NCBI RefSeq assembly: GCF_900625105.1 | Contig: NZ_UYYD01000001.1 | Location: forward strand, 620,001-684,000 | Length of the DNA: 64,000 nt | Source: Agathobaculum sp. Marseille-P7918 | Lineage (GTDB): Bacteria > Bacillota > Clostridia > Oscillospirales > Butyricicoccaceae | Reading direction: 5' to 3' | Part shown: piece by piece, positions 1 to 64,000 of the stretch | How the letters are laid out: each line of letters begins with the position of its first letter | Position numbering within the stretch: position 1 is the first letter of the stretch | Translations under genes and position numbers: made by a program | The notes under the pieces: generated by a model | Seen by the model: the letters and a program-made list of their open reading frames with translations, nothing else | Told to the model about the DNA's origin: nothing | Database searches by the model: none

Positions 1-1068
1 GATCATGGACGTTGTCGCGACCGTACTGTGCCCCAGTGAGCGGCTGATGTTGTAGATCGTCGCGCCGGAGTAGTTTGCAAGCGTCGCAAAGGTATGCCGT
101 AATCCATGCAAGGTCAGCTTGGGCAGATGGTTCCGGCGGATGAACGTGCTGAACGTCTCGGTCAGATAATTCGGCCGATACGGCTCGCCGTTTGGCCAAG
201 TCAGCACATAGCCCGTATCCTGATACTCCTTGCCAAACAGCAGCCGGTTCTCGCGCTGCCGCCGCCGTTCAGCCTGCAGTACGCGCACGACTTTCTCCGG
301 CATGTGCAGCAGCCGGGTCGAGGAACGGTTTTTGGTGTCCTTTTCGATCACTTGCGAACCGGCCATGGTGCGGGCGCGGTGCACACACAAGGTTTTGCCC
401 TGAAAATCCACATCCTTCCACCGCAGGCCGCACATTTCCTCGCGGCGCAGGCCGAGATACCCGGCCAGATACACGACCGGCTCGAGCTTATCGCCCTCAA
501 CCGCATCCAGCAAGCGACGCAGCGAGGCGACGTCGTAAAACTGCGGTTCGGGCCGCTTGAATTTTGGCGGCTCGACGCGGTCGGTCGGGTTGCGGGCGAG
601 CACGTCCTGCATGACCGCGATGCGAAGCGCATTGCGCAGCAGATCGTAGTGCTTGCGTGCGGTGTTGGGCGACAGGCCGCAGTCATGGCACAGGTAGGCG
701 TAATACTGCTGGATGCGCTGCGGCGACAGCGATTGCAGTGGGATCGCGCCCAGCTGCGGGATGATGTGGTTGACGATCATCTGGCTGTACCCATGCACGG
801 TGGTCGCGGCACGGTTGGGCCGCACAACCGCGTCCATCCAGTAATTCAGCCACTCGGCAACGGTCGTGTCGTTCGGCTTGGTCAGCGCGCCGAAGTCGCG
901 CTGCACCTCGTGCAGCCGCAGCGCCTTGCGGGCGTCTGTCAGCCGCGCGAATGTGCGGGTCTTTTTGATCTGGTGTCCGTGCGCGTCGCGCCCGAAATCC
1001 AGATTGACATAGTATTTCTTTTTCTCCTCATCGTACGAAATATTGCGCTCGACGCGCGTACGGGACAT
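1..1068 (-). CDS. tyrosine-type site-specific integrase (3' end cut by window edge)
   Basis: Phage/ICE-type tyrosine recombinase that catalyses integration and excision. The frame is open from an ATG at 1066-1068 to base 1, giving 356 residues. An N-terminal arm/SAM-like domain (about 1-165) is followed by the catalytic domain: the first catalytic Arg lies in GLRREE, the HxxR box is HGLRHT at 321-326, and LGH is at 345-347. The catalytic Tyr normally lies about ten residues after LGH, so it should be residue 357, immediately outside the window. A GGTGA ribosome-binding site lies 8 bases before the ATG. The gene begins 264 bases beyond the 3' end of ssrA and points away from it, the normal arrangement for an element inserted in ssrA. 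The family assignment is secure; the nature of the element (phage, ICE or island) cannot be seen. Confidence 0.93.
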   Translation of the reverse strand, partial: MSRTRVERNISYDEEKKKYYVNLDFGRDAHGHQIKKTRTFARLTDARKALRLHEVQRDFGALTKPNDTTVAEWLNYWMDAVVRPNRAATTVHGYSQMIVNHIIPQLGAIPLQSLSPQRIQQYYAYLCHDCGLSPNTARKHYDLLRNALRIAVMQDVLARNPTDRVEPPKFKRPEPQFYDVASLRRLLDAVEGDKLEPVVYLAGYLGLRREEMCGLRWKDVDFQGKTLCVHRARTMAGSQVIEKDTKNRSSTRLLHMPEKVVRVLQAERRRQRENRLLFGKEYQDTGYVLTWPNGEPYRPNYLTETFSTFIRRNHLPKLTLHGLRHTFATLANYSGATIYNISRSLGHSTVATTSMI

Positions 1069-1227
1069 ATTGTTTCACCGTGCTTCCCTTATCAAATTGG
1101 GAGCCCGGTGCGGCGGTGCACAGCCGCGCCGGAAAGACGGATACCGGTATCGTCAGGCGCCGGGTTTGTGGCTCTTTCGCCCCGCTCCCCTTGCCTGTTT
1201 ATAGTGTAGCATAAGTTCAAAAAGTAA

Positions 1228-1247
1228 ATCTACCGGAATATCTACCG
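1228..1247. repeat. two direct copies of ATCTACCG, 12-bp period
   Basis: ATCTACCG occurs at 1228-1235 and 1240-1247, in the leader between the integrase start and ssrA. Short phased repeats beside an integrase gene can be arm-type integrase or excisionase sites, or an operator for int. Two copies could also be chance. Confidence 0.35.
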
Positions 1248-1284
1248 AAATTTCAAAACAGCGTTTTCTGTTGCAAAAACCGGT

Positions 1285-1322
1285 TAAAAACAAAAGATAC
1301 CGCCCGGTATCAGGCGGTATCT
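1285..1322 (-). terminator. rho-independent terminator downstream of ssrA
   Basis: A perfect 10-bp stem (AGATACCGCC, 1295-1304, pairing with 1313-1322) has an 8-base loop and is followed on the minus strand by a U-rich run (TTTTGTTTTT). It lies about 11 bases past the ssrA 3' CCA. Confidence 0.85.
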
Positions 1323-1332
1323 TTTGGTATTT

Positions 1333-1370
1333 TGGTGGAGCCGAGGGGAGTTGAACCCCTGTCCGAAAGC
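1333..1370 (-). other. candidate integration (att) site at ssrA 3' end
   Basis: The T-arm and acceptor 3' strand of tmRNA, ending CTCCACCA, are a well-known target for tyrosine integrases. The integrase gene next to it suggests this is one junction of the inserted element. The other copy of the core should lie to the left, outside the window, so the exact core cannot be defined here. Confidence 0.4.
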
Positions 1371-1687
1371 ACATTCACCGTGACTTCTCCGGGCGCAGTT
1401 TGTCTTTTTGCATTCCCTCCATGACACGCCGGCAAACAGGCTGGTCACTTCAGTAGAGTCATGTTACATGACGGGGGCAACTCTTACCCCGTACACGTTC
1501 ACCACTAATCGACGCCGGGTCTCAAAGCCGTGGTCCTCTCTGAGCCGACGGGCTAAGCCTTAATTAGGCAGCCTGAAGAGTATAATCGTTGTTGTTTAAT
1601 TTATAAACAGTTGGAGCTTTTTACGCAGATCCCCGCTGCGGCCCGCTATCCCGGCTTCAACACCCCCGTCGAACCCGTTACGGCCCC
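1333..1687 (-). ncRNA. ssrA: tmRNA (transfer-messenger RNA)
   Basis: tmRNA rescues ribosomes stalled on broken mRNAs and adds a degradation tag, working with SmpB. The 5' end GGGGCCG (1681-1687) pairs with the 3' acceptor strand CGGCTCC, which is followed by ACCA at 1333-1336. The T-arm AGGGG-TTCAACT-CCCCT is intact. An internal tag frame ends ...N-N-N-D-Y-T-L-Q-A-A then TAA (stop at 1564-1566). The exact resume codon is uncertain, but the AA end is typical. About 355 nt is normal for a one-piece bacterial tmRNA. It starts 30 bases after the smpB stop, so it is either read from a promoter inside smpB or processed from a joint transcript. Confidence 0.96.
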
Positions 1688-1717
1688 ATTTCGGGTGCAT
1701 CCATCGGATGCGAAAAA

Positions 1718-2191
1718 TCAACGATTCCGTTCCTTCATCGCGCGGTCCATCTCCCGCTTGGCGTCGCGTGCCGCGATGCTGTCGCGCTTGTCATGCAGCT
1801 TTTTGCCCTTGCAAAGGCCAAGCTCGATCTTGACGCGCGAGTTCTTGAAATAGACCGAAAGCGGAATGAGCGAGTATCCGTCCTGCTTGGTCTTGCCAAA
1901 CAGGTTCGCGATCTCCTTTTTATGCATCAGCAGCCGACGCACGCGCAGCGGGTCCTTATTGAAGATATTTCCCTTTTCATAGGGGGAAATATGCATCCCG
2001 CGCACAAAAAGCTCGCCGTCCTTGAAAGTGCAGTAGGAATCCTTCAGATTGATCTGCCCCTGCCGGATCGACTTGACCTCGGTGCCAAAAAGCTCGATGC
2101 CCGCTTCGTATTTTTGCTCGACAAAGTAGTCATGCCATGCTTTTTTGTTGGCCGTGACCTGTTTGGTGCCTTGCTTGGACACTGCGCCCAT
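1718..2191 (-). CDS. smpB: SsrA-binding protein SmpB
   Basis: SmpB is the 157-residue protein partner of tmRNA. It binds the tRNA-like domain and places it in the A site of stalled ribosomes. Family features visible include the NKKAWHDYFVEQKYEAGI start, the GTEVKSIRQG core, HISPYEKGN, and the basic C-terminal tail (KRDSIAARDAKREMDRAMK) that enters the mRNA channel. Length matches the family. It lies directly upstream of ssrA on the same strand, a common clostridial arrangement that couples the two halves of trans-translation. Confidence 0.97.
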   Translation of the reverse strand: MGAVSKQGTKQVTANKKAWHDYFVEQKYEAGIELFGTEVKSIRQGQINLKDSYCTFKDGELFVRGMHISPYEKGNIFNKDPLRVRRLLMHKKEIANLFGKTKQDGYSLIPLSVYFKNSRVKIELGLCKGKKLHDKRDSIAARDAKREMDRAMKERNR

Positions 2192-2282
2192 GGCAATCCC
2201 TCCTTTTCGTGGCTTTGTTTATCATATCACGCAATACTGCGTTTGTAAAGGCACAAGAATGTTACAAATTGCGACTAAAACA

Positions 2283-2307
2283 GACTGCCGCTCAAAAGAG
2301 CGGCAGT
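2283..2307 (-). terminator. terminator overlapping the stop of the PTH2 gene
   Basis: The stem CTGCCGCTC/GAGCGGCAG with a TTTT loop is followed on the minus strand by TCTGTTTT. The stop codon of the upstream gene (2292-2294) lies in the loop and the 3' arm is past it, so the last codons double as the 5' arm. Confidence 0.7.
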
Positions 2308-2714
2308 TCACCGGTGATCGGATCAACTTTTTCGGGCAGCGCAGGCTCAAACGCCAGGCAGGTATAGGTCGGCTGGCCGTGAAATTCGGTGATGCCGTTG
2401 TCGCAGATGAGTGCGGACAGGATGCCCGCCTCCTTTGCCTTGCGGTCGATCGCCAGCAGCTCCTCTTCCGAATCGACATACACGCACACCTTGGCAACGC
2501 CGCGCGAAAACCATTCGCTGAGCGGCGTGACCGGCTGCCCGCTCTCGGCCAGCGTCACGCCGTCTGCATCCGCCCGCACCTGTGCCAGCCGATTTTCCCG
2601 GTCCAGCGCGGCCAGAACGGCCGTGACGCAGGCGTGTCCCGCCTGCGCCGCGATCTTGCCTTTGCGCATTTTCAGATCGCGCCGCATCACGATCATCTGC
2701 TTGGGTTTATCCAT
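2292..2714 (-). CDS. peptidyl-tRNA hydrolase, archaeal/eukaryotic PTH2 family
   Basis: A 140-residue protein resembling PTH2 (PF01981), which releases peptides from peptidyl-tRNA and is unrelated to bacterial Pth. Family marks are KQMIVMRRDLKMRKGKIAAQAGHA near the N-terminus, a central VKVCVYVDSEEEL-like strand and helix, and the conserved DNGITEF segment (105-111). The ATG at 2712-2714 follows GGGGAGG at good spacing; the frame stays open further upstream inside the FAH gene, but that part has no family similarity. It lies 17 bases downstream of the FAH-family gene and probably shares its transcript. Hydrolase activity is inferred from family only; some bacterial members have not been tested. 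Confidence 0.85.
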   Translation of the reverse strand: MDKPKQMIVMRRDLKMRKGKIAAQAGHACVTAVLAALDRENRLAQVRADADGVTLAESGQPVTPLSEWFSRGVAKVCVYVDSEEELLAIDRKAKEAGILSALICDNGITEFHGQPTYTCLAFEPALPEKVDPITGELPLF

Positions 2715-2731
2715 GCCTGCGCCTCCCCTGC

Positions 2732-3622
2732 TCATTCCACCGTATTGGTCAGCTTGCCGATGCCCTCGATCTCGCAGGTGACGACATCGCTCTTTTTGAG
2801 GAACTTGGGCGGCGTAAAGCCCATGCCGACGCCCGCAGGCGTGCCGGTTGCGATGATGGTGCCCGCCTTGAGCGTCATGCCCTGCGACAGCTCGGAGATG
2901 ATCTCCGCCACCGAGTGCAGCAGATGGTCGGTGTTGCTGTTCTGACGCGGCTCGCCGTTGACCGTGGACGAAATCTCCAGCGCCGGCGGGAAGGCAATAT
3001 CGTCCGCCGTGACGATGCACGGACCCATCGGCGCAAAGCCGTCAAGCGACTTGCCGAAGTACCACTGATTGTGCGCGGTCTGCAAATTGCGGGCGGAAAC
3101 GTCGTTGACGATCGTATAGCCGAAAATATGGCCGGGCGCTTCGGACACGCTGACCTTCTTGCAGTCCTTGCCAATGACAACGCCAAGCTCTGCCTCATAG
3201 TCCAGGCTGTCCACCAAGCCTTCGTATGCCGGGATCGGGTCGCCGCAGCCGGACGCCTCGCATACGCGCTTGCTGAAATACACCGCCTTCTTGCGGTTGA
3301 CCAGAAACGCATCCTCGTGGAAGCGCGCAGATTCGACCGCATGGTCGGCATAGTTGATGCCAAGACAGATCAGATCCTGCGCCGGATACGGGATCGGTGC
3401 GCGCAGACGTACGCTGTTCAGGCGCAGCGCAGCGCCCTCGGTCGCCTGCTCCGCATCCGCCAGACGCGCCATCTGCGCGGGAGAAGCCCGGCGAATCAGC
3501 TCGGTCATATCGGGGAACGACACGCCAAACGCCTCGATCGGCCAGATCAGACCCGGCCACTCTTTATAGCCGATGCCGATGCGGTCCACACCGTCATTGT
3601 TCTGATATGTATATAATTTCAT
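2732..3622 (-). CDS. fumarylacetoacetate hydrolase (FAH) family enzyme
   Basis: A 296-residue member of the FAH superfamily, metal-dependent enzymes that cleave, decarboxylate or isomerise beta-keto acids. The N-terminal half (to about 90) is a small cap domain. The C-terminal catalytic domain shows LICLGINYADHA, the metal-binding YEAELGVVIGK and the conserved GYTIVNDVSARNLQ stretch, then the late GTIIATGTPAGVG loop. The closest described subgroup is FAHD1-like/2-hydroxyhepta-2,4-diene-1,7-dioate isomerase; the substrate cannot be told from sequence. It is first in a two-gene unit with the PTH2 gene and has its own promoter. Confidence 0.88.
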   Translation of the reverse strand: MKLYTYQNNDGVDRIGIGYKEWPGLIWPIEAFGVSFPDMTELIRRASPAQMARLADAEQATEGAALRLNSVRLRAPIPYPAQDLICLGINYADHAVESARFHEDAFLVNRKKAVYFSKRVCEASGCGDPIPAYEGLVDSLDYEAELGVVIGKDCKKVSVSEAPGHIFGYTIVNDVSARNLQTAHNQWYFGKSLDGFAPMGPCIVTADDIAFPPALEISSTVNGEPRQNSNTDHLLHSVAEIISELSQGMTLKAGTIIATGTPAGVGMGFTPPKFLKKSDVVTCEIEGIGKLTNTVE

Positions 3623-3658
3623 GGAAAGGTCACGCTCCTATTGATATTTGCCACCTGT

Positions 3659-3686
3659 ATCATATCACAAACTGCACAAAAATCAA
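3659..3686 (-). promoter_or_regulatory. sigma-A promoter of the FAH gene
   Basis: Minus-strand TTGATT, 16-bp spacer, TATGAT, followed about 35 bases later by the FAH start. It is back to back with the promoter at 3696-3724. Confidence 0.7.
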
Positions 3687-3695
3687 AGCACATGT

Positions 3696-3724
3696 TTGAA
3701 CTTTTAGACAAAGTATGGTATGCT
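3696..3724 (+). promoter_or_regulatory. sigma-A promoter of the DUF6472-like gene
   Basis: Plus-strand TTGAAC, 17-bp spacer, TATGCT. Divergent from the FAH promoter only 10 bases away. Confidence 0.65.
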
Positions 3725-3800
3725 TTTACCAGAGCGAATGACCGGAATCCCGCTGCTTTGTCATTTCGCACTACACCTGTATGAATGGGGGAAAACCGTC

Positions 3801-3974
3801 ATGACCGGCACCTGTGAGGACTGCGCATACAGCGTATACGACGACATGCTGGACGAATATGTCTGCGAAGCCTATCTGGATGAGGACGAGTTCTACCGCC
3901 TGTCACAGAGCAGCGGTCCTTGTCCCTATTACCGCTCCGGCGACGACTATGAGCTGGTGCGCCATCAAAACTAA
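3801..3974 (+). CDS. small Cys-rich protein, DUF6472-like
   Basis: A 57-residue acidic protein with CxxC (residues 5-8) and two further Cys residues (about 22 and 42, the second in CPYY). The pattern CEDCAYSVYDDMLDEYVCE...LDEDEF...CPYY resembles a short clostridial family I recall as DUF6472; this is recognition from memory, not a search. Four Cys could bind one metal ion. The ATG at 3801 is preferred over an upstream in-frame codon because similarity starts there. It lies 12 bases before the acetyltransferase gene and is likely cotranscribed. No function is known to me. Confidence 0.75.
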   Translation: MTGTCEDCAYSVYDDMLDEYVCEAYLDEDEFYRLSQSSGPCPYYRSGDDYELVRHQN

Positions 3975-3986
3975 GGAGAGAGCACG

Positions 3987-4568
3987 ATGACAGAACGAGA
4001 AAAAGCAGCCGCAGGGCTGCTGTATGACGCCAATTCCGATCCTGCACTGCTGCAAGCCCGTGCGGTTGCCCAAGACCTCTGCATGGACTACAACCAGCTG
4101 CGCAGCACGCAGCAGGAAGAACGCCTGCAGCTTCTGCGCAGGCTGCTGGCTTCCTGCGGCGAGGACATCATCATCGAGCCGCCGTTTTTCGTCGATTACG
4201 GCAGCAATATGCGTGTCGGCAAAGCGTTTTACGCCAACCACAATCTGGTCGTGCTGGACGGCGCGCCGGTCACCTTCGGCGACCATGTATTCATCGGCCC
4301 GAACTGCTGCTTTTCCACGGCCGGACATCCCTTCGATCCCGCGCAGCGCAACGCCGGACTGGAATACGCCAAGCCCATCACGATCGGCAGCAACGTCTGG
4401 ATCGGCATGGGGGTGCAGGTGCTGCCGGGCGTGACCATCGGGGACAACGCGGTCATCGGCGCGGGCAGCGTCGTCACCAAGGACATCCCCGCCGGTATGC
4501 TGGCGTATGGCGTGCCCTGCCGTCCGATCCGCGAAATCGCGGCCAAACCGCGGCGCGTCATCCTGTAA
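3987..4568 (+). CDS. sugar O-acetyltransferase, Maa/NodL hexapeptide family
   Basis: A 193-residue cytosolic acetyltransferase that moves acetyl from acetyl-CoA to a sugar hydroxyl, as in maltose or galactoside acetyltransferases. An N-terminal helical Mac segment (MTEREKAAAGLLYDAN...) precedes a left-handed beta-helix of hexapeptide repeats. The catalytic His sits in STAGHPFDP (about 112-120), and NVWIGMGVQVLPGVTIGDNAVIGAGSV-type coils follow. An AAGGAGAG ribosome-binding site precedes the ATG. It is second in a two-gene plus-strand unit, ended by the hairpin at 4579-4610. The acceptor sugar is unknown. Confidence 0.93.
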   Translation: MTEREKAAAGLLYDANSDPALLQARAVAQDLCMDYNQLRSTQQEERLQLLRRLLASCGEDIIIEPPFFVDYGSNMRVGKAFYANHNLVVLDGAPVTFGDHVFIGPNCCFSTAGHPFDPAQRNAGLEYAKPITIGSNVWIGMGVQVLPGVTIGDNAVIGAGSVVTKDIPAGMLAYGVPCRPIREIAAKPRRVIL

Positions 4569-4578
4569 AACCGCAAAG

Positions 4579-4610
4579 CAAAACCCTCTGCCAAAAGGCA
4601 GAGGGTTTTT
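4579..4610. terminator. bidirectional terminator
   Basis: AAAACCCTCTGCC, AAAA loop, GGCAGAGGGTTTTT. A/T runs on both sides serve the converging acetyltransferase (+) and lipoprotein (-) genes. Confidence 0.92.
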
Positions 4611-4615
4611 CATGC

Positions 4616-5236
4616 TCAGGAAACGGCTTCCACCGTCTCCACACCGTTTTCACGATAGGTATACACGGTAAAACCGCTGTACTGCCATACGCCGTCCTCG
4701 CCCTCGCCCATGCAGCTGGGCGAATAGCTCTTGGAGCTGGGCGAGCCGAGCGCGCTCTCGAGCGCAGAAGCAGACGAACCGATGTAGCCGGACGCCTGCG
4801 ATGCCGTCGGTTTAGCGGGTTCGGGCGCCGGCTGCGGCGCGGGCGCGGGTGTGCTCTGCTGCGGCTTGCTGGTCGTGCTGCCAGAAGAGCTGCTGCCCGA
4901 AGAGGTCGAGCCCGACGACGTGCTGCCGTTCGACTGCGGCTTGCTGGCCGTCGCATTGCCGGTCGGAGACGAGGTGCTGCCCGACTGCGGCTTGCTCTGC
5001 GCCGTGGTGCTCGAGGTCTGGCTGCCGGAAGCGGCATCCTTGTCCGCGTCGGTCTTGTCCTCCGCAGCGGTCGCGTCCTCCGCCTTGTCCTGCTCCTTTT
5101 CGGCCTCATCCTTCACCGTTTCCACGGCCGCATCGTTCTTCTTGGTATCCTCCTGCTCGGCCGATTGGCCGCCGCAGGCTGCCAGACTGCCGCACAGGAT
5201 CAGCGCCAGCAGCAGGGCTGTCATTCTTGCCTTCAT
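4616..5236 (-). CDS. lipoprotein with Ser/Thr-rich linker and small C-terminal domain
   Basis: A 206-residue secreted lipoprotein. A signal peptide ends in the lipobox LAAC (Cys21). It is followed by an acidic stretch (about 25-70), a long Ser/Thr/Gly/Pro linker (about 70-145) and a compact C-terminal domain of some 55 residues (GYIGSSASALESALGSPSS... to the end) with one Cys. The linker looks like a cell-wall spacer that presents the C-terminal domain away from the membrane. It is last in a same-strand cassette after the DHHW and MBOAT genes, so a role in the same surface process is possible. I recognise the C-terminal domain as recurring in clostridial lipoproteins but know no function. Confidence 0.85.
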   Translation of the reverse strand: MKARMTALLLALILCGSLAACGGQSAEQEDTKKNDAAVETVKDEAEKEQDKAEDATAAEDKTDADKDAASGSQTSSTTAQSKPQSGSTSSPTGNATASKPQSNGSTSSGSTSSGSSSSGSTTSKPQQSTPAPAPQPAPEPAKPTASQASGYIGSSASALESALGSPSSKSYSPSCMGEGEDGVWQYSGFTVYTYRENGVETVEAVS

Positions 5237-5272
5237 ATCTTGTCCTCCCGATAATTTCTGATTGTTTCTGAT

Positions 5273-6352
5273 TTATTCGACGGATTCCGCCGCCGGGTTG
5301 TTCCCCAAATCGGGCGGATATTTGAGTAAATTTTCAAGATTTCGCTCGACGATCTCGACGATCACCGTATCGCCCGCCTGCACCTGCGTGAGCGGATACG
5401 GCATCTGCCGGGTGATGACCGCCTCGCGGAAATCCGCGGCCAAAAACGGGTGCAGCGCATTGCCGAACGAATCACGGCACAGGATCAGGCGGCCGTTGGC
5501 TGCGTTTTCGCTTGTGGTCTGGATCAGGATGTCCTCGGCCGTGCGCGGCGGTGTGACATAGGAAAAGTCGATCGCATACTGCTGCTGCGCTTCGAGCGCC
5601 TGTCCCTTGGGGTACAGCATCTCATACAGGTCGCCGCGGTGGGTGTTTTCGGTCGTGTAATCTACCTCGCCGAACGCCGTGTACGGCAACCCCAGCGACT
5701 CCATCAGAAAATCATGCGCGAGCGCCGCGCCGCGGTTAGTCCAGTGCGAGTCGGTATGCAGATAGAGCGTTTCGTCCTGCTGCGACAAAAAGGTGAACAA
5801 ATCGGCATAGTTCACGCCATACTCCTGCAAATACGGCAAAACCAGCTCGTAATTGCCCGGGGAATCGCTTTGCAGATAGCGCGCGGGCATATGCTCGGGA
5901 TAGAGCGAATTTTTATTGGGTGCAATCGTGAACAAAAACCGTGCGCCGCGCGCTTGGCAAAACGCCTGCATGTCGGCCACCGTCTGCGCAACCTGCCGCG
6001 CTTCGTCCTCGGTCAGCGTCGCGTGGTTCTGATAGTCGTCCAACGTCTCGGCATAGTACAGCCAGCCGTCCGAACCATAAATGACGTCCTCCGCCGGCGA
6101 AGTGTGCAGCAGTGTGGTCTGCAACGCGGCGTTCGCCGTGACCATCTCCTGCCGCAGCGCAAAATGGTCGGCGATGTAGTCGGTCACCTGATCGAGCACC
6201 GCCGTGTTCCAGCCGCCGTCCTCGTTTTGCAGGGTGGGCTTGGGCGACAGGCGCTCATTTGCCGCCGCCTGCGTCGGCGGCAAAAACAACATGCCCGCCG
6301 AGGGGATCAGACAAAGCAGCACGAAGGCTGCGGTAAAGATTTTGTATTTCAT
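5273..6352 (-). CDS. DHHW-family (AlgX/AlgJ-like) SGNH-type protein
   Basis: A 359-residue extracytoplasmic protein with one N-terminal membrane anchor (about 4-25). It carries the HTDSHW motif at 199-204 and a later CRDSFGN segment, matching the Asp-His and Ser parts of the triad in AlgX/AlgJ proteins that O-acetylate alginate. Twelve bases separate it from the upstream MBOAT gene, the usual partner that passes acetyl groups across the membrane. Together they are best read as an O-acetylation pair for a wall or capsule polymer; the polymer is unknown. Confidence 0.88.
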   Translation of the reverse strand: MKYKIFTAAFVLLCLIPSAGMLFLPPTQAAANERLSPKPTLQNEDGGWNTAVLDQVTDYIADHFALRQEMVTANAALQTTLLHTSPAEDVIYGSDGWLYYAETLDDYQNHATLTEDEARQVAQTVADMQAFCQARGARFLFTIAPNKNSLYPEHMPARYLQSDSPGNYELVLPYLQEYGVNYADLFTFLSQQDETLYLHTDSHWTNRGAALAHDFLMESLGLPYTAFGEVDYTTENTHRGDLYEMLYPKGQALEAQQQYAIDFSYVTPPRTAEDILIQTTSENAANGRLILCRDSFGNALHPFLAADFREAVITRQMPYPLTQVQAGDTVIVEIVERNLENLLKYPPDLGNNPAAESVE

Positions 6353-6364
6353 GGCAGCCTCCTT

Positions 6365-7741
6365 TTAAAACTGGAAGTAAATAAACGGGTTAAACGTGCC
6401 GGCCGACAGGTTGAACATGCACAGCACCAGCAGCGCCATCGCGCCTGCAAGCGTGACCGACTCGTTTTTCGGCTGCAACCGTTTTGCGGTCGGAACACAG
6501 AGCAAAAGCGCCAAAACCAGCGCCACCAGGAACGCAGGCGTCAATAATGAACATACGGTCTCGGTTCCTGTCCAGCCGAGACCGACGCCGGTGAACATCG
6601 CCGCGAACATCGCACCCGCTTGCGAAAGCGACTCCGCGCGGAACAGTGTAAAGCCGAGCACGACCACCAGCATGGTATACACATGCCCAAGCGCCCGGCC
6701 GCGCAGCCGCTCCTTAGGCACGACGCCGCTGTCCTCGAGCACGGAAAACAGGCCGTGCCACAGGCCCCACAGCACGAACGTCCAGTTCGCGCCGTGCCAC
6801 AGACCGGTCGTGAAGAACACGATCACGCGGTTGATCCAAGTGCGTCCCCTGCCCTTGCGGTTGCCGCCCAGCGGGATATACAGATAATCCCGGAACCAGG
6901 TGGACAGCGAGATATGCCAGCGCCGCCAGAACTCCTGAATCGTGGTGGATGCGTAAGGGTAATTGAAATTTTCGAGGAAGTGGAAACCGAACATGCGGCC
7001 CATACCGATCGCCATATCGCTGTAACCGGAAAAATCAAAGTAGATCTGCAAGGTATAGCAGATCGCGCCCATCCATCCTGCGAACATGCCGATCTCGCCC
7101 GCGGGCAGCGCGAACACCGCGTCCGCCATCTGCCCCATCGCATTGGAAATCAGCAGCTTTTTGGACAGGCCGCAGATGAACCGGCGGATGCCCAGCGCGG
7201 TCTCACGCGGGCTGGTCTGCCGTTGGTCGATCTCCTTTTCGATGTCGTGATACTTGACGATCGGGCCCGCGATCAACTGCGGAAAATACGAAATATAGAG
7301 CAAAACCTTCACGAAAGAACGAGAAACGACCGACCGGTCACGATACACGTCGATGACGTAGGACAGCCCCTGGAAGGTGAAGAACGAAATGCCGATCGGC
7401 AGCGCAATGCCGGTCAGCGGCAGATTCGTTCCGAGCAGATGATTGACCGTTCCGATCGCGAAATCCGCATACTTGAACACCGCGAGCAAGCCGATCCCAC
7501 CCGCGACCGCGATGCCCACGCCCAGCTTGGGATGCCTGCCTGCCGCCAGCAGGCCGCACCCATAATTGAGCACTACGCTCAGCAGCAGCAGCGGCAGATA
7601 GACCGGCTGCCCGAACGAGTAAAAGATTAGGCTCGCGATCAGCAGCAGGATGTTTTTTGCCCGGATGCCGCGCAGCAGCCGGTCGAGCACAAACACCACC
7701 GGCAGAAAGACGAACAGAAAAATTGCCGAACTGAAAACCAT
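6365..7741 (-). CDS. MBOAT-family O-acyltransferase (AlgI/DltB type)
   Basis: A 458-residue polytopic membrane protein of the MBOAT family, which carries acyl groups (usually acetyl) from the cytosol to an extracellular polymer. Motifs include FWRRWHISLSTWFRDYLYIP (271-290, His276) and the catalytic His316 in TTGLWHGANW, plus the STTIQEFW run just before. It starts like AlgI (MVFSSAIFLFVFLP). The DHHW protein lies immediately downstream. The EamA gene 24 bases upstream makes a probable four-gene unit ending with the lipoprotein. AlgI-like is favoured over DltB because no dltA or dltC is nearby. Confidence 0.93.
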   Translation of the reverse strand: MVFSSAIFLFVFLPVVFVLDRLLRGIRAKNILLLIASLIFYSFGQPVYLPLLLLSVVLNYGCGLLAAGRHPKLGVGIAVAGGIGLLAVFKYADFAIGTVNHLLGTNLPLTGIALPIGISFFTFQGLSYVIDVYRDRSVVSRSFVKVLLYISYFPQLIAGPIVKYHDIEKEIDQRQTSPRETALGIRRFICGLSKKLLISNAMGQMADAVFALPAGEIGMFAGWMGAICYTLQIYFDFSGYSDMAIGMGRMFGFHFLENFNYPYASTTIQEFWRRWHISLSTWFRDYLYIPLGGNRKGRGRTWINRVIVFFTTGLWHGANWTFVLWGLWHGLFSVLEDSGVVPKERLRGRALGHVYTMLVVVLGFTLFRAESLSQAGAMFAAMFTGVGLGWTGTETVCSLLTPAFLVALVLALLLCVPTAKRLQPKNESVTLAGAMALLVLCMFNLSAGTFNPFIYFQF

Positions 7742-7765
7742 GTTGTTTTTTCCTTTTTCTCTTTA

Positions 7766-8695
7766 TTATGCCTGCCCGCCCTCTGTTTTAGTCTCACGCA
7801 CATAGTTTGCGATCGCAATACCGCCGCTGACAAGCACCAGCGCGCTCAGATTGCTCACGGTCAGGATCTGCTCCCCCAGCACGATCGCGGAGATGAGCGC
7901 ACCGAACACCGGGATCAAAAAGCCGAACAGGCTGACCTTGCCGACCGGGAACTTGCCCAGCAGCGCCGTCCAGATCGTGAACGCCGCCGCCGACAGCGCC
8001 ACCATGTACGCCAGCAGCAGCACACCGGGCAGCGAAACCGCGCCCAGCTGTCCGCCGCCGACCCGGCCGACCACCAGCAGGAACACGCCGCCCATCAGCA
8101 GCTGCCAGCCGGTCAGCAGCATGGGGTCGCGGCCCGGCGTGTAGATGCGCGAAACCAGCGCGCCCGCGCCGGACGACACGGCCGACAGCAGCACAAGTCC
8201 GTCGCCATGCAGATGAAAGCCGTTCAGGCCGCCCAGGCCGAGCGCCAGCACGCCCGCAAAGCCGCACAGACAGCCGATCGCCTTCTGCCGGTTCATTTTG
8301 TCGTTCTTCAAAAACAGATGCGCAAAAATCAGCGCAAAAAAGGTCTGCGTACCGGACAGCACCGCGCCTTTGGTGCCGGTCGTGCCGGACAGGCCGATGT
8401 AGTAGCAAACATACTGAATCATGCTCTGGAACAGGCTGATCCAGAAAATCGGCTTCCACTCGCTGCGTCTGGGCAGAACGCGGTGCCCCAGGAACCACGC
8501 CACCAGCAGAACGACCAGACCCGCCAGCGCAAACCGCCAGCCGGCAAAATACAGCTGGGAAAACGGCGCGTCCGACGCAATGCCGAACCATTCATATCCT
8601 TTTTTGACACAGGGCGCCGCACTGCCCCACAGCGCGGTACAAAAGACCGCAGGCATATATAACCGACGAAGCAGCCCCGCTTTTTGTTCCTTCAT
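7766..8695 (-). CDS. EamA/DMT-family transporter
   Basis: A 309-residue inner-membrane protein of the drug/metabolite transporter superfamily with about ten hydrophobic helices in two EamA repeats. The early TALWGSAAPCVKKGYEW stretch and the late LLGKFPVGKVSLFGFLIPVFGALISA segment are family-typical. The ATG at 8693-8695 follows GGAAAG, and the upstream open frame has no similarity. It is first in the unit with the MBOAT, DHHW and lipoprotein genes, with a strong promoter. The substrate is unknown; supply of a metabolite to the surface process is only a guess. Confidence 0.9.
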   Translation of the reverse strand: MKEQKAGLLRRLYMPAVFCTALWGSAAPCVKKGYEWFGIASDAPFSQLYFAGWRFALAGLVVLLVAWFLGHRVLPRRSEWKPIFWISLFQSMIQYVCYYIGLSGTTGTKGAVLSGTQTFFALIFAHLFLKNDKMNRQKAIGCLCGFAGVLALGLGGLNGFHLHGDGLVLLSAVSSGAGALVSRIYTPGRDPMLLTGWQLLMGGVFLLVVGRVGGGQLGAVSLPGVLLLAYMVALSAAAFTIWTALLGKFPVGKVSLFGFLIPVFGALISAIVLGEQILTVSNLSALVLVSGGIAIANYVRETKTEGGQA

Positions 8696-8726
8696 TTGCT
8701 TTCCCCTTCTTTCCTGACGTGATGCC

Positions 8727-8755
8727 AGTATAGCATTTTTTCCCTTTTCCCGCAA
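8727..8755 (-). promoter_or_regulatory. sigma-A promoter of the EamA-MBOAT cassette
   Basis: Minus-strand TTGCGG, 17-bp spacer, TATACT, ending 32 bases before the EamA start. Confidence 0.75.
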
Positions 8756-8814
8756 CCAAGGGACATTTATGGGACACCTGCTCTGGTATGCTATACCCAA
8801 GAGAGGTGAACGGC

Positions 8815-8988
8815 ATGATTTACAGCTGTCAAACCAAGTGCTGCCACTATATCTTCCTCGGCAGCGAACAACAACGCGCCTGCCCGGACTGCGGCAAAAC
8901 GCAGCTCCGTCCGGCAAACGCAGCGGAACGTGCCGAATTCTTCCGCCGGTACACCGCCGCGCTGCCCCCACGCCGCCGCTCCGGCTGA
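8815..8988 (+). CDS. small Cys-rich (zinc-ribbon-like) protein
   Basis: A 57-residue protein with CQTKCCHY near the start and a CPDCGK knuckle about 20 residues later, a plausible single zinc ribbon. The C-terminal half is basic (FFRRY...PPRRRSG). GAGAGGTGA sits at good distance before the ATG. It is alone on the plus strand between two minus-strand genes and is followed within 10 bases by a terminator, which supports it being a real gene. Function unknown. Confidence 0.7.
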   Translation: MIYSCQTKCCHYIFLGSEQQRACPDCGKTQLRPANAAERAEFFRRYTAALPPRRRSG

Positions 8989-8997
8989 GCGCACAGC

Positions 8998-9032
8998 AAA
9001 AGACCTTCCGAAACCATTCCGGAAGGTCTTTT
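8998..9032. terminator. terminator after the zinc-ribbon gene
   Basis: AAAAGACCTTCCG, 8-base loop, CGGAAGGTCTTTT. Symmetric enough to act in both directions. Confidence 0.88.
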
Positions 9033-9106
9033 ACATGCCGTTTTCGTTTGTCATTTGTTTTCTGACTCCTCAAGGCAGCCAAACCAGCCACCGTAATGAT
9101 TTAGCA

Positions 9107-9211
9107 TTACTTGGCGGTATGACGCGCCTTGCGGGACATCGTCTTGACGCGGCTCGAGTCCAGATCCAGCATACGCGCTGCAACCAGATCATTGAAGAAA
9201 CCCTTCATCAT
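9107..9211 (-). CDS. 34-residue basic micro-protein
   Basis: A short frame reads M-M-K-G-F-F-N-D-L-V-A-A-R-M-L-D-L-D-S-S then R-V-K-T-M-S-R-K-A-R-H-T-A-K and TAA. It has an AAAGGAGCG ribosome-binding site 9 bases before an ATGATG start and a near-consensus -10 (TATAAT) about 60 bases upstream. The N-terminal half can form an amphipathic helix (FFNDLVAARMLDLD); the C-terminal half is Lys/Arg-rich. The stop sits at the edge of an 18-base inverted repeat (GTAATG...CATTAC). No family is known to me. Expression signals are better than expected by chance, so I call it real. Confidence 0.7.
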   Translation of the reverse strand: MMKGFFNDLVAARMLDLDSSRVKTMSRKARHTAK

Positions 9212-9268
9212 AATTTGTCACGCTCCTTTTCGTGCTATTGTTGTGAGATCCTTTTCTCGATCTCTGCT

Positions 9269-9296
9269 ATTATAATACACGGAGCGCAGCAGAAAA
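9269..9296 (-). promoter_or_regulatory. promoter of the 34-residue micro-protein
   Basis: Minus-strand TATAAT (9269-9274) with a weak -35 TTTTCT 16 bp upstream. The leader contains an inverted repeat GAGATC...GATCTC just after the start site. Confidence 0.6.
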
Positions 9297-9416
9297 ACAA
9301 GCGGCAGGTTTTATGAATATCGCCCAACCAGCTTCATTTATTTTTGTGAATATTGCACGTCGCTTGTTAACAATTTGTACATATTCATCAGAACTTAATT
9401 ATAAGTTTTCACCAAC

Positions 9417-10607
9417 TTAATCATTTTGGTATTCTTTGGCGAGTTCTGCGAAAAGAGGCAGCGCGCGGCGGATGGTTTCGGTCTGCACGCAGTAAGAAAT
9501 GCGCATATGGCCCGGCGCGCCGAAGTCCGCGCCCGGCACGACCAGCAGGTCGTATTTCTTGGCGCGCTCACAGAAGGCACGGTCATCCGGCTCGAGCGTC
9601 TGCGGGAACAGATAAAACGCGCCCTGCGGCTTGACACAGGAATACCCCATACTGGTCAGTCCCTCATACAGCAAGTCTCGGTTGGTCTGATAGACCGAAA
9701 TATCGCTCGTCTGGCCCGCGCAGCGCGCCGCGACGCGCTGGAACAGGCTGGGCGCACATACATAGCCGAGCGCACGGCCCGCGCCGCACACGGCCGCATA
9801 CAGGTCAGCGCTGTCGGCCGCCTGCGGCGGCACCAGCACATAACCGATGCGTTCGCCCGGCAGCGAAAGCGACTTGGAATAGGAATAGCACACAATCGTG
9901 TCGTCATAATAGTTGGGCACGAACGGCACCTGTACGCCGTCATATACGATCTCGCGATAGGGTTCGTCCGACACCAGATAGATCGGATGACCGTACTGCG
10001 CTTCTTTGTCGCGCAGCAGCGCGGCCAGCTGCTTGACGGTCTGCTCGGAGTATACCGCACCCGACGGGTTGTTCGGCGAGTTGACCACGACCGCTTTGGT
10101 GTGCGCATTGAGCGCCTTTTCCAGCGCGTCAAAGTCGATCTGGAAATCTGCAATGGACGGCGGTACGATCACCGCCTTGGCACCGGCGCCGCTTTCGATA
10201 AACATCAGATATTCCGGGAAGTACGGCGCGAGTACCACAAACTCGTCCCCCGGGCACGCAATCGCCTGAAACGCACAGGACAGCGCCGCCGCCGCACCCG
10301 CCGTCAGGTACAGGCTGTCGCCCGTGTACGACGTGCCGAACCGGCGGTTCAGGTCATCCGCCAGCGCCTTGCGCGCGTCCGCCGCGCCCTGCGCGGAGGT
10401 ATAGCCGTGCAGCGAGACCGGATCGCCCGCGGCCTCAGCCAAAATCGCCTCGCGCACCGCGTCCGGCGCGGGCACATTGGGATTGCCGATCGAAAAGTCA
10501 AACACATTTTCCCGGCCGACCACTGCTGCGCGCTGGTTGCCGTATTCAAAGAGCTCGCGAATGGTGGAACGGTTATTCCCCAACGCGACCATATGCTGAT
10601 TGAGCAT
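9417..10607 (-). CDS. pyridoxal-phosphate aminotransferase, class I/II
   Basis: A 396-residue fold-type I aminotransferase of the AspC/AlaT-like group. PLP contacts are visible: the NSPNNPSG loop (Asn180), Asp214 in VSDEPY, and Lys245 in SYSKSLSLPGERIGY, which forms the Schiff base. A final Arg in HMRISYC should bind the substrate carboxylate. It is a single-gene unit between its own promoter and the AT-rich stretch that follows. Aspartate or aromatic amino acids are the likeliest donors, but substrate cannot be fixed from sequence. Confidence 0.93.
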   Translation of the reverse strand: MLNQHMVALGNNRSTIRELFEYGNQRAAVVGRENVFDFSIGNPNVPAPDAVREAILAEAAGDPVSLHGYTSAQGAADARKALADDLNRRFGTSYTGDSLYLTAGAAAALSCAFQAIACPGDEFVVLAPYFPEYLMFIESGAGAKAVIVPPSIADFQIDFDALEKALNAHTKAVVVNSPNNPSGAVYSEQTVKQLAALLRDKEAQYGHPIYLVSDEPYREIVYDGVQVPFVPNYYDDTIVCYSYSKSLSLPGERIGYVLVPPQAADSADLYAAVCGAGRALGYVCAPSLFQRVAARCAGQTSDISVYQTNRDLLYEGLTSMGYSCVKPQGAFYLFPQTLEPDDRAFCERAKKYDLLVVPGADFGAPGHMRISYCVQTETIRRALPLFAELAKEYQND

Positions 10608-10636
10608 TACAAAATCGCCCCTTTCTTATAGAGTTT

Positions 10637-10665
10637 ATTATAGCACAGTGCAAAAGCACGCGCAA
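10637..10665 (-). promoter_or_regulatory. sigma-A promoter of the aminotransferase gene
   Basis: Minus-strand TTGCGC, 17-bp spacer, TATAAT, 30 bases before the start codon. Its -35 abuts the parC terminator. Confidence 0.8.
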
Positions 10666-10670
10666 GAACA

Positions 10671-10701
10671 AAGCCCGCCGCACAACCGAGGTGCGGCGGG
10701 C
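10671..10701 (-). terminator. terminator of parE-parC
   Basis: GCCCGCCGCAC/GTGCGGCGGGC stem followed on the minus strand by TTTGTTCTT, 12 bases past the parC stop. Confidence 0.85.
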
Positions 10702-10712
10702 TGTTTTCCCGT

Positions 10713-12929
10713 TTAGCCAAACTTGATCTGCTTTTCCGGCAGGTCCTCGTCGGTCAGCAGCGCGCCGATCGACGGGATGCTGCGGCAGCGGTAGCGGCCG
10801 TTATCCGAAAGTCCCGCGTCCTCCATGCGGCAGGCGCGCGTGATCGTGTGCTTGCCGCGCAGCACCATGGCCTGCACGCCCTGCGTCGAGCGGCTGGCCT
10901 TGATGTCCAGCATGTTGGCGCGGAAGGTCAGCGCGCGGTTCGCGGTCGAGAACATGGTGATCTCGGTCTCTTCATCGACCGGGTGGAAGAACGCCACCGC
11001 GGGCGATTTGGCCGAATACGCGCCGGTCAGGCGGCGGCGGTTGGTCTTGGTCTCAAAGCTCTCGAGCGAGAAGCGCGCAGCCTTGCCGTTCTGGAACACA
11101 ATGACCATATTGCCCTTGTAGTCGCCCGGCAGCATGGCATATACCGGCGCTTCGCCTTCGTCCATGCCCAGCTTACCGGCCAGATAATCGCCCAAAACGG
11201 ACGCCTTGCAGTCGTCAAAGTCGTACAGGTGCGCCTTGTAGGCCTGCTGCATGTTGGTGAAGAACACGATCTCGGCCTTGTTGGTCGTCTCGGCCTGCCA
11301 GATCACCTCGTCGCCTTCCTTGAGCTTGTGCTCCTGCGACATGCGCCATGACTGCGGCGTGATCTTCTTGAAATAGCCCTCGCGCGTCAGGAACAGCAGC
11401 ACCGGATAATCCTCGATGTGGTCCTCTTCATCAAACTCCTGCACCGCTCCGGCGGTCACCAGACGGGTGCGCCGCGGCGACGGGTACTTCTTGATGACCT
11501 GCTCGAGCTCCTTGACGATGATGTTCCGGATCTTCGCCTTGGATTTGACGATTTCCTCGAGCTTTGCGATCTCCTTTTCGAGATCCTCGGTCTCCTTGGT
11601 GCGCTTGAGGATATATTCCTTGTTGATGTTGCGCAGTCGGATATCCGCGATGAACTCGGCCTGGATCTGGTCAATGCCGAAGCCGATCATCAGGTTGGGG
11701 ATAACCTCGGCGTCCTCCTCGGTCTCGCGGATGATGCGGATCGCCTTGTCGATATCCAGCAGGATCTTGGACAAGCCGTGCAGCAAGTGCAGCTTATCCT
11801 TCTTCTTGTTCAGATCGAAGAACACGCGGCGGCGCACACACTCGGTGCGCCATGCTGTCCACTCGTCGAGCAGCTCGCGCACGCCCAGCACGCGCGGCAT
11901 GCCGCCGATCAGCACGTTGAAGTTGCAGGAAAAGCTGTCCATCAGCGGCGTCAGCTTCATCAGCTTGGCCATCAGCTTGTCCGGGTCAGTGCCGCGCTTG
12001 AGGTCGATCGCGATCTTGAGGCCGGACAGGTCGGTCTCGTCGCGCACGTCTGCGATTTCGCGCAGTTTGCCGGACTTCGCCAATTCTGCGATCTTGTCGA
12101 TGATCGCCTCGATCGTGGTCGTGTACGGGATCTCGGTGACCTCGATCAGGTTGTCCTTTTTGTCATACGACCATGTCGCGCGCACCTTGAACGAGCCGCG
12201 GCCGGTCTCGTAGATCGCGCGCATCTCGTCCTCGTCATAAATCAGCTCGCCGCCGGTCGTGAAATCCGGCGCGGGCAGCGTCGTGAGCAGATCGTGCGCG
12301 GGGTTTTTGATATATTCGATCGTCGTGCGGCACACCTCTTCCAGGTTGAAGCCGCAGAAGTTGGACGCCATGCCGACCGCAATGCCCGTGTTGGCCGACA
12401 CCAGAATGTTCGGGAAGGTGGTCGGCAGCAGGGTCGGTTCTTTCATCGTGCCGTCGTAGTTGTCCACAAAATCGACCGCGTCCGTATCGATGTCGCGGAA
12501 CAGCTCCGCGCAGAACGCATCCAGCTTGGCCTCGGTGTAACGCGGCGCGGCGTAGGCCATGTCGCGCGAGTACACCTTGCCAAAGTTGCCCTTGGAATCG
12601 ACAAACGGCATGAGCAGCGCCTCGTTGCCGCGCGTCAGACGCACCATCGTCTCATAGATCGCCGCGTCGCCGTGCGGGTTGAGCTTCATGGTCGCGCCGA
12701 CGATGTTGGCCGACTTGGTGCGGTTGCCATTGAGCAGCCCCATCTTATACATCGTATACAACAGCTTGCGGTGCGAGGGCTTGAAGCCGTCGATCTCCGG
12801 AATCGCGCGCGAAACGATGACGCTCATCGCATAGGGCATATAGTTCTCGCGCAGCGTGTCCGTGATGCGCTGATCGACCGAAGGATGCTCTTTATATACT
12901 TTTGGCTCGTCGTTTTTCTTTTTTGCCAT
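10713..12929 (-). CDS. parC: type IIA topoisomerase subunit A (topoisomerase IV-like, ParC)
   Basis: The 738-residue DNA-cleaving subunit of a type IIA topoisomerase; with ParE it relaxes and decatenates DNA. The breakage-reunion domain has the catalytic Arg130-Tyr131 (AAPRYTEAKL). A coiled-coil tower follows (ETEEDAEV... to about 480), then a beta-propeller-like C-terminus without a recognisable GyrA box, hence topoisomerase IV rather than gyrase. The quinolone pocket reads NPHGDAAIYE: Ala replaces the usual Ser and Asn the usual first His. It starts 17 bases after parE. Confidence 0.92.
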   Translation of the reverse strand: MAKKKNDEPKVYKEHPSVDQRITDTLRENYMPYAMSVIVSRAIPEIDGFKPSHRKLLYTMYKMGLLNGNRTKSANIVGATMKLNPHGDAAIYETMVRLTRGNEALLMPFVDSKGNFGKVYSRDMAYAAPRYTEAKLDAFCAELFRDIDTDAVDFVDNYDGTMKEPTLLPTTFPNILVSANTGIAVGMASNFCGFNLEEVCRTTIEYIKNPAHDLLTTLPAPDFTTGGELIYDEDEMRAIYETGRGSFKVRATWSYDKKDNLIEVTEIPYTTTIEAIIDKIAELAKSGKLREIADVRDETDLSGLKIAIDLKRGTDPDKLMAKLMKLTPLMDSFSCNFNVLIGGMPRVLGVRELLDEWTAWRTECVRRRVFFDLNKKKDKLHLLHGLSKILLDIDKAIRIIRETEEDAEVIPNLMIGFGIDQIQAEFIADIRLRNINKEYILKRTKETEDLEKEIAKLEEIVKSKAKIRNIIVKELEQVIKKYPSPRRTRLVTAGAVQEFDEEDHIEDYPVLLFLTREGYFKKITPQSWRMSQEHKLKEGDEVIWQAETTNKAEIVFFTNMQQAYKAHLYDFDDCKASVLGDYLAGKLGMDEGEAPVYAMLPGDYKGNMVIVFQNGKAARFSLESFETKTNRRRLTGAYSAKSPAVAFFHPVDEETEITMFSTANRALTFRANMLDIKASRSTQGVQAMVLRGKHTITRACRMEDAGLSDNGRYRCRSIPSIGALLTDEDLPEKQIKFG

Positions 12930-12946
12930 CCGAATTTAACTCCTTA

Positions 12947-14941
12947 TCAGGATATATCCGCCAGATCGAGGTACTGCGCGCCGTTTTCCGCGATATACTC
13001 CTTGCGGCCGGACAGGTTGTCGCCCAGCAGCAGGTCGAACATCTCGCTCGTTGCCTTGGCGTCCTCGGGCTGGATGCGAATCAAGCGGCGGGTCTCGGGG
13101 TTCATCGTGGTTTCCCACATCATGTCCGCTTCGTTCTCGCCCAGACCCTTGGAGCGCTGAATCTGCACCTTTTTGCCCTCGAGTTTTTGCAGGATTGCCG
13201 CCTTTTCGCTCTCGTCGAAGGCGAAATAGCTCTTATCGCGGTAGGTGATCTCGTAAAGCGGCGACTCCGCGATATAGACATAGCCCTTTTCGATCAGCGT
13301 CGGTACCAGCCGGTACAGCATGGTCAGGATCAGCGTGCGGATCTGGAAGCCGTCCACGTCGGCATCCGTGCAGATGATGATGCGCCGCCAGCGCAGCGCC
13401 TCGAGGTCGAACGCAGACAGGTCTTTCGCGGCCTTGCCGCGCACCTCGACCCCGCAGCCGAGCACTTTCAAAAGGTCGGTGATGATGTCGTTCTTGAAGA
13501 TCTTGCCGTAATCCGCCTTCAGGCAGTTGAGGATCTTGCCGCGCACCGGCATGATCGCCTGAAATTCGCTGTCGCGTCCCTGCTTGACCGAGCCGAGTGC
13601 GGAATCGCCCTCGACGATATACAGTTCGCGACGCGTCACGTCCTTGGTACGGCAGTCCACGAACTTCTGCACGCGGTTGGCCAGATCCATGCCGCCGGAC
13701 AGCTTCTTTTTGATATTCAGACGCGCCTTTTCCGCCTGCTCGCGGCTGCGCTTGTTGATCAGGATCTGCTCGGCGATCTTGTCCGCCTCGGCCTTGTTCT
13801 CGATGAAGTAGATCTCCAGCCCTTGCTTGAGGAAATCGGTCATCGCCTCCTGAATGAACTTGTTGGTGATGGCCTTTTTGGTCTGGTTCTCGTACGAGGT
13901 CTGGGTGGAGAAGCAGTTGGTGACCAGCACCAGACTGTCCATCACGTCCTGAAACGTGACCTTGCTCTCGTTCTTGGTGTATTTGTTATTCTGCTTGAGA
14001 TAGCCGTCAAGCGCGGAAACGAACGCCGAGCGCACCGCCTTGTCGGGCGCGCCGCCGTGCTCTAGCCACGAAGAGTTGTGATAATACTCAATGCGCGATA
14101 CCGCGGACGAAAAGCAGAACGCGCAGGAAAGCTTTACCTTGTATTCCGGCTTGTCCGCGCGGTCGCGGCCGCGCCGCTCGCCCTCGAGGAACTGCACCGA
14201 GGTCAGCGGGTTCTCCCCCACCAGCTCGGTCACATAATCGACAATGCCGTTCTGATATAAAAACTCGGTCGTCTCAAACTTGCTGCCGACCTGATTGCGC
14301 AGCACGAATTTGATGTGGCTGTTGACGACCGCCTGCCGCTTGAGCGTGTCCAGATAATACTCGACCGGGATATTGATATCGGTGAACACCGCAAGGTCGG
14401 GCTTCCAGCGGATGGTCGTACCGGTCTTTTTGGAGGTCGTGGGCTTTTTGACAAAGCCCTCCTTGGCGTCGGTCTTGTTCTCGCCCTTTTCAAAGTGCAG
14501 GCTGTACTCGAACCCGTCACGCACGACGGTCACGTCCATGTATTCCGAGGAATACTGGGTCGCGCAGGTGCCCAAACCGTTGAGGCCCAGCGAGAACTCA
14601 TAGTTTTCGCCCGTATCGTTCTTGTATTTGCCGCCCGCATACAGTTCGCAGAATACCAGCTCCCAGTTGTAGCGCTGCTCCTTCTCGTTCCACTCGATCG
14701 GGATACCACGCCCGCGGTCCGCCACCTCGATCGAGCCGTCCGCATAGCGCGTGGTGACGATCTCGGTGCCGAAGCCTTCGCGCGCCTCGTCGATCGAGTT
14801 GGACAGGATCTCAAACACCGCATGCTCGCAGCCTTCCAGACCGTCCGAACCGAAAATGACGCCCGGGCGCTTGCGCACGCGGTCCGCGCCCTTGAGCGAA
14901 GAAATGCTCTCGTTGCCGTATGACGGTTTTGCTTTGCTCAT
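12947..14941 (-). CDS. parE: type IIA topoisomerase subunit B (topoisomerase IV-like, ParE)
   Basis: The 664-residue ATPase subunit. The GHKL ATP site is seen in EILSNSIDEAREGFG (Asn and Asp), DRGRGIPIEW and GLNGLGTCATQY. The Toprim domain carries YIVEGDSALGSVKQGRD and the metal-binding CTDADVDGFQIRTL. The region between is longer than in GyrB paralogues, and the protein ends soon after the GLGENEADMMWETTMNPETR segment. It is the first gene of the parE-parC unit and has its own strong promoter; the gyrase pair is presumably elsewhere. Confidence 0.93.
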   Translation of the reverse strand: MSKAKPSYGNESISSLKGADRVRKRPGVIFGSDGLEGCEHAVFEILSNSIDEAREGFGTEIVTTRYADGSIEVADRGRGIPIEWNEKEQRYNWELVFCELYAGGKYKNDTGENYEFSLGLNGLGTCATQYSSEYMDVTVVRDGFEYSLHFEKGENKTDAKEGFVKKPTTSKKTGTTIRWKPDLAVFTDINIPVEYYLDTLKRQAVVNSHIKFVLRNQVGSKFETTEFLYQNGIVDYVTELVGENPLTSVQFLEGERRGRDRADKPEYKVKLSCAFCFSSAVSRIEYYHNSSWLEHGGAPDKAVRSAFVSALDGYLKQNNKYTKNESKVTFQDVMDSLVLVTNCFSTQTSYENQTKKAITNKFIQEAMTDFLKQGLEIYFIENKAEADKIAEQILINKRSREQAEKARLNIKKKLSGGMDLANRVQKFVDCRTKDVTRRELYIVEGDSALGSVKQGRDSEFQAIMPVRGKILNCLKADYGKIFKNDIITDLLKVLGCGVEVRGKAAKDLSAFDLEALRWRRIIICTDADVDGFQIRTLILTMLYRLVPTLIEKGYVYIAESPLYEITYRDKSYFAFDESEKAAILQKLEGKKVQIQRSKGLGENEADMMWETTMNPETRRLIRIQPEDAKATSEMFDLLLGDNLSGRKEYIAENGAQYLDLADIS

Positions 14942-14990
14942 AAATCCCTTAACTCCCTGTTTCCGCAGTTGACAAATCCATAACTATAAT

Positions 14991-15019
14991 ATTATACGCT
15001 GTTTTCCGGTTTTTTTCAA
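14991..15019 (-). promoter_or_regulatory. sigma-A promoter of parE-parC
   Basis: Minus-strand TTGAAA, 17-bp spacer, TATAAT, about 50 bases before the parE ATG. Confidence 0.88.
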
Positions 15020-15059
15020 TTGTTTTCCGCCGGCAGCGACCAAAGTATGTTTTTCGACA

Positions 15060-15097
15060 CGAAAAACGCGCGCGCGGCTTGCAAAAGCCGCGCGCGC
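15060..15097 (-). terminator. strong terminator ending the candidate small RNA
   Basis: A perfect 13-bp GC-rich stem (GCGCGCGCGGCTT, 15068-15080, with 15085-15097), GCAA loop, and GTTTTT after it on the minus strand. Confidence 0.88.
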
Positions 15098-15236
15098 TTT
15101 CCTTATGATGATGGGCCGTTCAGCCTCTTGTCTTTGGACTGTCCGGGAGCCTGCGCGGTATTCCGTCCCACAGGGCCGAACAGATTTTGTATCGTCTTCC
15201 CATGAAGAAGTTTATATCAAAAGGGGTGTTTCCCTT
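15060..15236 (-). ncRNA. candidate small RNA of about 175 nt, family unknown
   Basis: The interval upstream of parE has a minus-strand promoter at its right end and a strong terminator at its left end but no convincing reading frame. Inside are several helices: AAGGG/CCCTT near the 5' end, TCTTC/GGAAGA next, then a longer interrupted rod (GTTCGGCC with GGCTGAAC, CTGT-GGGA with TCCC-GGACAG, CGG-AATA-CCG tip). parE has a separate promoter downstream of the terminator, so this is unlikely to be only a parE leader. Size and rod shape recall 6S RNA, but I cannot match it to that or to SRP RNA. Confidence 0.5.
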
Positions 15237-15242
15237 GCTGTG

Positions 15243-15270
15243 GTTATACTATACCGTACCGATATGTCTA
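15243..15270 (-). promoter_or_regulatory. promoter of the candidate small RNA
   Basis: Minus-strand TAGACA, 16-bp spacer, TATAAC; predicted start near 15236. Confidence 0.55.
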
Positions 15271-15344
15271 AAGTTTGTAGAAAATTTGAAAGAAGTGTAA
15301 ACACTGCCGGCCGCCGTTTTTTTGGGCTGTTTGCCGCCGAAATG

Positions 15345-15378
15345 AAAAAAGAACAGATGCCAAGCATCTGCTCTTTTT
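15345..15378 (-). terminator. terminator of rpsU
   Basis: GAGCAGATGC/GCATCTGTTC stem (one G-U pair in the minus-strand RNA only) followed by TTTTTTC, about 8 bases past the rpsU stop. Confidence 0.85.
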
Positions 15379-15385
15379 CATTCAA

Positions 15386-15568
15386 TTAGCGAAACTTTTT
15401 CTTCTTCGCGCGCGCAGCCTCAGATTTCTTGCGGCGCTTGACGCTCGGGCTTTCATAATGCTCACGCTTGCGGAGCTCGGAAAGCGTACCCGCCTTGGCG
15501 CACGAACGCTTGAAACGGCGCAGCGCGCTGTCAATAGATTCATTTTCCTTGATGCGGATCTCCGACAC
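15386..15568 (-). CDS. rpsU: 30S ribosomal protein S21
   Basis: 60-residue bS21, a basic protein near the anti-Shine-Dalgarno end of 16S rRNA that aids initiation. The sequence has the family pattern: [16 protein letters not shown], then [16 protein letters not shown] and a poly-Lys/Arg tail. A GGAGGGAGGG ribosome-binding region lies upstream. It is monocistronic here, with a consensus promoter and its own terminator, rather than joined to the dnaG-rpoD or yqeY genes often found beside it. Confidence 0.97.
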
Positions 15569-15651
15569 AGTTTTCCCTCCCTCCGCGCGTTCCCCTCTGG
15601 AGGAACGCTATGCACGGTCTCGCATGCAGCGGCACACAAAACCGTAAGAAT

Positions 15652-15680
15652 ATTATATCTGTTTTTACCGTCCGTGTCAA
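15652..15680 (-). promoter_or_regulatory. consensus sigma-A promoter of rpsU
   Basis: Minus-strand TTGACA, 17-bp spacer, TATAAT: a full match to consensus. The untranslated leader is about 75 bases. Confidence 0.92.
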
Positions 15681-15689
15681 CAACAAAGT

Positions 15690-18098
15690 TTAACGAACGA
15701 CCAGATTGACGATTTTTCCGGGCACAACAATCTGCTTGACCATTTCCTTGCCCGCGATGGCGTTCTTGACCTTATCCTCTGCAAGCGCGGTATCGATTGC
15801 CGTTTGCTTGTCGCAGTCCGCCGGCAGCTTGATGGTGCACTTGAGCTTGCCGTTGACCTGTACGGCCATTTCGACCGTATCCTCGACCGTCTTGGCCTCG
15901 TCATACACCGGCCACGGCGCGATGGAAAGCAGGCCCTCGCCGCCCATCTGCTGCCACAGCTCTTCGGTGATATGCGGCGCAAAGGGGTTGAGCAGCGTCA
16001 GGAAGGTCATATACTCGGCCTTGTTGACACCCTTGTCGTAGAACTCGTTGAGCATGGTCATCAGCGCTGCGATCGCGGTGTTGGCCTTGAGGTTGTCCGC
16101 ATCCTCGCCGACCTTCTTGATCGTGCGGTGCATGAGCACCTCGTGCTGCTTGGAGTATGCGTCGCCCTCCTGCACCTTATCGGCCAGACCCCAGACACGC
16201 TCGAGGAAGCGGCGGCAGCCCTTGATAGACTTCGGGCTCCACGGCGCGGCCTTCTCAAAGTCGCCGATGAACATTTCGTACAGACGCATGGTGTCCGCGC
16301 CGTAGGTGTCAACAATCTCGTCCGGGTTGACGACGTTGCCGCGGCTCTTGGACATCTTCTCGCCGTTCTCGCCCAGGATCATGCCGTGGCTCGTGCGCTT
16401 GGCATACGGCTCCTTGGTCGGCACCACGCCGATGTCGTACAGGAACTTGTGCCAGAAACGGCTGTACAGCAGGTGGAGCGTGGTGTGCTCCATGCCGCCG
16501 TTGTACCAGTCAACCGGCGACCAGTACTCGAGCGCTTCCTTGGAGGCGAGCGCCTTGTCGTTGTGCGGGTCCATATAGCGCAGAAAGTACCACGAGGAAC
16601 CAGCCCACTGGGGCATGGTATCGGTCTCGCGCTTGGCAGGGCCGCCGCAGCACGGACAGGTGGTGTTGACCCAGTCGGTCATCTTGGCAAGCGGGCTTTC
16701 GCCGTTCTCGGTCGGCTCGTAGCTCTCCACATCCGGCAGGGTCAGCGGCAGCTGATCCTCCGGGATCGGCACCCAGCCGCACTTCTCACAGTAAACCAGC
16801 GGGATGGGCTCGCCCCAGTAACGCTGGCGGGAGAACACCCAGTCGCGCAGCTTGTACTGCACCTTGGCGCGGCCGATGCCCTTCTCTTCCAGCCAGGCGA
16901 TCATCGCCGGGATGGCGTCCTTGACCGTCTTGCCGTTGAGGAAATCCGAGTTAACCAGAATACCGGTCTCGTCCTTGGCGGTAAACGCCGCCTTCTGCAC
17001 GTCCTCACCGCCGGACACAACCTCGATGATCTCGCAGCCGAACTTCTTGGCAAACTCCCAGTCGCGGTCGTCATGCGCCGGAACGGCCATGATCGCGCCC
17101 GTGCCGTAGCCCATCAGAACATAGTCGGACACAAAGATCGGGATCTCGCGGCCGTTGACCGGGTTGATGGCGGTCACGCCGTCCAGCTTGACGCCGGTCT
17201 TGTCCTTGTTCAGTTCGGTGCGCTCGAAATCCGACTTGCGCGCCGCTTCCTCACGGTACGCGCGCACCGCGTCAATATTCTTAAGCTTGTCCGCCCACTT
17301 CTCAACCGCCGGATGCTCGGGCGAGATGACCATGTAGGTCGCGCCGAACAGGGTATCGGGACGGGTGGTGTAAACGGTCAGCGTGTCGCCCTCGGTGGTC
17401 TTGAAATCGACCTCCGCGCCGGTCGAGCGGCCGATCCAGTTGCGCTGCTGCACCTTGACGCGCTCGATGAAGTCCACGTCGTCCAGATCGTCGATCAGGC
17501 GCTGCGCATACTTGGTGATCGCCAGCATCCACTGGCTCTTGGTCTTGTGGATGACCTCGCTGCCGCAGCGCTCGCACACGCCGTTGACAACCTCTTCGTT
17601 TGCCAGCACGCACTTGCAGGAGGTGCACCAGTTGACGCTCATTTCCTTTTTGTAGGCCAGGCCCTTCTTGAACAGCTGCAGGAAGATCCACTGGGTCCAC
17701 TTGTAGTAGTTCGGGTCGGTGGTGTTGATCTCGCGCGACCAGTCGAACGACAGGCCGAGCGACTTGAGCTGGCTCTTGAAGCGGGCCACGTTCTTCTTGG
17801 TCACTTCGGCCGGGTGGATGTGGTTCTTGATGGCGAAGTTCTCAGTCGGCAGGCCGAACGCATCCCAGCCCATCGGATACAGCACGTTATAGCCCTGCAT
17901 GCGCTTTTTGCGCGCCACGATATCGAGCGCGGTGTAAGAGCGCGGGTGGCCGACATGCAGGCCCTGGCCGGACGGATAGGGGAACTCGACCAGCGCATAG
18001 AACTTCGGCTTTTCGCTGCCGTTTTTCGCCTCAAAGCAATGCGCTTCGTCCCAGATGTCCTGCCACTTTTTTTCAACCAGTTTGTGATCGTACTTCAA
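15690..18098 (-). CDS. leuS: leucyl-tRNA synthetase
   Basis: The 802-residue class I synthetase that charges tRNA-Leu. The HIGH box appears as HVGH (48-51) after [10 protein letters not shown], and the KMSKS signature lies near 576-580 in [16 protein letters not shown]1 editing domain (about 220-410) and Cys-containing zinc motifs (CTSCKC...CERCG and CEKCGWVP...CPCCGG) are present. Its start is TTG at 18096-18098, with GGGGGA 8 bases before. It is the last gene of the long chain beginning with smc. I see no T-box leader in the 82 bases upstream. Confidence 0.97.
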
Positions 18099-18180
18099 CG
18101 GTATTTCCCCCTAAAGTGATTGGTTTATTTTAGGCGCGGTAACGCGGCGGACACACGTTCTGTATCCGCCGCATCCCGTT

Positions 18181-18546
18181 TTATTTTTCCTCAATGCCCA
18201 GGTCGGACAGTGCAACCGGCGTTCCGTCCTTCCACAGGTTCTCCAGATTATAGAACTTGCGTGCCTCGGGCATGAACACATGCAGCACCACGCAGCCGTA
18301 ATCGAGCAGCATCCACTGCGCAGATTCATAGCCTTCGGTATGATGCACGAGCGTTTCATGGTCGTATTTCAGGCGCCATTCCACGTTGTCGGCCAGCGCC
18401 TTGACCTGCGTGGTCGAGGATGCCGAGCAGATCACGAAATATTCGGTCAGCTCGGTCAGCCGCTCTACCTGCAAAACTTCAATTTCCTGCGCTTTCTTTT
18501 CCAGAAGCGCCTCACAAATCGCCTTTACGGTGTCTTTTGCAGTCAA
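18181..18546 (-). CDS. rsfS: ribosome silencing factor RsfS
   Basis: A 121-residue RsfS/Iojap family protein. It binds uL14 on the 50S subunit and blocks subunit joining when nutrients fall. Signatures include EIEVLQVERLTELTEYFVICSASS, a VEWRLKYDHETLVHHTEGY segment, and W-x-L-L-D-Y-G-x-V-V-L-H-V-F. The start is TTG with AAGGAG 8-9 bases before. It sits between the LCP gene and leuS, within the common clostridial nadD-yqeK-lcp-rsfS order. Confidence 0.96.
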   Translation of the reverse strand: MTAKDTVKAICEALLEKKAQEIEVLQVERLTELTEYFVICSASSTTQVKALADNVEWRLKYDHETLVHHTEGYESAQWMLLDYGCVVLHVFMPEARKFYNLENLWKDGTPVALSDLGIEEK

Positions 18547-18568
18547 TTTTCAAACTCCTTCTCTATCA

Positions 18569-20167
18569 TCATGCTTCCGGATCGACCGCAACGTCTCCGC
18601 CGCCGGTCGTGCCGCCGCCCGAAGTCTCTCCGCCGCCGGTCGTGCCGCCGCCCGAAGTCTCCCCGCCGCCGGTCGTGCCGCCACCCGAGGTTTCTCCGCC
18701 GCCGGTCGTGCCGCCGCCCGAAGTCTCTCCGCCGCCGGTCGTGCCGCCACCTGAAGTCTCTCCGCCGCCGGTTGTACCGCCGCCCGAGGTCTCTCCGCCG
18801 CCGGTCGTGCCGCCGCCCGAGGTCTCTCCGCCGCCGGTCAAACCGCCGCCCGAAGTCTCTCCGCCGCTGGTCGTGCCGCCGCCGGACGAACCGGAATCAT
18901 CGTTATAATCCTCGCCCGACGTATCGCCCCAGACATAGTTTTCCGACGGGTCCGACGTATAGTTGCCGCCGCCGCCCGAATAGCTTTCCGGTCCGGAAAC
19001 GATATCGAGTGTGGTGATCGGCTCTTCATACGGGTTAAAGTACTTGTTGACCAGGTCGAGCGTCTCCTGATAATACGGGAAGAAGAACGACAGCCGCAGC
19101 GAAGTGCCCGCCGTACTCATCTGGCCGTAACCCGGCAGCGTGAAGAACTGAATGTTTTCGTTCTTGATCTGCAGCGCCTGCATGCCCATCCAGAGCAGGT
19201 TGCCCGCCGTCAGATCGGTTTTAACGTTCTTGAACACCGCGTCCGCGATATCCGAGATCTTGGTGATGTTCTTGATCTGGAACACCTCGGCCGCCAGTGC
19301 CTTAAGGAATTTCTGCTGATTTTCCACACGGCCTTCGTCGCCGTTGGCATACTGCACGGAATAATCGTTGTTGTGGCGCCAGCGCAGGAATTCCACGACC
19401 TGCTTGCCGTCCAGATGCTGCATGCCGGCATACAGGTCGATATGCAGGTTCTGCGACGGGTCGTCATACTGCATGCGGAACGGCACTTCGTAATCGATGC
19501 CGCCGATCGCGTCTACAATCGCCGCAATGCCGTCAAAGTTGACGATGACATAGTAATCCGGCTTAAAGCCCATGATTCGCTCGATCTCGATCTTGGTCTG
19601 TTCAATGCCCTTGCTCGTACCGTAAGCCGCATTGATCTTGCGCCAAGCCTCGGTCTGGCCGTTGTTGCACATGGTGTCGCGCGGGATGTTCATCACGTTG
19701 ATGGTCTTTTTATTGGTATCCATCGTTGCAACCATCAGCGCATCCGTTCGGGTCTGGTCCTCATCGACCGCGCCGACCACAAAGGTGACAACATCGTCGA
19801 TGCGCGTGCCCGAATTGAGCATACTGCTCACATCGATCTTGTCGCCGTTTTCCTTATCTTTGATGGTGGGGTCGTTTGCCTGCGGCGGACGAATAAAGAT
19901 CGCCGCAGCTGCCGCCGCACAGAGCAACAGCGCAAGCACCACCGCTGTGATAATAATGATCCGCCTGCGTTTCTGGCGCTTGGTCAGCTGTTTTTTCACC
20001 TTGGCGCCCTTTTTGCCCGCAGGTTTCGGAGCGGACTTCGGCGCCTGCTGCACCGCAGATAGGTTCTGCTGTTTTTTCTTGCTCACGGCCTCCGTACGCG
20101 GCGCGCTTTGTTTTTTCGTGCGGTTTGTCCGGCCGCTGTGGCCTCCGCTGCCTCCGAAAAGTTTCAA
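18569..20167 (-). CDS. LytR-CpsA-Psr (LCP) family protein with Gly/Thr/Ser repeat tail
   Basis: A 532-residue wall-polymer ligase that attaches teichoic-acid-like or capsular glycans to peptidoglycan. An N-terminal Lys/Arg-rich cytosolic segment (about 1-68) precedes one membrane helix (69-92) and the LCP domain (about 125-335), with DALMVATMDTNKKTINVMNIPRDT and a later FLRWRHNNDYSVQYANGDEGR stretch. From about 430 the chain becomes roughly eight copies of an 11-residue unit GGETSGGGTTG. TTG start with GGAGG 9 bases before. It lies between yqeK and rsfS. Confidence 0.93.
   Translation of the reverse strand: MKLFGGSGGHSGRTNRTKKQSAPRTEAVSKKKQQNLSAVQQAPKSAPKPAGKKGAKVKKQLTKRQKRRRIIIITAVVLALLLCAAAAAAIFIRPPQANDPTIKDKENGDKIDVSSMLNSGTRIDDVVTFVVGAVDEDQTRTDALMVATMDTNKKTINVMNIPRDTMCNNGQTEAWRKINAAYGTSKGIEQTKIEIERIMGFKPDYYVIVNFDGIAAIVDAIGGIDYEVPFRMQYDDPSQNLHIDLYAGMQHLDGKQVVEFLRWRHNNDYSVQYANGDEGRVENQQKFLKALAAEVFQIKNITKISDIADAVFKNVKTDLTAGNLLWMGMQALQIKNENIQFFTLPGYGQMSTAGTSLRLSFFFPYYQETLDLVNKYFNPYEEPITTLDIVSGPESYSGGGGNYTSDPSENYVWGDTSGEDYNDDSGSSGGGTTSGGETSGGGLTGGGETSGGGTTGGGETSGGGTTGGGETSGGGTTGGGETSGGGTTGGGETSGGGTTGGGETSGGGTTGGGETSGGGTTGGGDVAVDPEA
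18598..18870 (-). repeat. about eight tandem 33-bp units inside the LCP gene
   Basis: Each unit encodes GGETSGGGTTG; copies differ by only a few bases (gtctct/gtttct/gtcccc, gccgccg/gccacc), and the first (N-terminal) unit reads GLTG. Near identity at DNA level indicates recent expansion. Confidence 0.93.
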
Positions 20168-20191
20168 ACGATTCCTGCCTCCAGTATTGTC

Positions 20192-20773
20192 CTATTCGTC
20201 ACGCCAGCGAATCCCCTGCCGGATCATATCGTTGTATGCCGCGATGGTATCGCTGTGTATCAGTTTGCCACGCTCGACCAGTTCGGTCAGCGTTTGGTCA
20301 TAACAATAGAGCAGGGCACGGTCAATGCTCACCCGCGCCAGCTCACGCGCCTTTTCCACTCCGGGAAAATCGCGCGTATCCTCGATGTAATCGGCCAGAT
20401 AAAGGATCTTATCCAGCAGTGTCATACCGTGCTTTCCGGTCGTATGGCAGGCGATCGCGCTGCAGATGTCCTCGGGCATGCCGTATTCCGCCCGCGCAAT
20501 GGCTGCCGCCGTTTTGCCATGCAGCATTTTCGGCTCGCTTTTTTCGACGGTACAGGGTATTATACCGTATTTCTCACATAAATTCAACTGTTCTTGCGGA
20601 GAAAGATGCTTGGTTATGTCATGCAGAATGGCCGCCACCCCGGCTTTTTCCGGATCGCCGCCAAAGCGTTCGGCCAGTTTCCGGGCAGCCCGCTCGCAGC
20701 CGAGCGTATGCTCATACCGGTATCCGTGCAGCCTCGATAGAATCCCTTTTCTCATTTCCTCGTTACACAACAT
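20192..20773 (-). CDS. yqeK: YqeK-type HD-domain Ap4A hydrolase
   Basis: A 193-residue HD-superfamily metal phosphohydrolase. YqeK proteins symmetrically cleave diadenosine tetraphosphate to ADP. The metal site is read as HTLGCERAA (His), LHDITKH (His-Asp) and IACHTTGK (His), with a later Asp in ILYLADYIE. The ATG at 20771-20773 with AAAGGCGGGG before it is chosen; a longer open frame upstream has no similarity. It follows nadD, its usual neighbour. Confidence 0.94.
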   Translation of the reverse strand: MLCNEEMRKGILSRLHGYRYEHTLGCERAARKLAERFGGDPEKAGVAAILHDITKHLSPQEQLNLCEKYGIIPCTVEKSEPKMLHGKTAAAIARAEYGMPEDICSAIACHTTGKHGMTLLDKILYLADYIEDTRDFPGVEKARELARVSIDRALLYCYDQTLTELVERGKLIHSDTIAAYNDMIRQGIRWRDE

Positions 20774-20811
20774 AACTTTTCCCCGCCTTTCTGATTTTAT
20801 ATCGCTTGATG

Positions 20812-21405
20812 TCAATACCCATACAGGTGATTTTTCTCGATATAATCCGCAACCGCAGGCGCAGTATAGCGGCGCAGCGCGCCGCCCTGACGCAGCTCGG
20901 TCGATGAAATGGTCAGGCTGGCTCCCTCCACCAGTTTGATCTCCGCATGCAGCTGCGCGCGCAGGCGTTCCGCCTTGTCCCGCAGCGCCGCCCAGTCGTC
21001 GTCCTCGCGCGCGCACACCGCCAGCGTGCAAAGCTGCGCGATCTCATCCGGCGCGCGCCAGATGCGGTCGAACGAGAGCAGCATATCCGTGCCGACGATC
21101 AAATACAGGTCGGTTTCGCCCCGCGCATGCAGCGCGCGCAGCGTGTCCACCGTATAACTTGCGCCGCCGCGCTCGATTTCCAGCGTATCCAGCTGCGCCC
21201 AAGGGGTGTCCTCGGTCAGCAGACGCACCATTTCGCAGCGATCGGCTGCAGTTGCCGTGTGTTCGGGCAACGCCTTATGCGGCGGAATATTGGTTGGGAT
21301 AAACAGCACCCGATCCAGATCCAGCGCATCCTTTGCCAGCTGCGCGGCATGCAGATGCCCCAGATGCGGCGGATTGAAGGTGCCGCCGAGCATACCGGTT
21401 TTCAT
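20812..21405 (-). CDS. nadD: nicotinate-nucleotide adenylyltransferase
   Basis: A 197-residue NadD making deamido-NAD from nicotinate mononucleotide and ATP. The nucleotidyl-transferase site is GGTFNPPHLGHLHAA (8-22), and the late ISSTELR motif (about 163-169) is the second signature. Its ATG (21403-21405) overlaps the yhbY stop as ATGA, so translation is probably coupled. It is followed by yqeK after 38 bases. Confidence 0.95.
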   Translation of the reverse strand: MKTGMLGGTFNPPHLGHLHAAQLAKDALDLDRVLFIPTNIPPHKALPEHTATAADRCEMVRLLTEDTPWAQLDTLEIERGGASYTVDTLRALHARGETDLYLIVGTDMLLSFDRIWRAPDEIAQLCTLAVCAREDDDWAALRDKAERLRAQLHAEIKLVEGASLTISSTELRQGGALRRYTAPAVADYIEKNHLYGY

Positions 21406-21701
21406 TTGACCAGCACGATCTTTCTCTTGTCCTTGTCGCGCGCCTGCCGGAACACGACGAATTTGGAGCCAATGCACTGCACCGGCTCGGCGCCGGTCGC
21501 TTCGCACAGCGCCTCGGACACCGTGCGCGGGGTGAGCATGGCGCTCTCGAGCACCTTGCCCTTGACCAGTTCGTGCGCCTCGAGCAGCTGGTCGAGCTGA
21601 CGCTCGACCGCGTCGGTCACGCCCTCCTTGCCGATGATGAGCGTATCAGCCAGCGGATTTGCCAAAGCGCGCAGCTGAGCGCGCTGTTTGGTAGTCAACA
21701 T
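21402..21701 (-). CDS. yhbY: ribosome assembly RNA-binding protein YhbY
   Basis: A 99-residue stand-alone CRM domain that binds pre-50S particles. The start LTTKQRAQLRALANPLADTLIIGKEG-type sequence carries the conserved GKEG loop, and the end holds CIGSKFVVFRQ(A)R. Length is standard. Located between rdgB and nadD with a 4-base overlap to the latter. Confidence 0.95.
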   Translation of the reverse strand: MLTTKQRAQLRALANPLADTLIIGKEGVTDAVERQLDQLLEAHELVKGKVLESAMLTPRTVSEALCEATGAEPVQCIGSKFVVFRQARDKDKRKIVLVK

Positions 21702-21728
21702 AAATGAAATTCTCCTGTCTTTTTGGTT

Positions 21729-22301
21729 TCAGATGCGGGTTTTGAGTGCGTCCTTGAGCGCCCGCAGCGCGCGGCCGCGGTGCGAAATCTGGTTTTTGGC
21801 CTCGCCCGGCAACTCGCCGAACGTGCAGCCGTACTGCGGCACGAAGAACAGCGGGTCGTACCCGAAGCCGCCCGCGCCGCGGCTCTCGCGGAGCAGTTCG
21901 CCCTCGCATTCGCCGCGCACGGTAATCTGCTGTCCGTCCGGCAGGATGCACGCGATCGCGCACACAAACCGGCACGCGCGGTCGTTCTGATCCTGCATGT
22001 TCTTCAACAGAAACGCGTTGCGGTCCAGATCGGTCCCCTCGCAGTAGCGCGCGGAATAGATGCCCGGCGCGCCGCCCAGCGCGTCCACGCACAGGCCGCT
22101 GTCGTCCGCGATGGCGGGCAGACCGGTGAAGTCCGCCGCGCTTTTCGCCTTGATGACGGCGTTTTCCTCAAAAGTCTTGCCGGTTTCCTCCGGCTCAGGC
22201 GCGTTTTCGGGCAGCGGCACCACTTCGATGCCGAGTTCGTCCAGAATTTCCGCCATTTCCTTGAGTTTCTTCTTGTTGTGGGAGGCAAGCACAAATTGCA
22301 T
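21729..22301 (-). CDS. rdgB: XTP/dITP pyrophosphatase RdgB (Ham1)
   Basis: A 190-residue house-cleaning enzyme that hydrolyses deaminated purine nucleotides (XTP, dITP, ITP). Family marks: ASHNKKKLKEM at the start (substrate and metal contacts), TFEENAVIKAK, IADDSGLCVDALGGAPG, and GAGGFGYDPLFF...SHRGRAL. The true ATG (22299-22301) shares a base with the rph stop (TAATG). Coupling rph with rdgB is common in Firmicutes. Confidence 0.96.
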   Translation of the reverse strand: MQFVLASHNKKKLKEMAEILDELGIEVVPLPENAPEPEETGKTFEENAVIKAKSAADFTGLPAIADDSGLCVDALGGAPGIYSARYCEGTDLDRNAFLLKNMQDQNDRACRFVCAIACILPDGQQITVRGECEGELLRESRGAGGFGYDPLFFVPQYGCTFGELPGEAKNQISHRGRALRALKDALKTRI

Positions 22302-23026
22302 TACAGGCTCTCCCCCATCACGCGGCTCTGCGCCTTGCACAGACGCTGGCAGCCCTTTTTGCCAAGCGAAAGCAGCTTTTTCAGCTCGGTGTCCGTAAAC
22401 GGGCGGCCTTCGCCCGTGCCCTGCACCTCGATAAACTCGCCCGCCGAGGTCATCACGACGTTGCAGTCCACGATCGCGTGGCTGTCCTCCGCGTAGTTGA
22501 GGTCGAGGATGGCCTCGTCCTCGAAAATGCCGACCGAAACCGCCGCAACCTGCGCGGAAAGCGGCATTTTTTCGATCACGCCTTCGTCCAGCAGCTTTTT
22601 GCAGGCCAGCCACAGGGCGACAAAGCCACCCGTGATGGACGCGCAGCGCGTGCCGCCGTCCGCCTGAATGACATCGCAGTCCACTGTGATCTGGCGCTCG
22701 CCGAGCGCTTCACGGTCGACCACCGCGCGCAAACTGCGGCCGATCAGCCGCTGGATCTCGCTCGAGCGGCCGTCCAGCTTGAGGTTTTTGATGTCGCGTT
22801 TTTTGCGCGTGTTGGTCGCGCGCGGCAGCATGGCGTATTCCGCCGTCACCCAGCCGAGGCCCTTGCCCTCGAGAAAGGGCGGCACCTTATTCTCGACCGA
22901 AGCAGTGCAGATCACTTTGGTGTTGCCCATTTCGACCAGCACCGAGCCTTCGGCGTACATCGTGTAGTTGGTGGTGATTTTCACCGGGCGCAGCGCGCCG
23001 GGGGTTCTTCCGTCAGGTCTCTGCAT
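22301..23026 (-). CDS. rph: ribonuclease PH
   Basis: A 241-residue phosphorolytic 3'-5' exoribonuclease that trims tRNA 3' ends. It has the RPDGR start, [18 protein letters not shown], the [13 protein letters not shown] stretch, [14 protein letters not shown], the phosphate-binding [11 protein letters not shown] loop, and the SVGI...LDLNYAEDS metal region. Its start overlaps the ftsY stop as TAATG and its stop overlaps rdgB the same way. Confidence 0.97.
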
Positions 23027-23952
23027 TATGCGTTTTCTCCTTCCACAGGCGGCAGGATGGCTTCCAAAAATGCCGCACGGTCAAAATCAATCAGATCATC
23101 GATGCCCTCGCCCACGCCGACGAGCTTGACCGGAACGCCCAGCCCCGCCGAAATGGCGATGACAATGCCGCCCTTGGCCGTGCCGTCCAGCTTGGTCAGG
23201 ATGATGCCGGTCAGGTGCGCGGCCTTGTTGAATTCCTCTGCCTGATGCACGGCGTTCTGGCCAGTCGTGGCGTCGAGCACGAGCAGCGTCTCGCGCGATG
23301 CGTCCGGCAGCTCGCGGGAAATGACGCGGTCGATCTTGGCCAGCTCGTTCATCAGATTGGCCTTGTTGTGCAGACGGCCGGCAGTATCGACGATGATGAT
23401 ATCGCTGCCGCGCGCCTTGGCCGCCGCGATCGAGTCAAACACGACCGCCGCGGGATCTGCGCCCTCGCCGTGACGCACAATATCCGCGCCGGCGCGCTTG
23501 GCCCAAATTTCCAGCTGGTCGGCCGCCGCCGCGCGGAAGGTATCCGCCGCCGACAGCATGACCTTTTTGCCCTCATTTACATACCGGGCGGCCAGCTTGC
23601 CGATCGACGTGGTCTTGCCCACGCCGTTGACGCCGATCACCAGAATAACCGCAGGCTTGCCCGACACGTCGAGCGGCTGGTTCTCCAGCATGTTGTCGGT
23701 CAGCACCTCGCGCAGCAGGTCGCGCAGCTCGGGCGCGGTCGTGATTTTTTGCAGTTTCGCGCGTTTTTCCACCTCGGATACGATCTTCATCGAGGTTTCC
23801 GCGCCCACATCGGACAAAATCAGCGCTTCTTCCAGCTCCTCGAGCAGATCCGCGTCAATTTTGACGAATGCCGCAAATACGTTGTCCAGCGAGCGGTTCA
23901 CCGCGTCGCTCGTCTTTTGCAGGCCCTGTTTGATCTTATCAAATAATCCCAT
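23026..23952 (-). CDS. ftsY: signal recognition particle receptor FtsY
   Basis: A 308-residue SRP receptor GTPase directing cotranslational membrane insertion. It has a short N-terminal region, typical of Gram-positives, and a full NG domain: [16 protein letters not shown]-loop (about 109-123), [28 protein letters not shown] (G3), the G4 [10 protein letters not shown], and [13 protein letters not shown]-like end. It follows smc by 22 bases and precedes rph, with overlap. Confidence 0.97.
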
Positions 23953-23974
23953 ACTATACTCCTGTTATCAATTA

Positions 23975-26900
23975 TTATCGAATCGCATTCCCCAACTGCT
24001 TCTCCGCTTCTGCAAGGTTGAGCATCAGCATCTTGGACACGCCCTGCTCCTGCATGGTCACGCCATAGAGCATATCGGCTTCCTCCATCGTGCCGCGGCG
24101 GTGCGTGATGACGATGAACTGCGTCGAATCGGTCAGCCGCCGGATATACTGCGCAAACCGCGCGACATTCACGTCGTCGAGCGCAGCCTCGATCTCGTCG
24201 AGCACGCAGAACGGCGTCGGCCGCAATTTCAGGATCGCAAAATACAGCGCGATCGCGACGAACGCCTTTTCGCCGCCCGAGAGCAGTGTCAGCGTTTTGA
24301 CCGCCTTGCCCGGCGGCGACACCTTGATATCGATGCCGCAGCTTAAAATATCCGACGTGTCGGCCAGCTGCAATTCCGCATGGCCACCACCGAAGATCTC
24401 GCGGAAGGTCTCCCCAAAATAGGCGTTGAGTTTGGCAAACTCGGAGGCGAAAATCTCCTTCATGTTGACCGTCAGCTGTTCGATGACCTTGTACAGCTCA
24501 TGCTGCGCCTTTTCCAGGTCGTCCTTCTGCTCGCCCATGAAGGTATAGCGCTCGAGCGCCTGCTGGTATTCCTCGACCGCGTCCAGATTGACGTTGCCGA
24601 GCGCGCGCATCTTCGCGCGGATGCTCTGCGCCTGTTCCTTGGCCGCGGGCACGTCCTCCAGCGGGCGCGCGACCTCGGCCGCGGGTGTGGGCGTCAGCTC
24701 ATAGTTTTCCCACATTTTATCCAGAATCTGCGTTTCCTCGTTTTTCAGCTGTCCCGCGCGGTTTTCCAGACGCGCGGATTCGCGCTCGAGGTTGAGAATC
24801 TCTTCGTTTTTGCCCTGCGCTTCGCGGTCCACGCGGGCGCGCTCGCCCTCGACCCGCTCGCGCTGCTGCATCTGCGCATCCAGATTTTCGTGCAGGCGCG
24901 TCTCGGCGGCGGCGGTATCCTTGGCCGCGTCCTCGGTCTGCGCAAGTTCGTCCGTCAGGCGGGTGATCTCGGCTTCAAAGCCCGCGATCGTCTCCGCGGC
25001 CCCCGAAACACCAGCGTCCAGCTCGGCTTTCAGCTGTTCCAGATCGGCCAGCGTGCGCGCTTCGCTCGCGGCTTCCGAACGGTTCTGCGCCAGCTCGGTC
25101 TGCACCGCGGTCATGCGCGCGGCGTTTTCCGCCGCCTGCGCGCCCTGCAGGTCGAGTGCCGCACGGCAGCGCGCGACTTCGCGTTCCGCGTCGTCGAGTG
25201 CCTGCTGTGCACCTGCCTGCTTGGCGTCACACTGCGCGATGGCGTCCGCGTATTGCTGCTTGGCCGCGGCGAGGTTGTCGCGTTCGAGCACCAAACCGTC
25301 GTACTGGTGCTGCAAGCTGTCGAGCAGCACGCGGTGCTGCGACACCGACGCGCGCAGCCCGGCTTCATCCTGCTCGGCGCGGATGCGCTCGGCCTCGATC
25401 GCCTTGAGGTCGTACTCGAGCGCAGCATATTCTTCCTTGGCCGCGTGGAAAGCGGTCTCCGCCTGTGCCCGCGTTTGTTCCAGCTTTTTGGCCTGCGCCT
25501 CGGCGGCCTTGAGCCGTCCCGCACGGGCGAGTGCGCCCGTGCCGCGCGAGGCCGAGCCGCCGGTCATCGCGCCGCCGGCCTGAATGATCTGGCCGTCCAG
25601 CGTGACGATGCGGAAGCGGTGCCCGTACGCGCGGGCCAGCGCGAGCGCCGTGTCCATATTCTCGGAAACCACCGTGCGCGCCAGTAGGTTCTGCACGATG
25701 GCGGTATAGCGTTTATCAAAAGTGACCAGTCGGTCCGCGGTACCAAAACAGCCGTTTTTGCCCTCCAGACCGGTTTCCCGCAGCGAATTCGGACGGATTG
25801 TGTCGATCGGCAGGAAGGTCGCGCGGCCGCCGTCCGTGCGCCGCAGGAACTCGATGCAGCGTTTGCCGTCCTGCGCCGTGTCCACGACGATCGAGGACGC
25901 GGACGCGCCGAGCGCCGTGTCGATCGCGGTCACAAAGCGGTCGTCCGTCGTGATGAGCGAGGACACCGGGCCGTGCACGCCGCGCATCGCGCCGCGCTCG
26001 ACCTGCTGCATGATGGACTTGACCGAGCGCGAAAAGCCTTCGTAGTCGCGCTGCATGTCGCGGAGCATTTTGACGCGGTTGTTCGCGTCGGTCAGCGCCG
26101 CCTGCGCGCGGGTCAGCTCGCCCTGCAGCGTCTCCACTTTGCTGCGGCGGCTGTCCGCCTTGAGGGCGATGCCCTGCACTTTATTCTTCGCCCCGGCGAG
26201 CGTGTCCAGGCATGCCTGCATGCGTGTTTCCAGCTCGTCCTGCGCCTGTTTTTCCTGTTCCAGCCGCTTGCCCGCCGTATCGATATCGGCCGCGATCGTG
26301 TCGCGCCGTCCGTCCATGCTGGCAAGGCTGGTCTCGGCCGCCGTGCGGTCGAGCGCGAGCGCGTGCAGCTCGTTCTGCCTGGCGTCGCGCGCCTGCTGCG
26401 CCTGCCGCAGCGCCTGTTCGGCCGCCGTGCGGCCCGCGTCCTGCGTGGCGGTCTGCTGTTCCAGATCGGTCAGCTGCGCGGCCAGTCCGGTGTGGCGGGT
26501 GTCCAGCAGCGCGATGCGCGCGCGCCGTTCGGTCAGCTGCGCGCCCAAGTTATGCGCCTGCTCGCTGCGCTGCTCGCTTTCGCGCCGCGCGCGGTCGATG
26601 TTTTCCCGATGGTTCTGGATGTTGGCGCGCAGTACCGCCGCGCGGCTCGCCTGCTCGGCGGCGCGCTGCTCGGTCTCGCGCAGCTGCTGGCGCAGCCGGT
26701 CGGCCTCGCGGTCGATCGCGCGCATATCCTCGGACAGCTGCTCGGACTGCGCATACAGCGCTTCCTGCGCCTGCTTGGCATCGCGCAGCTGCCCCGAGCA
26801 CGCCGCGGTGTCCTGCTCGAGCTTGGCCGTATCTGTCTTGATGCGCTCGAGCGAAAGCAGCCAGAGCGAGATCTCCAGCACGCGCAGCTCGTCGCGCAGC

Positions 26901-27550
26901 AGCAGATACTGCTTTGCCTTTTCCGCCTGCTTTTCCAGCGGACCGACCTGCCGCTCGAGCTCGTCATACAGGTCGCGGATGCGGGTCAGGTTGTCCTCGG
27001 TGGCGGCGAGCTTGCGCTCGGCCTCCTCCTTGCGGTAGCGGAACTTGGTGATGCCGGCCGCTTCCTCGAAGATCTCGCGCCGGTCCTCACTTTTGAGGGA
27101 CAGGATCTCGTCGATGCGGCCCTGTCCGATGATGGAATAGCCGTCGCGCCCCAAACCGGTATCCATGAACAGCTCGTGGATGTCGCGCAGGCGGCAGTGC
27201 TTTTTATTGAGAAAATATTCGCTCTCCCCCGAGCGATAGTAGCGGCGGGTGACCATGATCTCGGTAAACTCCGAGCGGAACACGCCTTCGGAATTGTCCA
27301 GAATGAGCGATACCTCGGCAAAGCCAACCGGCCCGCGTTTGGCCGTGCCGCCGAAGATGACGTCCTCCATTTTCGCGCCGCGCAGTGAGCGCGAGGACTG
27401 CTCGCCCAGCACCCAGCGGATCGCGTCTGAAATATTCGATTTACCCGAACCGTTCGGCCCAACGATCGCCGTCATGCCGCCGAGAAAGTGGATCTCGGTC
27501 TTGTCCGGAAATGACTTAAAGCCCTGTAAGATCAGGCTCTTTAATACCAT
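23975..27550 (-). CDS. smc: chromosome segregation protein SMC
   Basis: The 1191-residue SMC ATPase that compacts and segregates chromosomes with ScpA/B. Walker A is GPNGSGKSN (31-39), followed by the ISDAIRWVLGEQSSRSLRG head segment. Two long coiled-coil arms flank a hinge around 510-680 (MQQVERGAMRGVHGPVSSLI...GGAMTGG). The C-terminal head has LLSGGEKAFVAIAL and Walker B CVLDEIEAALDD. ATG at 27548-27550 follows GAGGTG; the frame extends further upstream without similarity. rnc lies upstream but is separated by a terminator. Confidence 0.97.
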   Translation of the reverse strand: MVLKSLILQGFKSFPDKTEIHFLGGMTAIVGPNGSGKSNISDAIRWVLGEQSSRSLRGAKMEDVIFGGTAKRGPVGFAEVSLILDNSEGVFRSEFTEIMVTRRYYRSGESEYFLNKKHCRLRDIHELFMDTGLGRDGYSIIGQGRIDEILSLKSEDRREIFEEAAGITKFRYRKEEAERKLAATEDNLTRIRDLYDELERQVGPLEKQAEKAKQYLLLRDELRVLEISLWLLSLERIKTDTAKLEQDTAACSGQLRDAKQAQEALYAQSEQLSEDMRAIDREADRLRQQLRETEQRAAEQASRAAVLRANIQNHRENIDRARRESEQRSEQAHNLGAQLTERRARIALLDTRHTGLAAQLTDLEQQTATQDAGRTAAEQALRQAQQARDARQNELHALALDRTAAETSLASMDGRRDTIAADIDTAGKRLEQEKQAQDELETRMQACLDTLAGAKNKVQGIALKADSRRSKVETLQGELTRAQAALTDANNRVKMLRDMQRDYEGFSRSVKSIMQQVERGAMRGVHGPVSSLITTDDRFVTAIDTALGASASSIVVDTAQDGKRCIEFLRRTDGGRATFLPIDTIRPNSLRETGLEGKNGCFGTADRLVTFDKRYTAIVQNLLARTVVSENMDTALALARAYGHRFRIVTLDGQIIQAGGAMTGGSASRGTGALARAGRLKAAEAQAKKLEQTRAQAETAFHAAKEEYAALEYDLKAIEAERIRAEQDEAGLRASVSQHRVLLDSLQHQYDGLVLERDNLAAAKQQYADAIAQCDAKQAGAQQALDDAEREVARCRAALDLQGAQAAENAARMTAVQTELAQNRSEAASEARTLADLEQLKAELDAGVSGAAETIAGFEAEITRLTDELAQTEDAAKDTAAAETRLHENLDAQMQQRERVEGERARVDREAQGKNEEILNLERESARLENRAGQLKNEETQILDKMWENYELTPTPAAEVARPLEDVPAAKEQAQSIRAKMRALGNVNLDAVEEYQQALERYTFMGEQKDDLEKAQHELYKVIEQLTVNMKEIFASEFAKLNAYFGETFREIFGGGHAELQLADTSDILSCGIDIKVSPPGKAVKTLTLLSGGEKAFVAIALYFAILKLRPTPFCVLDEIEAALDDVNVARFAQYIRRLTDSTQFIVITHRRGTMEEADMLYGVTMQEQGVSKMLMLNLAEAEKQLGNAIR

Positions 27551-27677
27551 GTGACACCTCGAAAGTATATATGGTATTATTTTACCACCGGATACGCCGT
27601 TTTTCAATGCGCAAAGCAGAATTTACCGCCTGTTCACACCTTGCCGCGCGCCGCGCGCCCGCTTTTTATTCCAAAAA

Positions 27678-27715
27678 CAAAAAGGCTCCGAAAGTCACCC
27701 TTTCGGAGTCTTTTT
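27678..27715 (-). terminator. terminator between rnc and smc
   Basis: AAAAAGACTCCGAAAG/CTTTCGGAGCCTTTTT on the minus strand with a 5-base loop, directly after the rnc stop. Confidence 0.9.
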
Positions 27716-27722
27716 CCCATTT

Positions 27723-28394
27723 TTACTGCACACCCATGGATTGCAGCGCCTGTTTGGCGGCCATCTGCTCAGCCTCTTTCTTGCTCCGCCCGGTGCCGGA
27801 CGCGAACACGTTGGAGTTGAGTAGCAGCTCCATGGTGAAACGCTTGTCGTGGTCCGGGCCGGACTCGCCCGCCAGACGGTATTCCAGCGTTTCCTGCTTG
27901 TTTTTCTGCACAATCTCCTGCAGCATGGTCTTGTAATCCTTAAACGCGCCGCCCGCAATGGCCACATCGACCTTGTGCGGGATAAACCGCAGCACAAACG
28001 CGCGCGCCGGCTCGATGCCGCCGTCCAGATAGATCGCGCCGAGCAGCGCCTCGGTCGCGTCAGCCAGAATGCTTGGCCGCTCGCGCCCGCCGCCGGTCTC
28101 CTCGCCGTGGCCCAGCCGGATCTCGTCCGGGATGCCCAGCTCATGCGCAATCTCGCACAGCGCGCCCTCGCACACGACCGCCGCGCGCAGCTTGGTCAGG
28201 TCGCCCTCGGGCAGCTCGGGATAGTGCGTGAACAGGTAATCCGCCGTGACAAAGCCCAGCACTGAGTCGCCCAGAAACTCCAGCCGCTCGTTATGGTGCA
28301 GGTGGTTCCCCCGATGCTCGTTGGCATAGGAGGTATGGGTCATCGCGGTTTCGAGCAGCGCGGTATTTTTGAACTTATAATCGATTTTCAGCAT
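27723..28394 (-). CDS. rnc: ribonuclease III
   Basis: A 223-residue double-strand-specific endoribonuclease for rRNA processing and RNA turnover. The catalytic signature is NERLEFLGDSVLG (35-47), with the second acidic cluster in DATEALLGAIYLDGG. A dsRNA-binding domain (about 150-223) ends with SKKEAEQMAAKQAL. The 64-base gap to plsX leaves no room for acpP, which is often found here. It ends in a terminator before smc. Confidence 0.97.
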   Translation of the reverse strand: MLKIDYKFKNTALLETAMTHTSYANEHRGNHLHHNERLEFLGDSVLGFVTADYLFTHYPELPEGDLTKLRAAVVCEGALCEIAHELGIPDEIRLGHGEETGGGRERPSILADATEALLGAIYLDGGIEPARAFVLRFIPHKVDVAIAGGAFKDYKTMLQEIVQKNKQETLEYRLAGESGPDHDKRFTMELLLNSNVFASGTGRSKKEAEQMAAKQALQSMGVQ

Positions 28395-28458
28395 GTTTTC
28401 ACCTCCCGCGTGCGCCCTGCGGCGCAGGCATGGACGGTGCCGCAGCGCCCTGCCGCGG

Positions 28459-29472
28459 TCATTCCACCGTCATGTACTGTATGTTCTGCTCCACTTCGTG
28501 GATCATGCCCGACTTGGTATAGGCGATCGCCTGCCGCACGGCGTTCATCACAGCGATCTCGTTGGACGAGCCGTGCGCCTTGATGACCGGCTTTGCGATG
28601 CCGAGGAAGGGCGCGCCGCCGATCTTATCCTGATTGAACAGGTCGCGGAACTCGTCCAGCCCCGTTTTGCAGGCAAGATAGCCCAGCTTGGTCGCGGTGT
28701 TGCGCGTAAAGACGCCCTTGATCTGGCCTGCCATAAACTTGGCGACGCCCTCGATGGTCTTGAGCATGACGTTGCCGGTAAAGCCGTCGGCCACGGCCAC
28801 GTCGCACGCGCCGAGCGGCACCATGCTGCCTTCGACGTTGCCGACAAAGTTCAGGCGGCCTTCGTCGCCCGCCTTTTGCAGCAGCGCATAGGCTTCCTTG
28901 CGCAGCGGGTCGCCCTTGGTGTCCTCGGTGCCGTTGTTGACCAGACCCACGCGCGGATTTTTCACGCCGTTGATCTTTTCCGCGTACAGCGAGCCGAGAA
29001 ACGCAAATTGCAGCAGCATTTCCGCCGTGCACTCGGTGTTCGCGCCCGCGTCGCACAGCATGACCTGTCCGCCGCTGCACGGCATGACAGGCGCGAGCGC
29101 ACCGCGGCGGATGCCCTTGATGCGGCCGCCGAACAGCGTCGCGCCGGTCAGCAGCGCGCCCGTGTTGCCCGCGGAAACCAGCGCGTCGCCCTCGCCAGCC
29201 TTGAGCAGCTTGAACGCTACCGCCATGGAAGAATCCGGCTTTTTGCGCAAAACCGTCGCCGGGTCGTCGTGCATATCGACCAGATCGGAGGCCGGCATGA
29301 TGGTCAGACCGTTCGTGTCCTGCATGCCGCGCTTTTTCAGGATCTCTGCCACCGTATCCGGCTGGCCGACCAGCATCACCTGCTCGCCGTATTCCTTCGC
29401 CGCCAGCGCGCCGCCGATAACGGCGGACTCCGGCGCATTATCGCCGCCCATTGCGTCCACGATGATCTTCAT
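28459..29472 (-). CDS. plsX: phosphate acyltransferase PlsX
   Basis: The 337-residue acyl-ACP:phosphate acyltransferase that makes acyl-phosphate for PlsY in phospholipid synthesis. Typical segments are the IIVDAMGGDNAP start, GDALVSAGNTGALL, LCDAGANTECTAEMLLQFA, and ADGFTGNVMLKTIEG. It starts only 1 base after trmFO ends, so it belongs to the dprA-topA-trmFO chain. fabD/fabG and acpP, frequent partners, are absent here. Confidence 0.97.
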   Translation of the reverse strand: MKIIVDAMGGDNAPESAVIGGALAAKEYGEQVMLVGQPDTVAEILKKRGMQDTNGLTIMPASDLVDMHDDPATVLRKKPDSSMAVAFKLLKAGEGDALVSAGNTGALLTGATLFGGRIKGIRRGALAPVMPCSGGQVMLCDAGANTECTAEMLLQFAFLGSLYAEKINGVKNPRVGLVNNGTEDTKGDPLRKEAYALLQKAGDEGRLNFVGNVEGSMVPLGACDVAVADGFTGNVMLKTIEGVAKFMAGQIKGVFTRNTATKLGYLACKTGLDEFRDLFNQDKIGGAPFLGIAKPVIKAHGSSNEIAVMNAVRQAIAYTKSGMIHEVEQNIQYMTVE

Positions 29473-29473
29473 A

Positions 29474-30778
29474 TCAAAGTTCCCCCTTCAAACTGTCGAT
29501 CTTTTCGAGCGCCCGCTCGGATATTTTTGTATTTTTCTCCCGCTTGCCCTTGATTTTATAGCCCAGCGGGTCAAGAATACCGAAATTGATGTTCATCGGC
29601 TGGAATTTCGCCACCGTGTGGTCGGAAATATAGCACGCAAGCGCGCCGGTCGCGGTCTGGCGATCGAGCGCGGGCATGGTTTTGCCCTGCATCTCGAGCG
29701 CGGTCGCAACGCCCGCGACCCAACCGGACGAGGTGGACTCGACATAGCCTTCCACGCCGGTCATCTGCCCCGCAAAGCGGATGCGCGGGTCAGCTTTCAG
29801 CGCATAGGTCGCGTCCAGCAGACGCGGCGAATCCAAAAACGTATTGCGATGCATGACGCCGTAGCGCACAAACTCCGCATTCCGGAGTGCCGGAATCATG
29901 GAAAACACGCGCTTCTGCTCGCCCCACTTGAGGTGGGTCTGGCAGCCGACCAGATTGTACAGCGTGCCCTGCGCGTTGTCGCGCCGCAGCTGCAGCACCG
30001 CGTACGGGTCGCGGCCGGTCTTGGGGTCGGGCAGGCCGATGGGCTTGAGGATACCGAAACGCATCGTGTCGTACCCGCGGCGGGCGTTGACCTCGATCGG
30101 CATGCAGCCCTCGAACACTTTGGAGTCCTCGAAGCCGTGCACCGGCGCCTCCTCGGCGGTCGTCAGCGCGTTCCAGAACGCGTCGTACTCCTCCTTGGTA
30201 AACGGGCAGTTGATGTAATCCGCCGTGCCCTTGCCATAGCGCGAGGCGATGTAGGCGGAATCCATGTCGATGCTCTCCGCCGTGACAATGGGCGCCGCGG
30301 CGTCATAAAAATGCAGGAACTCGCCGCCGACCTTGCGATGAATTGCGTCAAACAGCGTGTCCGAGGTCAGCGGGCCGGACGCGACAACGACCTTCCCCTC
30401 GGGAATATCGGTCACTTCGCCGTACACGATTTCGATGTTCGGGTGGTTCTTGATCTTCTCGGTCACCGCGCGCGCAAACGCTTCGCGATCAACCGCGAGC
30501 GCGCCGCCCGCCTCGACGCGGTGCTCATCCGCACAAGTGAGGATCAGGCTGCCCAGACGGCGCAGTTCCTCTTTCAAAAGCCCCGCGGCGTTACTCAGTT
30601 CGTCCGAGCGCAGCGAGTTCGAGCACACGAGCTCCGCAAAATCGTCCGAATGATGCGCGGGCGAATGCTGCTGCGGCTTCATCTCGCACAGCCGCACCAC
30701 AATGCCGCGCTGCGCCAACTGCCACGCGGCTTCGCAACCCGCCAGTCCCGCGCCAATGACCGTTACCTGATTATTCAT
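29474..30778 (-). CDS. trmFO: tRNA (m5U54) methyltransferase TrmFO, folate/FAD-dependent
   Basis: A 434-residue flavoprotein that methylates U54 in the tRNA T-loop using methylene-tetrahydrofolate. The FAD-binding [17 protein letters not shown] (9-25) opens the protein. [10 protein letters not shown] and [17 protein letters not shown] are characteristic, as is the C-terminal [11 protein letters not shown] segment. Its ATG lies inside the topA end with an 8-base overlap (ATGAATAA), indicating coupling; topA-trmFO is a conserved pair in Firmicutes. Confidence 0.97.
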
Positions 30779-33233
30779 CCGCGGCCTCCTTCACCTTTGC
30801 GGTCTTGCGGGCGGGCTTTTTCGCCTTCGCCGCCTTTTCCGCTGCCTTTTCGGCCTCGTATTTCTCCAGTGCCTTAGCGTACTGCGCCTGCTGCGTCTTG
30901 GTCAGCGCCTGCACGTCCTCGTCCTTCAGCTTTTTGAAGCGGTTCGTGGTCTTGGTCATCCACGGCACCTGCTTTTTCGCCGCCGTCTTTTTGGTGGTCG
31001 CCTTTTTCGTCACCTTTTTGGGCTTTTCCTCGGTTTCGCCCGCGGCTTCGGCGGCTGCCTTGGCCGCCGCACGCTCGGCCGCCTTGGCGGCGCGCGCCTC
31101 ACGGCGCTGGCGGTTCTTCTCCGCCTCTTCGGGCGGCAGACCCTCCTTGACCAGCTCCTTGTAGCCGCAGCCCTCGCGCAGGCACACGTCCGTGACTTCC
31201 TTGGAGTCGCGGTCGGTGTGGCGGAACAGCGAGGAATCGCAGTTCGGGCACTTGGTCTTGAGCGGCTTATCCCACGTCATAAACTGGCAGGCCGGGTATT
31301 TGTCGCAGCTGTAATACACATAGCCGCGCGCAGACTTCTTTTTGACCACCTTGGCGCCGCACACCGGGCAGGCTGCGCCCGTGTCCTCGGTGATCGGCTT
31401 GGTGTTGGTGCACTCCGGGAAGCCCGGGCAGGCCAAAAACTTGCCGAAGCGGCCGGACTTGATGACCATGTTGCGGCCGCACTTGTCGCAGATCACGTCC
31501 GTGACCTCGTCCTTGATCTTGATGCGCTTGCCCTCGAGATCGACCTCAGCCTGCTTGAGCGCGCTTTCAAAGCCGTCATAGAAGTTGTGCAGCAGCTGGA
31601 CATAATCCAGCTTGCCCGCCTCAACCTCGTCGAGCTGCTCTTCCATGTTGGCGGTAAACTCATAGTCGGCCACCGACTTGAACTCATCGACCAGCAGGCC
31701 GGTCACGCCCTCGCCCAGCGGGGTCGGACGCAGCGCCTTGTTCTCCTTGGTCACATAGTCGCGGTCGAGAATGGTCGAAATGGTCGGCGCGTAGGTGGAC
31801 GGGCGGCCGATGCCGCGCTCCTCCATCGCACGGATGAGCGACGCCTCGGTATAGCGCGCGGGCGGCTGGGTGAAGTGCTGCGCGGGGTCGAGCTTTTCGA
31901 CCGACAGCGTATCGCCCTTGTCAAAGCGCGGCAGCGGCTTGCCCGCGTCGCCCTTCTTTTCGTCGTCCGTGCCTTCCTCGTACACCGCCGTGAAGCCCGG
32001 GAACGCGATCGTGTGGCCGGAGGCGCGGAACACCTGTCCCTCGCACACGATATCGGCCGAAACCGTGTCCAGCAGCGCGTCCGCCATCTGGCAGGCGACA
32101 AAGCGCGACCAGATGAGTTTGTACAGCTTGTACTGGTCGGGCGTCAGGTACTGACGGATCTCATCCGGCAGCAGCTTTACGTCCGACGGACGGATGGCTT
32201 CGTGCGCGTCCTGCGCATTGCCCTTGGTTTTGAACACGCGCGGCTTGCCGGGATAATATTCGTCGCCATAGCGGCCGCGGATAAAGCCCGCGGCAGCAGC
32301 TGTTGCCTCGTCGGCCAGACGCAGCGAGTCGGTACGCATGTAAGTGATCAGACCGGTCAGGCCGTACTCGCCCAGCTCGATGCCTTCGTACAGCTCCTGC
32401 GCGATGCTCATCGTGCGGCGGGGCGTCATGTTGAGCTTGCGGCTGGCCTCCTGCTGCAAGGTCGAAGTGATAAACGGCGGCGCGGGGCTGCGCTTTTTCT
32501 TGCCGCGCTTGATGTCGCCGACCACAAAAGGCTTGCCGGTGACGGCGTTCACCACCGCCTGCGCCTGCTCTTCGTTTTTCAGCTCCACCTTGCCCGTCGC
32601 ATCGCCGTAGTAGCGTGCGGTAAACTTGCCGCCGTCCGCGGTTTGCAGCAGCGCTTCGATCGACCAGTATTCCTCGGGGACGAAGGCGCGGATCTCATTT
32701 TCGCGATCGACGACCAGACGGGTCGCGACGCTCTGCACACGGCCGGCAGACAGACCGCGCTTGACCTTGCGCCACAGAAAGGGCGACAACTCATAGCCCA
32801 CGATACGGTCGAGGATGCGGCGCGCCTGCTGCGCGTTGACCAGATCGATGTCAATGTCGCGCGGATGCTCGATGCCGTACTTGACAGCGGGTTTGGTGAT
32901 CTCGTTGAAGGTCACGCGCTTGGAATCCTTGTCCTTGAGTTTGAACAGCTCCTTGATGTGCCACGAAATGGCTTCGCCTTCGCGGTCAGGGTCGGTTGCG
33001 AGATACACGAAATCGCTTTTGCGGATCTCGCTGCGGATTTCCTTGATGATTTTATCTTTTCCCTCGATCGGCACATATTCCGGTTTGAAATCGTGCTCGA
33101 TATCGACGCTCATTTTCTTCTTCTGTAAATCGCGCAGATGCCCCATCGAGGCCTTGACCACATAGCCCGACCCCAGATATTTGCCGATGGTCTTTGCCTT
33201 GGCAGGCGACTCCACGATGACTAATTTCGACAT
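30771..33233 (-). CDS. topA: DNA topoisomerase I
   Basis: The 820-residue type IA topoisomerase that removes negative supercoils. The Toprim motif is at the start ([13 protein letters not shown]) with [12 protein letters not shown]; the catalytic Tyr298 is in [15 protein letters not shown]. Three C-terminal zinc fingers follow (CDKCG...CPGFPEC; CPVCG...CDKYPAC; CPNCDSS...CLREGC). A Lys/Ala-rich tail of roughly 130 residues includes [16 protein letters not shown], and is not present in all family members. Good GGAGG site before the ATG. dprA lies upstream. Confidence 0.97.
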
Positions 33234-33279
33234 ATATTTCCTCCGTTTTCAGCCGCCGGATGCGGTGGCTGAGGTTCAT

Positions 33280-34482
33280 TTACTGACGGCCCATCACCAG
33301 TCTGCCCTTTTCCCGGCGCAGAATACCATCCATTTCAAGCATGGTGATCAGGCTCATCACGCGCGGTGCGGGCAGGCCGCACCCCGCAATCAAATCCTCC
33401 GGCGTGCCCACGCCCTGCTGCACCAGCTCTGCGATGCGGCGCTCATCGCCGCTGAGGCTGTCCGGCAGCGTGCCGCACGGCGGCGGCGCGGGTTGTGCGG
33501 AAGGCTTCGGTTCGGGTTTGGTTGGGCGGGATGCCGGTTTGGGCCCGGCCGTCCGCCAGGCCGGCCGCGGCGCGCGGTATGGCGCCGCCGGGGCATGCAG
33601 CAGACCGCTGTAGGTCCGCACGAGTGCCTCCGGGCTGCGCAGCAGCGCCGCTTCGCCCTTTTCGATCAACTCGTTGCAGGCCGCCGACTGCGGCGCATCC
33701 AGTGCGCCGGGCACGGCGTACACATCGCGCCCCTGATCGAGCGCGGCCCGCGCGGTAATCAGTGCGCCCGAGCGATAGCCCGGCGCTTCCACGATGACCG
33801 CCGCGACCGAAAGACCGCTGATGATGCGGTTGCGGTCGTGGTAATGCTCGCCGCGCGGCTCGGTGCCGGGCGGGTATTCGCTGACGATCGCGCCCGAGAG
33901 CAGGATATCGCCCATCAGGCCGCGATGCTGCGGCGGATAGCAGACATCCACGCCGCCCGCGAGCACAGCAACCGTCAGGCCGCCGGCCCGCAGCGCGCCA
34001 CGGTGCGCCGCGCCGTCGTTGCCGAGCGCCATGCCGCTGACCGTGATAAATCCGGCTTTGCCCAGCGCGCTGCCGATGTGCTCAGCGGTTTGCAGGCCGT
34101 AGGGCGTGGCCTCGCGCGTGCCGACGACGGCGATGCCGGGCGTGACGTCAAAGTCCGGCCAGCGGCCGCGCACATACAGCACAACCGGCGGGTTTTCGAT
34201 CGCGCGCAGCCGGTCGGGATAGGCGCTGTCACCCAGCGTGATGATCTGGATGCCGTCTTTCGCGCAATGCGCCACGATGCGCTCGGCCTCGTCCGTATTC
34301 TTATCGCACAGCGCGTCCACCTGCACCTTGCGCAGCGGGCAGTCCTTCGCCGTGGTCAGCGCCGCCCGGTCAGCTGCGAATACCGCTTCGGGCGAGCCGA
34401 ATGCGCGCAGCAGTCCTGCCGCCGCACCCGCGCCCAATCCGCGCCGGGTGGCAAGCCACACATAACTCAAACGCGACGACAT
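33280..34482 (-). CDS. dprA: DNA-processing protein DprA
   Basis: A 400-residue DprA/Smf, which binds incoming single-stranded DNA and loads RecA during transformation, and is also widespread in non-competent species. An N-terminal helical part precedes the Rossmann-like core (GDSAYPDRLRAIENPPVVLYVRG, then AVVGTREATPYG, SGMALGNDGAAHRGAL, VLAGGVDVCYPPQHRGL). A Pro/Lys-rich linker (about 290-340) leads to a C-terminal winged helix (LSGDERRIAELV...LEMDGILRREKGRLV). dprA-topA adjacency is classic. Confidence 0.96.
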   Translation of the reverse strand: MSSRLSYVWLATRRGLGAGAAAGLLRAFGSPEAVFAADRAALTTAKDCPLRKVQVDALCDKNTDEAERIVAHCAKDGIQIITLGDSAYPDRLRAIENPPVVLYVRGRWPDFDVTPGIAVVGTREATPYGLQTAEHIGSALGKAGFITVSGMALGNDGAAHRGALRAGGLTVAVLAGGVDVCYPPQHRGLMGDILLSGAIVSEYPPGTEPRGEHYHDRNRIISGLSVAAVIVEAPGYRSGALITARAALDQGRDVYAVPGALDAPQSAACNELIEKGEAALLRSPEALVRTYSGLLHAPAAPYRAPRPAWRTAGPKPASRPTKPEPKPSAQPAPPPCGTLPDSLSGDERRIAELVQQGVGTPEDLIAGCGLPAPRVMSLITMLEMDGILRREKGRLVMGRQ

Positions 34483-34495
34483 ACCGCACGCCTCC

Positions 34496-35275
34496 TTATT
34501 TTGTCATTTCATAGATCACGATCGCTGCGGCGACGCCCGCGTTGAGCGATTCCGCGCGCCCGTGCATCGGGATGATGACGCGCTGGTCGGACAGGGCGAT
34601 CGCCTGCGGCGTCACCCCGCGCCCTTCGCTGCCGATGATGACCGCAGCGCGCCCAAGCGGCACCGTGCCCAGCGGCACACTGTCCGCGTGCAGCGCGGTC
34701 GCGTAAACCGCGAGTCCCTGCGCATGCAGCCGCTCGATCGCTTGTTCCAGCGGCAGGCGCACGCATGGCAGGCGGAACACCGCCCCCATGGTCGAGCGCA
34801 CGACCTTGGGCGAAAACGGATCGGCGCAGCCCTCGCACAACACAACGGCGCCGAGCGCGAACGCTTCGGCGGTGCGTAAAATCGTGCCAAGGTTGCCCGG
34901 GTCCTGCAAACCGTCCAGCAGCAGCACCTGTGCCTTGCCGTCCAGCGCATCCGCACCCCACTGCGGCTGCTTGCAGGAAAAAATCACGTTCTGCGGCGTT
35001 TCCACGTCGCTTGCCAGTTCAAACAGCGCATCCGCCGCGCAGTAAAGCGCCGCGCCCGCCTGCGCGGCGCGGTCCAGCAGGCCGTCCGGCAGACGGTCCT
35101 GCGCCCGCTCGCGCACGAGCAGCACGCCGGGCTTGGCACCCGAGCGCAGCGCTTCCTCCAGCATCTTTTCGCCTTCGCACAGCATCTCGCCTGTGCTGCG
35201 GCGGTATTTCCGTTCCCGTCCCAGCCGCGCCAGATGCCGCAGCGCGCTGTTTTGACGGCTTTCGATCCGGATCAA
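34496..35275 (-). CDS. TrmH/SpoU-family RNA 2'-O-methyltransferase
   Basis: A 259-residue SPOUT methyltransferase acting on rRNA or tRNA ribose. It has a short L30e-like substrate-binding N-terminus and the three SpoU motifs: NLGTILRTAEAFA, IIGSEGRGVT, and IPMHGRAESLNAGVAAAIVIYE. The family-like N-terminus (ESRQNSALRHLARLGRERKYR) supports the TTG start at 35273-35275, which overlaps the ktrA stop (TTGA). A second SpoU gene, rlmB, occurs at 52.9 kb. The target nucleotide is unknown; RlmB-like or TsnR-like proteins are the nearest. Confidence 0.92.
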   Translation of the reverse strand: MIRIESRQNSALRHLARLGRERKYRRSTGEMLCEGEKMLEEALRSGAKPGVLLVRERAQDRLPDGLLDRAAQAGAALYCAADALFELASDVETPQNVIFSCKQPQWGADALDGKAQVLLLDGLQDPGNLGTILRTAEAFALGAVVLCEGCADPFSPKVVRSTMGAVFRLPCVRLPLEQAIERLHAQGLAVYATALHADSVPLGTVPLGRAAVIIGSEGRGVTPQAIALSDQRVIIPMHGRAESLNAGVAAAIVIYEMTK

Positions 35276-35928
35276 TGCAATTCCACCAGTTTGTTGACGT
35301 TTTCGTTCGTGCCAATCACGATCAGCAGATCGTCCACGCCGATCACCTGACTCGCCTGCGGCGTGACGTCCACATGGCCGCCCTCGCCGTGGCGGATCGC
35401 CAGCACGTTGATCTGATAGCGTGCGCGCACGCCGAGCTGGCCGAGCGAGCGGCCGATCCAGCTCTTGGGCGGATGGATCTCCAGAATGGAAAAATCATCC
35501 GACACGCCGATATAATCGACCACGTTGGTGCGCACCAGACGCTGCGCCAGGCGCTGACCCATTTCGCTCTCGGGCAGCACCACGCGGTCCGCACCCACAC
35601 GCTCGAGCACGCGGGCGTGTACCGGGCTCTGCGCCTTGGCGACCACATATTTCGCGCCCAGCTCCTTGAGCATCACGGTAATCAGGATGCTCGCTTCCAT
35701 ATCCGTGCCCACGGCGACGATGCAGCAGTCGAAATTGCGCGCGCCGACCGAGCGCAGCACGGCCTCGTCCTGCGCGTCGCCGCGGATCGCCTGCGTCACA
35801 TCGTCCGCGATGTGCTGCACGTTTTCCTCATCCTCGTCCAGCACCAGAACCTCCTGCCCGAGGGCAGCCAGTTCGCGCGCCACGGCCGAGCCGAACCGGC
35901 CCAGACCGATCACCAAAAAGGATTTCAT
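35272..35928 (-). CDS. ktrA: potassium uptake regulatory subunit KtrA/TrkA
   Basis: A 218-residue cytosolic RCK protein gating the KtrB/TrkH channel. The RCK-N domain shows the GLGRFGSAVARELAALGQEVLVLDEDEE nucleotide-binding fold, and the RCK-C domain (about 135-218) ends with VIGVDDLLIVIGTNENV. The ATG at 35926-35928 is preferred because GGGAGA lies 8 bases before it; a TTG two codons upstream would be too close. It is 66 bases downstream of ktrB. Confidence 0.94.
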   Translation of the reverse strand: MKSFLVIGLGRFGSAVARELAALGQEVLVLDEDEENVQHIADDVTQAIRGDAQDEAVLRSVGARNFDCCIVAVGTDMEASILITVMLKELGAKYVVAKAQSPVHARVLERVGADRVVLPESEMGQRLAQRLVRTNVVDYIGVSDDFSILEIHPPKSWIGRSLGQLGVRARYQINVLAIRHGEGGHVDVTPQASQVIGVDDLLIVIGTNENVNKLVELH

Positions 35929-35994
35929 CAGCAAATTCTCCCAGTTTTATCCGGTTGCCGCGGCCCGTTTCCCAAGGCCGCGGACAACATCTGT

Positions 35995-37374
35995 TTATCC
36001 TACCATCACATCCGCATCCGGATAGTGCATTTTGGGCGGCTCCCGGTGCCGCATGAGCACCGCAACGCCCAGCGTCAGCACGCCGACACGTCCCAGATAC
36101 ATCAGCAAAATCAAAATCAGGTGGGAAACCGTATGCAGGGTGGGCGTCAGGCCCATGGAAAGGCCAACCGTTGCAAAGGCCGACACCGCCTCAAACAGGC
36201 AGGCGCCGAACGGCGCACTCTCCACATAGGCGATCACGCACGCGCCCGTCAGGCTGAGCGTGCCGCCCACGATCATCATCGTGACCGCGTTCATAATGCT
36301 GCGCGACACGATCGTGCGCCCGAATGCGGACACGGTCGTGCGGCCCCGCAGCGCGGAGATCGCGCTGAGCACGAGCACCGCCGCCGTCACGGTCTTGATG
36401 CCGCCCGCCGTCGAGCCGGGCGAGCCGCCGATCATCATCAACAGGCAGGCGACCGCCTGCGACGGGCCGGTCAGTGCGGCCTGATCGATGGTGTTGAAGC
36501 CCGCGGTGCGCAGCGTGACCGACTGGAACGCCGCCGCAAGCACCTTGTCCTGCACCGGCATCGCGCCGAGCGTCTGCGGATTGCCCCACTCAAACAGCAG
36601 CGTGAGCACAAAGCCCGCGCCGATCAAAAACGCGGTCGTCACCAGCACCAGCTTGGTGTGCAGCCGCAGGCGGCGGAAGCGGCGCTTGTTGTCCCAAAGG
36701 TCGCCCCAGACGAAAAAGCCCAGGCCGCCGATCACGATCAGCGCCATGATCGTCAGGTTGACGACCACATCGTCTGCAAACCCGGTCAGCGAGGCAAACG
36801 GGTTGTCCGGCGTGCCGATCAAGTCAAACCCCGCGTTGCAGAAGGCGGACACCGAATGGAACACGCCCATTTTGATGCCCTGCCACAGCCCCACACGCGG
36901 GACAAACCGAATCGCCAGCAGCACCGCGCCCGCGCCTTCAAACACGAACGTGCCCATCAGCACGCGGCGGGTCAGGCGGACGATACCGGCGTTTTCCGTC
37001 AGGTTGAGCCCCGCGCTCATGACCATGCGCTCGCGCAGCGTGATCGTGCGGCGGGTGAGAAACGAGGCGATCGACGCCAGCGACATAAAGCCCAAGCCGC
37101 CGATCTGGATGAGCAGCAGGATGACGACCTGCCCAAAGCCCGACCAATGGGTCGCCGTGCCGACCGTGACCAAACCGGTCACACAGGTGGCCGAGGTCGC
37201 GGTGAACAGCGCATTCAGAAAATCCGTCGGCTCCCCGCTCCGGGCGGATACGGGCAGGGTGAGCAGCACCGCGCCGGTCAGAATAATGATCGCAAAGCCC
37301 AGTGCGATCACCATGGCGGCCTGCATGGCGGGACGGCGCTTGGTTCTCCGTCCCAAAAGTCTCACGCGGTCCAT
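35995..37374 (-). CDS. ktrB: potassium transporter KtrB/TrkH family
   Basis: A 459-residue membrane pore for K+ uptake with four repeated M1-P-M2 units. Selectivity loops are visible as ATCVTGLVT, AFCNAGFD, LRTAGFNT and FATVGLS, each centred on the conserved Gly. ATG at 37372-37374 follows GGGAAGG; an upstream TTG in frame is less likely. With ktrA it forms a complete Ktr system, placed first in the chain that continues into trmH, dprA and topA. Confidence 0.95.
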   Translation of the reverse strand: MDRVRLLGRRTKRRPAMQAAMVIALGFAIIILTGAVLLTLPVSARSGEPTDFLNALFTATSATCVTGLVTVGTATHWSGFGQVVILLLIQIGGLGFMSLASIASFLTRRTITLRERMVMSAGLNLTENAGIVRLTRRVLMGTFVFEGAGAVLLAIRFVPRVGLWQGIKMGVFHSVSAFCNAGFDLIGTPDNPFASLTGFADDVVVNLTIMALIVIGGLGFFVWGDLWDNKRRFRRLRLHTKLVLVTTAFLIGAGFVLTLLFEWGNPQTLGAMPVQDKVLAAAFQSVTLRTAGFNTIDQAALTGPSQAVACLLMMIGGSPGSTAGGIKTVTAAVLVLSAISALRGRTTVSAFGRTIVSRSIMNAVTMMIVGGTLSLTGACVIAYVESAPFGACLFEAVSAFATVGLSMGLTPTLHTVSHLILILLMYLGRVGVLTLGVAVLMRHREPPKMHYPDADVMVG

Positions 37375-37406
37375 GTTGTGTTCCTTCCCTTTTATTTGAA
37401 ATGCCA

Positions 37407-37434
37407 AAAGCCTGAACGCACTGTCCAGGCTTTA
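37407..37434 (-). terminator. terminator after lysS
   Basis: AAAGCCTG/CAGGCTTTT stem on the minus strand with an 11-base loop and short U run, just past the lysS stop and before ktrB. Confidence 0.7.
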
Positions 37435-37447
37435 CAAGGCGTCTTTA

Positions 37448-38959
37448 TTACTCCGCAGAGAGCGGCTTCATCGTGGGGAAGAGCAGCACGTCGCGGATGG
37501 ATGCGGAATCGGTCAGCAGCATGACCAGACGGTCGATGCCCATGCCCATGCCGCCCGTGGGAGGCATGCCGTATTCCAAGGCGTTGATGAAATCCTCGTC
37601 CATCATGCTGGCCTCATCATCGCCCGCCGCACGCAGCGCAACCTGACGCTCAAAGCGCTCGCGCTGGTCGATCGGGTCGTTGAGCTCGGAGAACGCGTTG
37701 CACAGCTCGCGGCCGACCACGAAGCACTCGAAGCGCTCGGTCAGGCGCGGGTCGGACGGCTTGCGCTTGGCCAGCGGGGACACCTCAACCGGGTAATCCG
37801 TGATGAAGGTCGGCTGCACCAGATTTTCTTCGACGTACTCGTCGTAGCACTGCGCCAGCAGGTCGCCCCAGCTGTCCTTGCCCTTTTCGATCTCGAGACC
37901 CTTGGCCTTGACGGCCTCGAGCGCCTGGGCGCCGTCCATATTCATAAAGTCCAGACCGGAATACTCCTTGACCGCGTCCGCCATGGTCATGCGGCGCCAG
38001 CCCTTGGAAAAGTCGATCTCGGTGCCCTGATAGGTCACCTTGGTCGTGCCGAGCACCTTTTCGCAGACGTGTACGACCATGTCCTCGGTAATATCCATCA
38101 TGCCGTGATAGTCGGTATACGCCTGATACAGCTCGATGGTGGTGAACTCCGGATTGTGCTTGGTGTCCATGCCCTCGTTGCGGAAGATGCGGCCGATCTC
38201 GTACACCTGCTCAAAACCGCCCACGATCAGGCGCTTGAGGTGCAGCTCGGTGGCGATACGCATGTACATATCGATGTCGAGCGCATTGTGGTGCGTGATG
38301 AACGGACGCGCCGCCGCGCCGCCCGGAATGGTGTTCAGGCACGGGGTTTCGACCTCCATGAAGCCGCGGCTGTCCATAAAGTTGCGGATCTCGCGCACGA
38401 TGGCCGAGCGCTTTTCAAAGGTGTCGCGCACCTCGGGGTTGACGATCAGGTCAACATAGCGCTGGCGGTAACGCATATCGGTATCCTTCAGGCCGTGCCA
38501 CTTTTCGGGCAGCGGCGTGAGATTTTTGCTCAGCAGCGTCAGCTCATGTACCGCAACCGAAATCTCACCCTTCTGGGTGCGGAACACTTCGCCCGACACG
38601 CCGATGATATCGCCGATATCCATCTTTTTGTAGCCCTTGTAGACGTCTTCGCCCACGTTGTCGCGCTTGATATAGAGCTGCAGGCGGCCGTAACGGTCGG
38701 ACATGTCCGAGAAGGACGCCTTGCCCATGATGCGCTTGGACATCATGCGGCCGGCCAGACGCACGGTCTTGCCTTCCAGCTCGTCAAAATGCTCGTGAAT
38801 TTCATTTGTGTGGTGATCGCGCTCGAACCGAACCTGCTGGAACGGGTCCGCGCCCGCCGCCTGCAGCTCCGCCAGCTTTTCGCGGCGGATGCGCTTGAGC
38901 TCGTGCAGTTCCTCCGCGGTCTGCTCGTGCTGTTCGTGCGCCTGATGCTGTTCTGCCAT
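37448..38959 (-). CDS. lysS: lysyl-tRNA synthetase, class II
   Basis: A 503-residue class II synthetase charging tRNA-Lys. An N-terminal OB-fold anticodon domain (about 60-175; [21 protein letters not shown]) precedes the catalytic core: motif 2 [19 protein letters not shown] and motif 3 [25 protein letters not shown]-rich N-terminal extension of about 20 residues is unusual but short. It follows greA by 21 bases; greA-lysS is a conserved pair. No lysine or T-box leader precedes it. Confidence 0.97.
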
Positions 38960-38980
38960 AGTTTCCCCGTCTTTCTTCTT

Positions 38981-39454
38981 TTATTTCTTGATATCCATTA
39001 CCTGATACTTGACAATGCCGATCGGTGCTTCGACCTCAACGACCGTGCCGACCTTTTTGCCCAGCATAGCTTTGCCGAAGGGCGACTCATCCGAGATCTT
39101 GCCCTCCATCGGGTCGGCCTCCTGCGAACCGACGAAGTGGTATTCCTCTTCCTCGTCCAGTTCGAGGTCCTTGACCACAAAACGGCAGCCGGGAGAGATT
39201 TCGTCCGCGGCATAGGTGTCGCCGGTTACGACGACCGCCAGCTTGATGATCTCTTCGAGCTCTGCGATGCGGGAGTACAGCTTGCCCTGCTCGTTCTTCG
39301 CCTCGTCATACTCGGCGTTCTCGGACAAGTCGCCGAACGAACGCGCTTCTTTCAGCTGCTCGGCTACCTCGTCCGCGCGGGTGGTTTTCAGATATTCCAG
39401 TTCTTCCTTATAAGAGTCCAGGCTCTCCTGGGTCAGTTTGATTTCTTTGGCCAT
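38981..39454 (-). CDS. greA: transcription elongation factor GreA
   Basis: A 157-residue factor that rescues backtracked RNA polymerase by stimulating transcript cleavage. The N-terminal coiled coil holds the acidic tip (LSENAEYDEAKNEQG), and the C-terminal FKBP-like domain has ISDESPFGKAMLGKKVGTVVEV. The ATG at 39452-39454 (MAKEIKLT) is the usual GreA start; an in-frame TTG three codons upstream is not preferred. First gene of greA-lysS, with a consensus promoter. Confidence 0.97.
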   Translation of the reverse strand: MAKEIKLTQESLDSYKEELEYLKTTRADEVAEQLKEARSFGDLSENAEYDEAKNEQGKLYSRIAELEEIIKLAVVVTGDTYAADEISPGCRFVVKDLELDEEEEYHFVGSQEADPMEGKISDESPFGKAMLGKKVGTVVEVEAPIGIVKYQVMDIKK

Positions 39455-39518
39455 GATTTGCAAACCCTTCTTATTTCATAAGTTCAGCGACGCCGCGCGC
39501 CGCCGTACAGTACTCCTT

Positions 39519-39548
39519 ATTATAAAGTACCGTTTGCCGCGCTGTCAA
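39519..39548 (-). promoter_or_regulatory. sigma-A promoter of greA-lysS
   Basis: Minus-strand TTGACA, 18-bp spacer, TATAAT, about 65 bases before greA. Confidence 0.88.
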
Positions 39549-39593
39549 GCGAGCAAGTGTATTTTTGCACATATTTACCGATAACACGCGGAT

Positions 39594-40760
39594 TTATCCC
39601 AGAATTTCGACCGCTTTTTGCAATTGCGGGTCGTCCTGCGGCGTCAGGAAGTAGAAGTTTGCCGTCTGCTCTTCGCTTAAGGCGACCTCCACATCGGGCG
39701 CGATGCCCACGCCCGCGAGGTTATTCCCGTTAGGGGTGAAGTACTCCTCCACCGACAGGTTGAGCGCCGATCCGTCGGAAAGCTCGAAGGTCTGCTGTGC
39801 GCGGCCCTTGCCGGTCGTATGCGTGCCGACCAGCGTGGCGCGGCCGTATTCCTGCAGGGCGGTGGCAAAGAACTCGGCCGCCGAAATGCTCTGGTCATCC
39901 ACCAGCACCGCGATCGGCAGGTCGATCATGTCCGCATCCGATGTGTACACGGTTTCGCTGCCGCTCTTGGTGCGCAGCGTCATGATCGTGCCCTCAGGCA
40001 GCAGCGGGTCAAGCATTTCGCTCATCTCCTTGACGCGGCCGCCGCCATTGTGCCGCACGTCGATCACCAGTTTTTGCGCGCCGTCCGCCATCAGGCCATC
40101 CAGCACCTGCTGGAACTGCGCAGCCGCGCCTTCATGGAAATTCTCGATGCGCAGATAACCGACGTTCCCATCCAGCATCTGTCCCCACGCCATTTTCTGG
40201 GTCACCACGGCGCGCTGCATGGTCACCTGCTGCACCGCGCCGCCCGGTTCCTTGCAGAAGGACACGGTCACATCCGTTCCTTCTTCGCCCTGAATCGCGT
40301 TTATCACCGCGTCCGCGCCGTCTTTTTCCACCGTCAGCCCTTCCGCGCCGACGATATAATCGCCCTTTTCCATGCCGGCCTGCGCCGCGGGCGAATCATC
40401 ATATACCAAGCAGACCCGAACGCTGCCGTCCCCGCTGACAACCGTCACACCGATGCCGCAGCCCTTGCCCTCGCTGCTCATCTGGTAGGCTGCATACTGA
40501 TCCGCCGGAATATACGCGGACCACTGGTCCCCCAGACCGGTCACATAACCAACGGCAGCATAGTCCGCCACCGCTTGCTCGTCAAGCTCGCCCACATAAC
40601 GATCGGCGACCAGCCGGTCGATCTCGCGCAATTTGTCTCCGACCGCCCCCGTGCGCCATCCATTTGCCGCATAACAGCCCAGCACGGACGCCGCCGCGGT
40701 CGTCAGGCACAGAAACAGCGCGGTGCTCACGGAAATTTTGTTTTCCCGCCATCCAAACAT
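39594..40760 (-). CDS. S41-family carboxy-terminal processing protease (Ctp-like)
   Basis: A 388-residue membrane-anchored periplasm-facing or extracellular serine protease. It has one N-terminal helix (about 11-31), a PDZ domain (about 95-175, IGVTVVSGDG...GDYIVG) and an S41 core. The dyad is Ser293 (SISAAE) and Lys318 (TTGKG), 25 residues apart as in Prc and D1P. The ATG at 40758-40760 follows GGAGGG; the longer frame would cross a hairpin. It is the last gene after ftsE, ftsX and the M23 hydrolase, suggesting a role in trimming that hydrolase or another wall protein. Confidence 0.92.
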   Translation of the reverse strand: MFGWRENKISVSTALFLCLTTAAASVLGCYAANGWRTGAVGDKLREIDRLVADRYVGELDEQAVADYAAVGYVTGLGDQWSAYIPADQYAAYQMSSEGKGCGIGVTVVSGDGSVRVCLVYDDSPAAQAGMEKGDYIVGAEGLTVEKDGADAVINAIQGEEGTDVTVSFCKEPGGAVQQVTMQRAVVTQKMAWGQMLDGNVGYLRIENFHEGAAAQFQQVLDGLMADGAQKLVIDVRHNGGGRVKEMSEMLDPLLPEGTIMTLRTKSGSETVYTSDADMIDLPIAVLVDDQSISAAEFFATALQEYGRATLVGTHTTGKGRAQQTFELSDGSALNLSVEEYFTPNGNNLAGVGIAPDVEVALSEEQTANFYFLTPQDDPQLQKAVEILG

Positions 40761-40780
40761 TTGGTTTCCCTCCAAACAAT

Positions 40781-40806
40781 AAGGGGAGAGCAAATGCCCT
40801 CCCCTT
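40781..40806 (-). terminator. attenuator-like hairpin between M23 and S41 genes
   Basis: AAGGGGAG.../CTCCCCTT stem of about 11 bp, followed by ATTGTT rather than a true U run. It lies 16 bases past the M23 stop and may reduce, not stop, reading into the S41 gene. Confidence 0.5.
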
Positions 40807-40822
40807 TGATTCATGACTCAAA

Positions 40823-42013
40823 TTAAGTAAAGGTAAAGAAACTCTTGGGGTCAACCGTCGAGCCGTTCTGATACACTTCAAAGTGCAGATGCGGGCCGGT
40901 TGAGTTGCCGGTCGAGCCAACGTAACCGATGACCTGACCCTGCTCGACATACTGGCCAACCGAAACCAGAATGCTGGACTGATGGCCATAAGCCGTCATC
41001 GTACCGCCGCCATGGTCGATAACCGTGTAGTTGCCGTAGCCCGAAACCCAGCCCGCGGTCGTAACCGTGCCGGACGCTGCCGCCAGGATCTCCGCGCCGT
41101 AGCTTGCCGGGATATCCTCACCGGCATGGAACTTGACCGTGCCGTAGATCGGGTGCACGCGGTAGCCGTACACGCTCGAGGTGGTCGTGCAGCTCGGCGT
41201 CGGCCAGACGAAGGTACCGCTGTACGGTACGCCGCCCGAAGCCGCCGACTGCGCGGACAGTTTCGCGATCTGGTTGCTGACTTCCTGCATTTCGCTCGAA
41301 ATGCGGTCGTACTCGGCTTCGCTCTCCGCCTTGTAGGCCTGAATGCTCTCGGCCAGCGCCGCCTGCTCGGCCTCGCTTGCCGCCAGCTCATCGACCTTGT
41401 AGCTCAGGTTCTCCTGATACTCCTTCTGGTCGTCCTGCGTATCCTGGAGTTCCTGCTTCTTCTGCGCAATGTCTTCCTTCGCGGCGGTGTACTCGGCAAC
41501 GATCTTCTTGTTGTCGTCCATGATCGCCGTGATGATCTCCATGCGGCTCAGCAGATCGGAAAAGCTCGAAGAGTTGAGCAGCACTTCCAGATAGCTGGTG
41601 TCGCCCTGCTCATAAGTGGTGCGCACGGTAAGCGCAAACTCCTCTTCCTTCTGCTCGAGCGCCTTTTGCGCCGCTTCCAGCTCGGTGGTCTTGACATCGA
41701 TCTGGTCCTGCAGGCGGTCGATATACGCCTGCACCGTCGAGATTTCTTCCTTGGTCAGGTCGATCTCGCTTTGCAGCGCGGCGCGGGTCGCCTCAACGTC
41801 ACTGGCCTGCTTGGTCAGCTCCGCGATCTTCTCCTTGACTGCCGCCTTTTCATCCTCCAGCGAGGACAGCTTATCCTGCAGTTCGTCCGCGTCTGCGTCC
41901 TCTGCCGCACCCGCAAACGTGATGCCGGTCGCCAGCATGGAAGCCAGCAGGGCAATCACCAGAATGCCGGCGATGATGCAGGAGATCAGCCGCGTCGTTC
42001 CTTTTTTCATCAT
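40823..42013 (-). CDS. coiled-coil M23 peptidase (EnvC/PcsB-like murein hydrolase)
   Basis: A 396-residue exported protein. A signal peptide or anchor (about 8-34) is followed by two long coiled coils (about 38-250) that resemble the FtsX-binding domain of EnvC, PcsB and RipC, then a LytM/M23 domain. The zinc site is complete: FHAGEDIP (His, Asp) and HLHFEV. That suggests an active endopeptidase rather than an EnvC-type activator with a degenerate site. ATGATG start with AAAGGAGCG. It begins 34 bases after ftsX. Confidence 0.92.
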   Translation of the reverse strand: MMKKGTTRLISCIIAGILVIALLASMLATGITFAGAAEDADADELQDKLSSLEDEKAAVKEKIAELTKQASDVEATRAALQSEIDLTKEEISTVQAYIDRLQDQIDVKTTELEAAQKALEQKEEEFALTVRTTYEQGDTSYLEVLLNSSSFSDLLSRMEIITAIMDDNKKIVAEYTAAKEDIAQKKQELQDTQDDQKEYQENLSYKVDELAASEAEQAALAESIQAYKAESEAEYDRISSEMQEVSNQIAKLSAQSAASGGVPYSGTFVWPTPSCTTTSSVYGYRVHPIYGTVKFHAGEDIPASYGAEILAAASGTVTTAGWVSGYGNYTVIDHGGGTMTAYGHQSSILVSVGQYVEQGQVIGYVGSTGNSTGPHLHFEVYQNGSTVDPKSFFTFT

Positions 42014-42047
42014 AATGGTATTCGCTCCTTTGTCTGTCGCCAATGGG

Positions 42048-42932
42048 TCATACATCCATGAACTTGCGGATGCTCGTCACCGAACCGCCGATGCCGAACA
42101 GCACGCCCGCACCCAGATACACGCCGAGCACCAGCCAGCGCAGGCCGTCGAACGGCAGGATGTGGAAATACGGGATGACGCCGCTTGCAATGTTGGAAAG
42201 CTCGGTATACAGCCCCCATTCGGCCAGAAACGCCAGACCGCCTGCCAGCAGGCCCAGCACCATGCCCTCAATGACGAACGGCCAGCGGATGAACCAGTTG
42301 GTCGCGCCGACCATCTTCTGGATGGAGATTTCCTCCCGGCGGGCAAACATCGCAAGTTTGACCGTGTTGGCAATGATGAAGACCGAGATGACCGCCAGAC
42401 CGACGACCATGGCCAGCGCAATGATATTGAACACACGCTGGACCTGAATCAGCTTGGAAATCACTTCTTCATCCGCACGGATATAATCCGTTCCGTCCAC
42501 CGCGGCGATCTCGTCGATCGTCTGTTCCGCCAGCGTCGGGTCCTTCAGGGTGAAAATAAAGCTGTTGCGCAGCGGGTTGTTCGCGGAATTATAGTTATCC
42601 AGAATGTCCGCGTCCTCACCCAGTTCCTCGCGGTATTTTTCGAGCGCAACGTCCCGGTCCTCAAACTCGATCGTCGCAATGTTGTCGATCTTGTTGAATT
42701 CCGAGCCCAGTGCCTTGGCTTCCCGCGTGGTCAGGCTGTCATCGATGAACACCACGATCTCGTTGGATTGCTGCAATTCCTCGATGCTCAGATCAATATT
42801 ATACGCGATCAGCGTCACGGTTCCTGTCAAAAGCAGGCAGGCGATCATAATGAGCACCGCCGCGATCGACATAAACCCGTGTTTGAATATGTTGCGGAAG
42901 CCTTCCTTCCAATAGTAACCAAAACTTCTCAT
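42048..42932 (-). CDS. ftsX: cell division protein FtsX
   Basis: A 294-residue membrane subunit of the FtsEX complex, which couples ATP hydrolysis in the cytosol to wall hydrolase activation outside. It has a short N-terminal cytosolic part (YYWKEGFRNIFKHGFMS), TM1 (about 20-43), an extracellular domain (45-165) with GSEFNKIDNIATIEFEDRD, then three further helices. The start overlaps the ftsE stop as ATGA. The downstream coiled-coil hydrolase is its expected partner. Confidence 0.96.
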   Translation of the reverse strand: MRSFGYYWKEGFRNIFKHGFMSIAAVLIMIACLLLTGTVTLIAYNIDLSIEELQQSNEIVVFIDDSLTTREAKALGSEFNKIDNIATIEFEDRDVALEKYREELGEDADILDNYNSANNPLRNSFIFTLKDPTLAEQTIDEIAAVDGTDYIRADEEVISKLIQVQRVFNIIALAMVVGLAVISVFIIANTVKLAMFARREEISIQKMVGATNWFIRWPFVIEGMVLGLLAGGLAFLAEWGLYTELSNIASGVIPYFHILPFDGLRWLVLGVYLGAGVLFGIGGSVTSIRKFMDV

Positions 42933-43609
42933 AGCTGATAGTACCCACCTGTCTGGTCGCTGACGACCTCGCCCTGGTCGATCATAACGACGCGTTTTTC
43001 AAACTCGTCCACCAGACCCTTCTCGTGCGTGACGATCAGCACGGTGGTGCCCAGTTCATTGATTTTTTCAAACAGGGTCATCAGTTCGAGCGAGCGCGCC
43101 GGATCAAGGTTGCCGGTCGGCTCGTCCGCGATGATCAGACGCGGATTGTTGACCAGCGCACGCGCGATGGCGACACGCTGCTGCTCGCCGCCGGAAAGAT
43201 TCATCGGCTTGATCTGCGCTTTGTCCGCCAGTCCGACCAGATCGAGCACATACGGCACGCGTTCCTTGATGGCCTTTCCCTTTGCGCCGATCGTGCGCAT
43301 GGCAAACGCCACGTTCTCGTAAACCGTTTTGGTGTTGATCAGGCGGAAATCCTGATACACTACGCCGAGCGTGCGGCGCAGGTACGGGATCTGACGTTTT
43401 TTCATCTCTCCGATATTATAATTGTTGACCAGCACACGCCCTTCGGTCGGACGGACCTCTGCGGTCAGCAGCTTGATGATCGTTGTTTTACCAGAACCGG
43501 ACGCGCCGACCAGGAACACAAATTCCCCTTCGTCCACGCGCAGGTTAGCCTTGTTCACCGCACGGGTACCGTTATCGTACACCATGGTGACATCGTTCAT
43601 CCGTATCAC
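42929..43609 (-). CDS. ftsE: cell division ATP-binding protein FtsE
   Basis: A 226-residue ABC ATPase of FtsEX. Walker [11 protein letters not shown]-loop VYQDFRL, signature [15 protein letters not shown], Walker [14 protein letters not shown] and the switch HEKGL are all present. I favour the GTG start at 43607-43609 (M-I-R-M-N-D-V), 7 bases after GGAGG; an ATG two codons upstream (43613-43615) would be only 1 base from that site. First gene of the ftsEX-M23-S41 unit. Confidence 0.96.
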
Positions 43610-43641
43610 AGGCATTCCTCCCTGGAGCCAAACTAAATAAC

Positions 43642-43681
43642 AAAAAAGGCAAAGGTGCATGCAGATCATACACCTTTGCCT
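43642..43681 (-). terminator. terminator of the CdaR-like gene, abutting the ftsE -10
   Basis: AGGCAAAGGTG/CACCTTTGCCT stem with a 13-base loop and TTTTTT after it on the minus strand. The upstream end touches the TATAAT of the ftsE promoter. Confidence 0.85.
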
Positions 43682-43710
43682 ATTATAGCAGATTTTCCGT
43701 TCCGACGCAA
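43682..43710 (-). promoter_or_regulatory. sigma-A promoter of ftsEX
   Basis: Minus-strand TTGCGT, 17-bp spacer, TATAAT. The predicted start, near 43675, falls inside the 5' arm of the terminator hairpin. Confidence 0.75.
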
Positions 43711-43779
43711 GACGACAATCCCTGCCATTTCCCGGCGAAACTTGATTTTTCCGTGAAGTTTTTGTGAACAGAACCCGCC

Positions 43780-44871
43780 TCAGCGCGCGTTCTCCTCGCG
43801 GCTTGCCAGATATTTACGGACCATCAGCGCCACCTTGAACACGATCGCGTGGTCGAACTCGCGCAGATCCAGACCGGTCAGCTTTTTGATCTTTTCCAGA
43901 CGGTAAACCAGCGTATTGCGATGTACAAACAGCTTACGCGAGGTTTCGGACACGTTCAGGTTGTTTTCAAAGAACTTCTGGATGGTGAACAGCGTCTCCT
44001 GATCGAGCGAGTCGATCGAGCCCTTCTTGAACACCTCGCTGAGGAACATTTCGCACAGCGTGATCGGCAGCTGATAGATCAGACGGCCAATGCCGAGGTT
44101 TTCAAAGCTGATGATATTCTTTTCGGTATCGAACACCGCGCCGACCTCGATGGCGGTCTGCGCTTCCTTGAAGGACTTGGCAATATCCTTCATCTGCGAG
44201 GACACCGAGCCGATGCCGATCAGGCTCTTGACCGACAGCTCGCTCAGCAGCGCCTCTTCGATGGATGCAGCGATCTTGGCCAGATCCTTGACGTCGCTGC
44301 CCGCCTTGACTTCCTTGACGACCACGATATCGGTCTCGGAAATGTGCAGCACAAAATCTTTCTGCTTGTCCGGGAACATACCGGTCACCACGTCGATGGC
44401 CGCGACGTCCGCGGGCATCTGCTGGCGCACCAAAAAGACCACGCGCGGCACATCGTTGCCGAAGTGCAGCTCGCGCGACTTGATATAGATGTCGCCCGGC
44501 AGGATGTTATCCAGAATGATATTCTTGACGAAAGTGGCCTTATCGTGCTTTTCGTCGTACAGCGTCTTGATGTTGTTGATCGCAACCGCCACCAGCGAAC
44601 AGATGCTGCGCGCCAGCTCATCCTCGCCCTGCACGAAAACCGCGTATTCCAGCCGGCTGGAACGATCGCCCGTCGTATGGTAGGTATAGCCGCCAAAGCG
44701 CACAATCTCACCTGCAAAGCCAAGCTCGGTGATCGCTTCTTCCCGCATTTCGCCGATACGGGGCAGATCCGTGCACGCTACCACCGCGCCGCTGGCATCC
44801 ACGATGCCAATGGTACGGTCCACCGTGTCCTTCATCTGCAAAACAATCGACTGGAACAATCTTGAAGCCAT
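43780..44871 (-). CDS. CdaR-like transcriptional regulator (PucR-type C-terminal HTH)
   Basis: A 363-residue regulator. The N-terminal 130 residues resemble a sugar-diacid-recognition domain (MASRLFQSIVLQMKDTVDRTIGIVDASGAVVA, where family members begin similarly). A middle GGDEF-like/PucR segment (about 150-275) follows, then the HTH_30 DNA-binding end: TIQKFFENNLNVSETSRKLFVHRNTLVYRLEKI. ATG at 44869-44871 has AAAGG 8 bases before; earlier in-frame starts are possible. It is a single-gene unit and no diacid catabolic genes are close, so the ligand is unknown. Confidence 0.88.
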   Translation of the reverse strand: MASRLFQSIVLQMKDTVDRTIGIVDASGAVVACTDLPRIGEMREEAITELGFAGEIVRFGGYTYHTTGDRSSRLEYAVFVQGEDELARSICSLVAVAINNIKTLYDEKHDKATFVKNIILDNILPGDIYIKSRELHFGNDVPRVVFLVRQQMPADVAAIDVVTGMFPDKQKDFVLHISETDIVVVKEVKAGSDVKDLAKIAASIEEALLSELSVKSLIGIGSVSSQMKDIAKSFKEAQTAIEVGAVFDTEKNIISFENLGIGRLIYQLPITLCEMFLSEVFKKGSIDSLDQETLFTIQKFFENNLNVSETSRKLFVHRNTLVYRLEKIKKLTGLDLREFDHAIVFKVALMVRKYLASREENAR

Positions 44872-45004
44872 TTCCATCACCTTTCCCGTATTTCCCTTTT
44901 CTTGTGCGTTTGCACGCTGTGCTATGGCCGCCCGGCCAAATCACTTGCCGTATTCTCTGACATAGTTCACAAGAACACTCGCATATCCCTGTGCATTTTA
45001 AGAC

Positions 45005-45013
45005 ATTATATCA
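45005..45013 (-). promoter_or_regulatory. extended -10 promoter of the CdaR-like gene
   Basis: Minus-strand TGATATAAT with no good -35. A 16-base palindrome (ATTTTTGTACAAAAAT) lies about 15 bases upstream and could be an operator. Confidence 0.5.
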
Positions 45014-45061
45014 TAGTCTTCTACATTTTTGTACAAAAATTTTTATTTTTTTTGGCGATTT

Positions 45062-45793
45062 TTAGACGCTCTCTCGTTCCGGCTGCTGCAACAGCGCCAG
45101 CTCCGCATCGGTCAGCGGGCGAAACGCTCCCGCTTCCAGCTCGGGATCGAGCGGCAAGCCGCCCATCTGCACGCGGCGCAGCTGCACCACCGTGCCGCCC
45201 ACGGCGGCCACCATGCGTTTGACCTGATGGTATTTCCCTTCCCGCAGGGTGACCCGCACGCGCTGTGCATCCTCCCCCGCGAGCCGCTCCAGACAGGCCG
45301 GCAGACAGACCGTGCCGTCCTTGAGGGTCAGCCCTTTTGCAAAGCGCGCTTCGGCGTCCGGCAGCAATTCGCCTTCCACCACGGCTTCGTATACTTTATA
45401 CACATGCCGCGACGGGCTCATCAGCGCATGGCTGAGCGCGCCGTCATCGGTCACAATGAGCAGTCCTTCGGTATCCTTATCCAATCGCCCGACCGCAAAC
45501 AAACCGCGCCGGATCTCCTCCGGGAACAGGTCGAGCACGGTATCGTGCCGTGCGTCGCGGCTGGCGGTGATGACGCCCGCCGGTTTGTTGAGCATATAAT
45601 ACCGCTGCGCCTGATAGCGCTGCTCCTGTCCGTCCAGCACGACCTGCGCGCTGTCCGAATCCACCTTTGCCGCGGGATCACGCTCCACCGCGCCGTCTAC
45701 CTGCACGCGGCCCGCGCGGATCATGGCCTGCACTTCCTTGCGGCTGCCGCAGTTCAAATGCGCCAGCAGCTTGTCCAATCGCATCCGTGGCAT
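45062..45793 (-). CDS. 16S rRNA pseudouridine synthase, RsuA/RluB family
   Basis: A 243-residue enzyme turning uridine to pseudouridine in rRNA. An N-terminal S4 RNA-binding domain (RLDKLLAHLNCGSRKEVQAMIRAGRVQVDG) precedes the catalytic domain, with Asp105 in GRLDKDTEGLLIVTDDG as nucleophile. The HQVKRMVAAVGGTVVQLRRVQMG stretch supports the RsuA group (U516 of 16S). It stands alone between AT-rich gaps. Confidence 0.94.
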   Translation of the reverse strand: MPRMRLDKLLAHLNCGSRKEVQAMIRAGRVQVDGAVERDPAAKVDSDSAQVVLDGQEQRYQAQRYYMLNKPAGVITASRDARHDTVLDLFPEEIRRGLFAVGRLDKDTEGLLIVTDDGALSHALMSPSRHVYKVYEAVVEGELLPDAEARFAKGLTLKDGTVCLPACLERLAGEDAQRVRVTLREGKYHQVKRMVAAVGGTVVQLRRVQMGGLPLDPELEAGAFRPLTDAELALLQQPERESV

Positions 45794-45950
45794 TTTGTCT
45801 CCCCCGACAATTCATTACTGCTAATAGCATAACACTTTTTCGCAAATTGCACAATAGGGAATTGCAGAAAAAGTGCAATCCCCCGAATTTCACCCATGTA
45901 AACGAGAATCCCATCCGCTTTTTTTCGTAAAATTGCACAGAAATACACAA

Positions 45951-45980
45951 ATGCACTCCGCTTATTGCGCGGAGTGCATG
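45951..45980 (-). terminator. hairpin after the DUF4830 gene
   Basis: ATGCACTCCGC/GCGGAGTGCAT stem, 8 bases past the stop. Only a weak U run follows on the minus strand. Confidence 0.55.
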
Positions 45981-45988
45981 CCTGCCCG

Positions 45989-46489
45989 TCATTCCGCCGG
46001 ATCGGATGCGGGCATCTCCGTGATCCCGTGCACAAAGCCGTCCGCCTCCGCGGAGCTGATATCGGCGGCGATCAGCCGGTTGCGGCGGATCAGCAGGTTG
46101 GCCGTGACCCCCTCTTCCCCCGTGGGGTATGCGATCAGCTCATAGGTATACAGTGTGGCGCGCTTGCCCTGATACGGCACAAGGTCCAATCCCTGCTCGA
46201 GCTGGATGGCGTTATAGACCTGATAGGTATCGTCAAAGGTTTTGGGGATCTGCACCTCGCGCTCGCTGCGCGGCTCAGGCTCCACCTGCCACCCATAACT
46301 TTCCAGCAGCGCCACACGCTGTTCATTGGTTTTGAGCTTGCTGTCCAGATCGATTTCCCCCGAGACAGTCTGCGCATGCACCGTCTCCGCCGCCGGCGCC
46401 AGCAGCACAACGCCCAACACCACTGCGCCCACTGCCAGCACGCCCGCCACCACTTTTTTCACCGATACTTTGGCTGCAAAAACGATCAT
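45989..46489 (-). CDS. DUF4830-domain membrane-anchored protein
   Basis: A 166-residue protein with one N-terminal hydrophobic helix (about 11-34) and a signal-like end near VHAQT. The exported part reads TNEQRVALLESYGWQVEPEP, then IPKTFDDTYQVYNAIQLEQGLDL, GKRATLYTYELIAYP and a C-terminal ADGFVHGI strand, matching the DUF4830 pattern found in Clostridia. GGAGGGCG precedes the ATG. Function is unknown; related proteins often sit near sporulation or surface genes, which is not the case here. Confidence 0.85.
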   Translation of the reverse strand: MIVFAAKVSVKKVVAGVLAVGAVVLGVVLLAPAAETVHAQTVSGEIDLDSKLKTNEQRVALLESYGWQVEPEPRSEREVQIPKTFDDTYQVYNAIQLEQGLDLVPYQGKRATLYTYELIAYPTGEEGVTANLLIRRNRLIAADISSAEADGFVHGITEMPASDPAE

Positions 46490-46543
46490 GCTATCGCCCT
46501 CCTGCTTTTGCTTCATCCTATGCAGACAAACCGGCAGGCAGAA

Positions 46544-46582
46544 CAAAAAAACGCCCGTCCGATGACATGCATCGGACGGGCG
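46544..46582 (-). terminator. terminator of fprA
   Basis: CGCCCGTCCGATG/CATCGGACGGGCG with TTTTTTT after it on the minus strand. Confidence 0.92.
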
Positions 46583-46610
46583 CTGCGCCTTCTCTTGTAT
46601 TTTGTCAGAA

Positions 46611-47816
46611 TCAGTCCACGATCTGGGCCGCGATCTCGTCTGCCAGCGCCTGAAGCGCATCCAGCTGGTTTTCCGCCAGCGAGGACTTAAGGGCAACGGT
46701 GTTCTCCAGCACGGTCATGTTCTTCATGCCTTCGAGGATCGCCTTCATATGGCGGCCGGAAGCCGGCGCCCAAGTGCCGTTCTCCAGAATGGCAACCGTG
46801 CGTTTCTGCAGGTTGAGCGCCTTGAGGTCATGCAGGAACGCTTCCATGCGCGGCTGCAGGCCACCGTTGTAAGTCGGCGCGGCCAGCACCAGATGGCTGC
46901 AGCGGAAGCTCTCCGCCACCAGTTCGGACACGTCCGTACCGGACACGTCGTACATGACAATGTTGTGCACACCCTTGTCGGCCAGCATGCCGGCCAGCAC
47001 GTTCGCCGCGTTTTCGGTGTTGCCGTACATCGTGGCGTAGGCGATCATGACGCCCTTGTCCTCCGGCTCATAGGTGCTCCACTTCTGGTATTTCTCCATC
47101 ATCTGCGCCAGATTGCCGCGCCATACCGGGCCGTGCAGCGGGCAGACCATTTCGATATCCAGCGCCGCGGCCTTTTTCAGCAGCACCTGCACCTGTGCGC
47201 CGTACTTGCCGACGATATTGGTGTAGTAGCGGCGGGCATCGTTGAGCCAAACGCTGTCAAACTTCAGCTCATCGTCAAACACATTGCCTGCCAGCGCACC
47301 GAACGTGCCGAATGCGTCCGCCGAGAACAGAATCTTGCCCGGCTCGTCATAGGTAACCATGACTTCCGGCCAGTGCACCATCGGCGCCATGATAAAGTGC
47401 AGCGTGTGGCGGCCGGTGGACAGCTTGTCCCCTTCCGCAACAATCAGCGCACGGTCCTTCATATCCTCCGCATAGAACTGCGCGAGCATACCCAGCGCCT
47501 TGGCACTGCAAACGATTTTCGCATCGGGATAACGGTGCAGCAGCGCGATGATCATACTGCAATGGTCGGGCTCCATGTGGTGGACCACCAGATAATCGAG
47601 CGGGCGGCCTGCCAGCGCGGCAGTGACGTTTTCATAAAACTGACGGCTGATGGAATCATCCACCGTATCGAACAGCACGGTCTTTTCGTCCAGCAGCAGA
47701 TAGCTGTTATAGGAAACGCCGCGCGGGATCGGGAACAGATTTTCAAACCGGCTCAGGCGGCGATCACTTCCGCCAACGTAAACGAGATCATCCTGGATCT
47801 TTCTGATCGTGTGCAT
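46611..47816 (-). CDS. fprA: A-type flavoprotein FprA (flavodiiron protein)
   Basis: A 401-residue flavodiiron protein that reduces O2 to water (or NO to N2O) in anaerobes. The N-terminal beta-lactamase-like domain holds the diiron ligands HHMEPDH (79-85), a later His near VHWPEVM, and the Asp in SADAFGTFG. The C-terminal flavodoxin domain has YATMYGNTENAA (FMN phosphate loop) and APTYNGGL. GGAGGT precedes the ATG by 9 bases. It is monocistronic, with its own promoter and terminator. Confidence 0.95.
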   Translation of the reverse strand: MHTIRKIQDDLVYVGGSDRRLSRFENLFPIPRGVSYNSYLLLDEKTVLFDTVDDSISRQFYENVTAALAGRPLDYLVVHHMEPDHCSMIIALLHRYPDAKIVCSAKALGMLAQFYAEDMKDRALIVAEGDKLSTGRHTLHFIMAPMVHWPEVMVTYDEPGKILFSADAFGTFGALAGNVFDDELKFDSVWLNDARRYYTNIVGKYGAQVQVLLKKAAALDIEMVCPLHGPVWRGNLAQMMEKYQKWSTYEPEDKGVMIAYATMYGNTENAANVLAGMLADKGVHNIVMYDVSGTDVSELVAESFRCSHLVLAAPTYNGGLQPRMEAFLHDLKALNLQKRTVAILENGTWAPASGRHMKAILEGMKNMTVLENTVALKSSLAENQLDALQALADEIAAQIVD

Positions 47817-47851
47817 CGCAAGAAACCTCCGTATTATCATTATTTGTTAAA

Positions 47852-47880
47852 ATTATATCACATATCCTGCATTTCGTCTA
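47852..47880 (-). promoter_or_regulatory. sigma-A promoter of fprA
   Basis: Minus-strand TAGACG, 17-bp spacer, TATAAT, 35 bases before the start. Confidence 0.7.
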
Positions 47881-47904
47881 CCCTGACACAGCGCGCAAGA
47901 CAAC

Positions 47905-47935
47905 AAAAAACCGGCTGCCGAAACAGCCGGTTTTT
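47905..47935 (-). terminator. terminator of the EF-G-like gene
   Basis: AAAAACCGGCTG/CAGCCGGTTTTT with a 6-base loop, 16 bases past the stop. Confidence 0.92.
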
Positions 47936-47950
47936 GACAAAGTCAATGGA

Positions 47951-50035
47951 TTATTCCTTATTGAGCGCTTCCAGTCTCGCCTTGTTTTCCGCGATGACCT
48001 TTTCCTGCACCTGTGCGGGCGCTTCGTCGTACCGCTCAAACTTGGACACGAACGAACCGCGGCCCTGCGTCATCGAGCGCAGCGTGATCGCGTAATCGCC
48101 CAGCTCGGCCATCGGGCACTCGGCCAGGATCTCCTGCTTGCCGCCTTCGATCGGGTTCATGCCCATGATGCGGCCGCGGCGCTTGTTGAGGTCGCCGATG
48201 ACGTCGCCCATGTAGGAATCGGGCACAACAACCTTCATCGAGCAGACCGGCTCGAGCAGAACCGGGCTTGCCTGCGGGATGCCCGCCTTGTACGCCAGAC
48301 GCGCTGCCATCTTGAAGGACAGTTCGTTGGAGTCTACATCGTGGTAAGAGCCGTCGAGCAGGGTGGCACGCAGGCCGACCAGCGGATAGCCCGCCAGCAC
48401 GCCGTGCTCCATCGCCTCGCGGATGCCCTTATCGACTGCCGGATGGAAGTTCTTCGGCACCGAACCGCCGAAGATCTTCTCCTCGAACAGGTAATCGCCT
48501 TCCGGATACGGCGCAAATTCCATCTTGACGTGACCGTACTGGCCATGGCCGCCGGACTGCTTCTTATGCTTGCCTTCGACTACGACCGTCTTGCGGATCT
48601 TCTCGCGATACGGCACGATCGGCGGCGTGAGCGCCACTTCTACGCCGAACTTATCCTTCAGCTTGGAGCACAGGACGTCCAGATGGATATCGCCCGCGCC
48701 CGAAATGGTATGCTGCTTGGTTTCCGGATTGAACTCGGTCTCGAAGGACGGGTCCTCGTCGTGCAGACGGGACAGGCCCGCGGAGATCTTCTCTTCCGCG
48801 CCCTTCACCTTCGGGGCGATGCCCTGCGTGTAGCACGGCGGCGCGAACTCGATCGGCTCGAGTTCGACCTTGCGCACGCTCATCGACAGCGTGTCGCCGG
48901 TCTTGGTGGTCACGAGCTTGGAAACCGCGCCGATATCGCCGCAGCCAACCACCGGCACTTCGGTGGTCTTTTTGCCGCAGACCGTGTAGATGTGGCCCAT
49001 CTTTTCGTTGGCGTCCGCGCGCTTGTTGACCAGCGTCATGTCCTGCTTGACTTCGCCCGACATGACCTTGAAATACGAGAAACGACCGTACTGGTCGGCG
49101 ACCGTCTTGAATACGAATGCACAGGTCGAGCCGTTGGGCGTGCAGTTGATCTCGATCAGTTCGCCCTTCTCGTCCTCGCAGATCTCAACCGGCTTTTCAT
49201 CCGGGGACGGCATGTAATCCGCAATGCCCTTCAAGAGCGCATAGGAACCGATGCCGGTGACCGCGGTGCCGCAGAATACCGGCGCGATGACCAGGTCCTT
49301 AACGCCCTGACGGATGCCGGCGATCAGCTCTTCATCCGAGAACTCTTCGCCCGCAAAGTAGCGTTCCATCAGCTCTTCGGACAGCTCAGCGACGTTTTCG
49401 CACAGCGCCGCGCGGTGCTGGTCGATGCGGTCCTTCATATCGTCCGGGATCGGGATCTCGACGCGCTTGTTGCCTTCCATACGGTACGCCTTGCGGATGA
49501 CGCAGTCCACGATGCCGACGGTATCGCGGTTGCCTTCAAAGATCGGCACGACGATCGGCGCAACCGATACGCCGAACTGCTTCTGCAGCTTGTGCAGCGA
49601 GGTATAGTAATCCGAGTTTTCCTCGTCAATTTTGGAGATGTAGAACATGCGCGGCATCGCATGCGCTTCGCAGCGCTCCCACGCCTTTTCCGTGCCGACG
49701 CCCGGGCCGGACTTGCCGGTGGCGATGATGAGCGCGGACTCCGCCACGCGCAGGGCACAGTTTACTTCGCTTTCAAAATCAAAAAAGCCCGGAGTATCCA
49801 GCAAATTGATTTTGCAGCCGTTCCATTCAACCGGCGCCACAGCCGTCGAAATCGAGAACTGACGCTTAATTTCTTCGGGGTCGAAATCGCAAACCGTGTT
49901 GCCGTCCGTGATCTTGCCGACACGGTCGGTTACACCGGCGATATTGAGCATACTTTCGACGAGCGAGGTCTTGCCGTCGCCGCCGTGTCCCATCAGACAT
50001 ACGTTACGAATCTTGTTAACCGGGTAATTGGCCAT
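47951..50035 (-). CDS. elongation factor G-like GTPase (EF-G paralogue)
   Basis: A 694-residue translational GTPase with all five EF-G domains. G1 is GHGGDGKTSL (16-25) and G3 DTPG (80-83), but G4 is SKID (134-137) in place of NKID. GHGG...GKT with DGNTVCDFDPEEIKRQFSI marks the EF-G-like subgroup seen in many Clostridia and Thermotogae next to a normal fusA. Domain IV has HGQYGHVKMEF and the C-terminal VVPDSYMGDVIGDLNKRRGRI is intact. The gene stands alone, away from rpsL/rpsG. Translocase activity is not assured. Confidence 0.92.
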   Translation of the reverse strand: MANYPVNKIRNVCLMGHGGDGKTSLVESMLNIAGVTDRVGKITDGNTVCDFDPEEIKRQFSISTAVAPVEWNGCKINLLDTPGFFDFESEVNCALRVAESALIIATGKSGPGVGTEKAWERCEAHAMPRMFYISKIDEENSDYYTSLHKLQKQFGVSVAPIVVPIFEGNRDTVGIVDCVIRKAYRMEGNKRVEIPIPDDMKDRIDQHRAALCENVAELSEELMERYFAGEEFSDEELIAGIRQGVKDLVIAPVFCGTAVTGIGSYALLKGIADYMPSPDEKPVEICEDEKGELIEINCTPNGSTCAFVFKTVADQYGRFSYFKVMSGEVKQDMTLVNKRADANEKMGHIYTVCGKKTTEVPVVGCGDIGAVSKLVTTKTGDTLSMSVRKVELEPIEFAPPCYTQGIAPKVKGAEEKISAGLSRLHDEDPSFETEFNPETKQHTISGAGDIHLDVLCSKLKDKFGVEVALTPPIVPYREKIRKTVVVEGKHKKQSGGHGQYGHVKMEFAPYPEGDYLFEEKIFGGSVPKNFHPAVDKGIREAMEHGVLAGYPLVGLRATLLDGSYHDVDSNELSFKMAARLAYKAGIPQASPVLLEPVCSMKVVVPDSYMGDVIGDLNKRRGRIMGMNPIEGGKQEILAECPMAELGDYAITLRSMTQGRGSFVSKFERYDEAPAQVQEKVIAENKARLEALNKE

Positions 50036-50109
50036 ATTTGATAAACACTCCCCTGCCCGAGCCTTACTATGCGGGCGCTTTGTTAGCGGGAACGACTCCC
50101 TTATTTGTA

Positions 50110-50138
50110 ATTATACACTATTGTGTGCAAGCATGCAA
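50110..50138 (-). promoter_or_regulatory. sigma-A promoter of the EF-G-like gene
   Basis: Minus-strand TTGCAT, 17-bp spacer, TATAAT; leader of about 70 bases. Confidence 0.85.
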
Positions 50139-50302
50139 GCTGTTTTTTGTGCATTTTTTCTGCACCGGTTCGGATTGCGCCCGCAAAACCCGACCGCAAA
50201 AAAATTTTCGGATTTTTCCATTTCCCCTGTCACAAAATCGGCTCTGCAAACGTTTATATAGTATAAAGATTTTTTACCATCCGGAAAAAGGAGGAGTCCC
50301 CC

Positions 50303-50389
50303 ATGACGCGTGCTTATCTTGCGACCGCAGCCGCCGTACTGGCGATCGCGCTTGCCGTTTTTTCGGTGGCCTCTGTCCTGCCCGTATGA
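50303..50389 (+). CDS. 28-residue hydrophobic (predicted membrane) micro-protein
   Basis: ATG follows AAAGGAGGAG by 6 bases. The peptide is M-T-R-A-Y-L-A-T-A-A-A-V-L-A-I-A-L-A-V-F then S-V-A-S-V-L-P-V: one Ala/Leu/Val helix with a positive N-terminus, consistent with a single-pass membrane peptide. A TATATAG/TATAAA stretch 30-40 bases upstream may hold a -10. The next 100 bases have no gene and end in a strong terminator. It is the only plus-strand gene in this part. No homologue is known to me; it could also be a type I toxin-like peptide. Confidence 0.6.
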   Translation: MTRAYLATAAAVLAIALAVFSVASVLPV

Positions 50390-50454
50390 ATTTTTCTCTC
50401 TCTTTTTTCACCGCCCCGGGCGGATTTTTCTCCTAACTGTTTGCCGAAACGGCA

Positions 50455-50498
50455 AAAAGCAGGTCCGGACCTTTTGAGGTCCGGACCTGCTTTTTTTA
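50455..50498. terminator. bidirectional terminator
   Basis: AAAAAGCAGGTCCGGACC, TTTTGA loop, GGTCCGGACCTGCTTTTTTT. It serves the micro-protein (+) and the P-type ATPase-like gene (-). Confidence 0.93.
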
Positions 50499-50504
50499 TT
50501 TTTC

Positions 50505-52832
50505 TCAATGGGTCTGCTGCGTGATGATGAACACCGGGAGATACCAGATGAGCAAATACAGCAGCAAATGCAGCACCGGCAGCGCATCGACCGCGTTCTG
50601 TGCGACCAGATACGCAACGATCAGCATGCCGCAGACGCCCGCGAACGCGCCCAGCGTCAGCGCGGAGCGCACCGCGCCGGCCAGCTTGTCCGCGCAGCGC
50701 AGCACCTGCACAAAGGCGCCCGCGCCTTCGCGCGTCAGGATTGCCGCGGGGGCGTCGCCCTCGGCATACTTGGGATCGAGCAGCCGCGCCACACCGGCCG
50801 GATCGGGCTGGTCGGCAAAGCCGCGGCGCAGATCGAATTCCTCTTCCACCATCGCGGGCGAAATATTGAAGTCGCGCACCGCTAGCACCGCATTCATATG
50901 CATGCGGCGCATCATGCGCATCGCGCGGTAAGTATGCTTGGTCGGCTGGTAGCGCAGCGTCAGCACGCCGGCCAGCGTGTTGTCCACCACCAGATACGAG
51001 CAGACCTGCTCGCCCTGGCCGGACGGAATCCGGATGCCGAGCTTGACCATCAGCGCCGCCGTGCCCAGAATGACATGGCTTGTGCCGATATCGCCCGTCA
51101 GGCCGCCTTCCACTTCCTGCACGTTGCGCGCGGAAAGCGTCACGCCGTAGCGCTCACGCGTGGCGTCGGTCAGCACGCGGCCCAGCTCCAGACCGGCCGC
51201 ATCCGCCACCGCCGCCGCACAGGCCAGCACCTTATCATCCGACAGGCGGCCCATATTTTGCAGCGACTCGAGCGAAATCGAACCGGACGGGAACAGATCG
51301 TTCTCGGTCAGCACGACTTCCTCGGTGCCGCGCAGCAGATTGGCCTGCCGCGCACCCGCGATCGCCGCGCCGGACGCGAGCAGACGGCGGGATACGTTCT
51401 TATAGCTTGCGCCGAACGCGCAGATCAGGCCGAGCGGGGCGGAAACCGACAAGATCGCGGAAAACGCCCAGAAAAAGCGTACGGGATCGCCGCGGCCCAC
51501 CGAAGCGAGCAGCGCAAAAATGATAGAAGCCGCCAGCGCGACCGGCACATAGATCATGGAGAAACGATCCACCGTGTCCGGGCGCTCCATCTCGGTCAGG
51601 AAGGCTTCTTCCGCATGCAGCGGACCCTTGACCGCGCGGCAGGCGTCGTCCTCCGCGTCATAGTGGCTGTAAATCGCCGCGGGCTGCTCGGCCGAGCAGA
51701 TTGCCTGATACGCGCGCGCCCGCGCCGCGAAGCGGCCGCGCTCCTCGCGCATCGCCGCGTACAGCAGCAGGATGCTGACCGCAAGATACGGCACCTTGAC
51801 ACCGGACTGGCTGTCAAAAACGATCATGGATGCGCCGTGCAGCATCGCCGCGAGCACCGCGAACGACACGAGCGACGCGCGATCGGGCATGCCGTGCAGC
51901 AGGTTGTAAAAGCCCATGCCGAACACGTCGATGCCGATGAACAGCGCGACAAATTGCAATAGCAGCAGCACACCGATGCCAATGGTCGGGTTTTCAATCA
52001 CGTCGATCACAACCGGCACCGGCAGTGCGTCAAAGCTGGGGGCAAGGCTGAGATAAGCCGCCGCCGCTGCCAGCAGCAGCACGATGATCGAGCGCGCCGT
52101 CAGACCCTGTGCGCGGCGCTTGAACGCGCGCTGCGCCTGCTGCGGGTCGCGCAGCTGGATCTCCTCTTCCTCCTCGGCCTGTTCGGCCGCGATACGCGCC
52201 GCGCGTGCTTCCTTGCGCGACATTTTGGCGCCGCGGGCGGCGCGTTTGGACGCCGCAGGCGCTTGCTGCGGCATCTCTTCCGGCAGATCCGGCACATCGT
52301 CGAACGCCTCTTCCGCTGCGGCCGCGGCCTGCTTGGCTGCGAGCTTGGCCTCGCGTTTGGCCTGACGGGCTGCCGCCTTGGCCGCCGCCTTTTCCTGACG
52401 GGCCGCAGCTTTGGCCTCGCGCGCGGCAATACGGGCGGCGCGCTCGTCCTGTTCCGCTTCCTCAAAGGCGGTCAGGTCGGGAATCTGCTCCTCTTCCGCC
52501 TCGGCCTTGCGCGCGGCGCGCTTTTTCGGCGCGGTGCGCGGCGCGGCCTGCGGCTCGGGCGCCGCTTCCTGTACGGGTGCGGCCTGCACCGGCTCCGCCT
52601 CGGATTTGCTCTGTTCTTTCACCTGTACCCGCGGCGCGGCCTTGGGTGCCTCCGGTGCGGGCGCTGCCTTGGGCATCTCGGGCGCGGGACGGGACGCGGT
52701 GCGCGGCTGCGCCGGGGCGCCGCCCTCGACCTCCGCGATGATCGAATCCAGATCGAACGCGCCGTCGTCCGGGACGTCGCTGAGCATCGCCTTGATCGCT
52801 TCCAGATTCATGGTTTCGTCTTTTCTGTCCAT
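50505..52832 (-). CDS. P1B-type ATPase-like membrane pseudoenzyme with charged N-terminal extension
   Basis: A 775-residue protein. Residues 1-245 are polar: FDLDSIIAEVEG near the start, a Pro/Ala part, then Ala/Arg/Lys/Glu-rich helices. About eight hydrophobic helices follow in P1B order: four (247-362), two (425-475), a cytosolic block (476-715), then two (about 716-770). In the block GASYKNVSRRLLASGAAIAGARQANLLRG is followed by VVLTENDLF (506-513), where active pumps have VVFDKTGTLT; LAGVLTLRYQPTKHT (620-634) resembles the pre-TGDN strand, but TGDN itself reads AVRDFN. CPx is replaced by SAPLG and TGE is not seen. I infer a catalytically dead relative; function unknown. Start ATG at 52830-52832, 22 bases after rlmB. 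Confidence 0.75.
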   Translation of the reverse strand: MDRKDETMNLEAIKAMLSDVPDDGAFDLDSIIAEVEGGAPAQPRTASRPAPEMPKAAPAPEAPKAAPRVQVKEQSKSEAEPVQAAPVQEAAPEPQAAPRTAPKKRAARKAEAEEEQIPDLTAFEEAEQDERAARIAAREAKAAARQEKAAAKAAARQAKREAKLAAKQAAAAAEEAFDDVPDLPEEMPQQAPAASKRAARGAKMSRKEARAARIAAEQAEEEEEIQLRDPQQAQRAFKRRAQGLTARSIIVLLLAAAAAYLSLAPSFDALPVPVVIDVIENPTIGIGVLLLLQFVALFIGIDVFGMGFYNLLHGMPDRASLVSFAVLAAMLHGASMIVFDSQSGVKVPYLAVSILLLYAAMREERGRFAARARAYQAICSAEQPAAIYSHYDAEDDACRAVKGPLHAEEAFLTEMERPDTVDRFSMIYVPVALAASIIFALLASVGRGDPVRFFWAFSAILSVSAPLGLICAFGASYKNVSRRLLASGAAIAGARQANLLRGTEEVVLTENDLFPSGSISLESLQNMGRLSDDKVLACAAAVADAAGLELGRVLTDATRERYGVTLSARNVQEVEGGLTGDIGTSHVILGTAALMVKLGIRIPSGQGEQVCSYLVVDNTLAGVLTLRYQPTKHTYRAMRMMRRMHMNAVLAVRDFNISPAMVEEEFDLRRGFADQPDPAGVARLLDPKYAEGDAPAAILTREGAGAFVQVLRCADKLAGAVRSALTLGAFAGVCGMLIVAYLVAQNAVDALPVLHLLLYLLIWYLPVFIITQQTH

Positions 52833-52853
52833 ATCCTTATCTGTTTGCCTCCT

Positions 52854-53627
52854 TTAATCGGCCTGCGTACGGCGACGCACGGTTTCAAACAGCAATACCG
52901 CCGCAGCGTTGGACGCATTGAGCGAGTTGACCCGGCCGCGCATCGGGATGCTGACGATATAATCGCACTTATCCCGCGTCAGGCGGCTGAGCCCCTGCCC
53001 TTCCGAACCGATGATGATTGCCGTGGGGCGGTCAAACGCGGCTTCGTACAGGCCGACCGTCCCGTCGGCCTCCGCGCCGAACAGCCACACGCCGCGCTCT
53101 TTGAGCTCGTCGAGCGTCGCGGCGAGGTTGTTTGCCTTGTGTACGCCGACATACGCCAGCGCGCCCGCCGCCGCGCGCGCAACTGCCGCGGTCAGTCCGA
53201 CCGCGCGCCGTTTGGGGATGATGACCCCGTGCGCGCCCGCAGTCTCCGCCGAGCGGATGATCGCACCCAGATTATGCGGGTCCTCAATGCCGTCGCACAC
53301 GACGATGAGCGGCGCTTCGCCGCGCTCCTGCGCCACGCGGAAGATATCGTCGAGCGAGACATATTCCTGCGCGGCCGCCTGCGCGATCACGCCCTGATGG
53401 TTGCCCGTCGGGCTCATATGGTCGAGCTTGCGGCGGTCACAGGTGACCACCGGAACCCCGTGCCGGCGCGCTTCCGCCGCCACGTCGCCGATGCGCGCGC
53501 CCTCGGCCACAAAGACCTTGTCCACCGCGCGGCCCGCGCGCAGCGTTTCGAGCACCGCATTGCGGCCTTCGATCAGCGTGCCGTCGTCCTCCCGCGGGGG
53601 ACGGCGTCTGTTTTTTTCATAAGCCAT
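52854..53627 (-). CDS. rlmB: 23S rRNA (guanosine-2'-O-)-methyltransferase RlmB
   Basis: A 257-residue SpoU-family methyltransferase for the 23S peptidyl-transferase loop (G2251 in E. coli). It shows the L30e-like N-terminal domain (IEGRNAVLETLRAGRAVDKVFVAEG) and the three SPOUT motifs NLGAIIRSAETAG, IIGSEGQGLS, and SIPMRGRVNSLNASNAAAVLLFE. The ATG at 53625-53627 follows GGAGCG. Usual neighbours (cysS, mrnC, sigH) are not here; it is cotranscribed with the ATPase-like gene. Confidence 0.95.
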   Translation of the reverse strand: MAYEKNRRRPPREDDGTLIEGRNAVLETLRAGRAVDKVFVAEGARIGDVAAEARRHGVPVVTCDRRKLDHMSPTGNHQGVIAQAAAQEYVSLDDIFRVAQERGEAPLIVVCDGIEDPHNLGAIIRSAETAGAHGVIIPKRRAVGLTAAVARAAAGALAYVGVHKANNLAATLDELKERGVWLFGAEADGTVGLYEAAFDRPTAIIIGSEGQGLSRLTRDKCDYIVSIPMRGRVNSLNASNAAAVLLFETVRRRTQAD

Positions 53628-53660
53628 ATTCCTACGCTCCAAAAAACCTTAGATATTGGC

Positions 53661-53690
53661 ATTATAGCACACTTTCCCCACCGGATTCAA
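53661..53690 (-). promoter_or_regulatory. sigma-A promoter of rlmB
   Basis: Minus-strand TTGAAT, 18-bp spacer, TATAAT, 34 bases before rlmB; the only clear promoter for rlmB and the ATPase-like gene. Confidence 0.82.
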
Positions 53691-53742
53691 TCACATCCGG
53701 TCAAAAAAACGCGAAACGCGGCATCTTTCCCCATTTATATGC

Positions 53743-53767
53743 AAAAAGACGGGGTCTTTGCCCCGTC
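53743..53767 (-). terminator. terminator of the DUF4317 gene
   Basis: GACGGGG/CCCCGTC stem with TTTTTGC after it on the minus strand. Confidence 0.82.
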
Positions 53768-53805
53768 CTCTGTGCATTTTGGGAAATTTCCGGCCGGCGC
53801 ATTGC

Positions 53806-55056
53806 TTACAGCGTCTGCTCCACGCCGTTGATGCGCGCGTGTTCCCCTTCCTCGAGCGGGATGAGCAGGCATTTCTGCCCGTCCACCACGTCCGCGCGGA
53901 TGCGGCCCGCCCGCTCCTGCGGCACATGCAGCTCGATCTCCGCGTCCTCATGCCACGGCGCGTCCTCGTCCGCACCGGCGCGCTGCGCGGCCTGCGTGGC
54001 CAGCTCCTGCTGCAAGACTGCCACCTTCTGCTCGAGTGCCGCCGTGTGCGCGCGGGCCGTGCCCTCGTCCACCAGCTTGCTGTCGAGCACGTTGTCCGCC
54101 ACGGGCGGCGTGTCGCCGAACACATGCGCATAGCTTTTTTCCATCTGCGCGCGCACCGCTTCCGGCACCTCCGCTTCGGTCGCCAGGCCGGACAGGGTTT
54201 CCGCCGTCAGGCTGACCGGCGGCAGGGACTCGTCCTCTTCCCGCTCGGCCACCATGCCGCTGATGGTTTTCTGGATCTGGAAAAAGGCGGCATCCGCCTG
54301 CTCCTCATCCTCCCCGAACGCGCCCAGCACCACGCTGCGGAACGCCTGCTTGTCCTCGGCCGCCGTGCGCTGCGGCACGCAGCCGAGCACCTGCTCGACC
54401 AGTTCCGGGTGCGAGCTTTTGCCGGTTTTGACATAGTACATCACGGCATTGACGTCGCTGCCGCGGTTTGCAAACGCCGGATAGACAAAGCCGAGGTCGG
54501 GCAGGCCGACCACCCAGTCGCGCACGCGCGCGCCGATGCGGTTTTCGTCCTCGCGGTAGCCCAGCGCGGGCTTGGACAGTTCAACCGGGCAGATCGCGCA
54601 CAGGATGTACTCGTAGATCTCCTCGGATTCGTCCTGTTCCTCGCCCGAGGTCGCCTTGCTCGGCACGTCGTAAATATCGTGATACACGAGGATCAGATAA
54701 TTGCCCGGATAGGCGTACTCCGCGATGATCTGCTCGTACAGCCGGTCGAGCAGCTCCTCGTTTCCCAGCTTGCTCTCCTTGAGCGCGAGTAAGTACTTCT
54801 GGTGCTCGGCCGCCGCATCATTGCGGTCGAACTCCAGTTCGAGCAGATTGCTGCCCAGCGTGCCCGACATGGTTTTCTTGGCGATCTCGAGATATTTGTA
54901 AAACTCGTCCTCCTCCAGCTCGGAAAAGGACTCGGTGAATTTGAGCACCACCTGTTTGCCGCTGTTGACGTAGCAGCCGCACATGCGGCCGAAGGTACAT
55001 TCGGTCTTTTTCAGACGGCGGCGCAGCTCGAGCACATCGCCCTTGGTGATATTCAT
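53806..55056 (-). CDS. DUF4317-family protein
   Basis: A 416-residue soluble protein of the clostridial DUF4317 family. The start MNITKGDVLELRRRLKKTECTFGRMCGCYVN, the repeated ELEEDEFYKYLEIAKKTMSGTLGSNLLEL and a YHDIYDVP-containing middle are typical. The C-terminal third is acidic with a coiled-coil stretch (AALEQKVAVLQQELATQAAQR). ATG at 55054-55056 with GGAGAGAAGC before it. Monocistronic. Function unknown to me; no catalytic motif is obvious. Confidence 0.88.
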   Translation of the reverse strand: MNITKGDVLELRRRLKKTECTFGRMCGCYVNSGKQVVLKFTESFSELEEDEFYKYLEIAKKTMSGTLGSNLLELEFDRNDAAAEHQKYLLALKESKLGNEELLDRLYEQIIAEYAYPGNYLILVYHDIYDVPSKATSGEEQDESEEIYEYILCAICPVELSKPALGYREDENRIGARVRDWVVGLPDLGFVYPAFANRGSDVNAVMYYVKTGKSSHPELVEQVLGCVPQRTAAEDKQAFRSVVLGAFGEDEEQADAAFFQIQKTISGMVAEREEDESLPPVSLTAETLSGLATEAEVPEAVRAQMEKSYAHVFGDTPPVADNVLDSKLVDEGTARAHTAALEQKVAVLQQELATQAAQRAGADEDAPWHEDAEIELHVPQERAGRIRADVVDGQKCLLIPLEEGEHARINGVEQTL

Positions 55057-55092
55057 GTTGCTTCTCTCCGTTCTTCCGGCCGCCGGACAGAA

Positions 55093-55124
55093 CAAAACCG
55101 CTTACCGGATGGATAAGCGGTTTG
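55093..55124 (-). terminator. terminator of the amidohydrolase gene
   Basis: AAACCGCTTATC/(G)ATAAGCGGTTT stem followed on the minus strand by TTGTTC; about 80 bases past the stop. Confidence 0.75.
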
Positions 55125-55203
55125 CCTGCCGCCGGGCCTGATGATTTCCTGTTTTAGTATACGGCATTGGGCGTACCGAACGCAAGGGGGATTTTTTACC
55201 CCC

Positions 55204-56787
55204 TCACGCGCGGAACACAGTCTCGCCCGCCTTGACCGTTTCGAGCACGCGGATATCGCGCAGCCGCTCGACCGGCACGGCGAGCGGGTCGGCATCGAGC
55301 AGCACCAAATCGGCCGTTTTGCCCGGCCGCAGCGAGCCCTTGCGCGCTTCCTCAAAATACTGGTACGCGGCGTTCACGGTCACCGCACGCAGCGCGTCGG
55401 CTGCCGAAATGCGCTCCTCCGCGCCGAGCGCCACGCCGTCCTTTGTCTCGCGCGCGGCCGCGCACCAGATCGTGTGCAGCATATCGGGCGGCAGGACGGG
55501 CGTATCCTGATGGAAGGTGAACGGAATGCCGTGCGCGAGCGCCGACCCCGCCGCGCTGATGCACGCGGCGCGCTCCATGCCCAGATTACGGATATGCACG
55601 TCGCCCCACTGATACACATGGGCGACAAAAAACGACGGGATGACACCCAGCCGCGCGGCTTCGTCCATCTGGTCGGGCGCGAGCAGCTGCGCATGGATCA
55701 TCACCGGCCGCAGTTCGCGGAAGTCCGGGCGCGCCCGCTCCGCTGCCGCGATCGCGGCAAGGTACTGCGCGGCGGCGGCGTCCCCGTTGCAATGCGCCAG
55801 CGGCTGCAAGCCGCTGCGGTACGCCGTGGTCAGCGCCTGCAGGACGGCTTCATCCGTCATCGTCGGGTAGCCGCAGTAGCCGTCCGGCGCGTCCTCATAC
55901 GGCGCGCGCAGCCATGCCGTGCGGCCCTGCGGCGAGCCGTCCAGAAACATCTTGCAGCCGCCGAGCTTGAAATGCCGGTCATACCGCCGCACCGCTTCCG
56001 GGAAGGCCGCGCCGACCGCATCGAGCGCATCCACGCCCGGATACGCCACCACATCCAGCTCGAGCAGACGGTGCTCGATGAGCGCCTGATACAGTCCAAT
56101 CAGACTTTCCGGCATCATACCTTCCTGCACGGTGGTAATGCCGTACGAGGCATAGAGCATCTGCGCGCGGCGGCAGGCGTCCAGCAAGTCGGCCAGATCG
56201 GGCGACGGCACCTGCTGCTGATACTGCAAAAAGGCGTTTTCCTCCATATAGCCGGTCAGCTCGCCGTTTTCCCTGCCGATCGCGCCGCCCTCGGGCGCGG
56301 GCGTGTCCGGGGTCACGCCCAGCTGTTCGAGCGCCAACGTGTTGAACACGCCCATGTGCCCGGACTGGTGCACGAGCATGATCGGATGGTCGGCGGACAC
56401 ACGGTCGAGCAGCGCGCGGGTCGGGTGCCGCTGCTCGGCAAGCGCGTTCTGGTCATAGCCCGTGCCGACCACCCACTGCCCCGCGGGCACGCGGTTGTCC
56501 GCGATAAACCGCGTCAGCGCCTGCTCGATTTCCGCGAAATTCACCGCTTCCCCGAGCGGGGCTTGCAGCATCGCATACGCCGCGCCGGAAAAATGGCTGT
56601 GCGCGTCGAGAAACGCAGGCAGCAGGACACGGCCGTCCAGATCGATTTCCGCCGCATTGCCCGCCCGCGCGTGCAGCCGCTCATAGGAGCCCACCGCGGC
56701 GATCACACCGTTTTCCACCAGCAGCGCTTCGGCCTGCCCGTCCGCCTCCATCGTGTGGATCGTGCCGCCATAATACAGCGTTTTCAT
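55204..56787 (-). CDS. amidohydrolase family protein (YtcJ/amidohydrolase-3 type)
   Basis: A 527-residue metal-dependent hydrolase. The beta-sandwich (1-58 and the last 50 residues) frames a TIM barrel with HSH (63-65) in FLDAHSHFSG. Further metal or active-site residues are seen in HCNGDAAA, VMIHAQLL (His) and FHQDTPVLPPD (Asp). Length and motifs fit the YtcJ/AepA-like group. The substrate, probably an N-acyl or cyclic amide compound, cannot be predicted. It is a single gene with a terminator; an extended -10 (TGATATACT) lies about 35 bases upstream. Confidence 0.9.
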   Translation of the reverse strand: MKTLYYGGTIHTMEADGQAEALLVENGVIAAVGSYERLHARAGNAAEIDLDGRVLLPAFLDAHSHFSGAAYAMLQAPLGEAVNFAEIEQALTRFIADNRVPAGQWVVGTGYDQNALAEQRHPTRALLDRVSADHPIMLVHQSGHMGVFNTLALEQLGVTPDTPAPEGGAIGRENGELTGYMEENAFLQYQQQVPSPDLADLLDACRRAQMLYASYGITTVQEGMMPESLIGLYQALIEHRLLELDVVAYPGVDALDAVGAAFPEAVRRYDRHFKLGGCKMFLDGSPQGRTAWLRAPYEDAPDGYCGYPTMTDEAVLQALTTAYRSGLQPLAHCNGDAAAAQYLAAIAAAERARPDFRELRPVMIHAQLLAPDQMDEAARLGVIPSFFVAHVYQWGDVHIRNLGMERAACISAAGSALAHGIPFTFHQDTPVLPPDMLHTIWCAAARETKDGVALGAEERISAADALRAVTVNAAYQYFEEARKGSLRPGKTADLVLLDADPLAVPVERLRDIRVLETVKAGETVFRA

Positions 56788-56883
56788 ACCGTCCCCTTCT
56801 TTCCGGCCACGTTTGGTTTCAGTATATCACGCAAAACGCAAAATAATTGAATAGTCTGTGAATTTTGCGCGCCGGACGCACAA

Positions 56884-56919
56884 AAAGCGGGCCGGCGCCA
56901 AATGGACGCCGGCCCGCTG
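56884..56919 (-). terminator. terminator of the PTS/HAD/RDD unit
   Basis: AGCGGGCCGGCG/CGCCGGCCCGCT stem with TTTTTG after it on the minus strand, just past the RDD stop. Confidence 0.92.
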
Positions 56920-56923
56920 GGAG

Positions 56924-57502
56924 TTACGCTTTGCCGTTTGATTTTTGGTTGGGTGACGCGGTCTTTTCGGACAAGAACACCTCGCATGTGCCGGAAATTC
57001 GGTCGTGCAGCATGCGTTTGCGCGGCGTATAGACGCCCAGCATGACCGACACGAGCGTGATCACCACCATGCCGATGCGCACCGCATTTGCCACGCCCTC
57101 GCCCACGGCGCGGGCCAGCAGCTCACGCAGCAGCTGGCTCGGGAAGGTCACCGCGCCTTCGAGCACGAGCAGACCCGCGACCTGCCGCAGCAGCAGCTGA
57201 CCGGCAGAGGGCGCGGCGCCGTTGTCCGCGCGTACGATTTGCAGCCGCAGCAGGCGTTTGCCGGGCGTCCGGCCGTTCCACACCAACGGAATCAGCCAGT
57301 AATACAGCACGCCCAGCGCGATCGCTGCGATGCCCCACAGCCAGCCCGCGCCGTCGGGCGGCAGCGACGTGTCCAGCGTCTGCTGTCCCGTGCGCATCGC
57401 GTTGACCAGCAGCAGCGGCGCGCCGCACACCATGGTCGCCAGATACCAGTCCACCACATACGCCGCCAAGCGGCGCAGCGGACCCACGCCCGCACCCTTC
57501 AT
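56924..57502 (-). CDS. RDD-family membrane protein
   Basis: A 192-residue membrane protein with three to four helices and the RDD pattern (basic start GPLRRLAAYVVDWYLATM with Arg-Asp, and WNGRTPGKRLLRLQIV between helices). RDD proteins are poorly defined; some act as Na+/H+ antiporters. The start ATG (57500-57502) overlaps the stop of the HAD gene by 4 bases, so it is translated with the sugar-PTS unit. Its role there is unclear. Confidence 0.88.
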   Translation of the reverse strand: MKGAGVGPLRRLAAYVVDWYLATMVCGAPLLLVNAMRTGQQTLDTSLPPDGAGWLWGIAAIALGVLYYWLIPLVWNGRTPGKRLLRLQIVRADNGAAPSAGQLLLRQVAGLLVLEGAVTFPSQLLRELLARAVGEGVANAVRIGMVVITLVSVMLGVYTPRKRMLHDRISGTCEVFLSEKTASPNQKSNGKA

Positions 57503-58287
57503 GCTTTTTCCTCCCTGCAAATCCATTCCAGCGCCTCACCGACGCTTTCCGCCGTCCGCGCGGCCGCCTGCTTGACACAGTCCTCGGCCTGCGCCATGGC
57601 AAAGCCGGCGAAGCGGGACAACATTTCCATATCGTTCCGGCCGTCTCCGGCCGTGCAGGCCGCGTATGCCGGCACGCCGAAGTGCGCGCACACCTCGGCC
57701 ACCGCGGACGCCTTGTTGACCCCTGTCGGCACGACGTCCACATATTCGCAGTTGGGCCAGGCAGACAGCCCCAAGGCATGCAGCTCGTCTGCCAGCGCCA
57801 CCGCTGCGCACTCGCTCGCCGTACGGCAGCTGATCTGATACACTTCGCGCAGCGCATCCGCCTGCGGCAGCATATGATGCGTGCGGCCGATGGCCTCAAT
57901 GTAGACCCGCTCGGACGCGGACGCGGTCTGCACAGGATCGACGTCCGCGCGGCGGTACATATAGGCCTCCCCGTCTCCGACCATGGTGAAAAACAGGCAT
58001 CTGTCCCGCAACAGCGACAACGCTTTTTCATAGCCCTGCAGCACCCGTTTGCGCAGGCACTGCCCGTCCGCCTCGATGCGGGCGCCGTTGAGCAGGATGA
58101 GGAAATCGCATTCCAAATCAAAGCGCGCCAGCTCCGCCTTGAGCGTGCCGGGGTCACGTCCGCTGCACACGCCGAACCGTCCGCCAAGCGTTCGGTAACG
58201 CCGCACCGCCGCAAGCGTACGGTCGTCGATACAGGCATTGCGGCACAGCGTACCGTCAAAATCGCTGGCAAATAACGTCCGGTCCAT
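57499..58287 (-). CDS. Cof-type HAD-superfamily phosphatase
   Basis: A 262-residue cytosolic phosphatase. The nucleophile motif is DFDGTL (Asp9, Asp11), motif II contains a CSGRDPG stretch, Lys in GVNKASAVAEV is motif III and GDGRNDMEML is motif IV. A C2-type cap lies between. Substrates in this group are sugar phosphates or FMN-like compounds. Placed directly after the PTS IIC gene (1 base gap), it may dephosphorylate the imported sugar phosphate; this is inference. Confidence 0.92.
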   Translation of the reverse strand: MDRTLFASDFDGTLCRNACIDDRTLAAVRRYRTLGGRFGVCSGRDPGTLKAELARFDLECDFLILLNGARIEADGQCLRKRVLQGYEKALSLLRDRCLFFTMVGDGEAYMYRRADVDPVQTASASERVYIEAIGRTHHMLPQADALREVYQISCRTASECAAVALADELHALGLSAWPNCEYVDVVPTGVNKASAVAEVCAHFGVPAYAACTAGDGRNDMEMLSRFAGFAMAQAEDCVKQAAARTAESVGEALEWICREEKA

Positions 58288-58288
58288 G

Positions 58289-59587
58289 TTACTCTGCCGC
58301 CGTCTCGGCCGGAACCGCCTGTTCCTCCTCGAGATACTGCTTATCCAGCGCCGTGATGAACGGGTAGTAGATCAGGCCGCCGATGACGAGCACCACCAGC
58401 TGCAGCAGACCGCCGCGCCAGTCGCCGCACATCATCCAGCCGCCGAACGGCGCGGGCAGCGTCCACGGGACGGTGACGCCCGTCGGATACGGCACAAGGC
58501 CGAAGTACATCGCGCAGAACGAGATCAGCACAGTGACCGGCGGAACGATGAAGAACGGAATCGCCATCATCGGGTTGAGCACCATCGGCAGGCCGAAGAT
58601 GATCGGCTCGTTGACGTTGAAGATACCCGGCAGCAGGCCCAACTTGCCCAGCGACTTGATGCGCTTGGAACGGCAGCGGAACGCCATAATCGCCGCCAGC
58701 GAAACCGTGTTGCCCGTGCCGCCGAGGAAGATGATGTGGTTGGCAAAGTCCTGGGTCACGATGTACGGACGGACCGCATCCACTGCCACGTTGAACGCGT
58801 CCAGGTTGGCAAAACGCGCCGCATACCACAGCGGGCCCATGAACGAGTCGATGACCGCCGTGCCGTGGATGCCGAAGAACCACAGGATGGAGTTGAGGAT
58901 GGTGATGAACATGGTGCCGACCAGCGTCGTGCCGATATTGGTCAGCGGCATCTGGATGACCGTGACGATGAAGTTCGTCACCGTGCCGAACGGCGTTGCC
59001 GCAAACACCAGACGGATGGCGAGGAACAGGATGACAATGATGGTCGCCGGGATGAGCGCTTCAAACTGACGCGAGACAAAGCTCGGCACGGATTCCGGCA
59101 TCTTGATCTTGAGGTTTTTCTTGAGCAGCACCGCATACAGCTTGGTCGCGAGCAGCGCGGTCAGCATGGCCGTGAACAGGCCGCTTGCCTCAAAGCTGGA
59201 CGCCGCATAGCCGCCCTCTTCCATCTGCTGGAGCAGCAGGAAATACGCCGAGATCGAAATAGCCACCGCGGGCAGCGGTTCAACCCCCTCTTCGGACGCC
59301 AGCGAATGCGATACGCCGACCACCGCAAACAGCGCGACCAGGCCCATGGTTGCGGGGTTGACCATATCCCAGCACCACGAACCCCAGACATCGCCCACGA
59401 GCGAGGTCATAAAGTCGTGGAACGCCTGCACCGGGAAATCACCGATGACAATGGCGATCGAGCCGATGATCAGCAGCGGCATGGACAGCATCAGGCCGTC
59501 ACGCAGCGCAACCAGATATTTGTTGCTCGACAGCTTCTGCGACAGCGGCATCAGATGCGTTTCCATAAACTCTGTCATTTTGTTCAT
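58289..59587 (-). CDS. PTS transporter IIC, lactose/cellobiose family
   Basis: A 432-residue membrane channel subunit of a sugar PTS. The EIIC family pattern is clear: LVALRDGLMLSMPLLIIGSI near the start, FFGIHGTAVID, GGTGNTVSLA, and GIFNVNEPIIFGLPMVLNP with the substrate-binding Asn-Glu. It lies 32 bases downstream of the GH4 gene. The matching IIB and IIA genes are on the opposite strand 2.5 kb away, so the three parts are read from two transcripts. Confidence 0.95.
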   Translation of the reverse strand: MNKMTEFMETHLMPLSQKLSSNKYLVALRDGLMLSMPLLIIGSIAIVIGDFPVQAFHDFMTSLVGDVWGSWCWDMVNPATMGLVALFAVVGVSHSLASEEGVEPLPAVAISISAYFLLLQQMEEGGYAASSFEASGLFTAMLTALLATKLYAVLLKKNLKIKMPESVPSFVSRQFEALIPATIIVILFLAIRLVFAATPFGTVTNFIVTVIQMPLTNIGTTLVGTMFITILNSILWFFGIHGTAVIDSFMGPLWYAARFANLDAFNVAVDAVRPYIVTQDFANHIIFLGGTGNTVSLAAIMAFRCRSKRIKSLGKLGLLPGIFNVNEPIIFGLPMVLNPMMAIPFFIVPPVTVLISFCAMYFGLVPYPTGVTVPWTLPAPFGGWMMCGDWRGGLLQLVVLVIGGLIYYPFITALDKQYLEEEQAVPAETAAE

Positions 59588-59619
59588 TTTCTTTCCCCCT
59601 TGTTTGATCTGCCATGTCT

Positions 59620-61023
59620 TTATTTCAGAACAGGGAAATGCGCCCCGTTCACTGCAATGTATTCATCCAGAATCTTGCGGGCAAGGTCGGTGTCCACCAC
59701 GGTGCGGTTGACCACGAGCGCCTGCAATGCCTTCTGGTAGGAGCCTTCGAGCGCCGCATCCACGGTCAGCTTCTCATAGGCATACTGGCCTTCGAGCAGG
59801 CCCTTTTCAAACGTGCCGGCCGGCGCAATGCGCAGCGGCTCCGCCCCGCGCGCGCCCACACGGCAGGCCACTTCCAGCATCATGCCGTCCGACAGGTTGG
59901 GCACGATGCCCTTGTTCTCGGTCATCAGCAGGAAGATCTCACCCTGATTATACGCGATGCTCATGGCCAGCTCGACGATATAGGTCGCGTGCGCATCGTT
60001 GTGCGCGATCGTGGCCGACTCGAACTCGCCGTCTGCATTTTTATGCGAACCCTGGCTGTACTTGCGGTCCATATCGAACTTGGTGCCGCGGATCTTGCCG
60101 AGCGAGACGATCTCGTCGCAGTACGCCTTGACGCGCTTCTCGCGGCCGTCCATCACCGTGTTGGCGCGGGTGTAATTGGGATCGGTATGCGCGACCATGG
60201 TGTTCGGATACAGGTAATACTGCATGTAGGTGTTGGGCAGCGAGAACGGATAATCCTGCACCATCTTTTCCAGATGCTTGAAGGTGAAGTTCCAGTAATC
60301 GTCGTTCTTGCCCGAGAAGCCCAGCTCCTCATCGCAGTTGCCGCGCTTGAGCTTGGCAAGGATTTCCGGCAGCACGTCCTCGCCGGTTTTCTTGTCGTAC
60401 ATGGCGGTGAACCAGCCGAAATGGTTCAGGCCGTAGTACCGCGGCTCGATATCCGTGCGCTTGCGGCCGCCCGCGAGCGGGCAGAAGATATCCATGATCG
60501 AAATCGGCATGTCGCAGATGTTGATCAGCCGGAAATCATCCGGGAACACGCGCTTGGTCGCCTCGGCCACGATCGCGGCCGGGTTGGAGTAATTGAGAAT
60601 CCACGCCTCGGGTGAATAACGGCGGATGGTGCGCACCAGCTCGATCATCGCCGGCACCGAGCGCATGCCGTAGGCAAAGCCGCCGGGGCCGCAGGTCTCC
60701 TGTCCGATCACGCCGTATTTGAGCGGAATCTTCTCGTCCATTTCGCGCATTTTCAGACCGCCCGGCCGAATCTGCACGAGCGCAAAGTCGATATCGGTAA
60801 ACGCGGTCTCGGCGTCGGTGGTATAGGAAAAATCCACCTCCGGATAGTACTCCCGGAACAGGATCTCGCCAAACCGGCCGATGTGCTCCTGCCGTTCGGC
60901 GTCGATATCATACAGAACGACACGGCGCAGCGGAAAATGCTCCCGCACCAGACACAGCATTTCCAGCATATCCGGTGTATAAGTACTTCCCCCGCCCGCA
61001 ATCACGATCGAAAACTGTTTCAT
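59620..61023 (-). CDS. GH4 6-phospho-alpha-glucosidase (GlvA/MalH-like)
   Basis: A 467-residue GH4 glycosidase using NAD+ and Mn2+. The nucleotide site is FSIVIAGGGSTYTP (4-17); metal ligands are Cys170 and His201 (in YYGLNHFGWF); NYSNPAA holds the conserved Asn. The motif around Cys170 is CDMP, which in GH4 marks enzymes for alpha-linked 6-phosphoglucosides (maltose-6-P and similar), whereas beta-specific enzymes have CN(V/I)P. The ATG at 61021-61023 follows GGAGG. First gene of the minus-strand sugar unit. Confidence 0.93.
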   Translation of the reverse strand: MKQFSIVIAGGGSTYTPDMLEMLCLVREHFPLRRVVLYDIDAERQEHIGRFGEILFREYYPEVDFSYTTDAETAFTDIDFALVQIRPGGLKMREMDEKIPLKYGVIGQETCGPGGFAYGMRSVPAMIELVRTIRRYSPEAWILNYSNPAAIVAEATKRVFPDDFRLINICDMPISIMDIFCPLAGGRKRTDIEPRYYGLNHFGWFTAMYDKKTGEDVLPEILAKLKRGNCDEELGFSGKNDDYWNFTFKHLEKMVQDYPFSLPNTYMQYYLYPNTMVAHTDPNYTRANTVMDGREKRVKAYCDEIVSLGKIRGTKFDMDRKYSQGSHKNADGEFESATIAHNDAHATYIVELAMSIAYNQGEIFLLMTENKGIVPNLSDGMMLEVACRVGARGAEPLRIAPAGTFEKGLLEGQYAYEKLTVDAALEGSYQKALQALVVNRTVVDTDLARKILDEYIAVNGAHFPVLK

Positions 61024-61060
61024 GCGGTATTTCCTCCTTTGATTCTCTTTTGAGCAGCAA

Positions 61061-61118
61061 AAAACGTCCATATCCTTTTGCTCTGATATCATAAGCATAA
61101 AGAATACAGACGTTTTTT
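61061..61118. repeat. inverted repeat AAAAAACGTC ... GACGTTTTTT
   Basis: Ten-base arms at about 61060-61069 and 61109-61118, separated by roughly 40 bases. The right arm overlaps the -35 of the GH4 promoter. It could be a regulator site with looping or a leader helix. Confidence 0.4.
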
Positions 61119-61121
61119 CAA
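61094..61121 (-). promoter_or_regulatory. sigma-A promoter of the GH4-IIC-HAD-RDD unit
   Basis: Minus-strand TTGAAA, 16-bp spacer, TATGCT, about 70 bases before the GH4 start. Confidence 0.6.
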
Positions 61122-61232
61122 GCATTTTGGATGAATAAAAAATTTGTCAACTGCATAAAAAACATGTTTCCGTTTTGGCCACATCTGTTGCGGCCCTCTG
61201 TGCGGCATGCTAAAATGCAGATAGTGAGGCGG

Positions 61233-61955
61233 TCAGTTTTCCTGCTGCAGCCGGTCCACCAGCCGGGAAAGGATGTACTCAAACAGGATGATCGTGCGGC
61301 CGATGAAAAAGTCCGGCACATTATAAGCGACCGAGCCGCCCGTGCGGATCACAAGGCTTTTGTCGCTCATCCGCGCGAGCGTGGAATCGCCGTGTGCGGT
61401 GATCGTATACAGTTTGTGCCGCAGCGTCTGCGCATGCAGGGCAATATCGACCAGATCGCGCGTTTCCCCGCTGCGGGACAGGATGATGGTCAGGCTGGGC
61501 TCGTCCCCGCCCCGCATCATATCCACCGGCGCCCCGTCATAGGCCAGAATGCCGAGCGTCGCCAGACGGCGCATGAAATACGACGAGGCGATCGTGGAAA
61601 ACCCCAGTCCCACAATAAAAATGCAGCGATTGCGGCAGCGCAGCAGCTCATCGGCAAAGGCTTCGATACAGTCCGTATCCACGGTTTCCAGAATACTGGT
61701 CAGGTCGATCCCGGCCGCCGCGTCGCGTTCGGCCTCGGAATGGCGGCGCAGCGAATACATCATATCGCTGTACCCCTGATACCCCAGCTTTTTGGAAAGC
61801 TTGATGACGGTCGTCGTCGATACATAGGATTGCTGCGCGACCGCGCGGATGTTGATTTTCGCATCCCCATGCTCCACAGCATGCAGGATACACTCCAGCA
61901 CCCGATGTTCGGTTTCATTGAGCAAATACCGCTTGGACAAATCGATCAGATTCAT
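61233..61955 (-). CDS. MurR/RpiR-family transcriptional regulator
   Basis: A 240-residue sugar-phosphate-sensing regulator. The N-terminal HTH_6 domain (1-77) has VAQQSYVSTTTVIKLSKKLGYQGYSDM, and the C-terminal SIS domain (about 105-225) includes IFIVGLGFSTIASSYFMRRL and ILSRSGETRDLVDIA, which bind phosphosugars. It lies between the GH4 unit and the divergent IIB-IIA genes, so it is the likely controller of both. Confidence 0.94.
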   Translation of the reverse strand: MNLIDLSKRYLLNETEHRVLECILHAVEHGDAKINIRAVAQQSYVSTTTVIKLSKKLGYQGYSDMMYSLRRHSEAERDAAAGIDLTSILETVDTDCIEAFADELLRCRNRCIFIVGLGFSTIASSYFMRRLATLGILAYDGAPVDMMRGGDEPSLTIILSRSGETRDLVDIALHAQTLRHKLYTITAHGDSTLARMSDKSLVIRTGGSVAYNVPDFFIGRTIILFEYILSRLVDRLQQEN

Positions 61956-61991
61956 GGCTCCACCCCCGCCGTACCAATTTATATTTCTGTC

Positions 61992-62021
61992 AGTATACCA
62001 TATTTTTTATACCATTCACAA
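61992..62021 (-). promoter_or_regulatory. sigma-A promoter of the rpiR-type gene
   Basis: Minus-strand TTGTGA, 18-bp spacer, TATACT. A weaker plus-strand promoter for IIB (TTTCTG 61984-61989, 17 bp, TTATAC 62007-62012) overlaps it. Confidence 0.65.
61994..62015. promoter_or_regulatory. candidate operator: two TATACCAT copies
   Basis: TATACCAT at 61994-62001 and 62008-62015 (14-bp period) lies within both divergent promoters, a good place for autoregulation and PTS control by the RpiR protein. The assignment is inferred from position. Confidence 0.5.
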
Positions 62022-62038
62022 GAGGAGGCAATCCAGTT

Positions 62039-62338
62039 ATGAACGTATTACTTCTTTGCTCGCAGGGCATGTCCACCGGCATGCTGTGCGACCGGATCGC
62101 GGCTGCCGCCAAAGCGGACGGCTGCGATATGACCGTATGGGCCGCCAGCGAGATCAAAGCACGCGAGCACGTCGGCAAGGCGGACATCATTCTGCTCGGG
62201 CCGCAGATCCGCTATCTGAAAAACCGCATCGCGGAAATGGCGGAAGGCAAGCCGGTCGAGGTCATCGACATGATGGCGTACGGCACCATGGACGGCAAAA
62301 AGGTCTATGGCGACATCAAGAAGATCATGGGAGTATAA
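62039..62338 (+). CDS. PTS IIB component, lactose/cellobiose family
   Basis: A 99-residue cytosolic phosphocarrier. Active Cys8 is in LLCSQGMSTGML; the rest (IILLGPQIRYLKNRI, VIDMMAYGTMDGKKVY) is typical of IIB-Cel. AGAGGAGG lies 8-10 bases before the ATG. It leads the plus-strand pair with IIA and is divergent from the RpiR-family gene. Confidence 0.96.
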   Translation: MNVLLLCSQGMSTGMLCDRIAAAAKADGCDMTVWAASEIKAREHVGKADIILLGPQIRYLKNRIAEMAEGKPVEVIDMMAYGTMDGKKVYGDIKKIMGV

Positions 62339-62342
62339 CCAA

Positions 62343-62669
62343 ATGGCGATCACACAGGAACAACTGGAACAGGCCTGCTTTCAGCTGATCTCGTTCAGCG
62401 GCGCGGCCAAAAGCGACTATCTGGAAGCGATTGAACACGCGAAAAGCGGCGACTTTGCCGAGGCGGAAGCGGCCATCGCACGCGGCAACGACGAATATTT
62501 GCAGGCGCACAACGCGCACTTCGACCTGATTCAGGAAGAGGTGTCAAGCGAAACCGGCCTGCTGACCCGTCTGACGCTGGTGCATGCCGAGGATCAGCTC
62601 GCCATGGCCGAGACCGCGCGCCTGTTCTCCGAACAGATCATCGAACTGTACCGCCGTTTATCGAAATAA
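62343..62669 (+). CDS. PTS IIA component, lactose/cellobiose family
   Basis: A 108-residue helical phosphocarrier. The phosphorylated His is His81 in TLVHAEDQL, where the family has H-A-Q-D/H-x. The start ATG (62343) is 4 bases after the IIB stop. Other family marks are the GAAKSDYLEAIEHAKSGDF helix and the YLQAHNAHFDLIQEE stretch. With IIB and the distant IIC it makes a complete lac/cel-type system. Confidence 0.95.
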   Translation: MAITQEQLEQACFQLISFSGAAKSDYLEAIEHAKSGDFAEAEAAIARGNDEYLQAHNAHFDLIQEEVSSETGLLTRLTLVHAEDQLAMAETARLFSEQIIELYRRLSK

Positions 62670-62694
62670 CGGCATTTCTCTCCCCACAAGCGGC

Positions 62695-62733
62695 AAACCG
62701 GCCGCCTCCTGCATGCAGGAGGCGGCCGGTTTT
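62695..62733. terminator. bidirectional terminator
   Basis: AAACCGGCCGCCTCCTGC pairs with GCAGGAGGCGGCCGGTTTT; serves IIA (+) and the SLH gene (-). Confidence 0.93.
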
Positions 62734-62762
62734 GTTCTGCCGATCTTTTCCAGAATGGTCAA

Positions 62763-64000
62763 TCAATCCTCCGCGCGCACGCGGACAGTGTAGCTCTCGC
62801 CGTTTTCCAGATCGATGCCCTTGTAGCTATACCCCGGTTCGATGTAGAAGCTGCCGTCGTCCTCTACCTCCCAGCCCGCAGCATAGGTGCTGCCGCTGGC
62901 CACGACCGTGCCGGACGAGTCCAGCAGCTCCCACGCAAAGTGCGGCGTGGAGTAATCACCGCACTGCGAGGTGCCGCTAAAGGACAGATCCAGCTCATAG
63001 CTGTCCCGATAGGTGGAGTAACGCAGCTCCGTGCCGATCTCCTCGATCGTGGCCGTGCCTTTGTCGCCCGTGACGGTCAGCGGCACGCCTTCCACCCGCA
63101 CTGCGGGCGCGGCGGCCTGCACGTCCTGCGCATCCTTGCCGTCGTCGTTGCGGAACGAGACGGTGTAGCTGCCATCCAGATCGATATCATACAAATAGAT
63201 CGAAGCGAGGATGCTGTCGCCGACGCTGTGCGGCGTGGAATGGGTATCGGTCACGCCGCGGTCCACGACCTTGCCGTTCGCGTCCCGCACTTCGTATTTG
63301 AGATACGGCTGGAACGCGAACCGGAAGTCCTCGTTCAGGCTGGTCACGACGCCGCTGACCTCGATGACGGCCATATTGTCGCTCGTCCAGCTGGACGGCT
63401 CGACGTCGATGATCTTGATCGTGCCGGCGATGATCGGGTCGAACGGAACGAAATCATAGTCCTGATCCTCCCAATTCTCATCCTTGAGGTACAGGCAGTT
63501 GAGCGTCACCGGCAGGCGTGCGCCCTTGACATCGAACTGGTACGCCGGCACCACGGTGATCGTGCAGCTGCCGGTCGCGCCATCGGCCGAAACCGCCGTG
63601 ATGGTAACCTCGCCGCTGTGCTTGCCGGTCACCACGCCGTCTTTCACGGTCGCGATCGCCGTATCCGAGCTGTTCCATGCGCTGATGTTGCGGTTGGTCG
63701 TGTTTTCCGGATAGACCTTGACGTCCACCGTGCAGGTCGTGCCCACGCGGATGGAGGGCTCGCGCGGCGTCAGCTCCAGCCGCTCGGCCTTGACCAGCGA
63801 GGTATTGCGCATGCGCATGATGGTGACGATGCTCTGCTCACGGGTGTACGACCCCTGCGGGTCGAACTTGCCGCCCTCGATGCCGTTCATGATGCCCGCG
63901 GCCTGCACCTGCCCGACCTGTGTATCCGCCCACGAAGAGATCGAAGCGTTGTCCGTAAATGCGGGCGGCACAATCTCCAGCTCGGTGCCGAGCACACGGC
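62763..64000 (-). CDS. surface protein with SLH repeat and Big2 domain (5' end cut by window edge)
   Basis: The C-terminal 410 or more residues of an exported protein; the frame is open through base 64000. It begins with the end of one S-layer-homology repeat and most of another (FTDNASISSWADTQVGQVQAAGIMNG, then FDPQGSYTREQSIVTIMRM), which bind pyruvylated wall polymer. A bacterial Ig-like group 2 domain follows (about 73-150; LELTPREPSIRVGTTCTVDVKVYPEN). The last 250 residues are beta-rich and acidic, with two similar modules, possibly further Ig-like folds. The N-terminal part lies outside the window. Confidence 0.85.
   Translation of the reverse strand, partial: RVLGTELEIVPPAFTDNASISSWADTQVGQVQAAGIMNGIEGGKFDPQGSYTREQSIVTIMRMRNTSLVKAERLELTPREPSIRVGTTCTVDVKVYPENTTNRNISAWNSSDTAIATVKDGVVTGKHSGEVTITAVSADGATGSCTITVVPAYQFDVKGARLPVTLNCLYLKDENWEDQDYDFVPFDPIIAGTIKIIDVEPSSWTSDNMAVIEVSGVVTSLNEDFRFAFQPYLKYEVRDANGKVVDRGVTDTHSTPHSVGDSILASIYLYDIDLDGSYTVSFRNDDGKDAQDVQAAAPAVRVEGVPLTVTGDKGTATIEEIGTELRYSTYRDSYELDLSFSGTSQCGDYSTPHFAWELLDSSGTVVASGSTYAAGWEVEDDGSFYIEPGYSYKGIDLENGESYTVRVRAED

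What the first reader, a model, noticed from the sequence alone, without database searches (positions are those of the whole stretch)
50505..52832. A P1B-ATPase fold with every catalytic motif lost, fused to a charged helical extension
Helix order and sequence traces match a heavy-metal ATPase, but DKTGT is TENDL, TGDN is RDFN, CPx is SAPLG and no TGE is found. The gene is long, uninterrupted, has a terminator and is cotranscribed with rlmB, so it is not a decaying pseudogene. A 245-residue Ala/Glu/Lys/Arg-rich region with FDLDSIIAEVEG at the start is added. This looks like an ion pump converted into a membrane sensor, scaffold or lipid-acting protein, a strong candidate for an undescribed function.
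Basis: partly seen in the sequence, partly recalled or inferred. Interest (0 to 1): 0.7.

Follow-up and report, generated by a model that had tools for sequence, protein, structure and literature searches.

The report
Dead copper pump kept order-wide
This gene makes a membrane protein that descends from a metal pump but has lost the parts needed to pump, and because almost every sampled member of one large bacterial order keeps a copy, usually next to the same rRNA-methylation gene, it probably does an unknown non-pumping job that matters to them.

Summary
The 775-aa minus-strand ORF (50505-52832) is homologous to P1B metal ATPases: NCBIfam TIGR01525 E=9e-10; family profile against true P1B ATPases, probability 99.8, E=4e-28; against the LpCopA sequence, E=1.5e-30. 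The DKTGT, HP, TGD, GDGxND and CPx motifs are gone, and the A domain and the GDGxND segment appear deleted. It is not local decay: 228 of 245 genomes of the order carry it (180 of 185 good ones), DKTG and GDGxND occur in 0 of 86 distinct cores, and dN/dS is about 0.06 against close relatives. rlmB lies directly upstream in 46 of 49 loci with room. Class and phylum samples gave orthologues only in the order. The N-terminal arm carries a motif, [FY]S[LV][DE][DE]I[LI]AE[VF], in 27 of 51 members outside the genus, 0.01 expected. In one other order 5 of 14 genomes have an intact CopA directly after rlmB, a possible ancestor. I read it as a non-catalytic membrane scaffold or regulator. The partner is unknown, and no structure model was obtained.

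The parts
50505..52832 (-). pseudo-P1B-ATPase ORF, 775 aa, stop codon included
52119..52832 (-). N-terminal charged, probably disordered arm, residues 1-238 (Ala 27.7%, Glu 13.9%, Pro 9.2%, Arg 8.4%, Lys 8.0%)
   Evidence: disorder inferred from composition
52728..52757 (-). short conserved motif FDLDSIIAEV, residues 26-35
   Evidence: 27 of 51 members outside the genus have the motif, 0.01 expected by shuffling
50508..52118 (-). core, residues 239-775: membrane helices and remodelled P/N region
   Evidence: alignment A1, hydropathy, hhalign
51588..51752 (-). stub where the actuator (A) domain with TGE should be, residues about 361-415
   Evidence: long gap in hhalign and unmatched stretch in the LpCopA alignment
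51429..51449 (-). M4 segment SVSAPLG in place of CPx; the helix proline is kept in 31 of 37 members
51282..51314 (-). VLTENDLFPSG in place of the DKTGT phosphorylation loop; family motif [DE]x[DE][LIV][FY]PxG
51171..51194 (-). GLELGRVL, the place of the HP motif of the N domain
51060..51110 (-). N-domain stretch EGGLTGDIGTSHVILGT; Gly590 present in 37 of 37 members
50856..50876 (-). RDFNISP in place of TGDN; family motif DxN[IVL][TS] (D 33 of 37, N 30 of 37)
50529..50564 (-). last helix LLYLLIWYLPVF; Trp763 in 36 of 37 members
52854..53642 (-). rlmB (SpoU-family rRNA methyltransferase), directly upstream
50454..50495 (.). terminator-like dyad, 19 pairs, between this gene and the EF-G paralogue
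53661..53690 (-). promoter-like site before rlmB (10 of 12 matches, TG before the second hexamer)
   Evidence: a consensus match only
47951..50035 (-). EF-G paralogue (called fusA2 here), next gene downstream; found downstream in 31 of 50 loci

Best explanation
The gene encodes a conserved pseudo-P1B-ATPase of the window's GTDB order (Oscillospirales by my recollection). SHOWN by sequence: it is homologous to CopA-type P1B ATPases; the A domain, the phosphorylation loop, the HP, TGD and GDGxND motifs and the CPx cysteines are gone; the core is under strong purifying selection; and nearly every sampled genome of the order keeps it, mostly right after rlmB. INFERRED: it cannot autophosphorylate or pump. 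It works as a non-catalytic membrane protein: an eight-helix anchor with a remodelled cytosolic P/N module, marked by its own motifs [DE]x[DE]LFPxG and DxN[I/V][T/S], and a long flexible arm whose 10-residue helix-like motif [FY]S[LV][DE][DE]I[LI]AE[VF] captures a cytosolic partner. It would thus act as a scaffold, tether or regulator. It probably arose from an rlmB-linked copA that lost its metal-binding HMA domain and catalysis.
For: Ancestry: (best solved match LpCopA, E=1.5e-30; collinear pieces leave out the A domain and the GDGxND segment, though only the middle piece is strong by itself); 25 of 37 members match TIGR01525 at E<=0.001, best 1.3e-12. Motif loss is order-wide: DKTG 0 of 86 and GDGxND 0 of 86 distinct cores (near relatives and cut copies included), against 35 of 37 lower-scoring sequences, the other two being fragments of family members. 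Replacement motifs are conserved. dN/dS (NG86) 0.057-0.073 for five close relatives and 0.11-0.24 for three further ones, eight chosen of the loci held. Prevalence 228 of 245, 180 of 185 good genomes, 122 of 127 genera. rlmB upstream in 46 of 49: 18 of 18 in or near the genus, 28 of 31 elsewhere, and in 18 of 18 further loci that reach far enough. Arm motif 27 of 51, 0.01 expected, 0 of 45 in the later part of the arms; with the expression fixed, 7 of 19 loci fetched later and 0 of 144 other frames there. Origin: in one other order 5 of 14 genomes carry a CopA with all pump motifs directly after rlmB; the AU test does not reject a clade of the family with these CopAs (p=0.276) but rejects joining it with either pair of the order's own CopAs (p=0.037 and 0.003).
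Against: No partner, localisation or phenotype is known. The arm motif was not found in 24 of 51 members, so it is absent or diverged there, and the expression was written after seeing many of these sequences. rlmB is not next door in 3 of 49 loci (L074, L076, L077). The family branch is very long (3.67 changes per column), so its place is unsure: the free tree puts it outside the rlmB-linked CopAs (dlnL 6.9), and 9 of 14 genomes of that other order lack the pairing. No structure model could be obtained, so the fold of the remaining P/N part is inferred from sequence. Pfam sees no P-type ATPase family in any of 37 cores at E<=0.001.
Confidence: 0.62

Rival explanations
1. A passive channel, metal or ligand sensor, or lipid scramblase: the membrane part still handles a substrate without ATP.
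For: Eight-helix layout by hydropathy and alignment, M4 proline kept in 31 of 37, last-helix Trp in 36 of 37.
Against: At the two CPx cysteine sites Cys is seen in 2 of 37 and in none of those listed, and the M4 positions around the proline vary widely. Nothing in the data points to a substrate.
Confidence: 0.2
2. An unusual but active HAD-type enzyme in which [DE]x[DE]LFP serves as a shifted motif I.
For: An acidic residue is conserved at 510 (D 24, E 11 of 37) and 512 (D 26, E 7 of 37).
Against: Glu replaces Asp at 510 in 11 of 37, the window's protein among them; the segment that would hold HAD motifs III and IV is missing; 0 of 86 cores have GDGxND.
Confidence: 0.05
3. A decaying pseudogene or local loss.
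For: All pump motifs are missing; one relative (L080) has the gene split by an in-frame TGA and one (L091) lies in two frames.
Against: Uninterrupted here; dN/dS about 0.06 against close relatives; present in 228 of 245 genomes of the order, with DKTG and GDGxND missing in 86 of 86 cores examined.
Confidence: 0.01
4. A dedicated partner of the translation-related neighbours (RlmB, EF-G paralogue) that brings rRNA modification or a translation factor to the membrane.
For: rlmB is next upstream in 46 of 49 and the EF-G paralogue downstream in 31 of 50 loci; five of six good genomes without this gene show no rlmB at E<=1e-40.
Against: Gene order alone; rlmB is widespread in the class where this protein was not found; the joint absence may be an assembly gap; in the window a terminator-like dyad separates the gene from the EF-G paralogue.
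Confidence: 0.12

Closest known systems
CopA-type P1B-ATPases (TIGR01525, TIGR01511; structure 3rfu, listed as copper efflux ATPase, Legionella CopA by recollection)
   Same: Collinear membrane and P/N segments by profile; eight helices by hydropathy and alignment
   Different: No A domain, no DKTGT, HP, TGD or GDGxND, no CPx, no HMA domain seen; a long N-terminal arm with its own motif; order-wide, mostly after rlmB
Degenerate P4-ATPase domains of apicomplexan guanylate cyclases (PfGCbeta; PMC6592433, passages seen)
   Same: A P-type ATPase module that lost most signature residues and is kept in a working protein; the paper cites a regulatory role for the ATPase domain in the Toxoplasma homologue
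   Different: Eukaryotic, P4 type, fused to cyclase domains. The same passage says that the cyclase of GCbeta works without its degenerate ATPase domain, so it is a weak precedent for a regulator
FUPA families, functionally uncharacterised P-type ATPases (recalled; the term appears in the search listing)
   Same: P-type ATPases known from sequence only
   Different: As I recall, FUPA families keep the catalytic motifs; not compared here

Membership tests
P1B-type (heavy metal) ATPase | Sequence homology to the family over the membrane and P/N regions | tested here: met
P1B-type (heavy metal) ATPase | DKTG phosphorylation motif | tested here: not met
   0 of 86 distinct cores; TENDL in the window
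P1B-type (heavy metal) ATPase | A domain with TGE | tested here: not met
   domain falls in alignment gaps; TGE[SAP] in 1 of 86 cores (L076), there about 337 residues into the core, past the A-domain site
P1B-type (heavy metal) ATPase | GDGxND hinge motif | tested here: not met
   0 of 86; segment unmatched
P1B-type (heavy metal) ATPase | HP motif in the N domain | tested here: not met
   GLELGRVL in the window; no His among the residues listed at that site (36 of 37 members listed); [SEG]HP somewhere in 5 of 86 cores
P1B-type (heavy metal) ATPase | CPx metal-binding motif in M4 | tested here: not met
   proline 31 of 37; Cys before it in 2 of 37; [CST]P[CH] somewhere in 2 of 86 cores
P1B-type (heavy metal) ATPase | Eight transmembrane helices with cytosolic loops | tested here: inconclusive
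   eight strong hydropathy segments plus two weak ones in the N region; collinear alignment; no structure model
P1B-type (heavy metal) ATPase | ATP-driven metal transport | not testable with these tools
   needs biochemistry

The most novel reading that the evidence does not exclude
A copper pump gene linked to rlmB was converted, once, in the ancestor of a whole bacterial order into a non-catalytic membrane hub that recruits a cytosolic partner through a 10-residue N-terminal motif; this order-defining pseudo-ATPase is close to indispensable and may tie rRNA maturation or translation to the membrane.
Probability: 0.2. Interest if true: 0.85.

Novelty: new variant of a known kind. Interest (0 to 1): 0.64.

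Why it matters
Catalytically dead members of enzyme families often turn out to be regulators (general knowledge). I found no described conserved prokaryotic family of dead P-type ATPases in nine paper searches. This one is in nearly every sampled member of a large order, so it probably serves a core function. The arm motif gives a direct handle for finding its partner. It also warns that weak 'heavy metal ATPase' matches in these bacteria need not be pumps.

Tried and rejected
Rejected: local pseudogene. Rejected: an N-terminal tag shared by many proteins of the cell. A pattern scan of the window's own genome found 5 matches; in the frames read, the other four lie 211 to 500 residues into their frames. 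Among the open frames of the loci held (6631) the stricter expression matched outside the family rows in two: a 383-aa frame of L070, 89 residues in, and the split first half of a family member (L080).

Led nowhere: the RlmB tree was too weak to place the order with rlmB-copA relative to the window's order. Single-sequence search of solved structures gave only chance-like hits; the profile search worked. Pfam on 37 cores: no P-type ATPase family. Nine paper searches gave no paper on this family. The AU test of the family with all four of the order's own CopAs is confounded, since those four are not one clade; the pairwise tests stand in its place. Structure prediction: busy; accepted at 98; unfinished at 100, 102, 104, 106; failed at 110; tool switched off at 111. 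No fold search was possible.

Dropped before counts: true ATPases and fragments (L020, L021, L026, L028, L057, L080, L091, L098, L099) before the alignment; four members with a short or cut arm (L063, L080, L081, L222) before the motif count. The class and phylum surveys scored only the best few candidates per genome, used E<=1e-46 and 1e-40, and did not list most rows without a match, so a very diverged orthologue could be missed.

Full report
WHAT IS THERE. The ORF at 50505-52832 (minus strand) encodes 775 aa without interruption. It starts 21 nt after the rlmB stop codon and ends shortly before a terminator-like dyad of 19 pairs at 50454-50495; a promoter-like site lies before rlmB. Residues 1-238 are a charged arm (Ala 27.7%, Glu 13.9%, Pro 9.2%, Arg 8.4%, Lys 8.0%). 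Residues 239-775 form a core of about 537 residues; in 37 members the core measures 509-568. Hydropathy gives eight strong segments and two weak ones in the N region.

P-TYPE ATPASE ANCESTRY. The protein matches NCBIfam TIGR01525 (heavy-metal P-type ATPase) at E=9.1e-10, well below the model's cut-off, and Pfam PF00122 only at E=0.0045. In the window's own genome PF00122 finds five ATPases over its cut-off and this ORF at E=8e-4 below it. An alignment of 37 orthologue cores (A1) against 8 true P1B ATPases gave probability 99.8 and E=4.2e-28 over nearly the whole core. The same profile against PDB sequences gave copper and zinc pumps, best 3rfu (LpCopA) at E=1.5e-30. In that alignment three collinear pieces fit LpCopA 81-217 (9.8 bits), 335-612 (102.9 bits) and 656-711 (3.7 bits); only the middle piece is strong by itself. 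The unmatched stretch 218-334 is where the A domain with TGE lies, and 613-655 where the segment with GDGxND lies (domain places from established knowledge of CopA). In the hhalign comparison the DKTGT loop aligns with TENDLFPSG and the CPC region with SAPLG.

THE LOSS IS CONSERVED. Of 86 distinct family cores (close species and cut copies included) 0 have DKTG and 0 have GDGxND; of 37 lower-scoring sequences 35 have DKTG, and the other 2 are fragments of family members. TGE[SAP] occurs in 1 core (L076), [SEG]HP in 5, [CST]P[CH] in 2 and TGD in 14; in the window the TGD letters are LTGDI of the N domain, not the motif site; the other cases were not placed one by one. One member (L084) has DKTG in its arm, outside the core. 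In place of the pump motifs the family has its own, counted over 37 members: an acidic residue at 510 (35) and 512 (33), F or Y at 514 (35), P at 515 (35); D654 (33) and N656 (30); G590 (37); W763 (36). The M4 proline is kept in 31. Over the 86 cores, loose forms of the two new motifs match in 65 and 69, and in 0 and 2 of the 37 others. dN/dS (NG86) of the core is 0.057-0.073 against five close relatives and 0.11-0.24 against three further ones; these eight were chosen from the loci held.

DISTRIBUTION. In the window's GTDB order 228 of 245 genomes have a match at E<=1e-46 (180 of 185 good genomes, 122 of 127 genera), one each in the table except G495, where two pieces match. In an even draw of the class 17 of 391 genomes match, every one of the order; among the listed genomes without a match one (G389) is of the order, and 354 rows without a match were not shown. 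In the phylum draw 7 of 398 match: six of the order, and G756, a true ATPase with DKTGT. These surveys scored few candidates per genome with strict thresholds. Six good genomes of the order without a hit were checked (the five and G015): five show no rlmB at E<=1e-40 either, and the sixth (G448) has rlmB followed by this protein's N-terminus, cut by the contig end. Joint loss and assembly gap cannot be told apart for the five. The class and family names (Clostridia, Butyricicoccaceae) come from Agathobaculum records, the nearest named relatives; the order name Oscillospirales is recalled.

NEIGHBOURS. rlmB is directly upstream on the same strand in 46 of 49 loci with room: 18 of 18 in or near the window's genus and 28 of 31 elsewhere (exceptions L074, L076, L077). 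The EF-G paralogue is downstream in 31 of 50. In 18 of 20 further loci rlmB is also upstream; in the other two the fetched piece did not reach that far.

THE ARM MOTIF. In 51 members outside the window's genus with enough sequence, 27 carry [FYLIMV][STDNA][LVIM][DENQ][DESAN][IL][ILM]x[EDA][FVYILMA] in the first 130 residues of the open frame. Shuffling predicts 0.01 in all, and the later part of the arms has it in 0 of 45. This expression was written after many of the sequences had been seen. The stricter expression, fixed before 20 more loci were fetched, matches 7 of the 19 of them with an arm and 0 of 144 other open frames there. The consensus is [FY]S[LV][DE][DE]I[LI]AE[VF]. The remaining 24 of 51 show no match. 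All members in or near the genus whose N-terminus is held have FDL[DE]xIIAEV. That it is a binding helix is inference from its amphipathic pattern.

ORIGIN. Outside the order, the stretch after rlmB was fetched for 20 genomes of the class: 19 showed no match to the family or to P-type ATPases in the bases held (three of them short), and one (G076) an intact CopA with an HMA motif. In that genome's order (one family, 16 genomes searched) 14 have a detected rlmB; 5 of these have a CopA with TGE, CPx, DKTG, HP, TGD and GDGxND directly after it (HMA motif GMxCAxC in 4 of the 5), and 9 have no ATPase there. Comparing by eye the position lists for 80 genomes outside the window's order, 71 of which have a CopA hit, rlmB and CopA are neighbours in three, which are the three members of that order in the list; pairs split between contigs could be missed. 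The family is one clade (100/100) on a very long branch beside the CopA group. A clade with the rlmB-linked CopAs is not rejected (p=0.276, dlnL 6.9); clades with either pair of the order's own CopAs are rejected (p=0.037 and 0.003). So descent from an rlmB-linked copA is the best current reading, not a proof. An RlmB tree could not resolve the orders.

FUNCTION. Catalysis by the P-type cycle is excluded as far as sequence can do so: acceptor loop, A domain, nucleotide and Mg motifs are all missing. What is kept and selected is the membrane bundle, a remodelled P/N module with its own conserved positions, and the arm motif. I therefore favour a non-catalytic scaffold, tether or regulator (0.62), with a passive or sensing membrane role as main rival (0.2). 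A degenerate P-type ATPase domain kept in a working protein is known from PfGCbeta, but the same paper says that its cyclase works without that domain, so the precedent is weak (PMC6592433, passages). The partner is unknown; RlmB and the EF-G paralogue are candidates by gene order only.

LIMITS. No structure model was obtained. No expression, localisation or phenotype data were available. Nine paper searches found nothing on such a family; the library lacks most subscription journals.

Noticed in passing
L157, L170-L173 (G076, G110, G137, G164, G186): In one small unnamed order of the class an intact CopA lies directly after rlmB in 5 of 14 genomes; the pairing was seen in none of the 68 other genomes with a CopA hit.
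   Followed up: partly
L217, L220, L221 (same GTDB family): Arms of about 500-625 residues share a further motif, DIYYGLxL, near basic stretches.
   Followed up: no
L080 (G057), L091 (G047): The family gene is split by an in-frame TGA in L080 and lies in two overlapping frames in L091; real breakage or sequencing error in draft genomes was not decided.
   Followed up: no
window 50454-50495: Near-perfect 19-pair dyad followed by T on the plus strand and preceded by A, so it could terminate in both directions.
   Followed up: partly
window 53806-55095: DUF4317 protein (Pfam E=8e-118), a family of unknown function, upstream of rlmB on the same strand.
   Followed up: no
window 47951-50035: EF-G-like protein (GTPase domain, domains II-IV and C-terminus by Pfam), next to the pseudo-ATPase in 31 of 50 loci; what this EF-G paralogue does is not clear.
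   Followed up: partly
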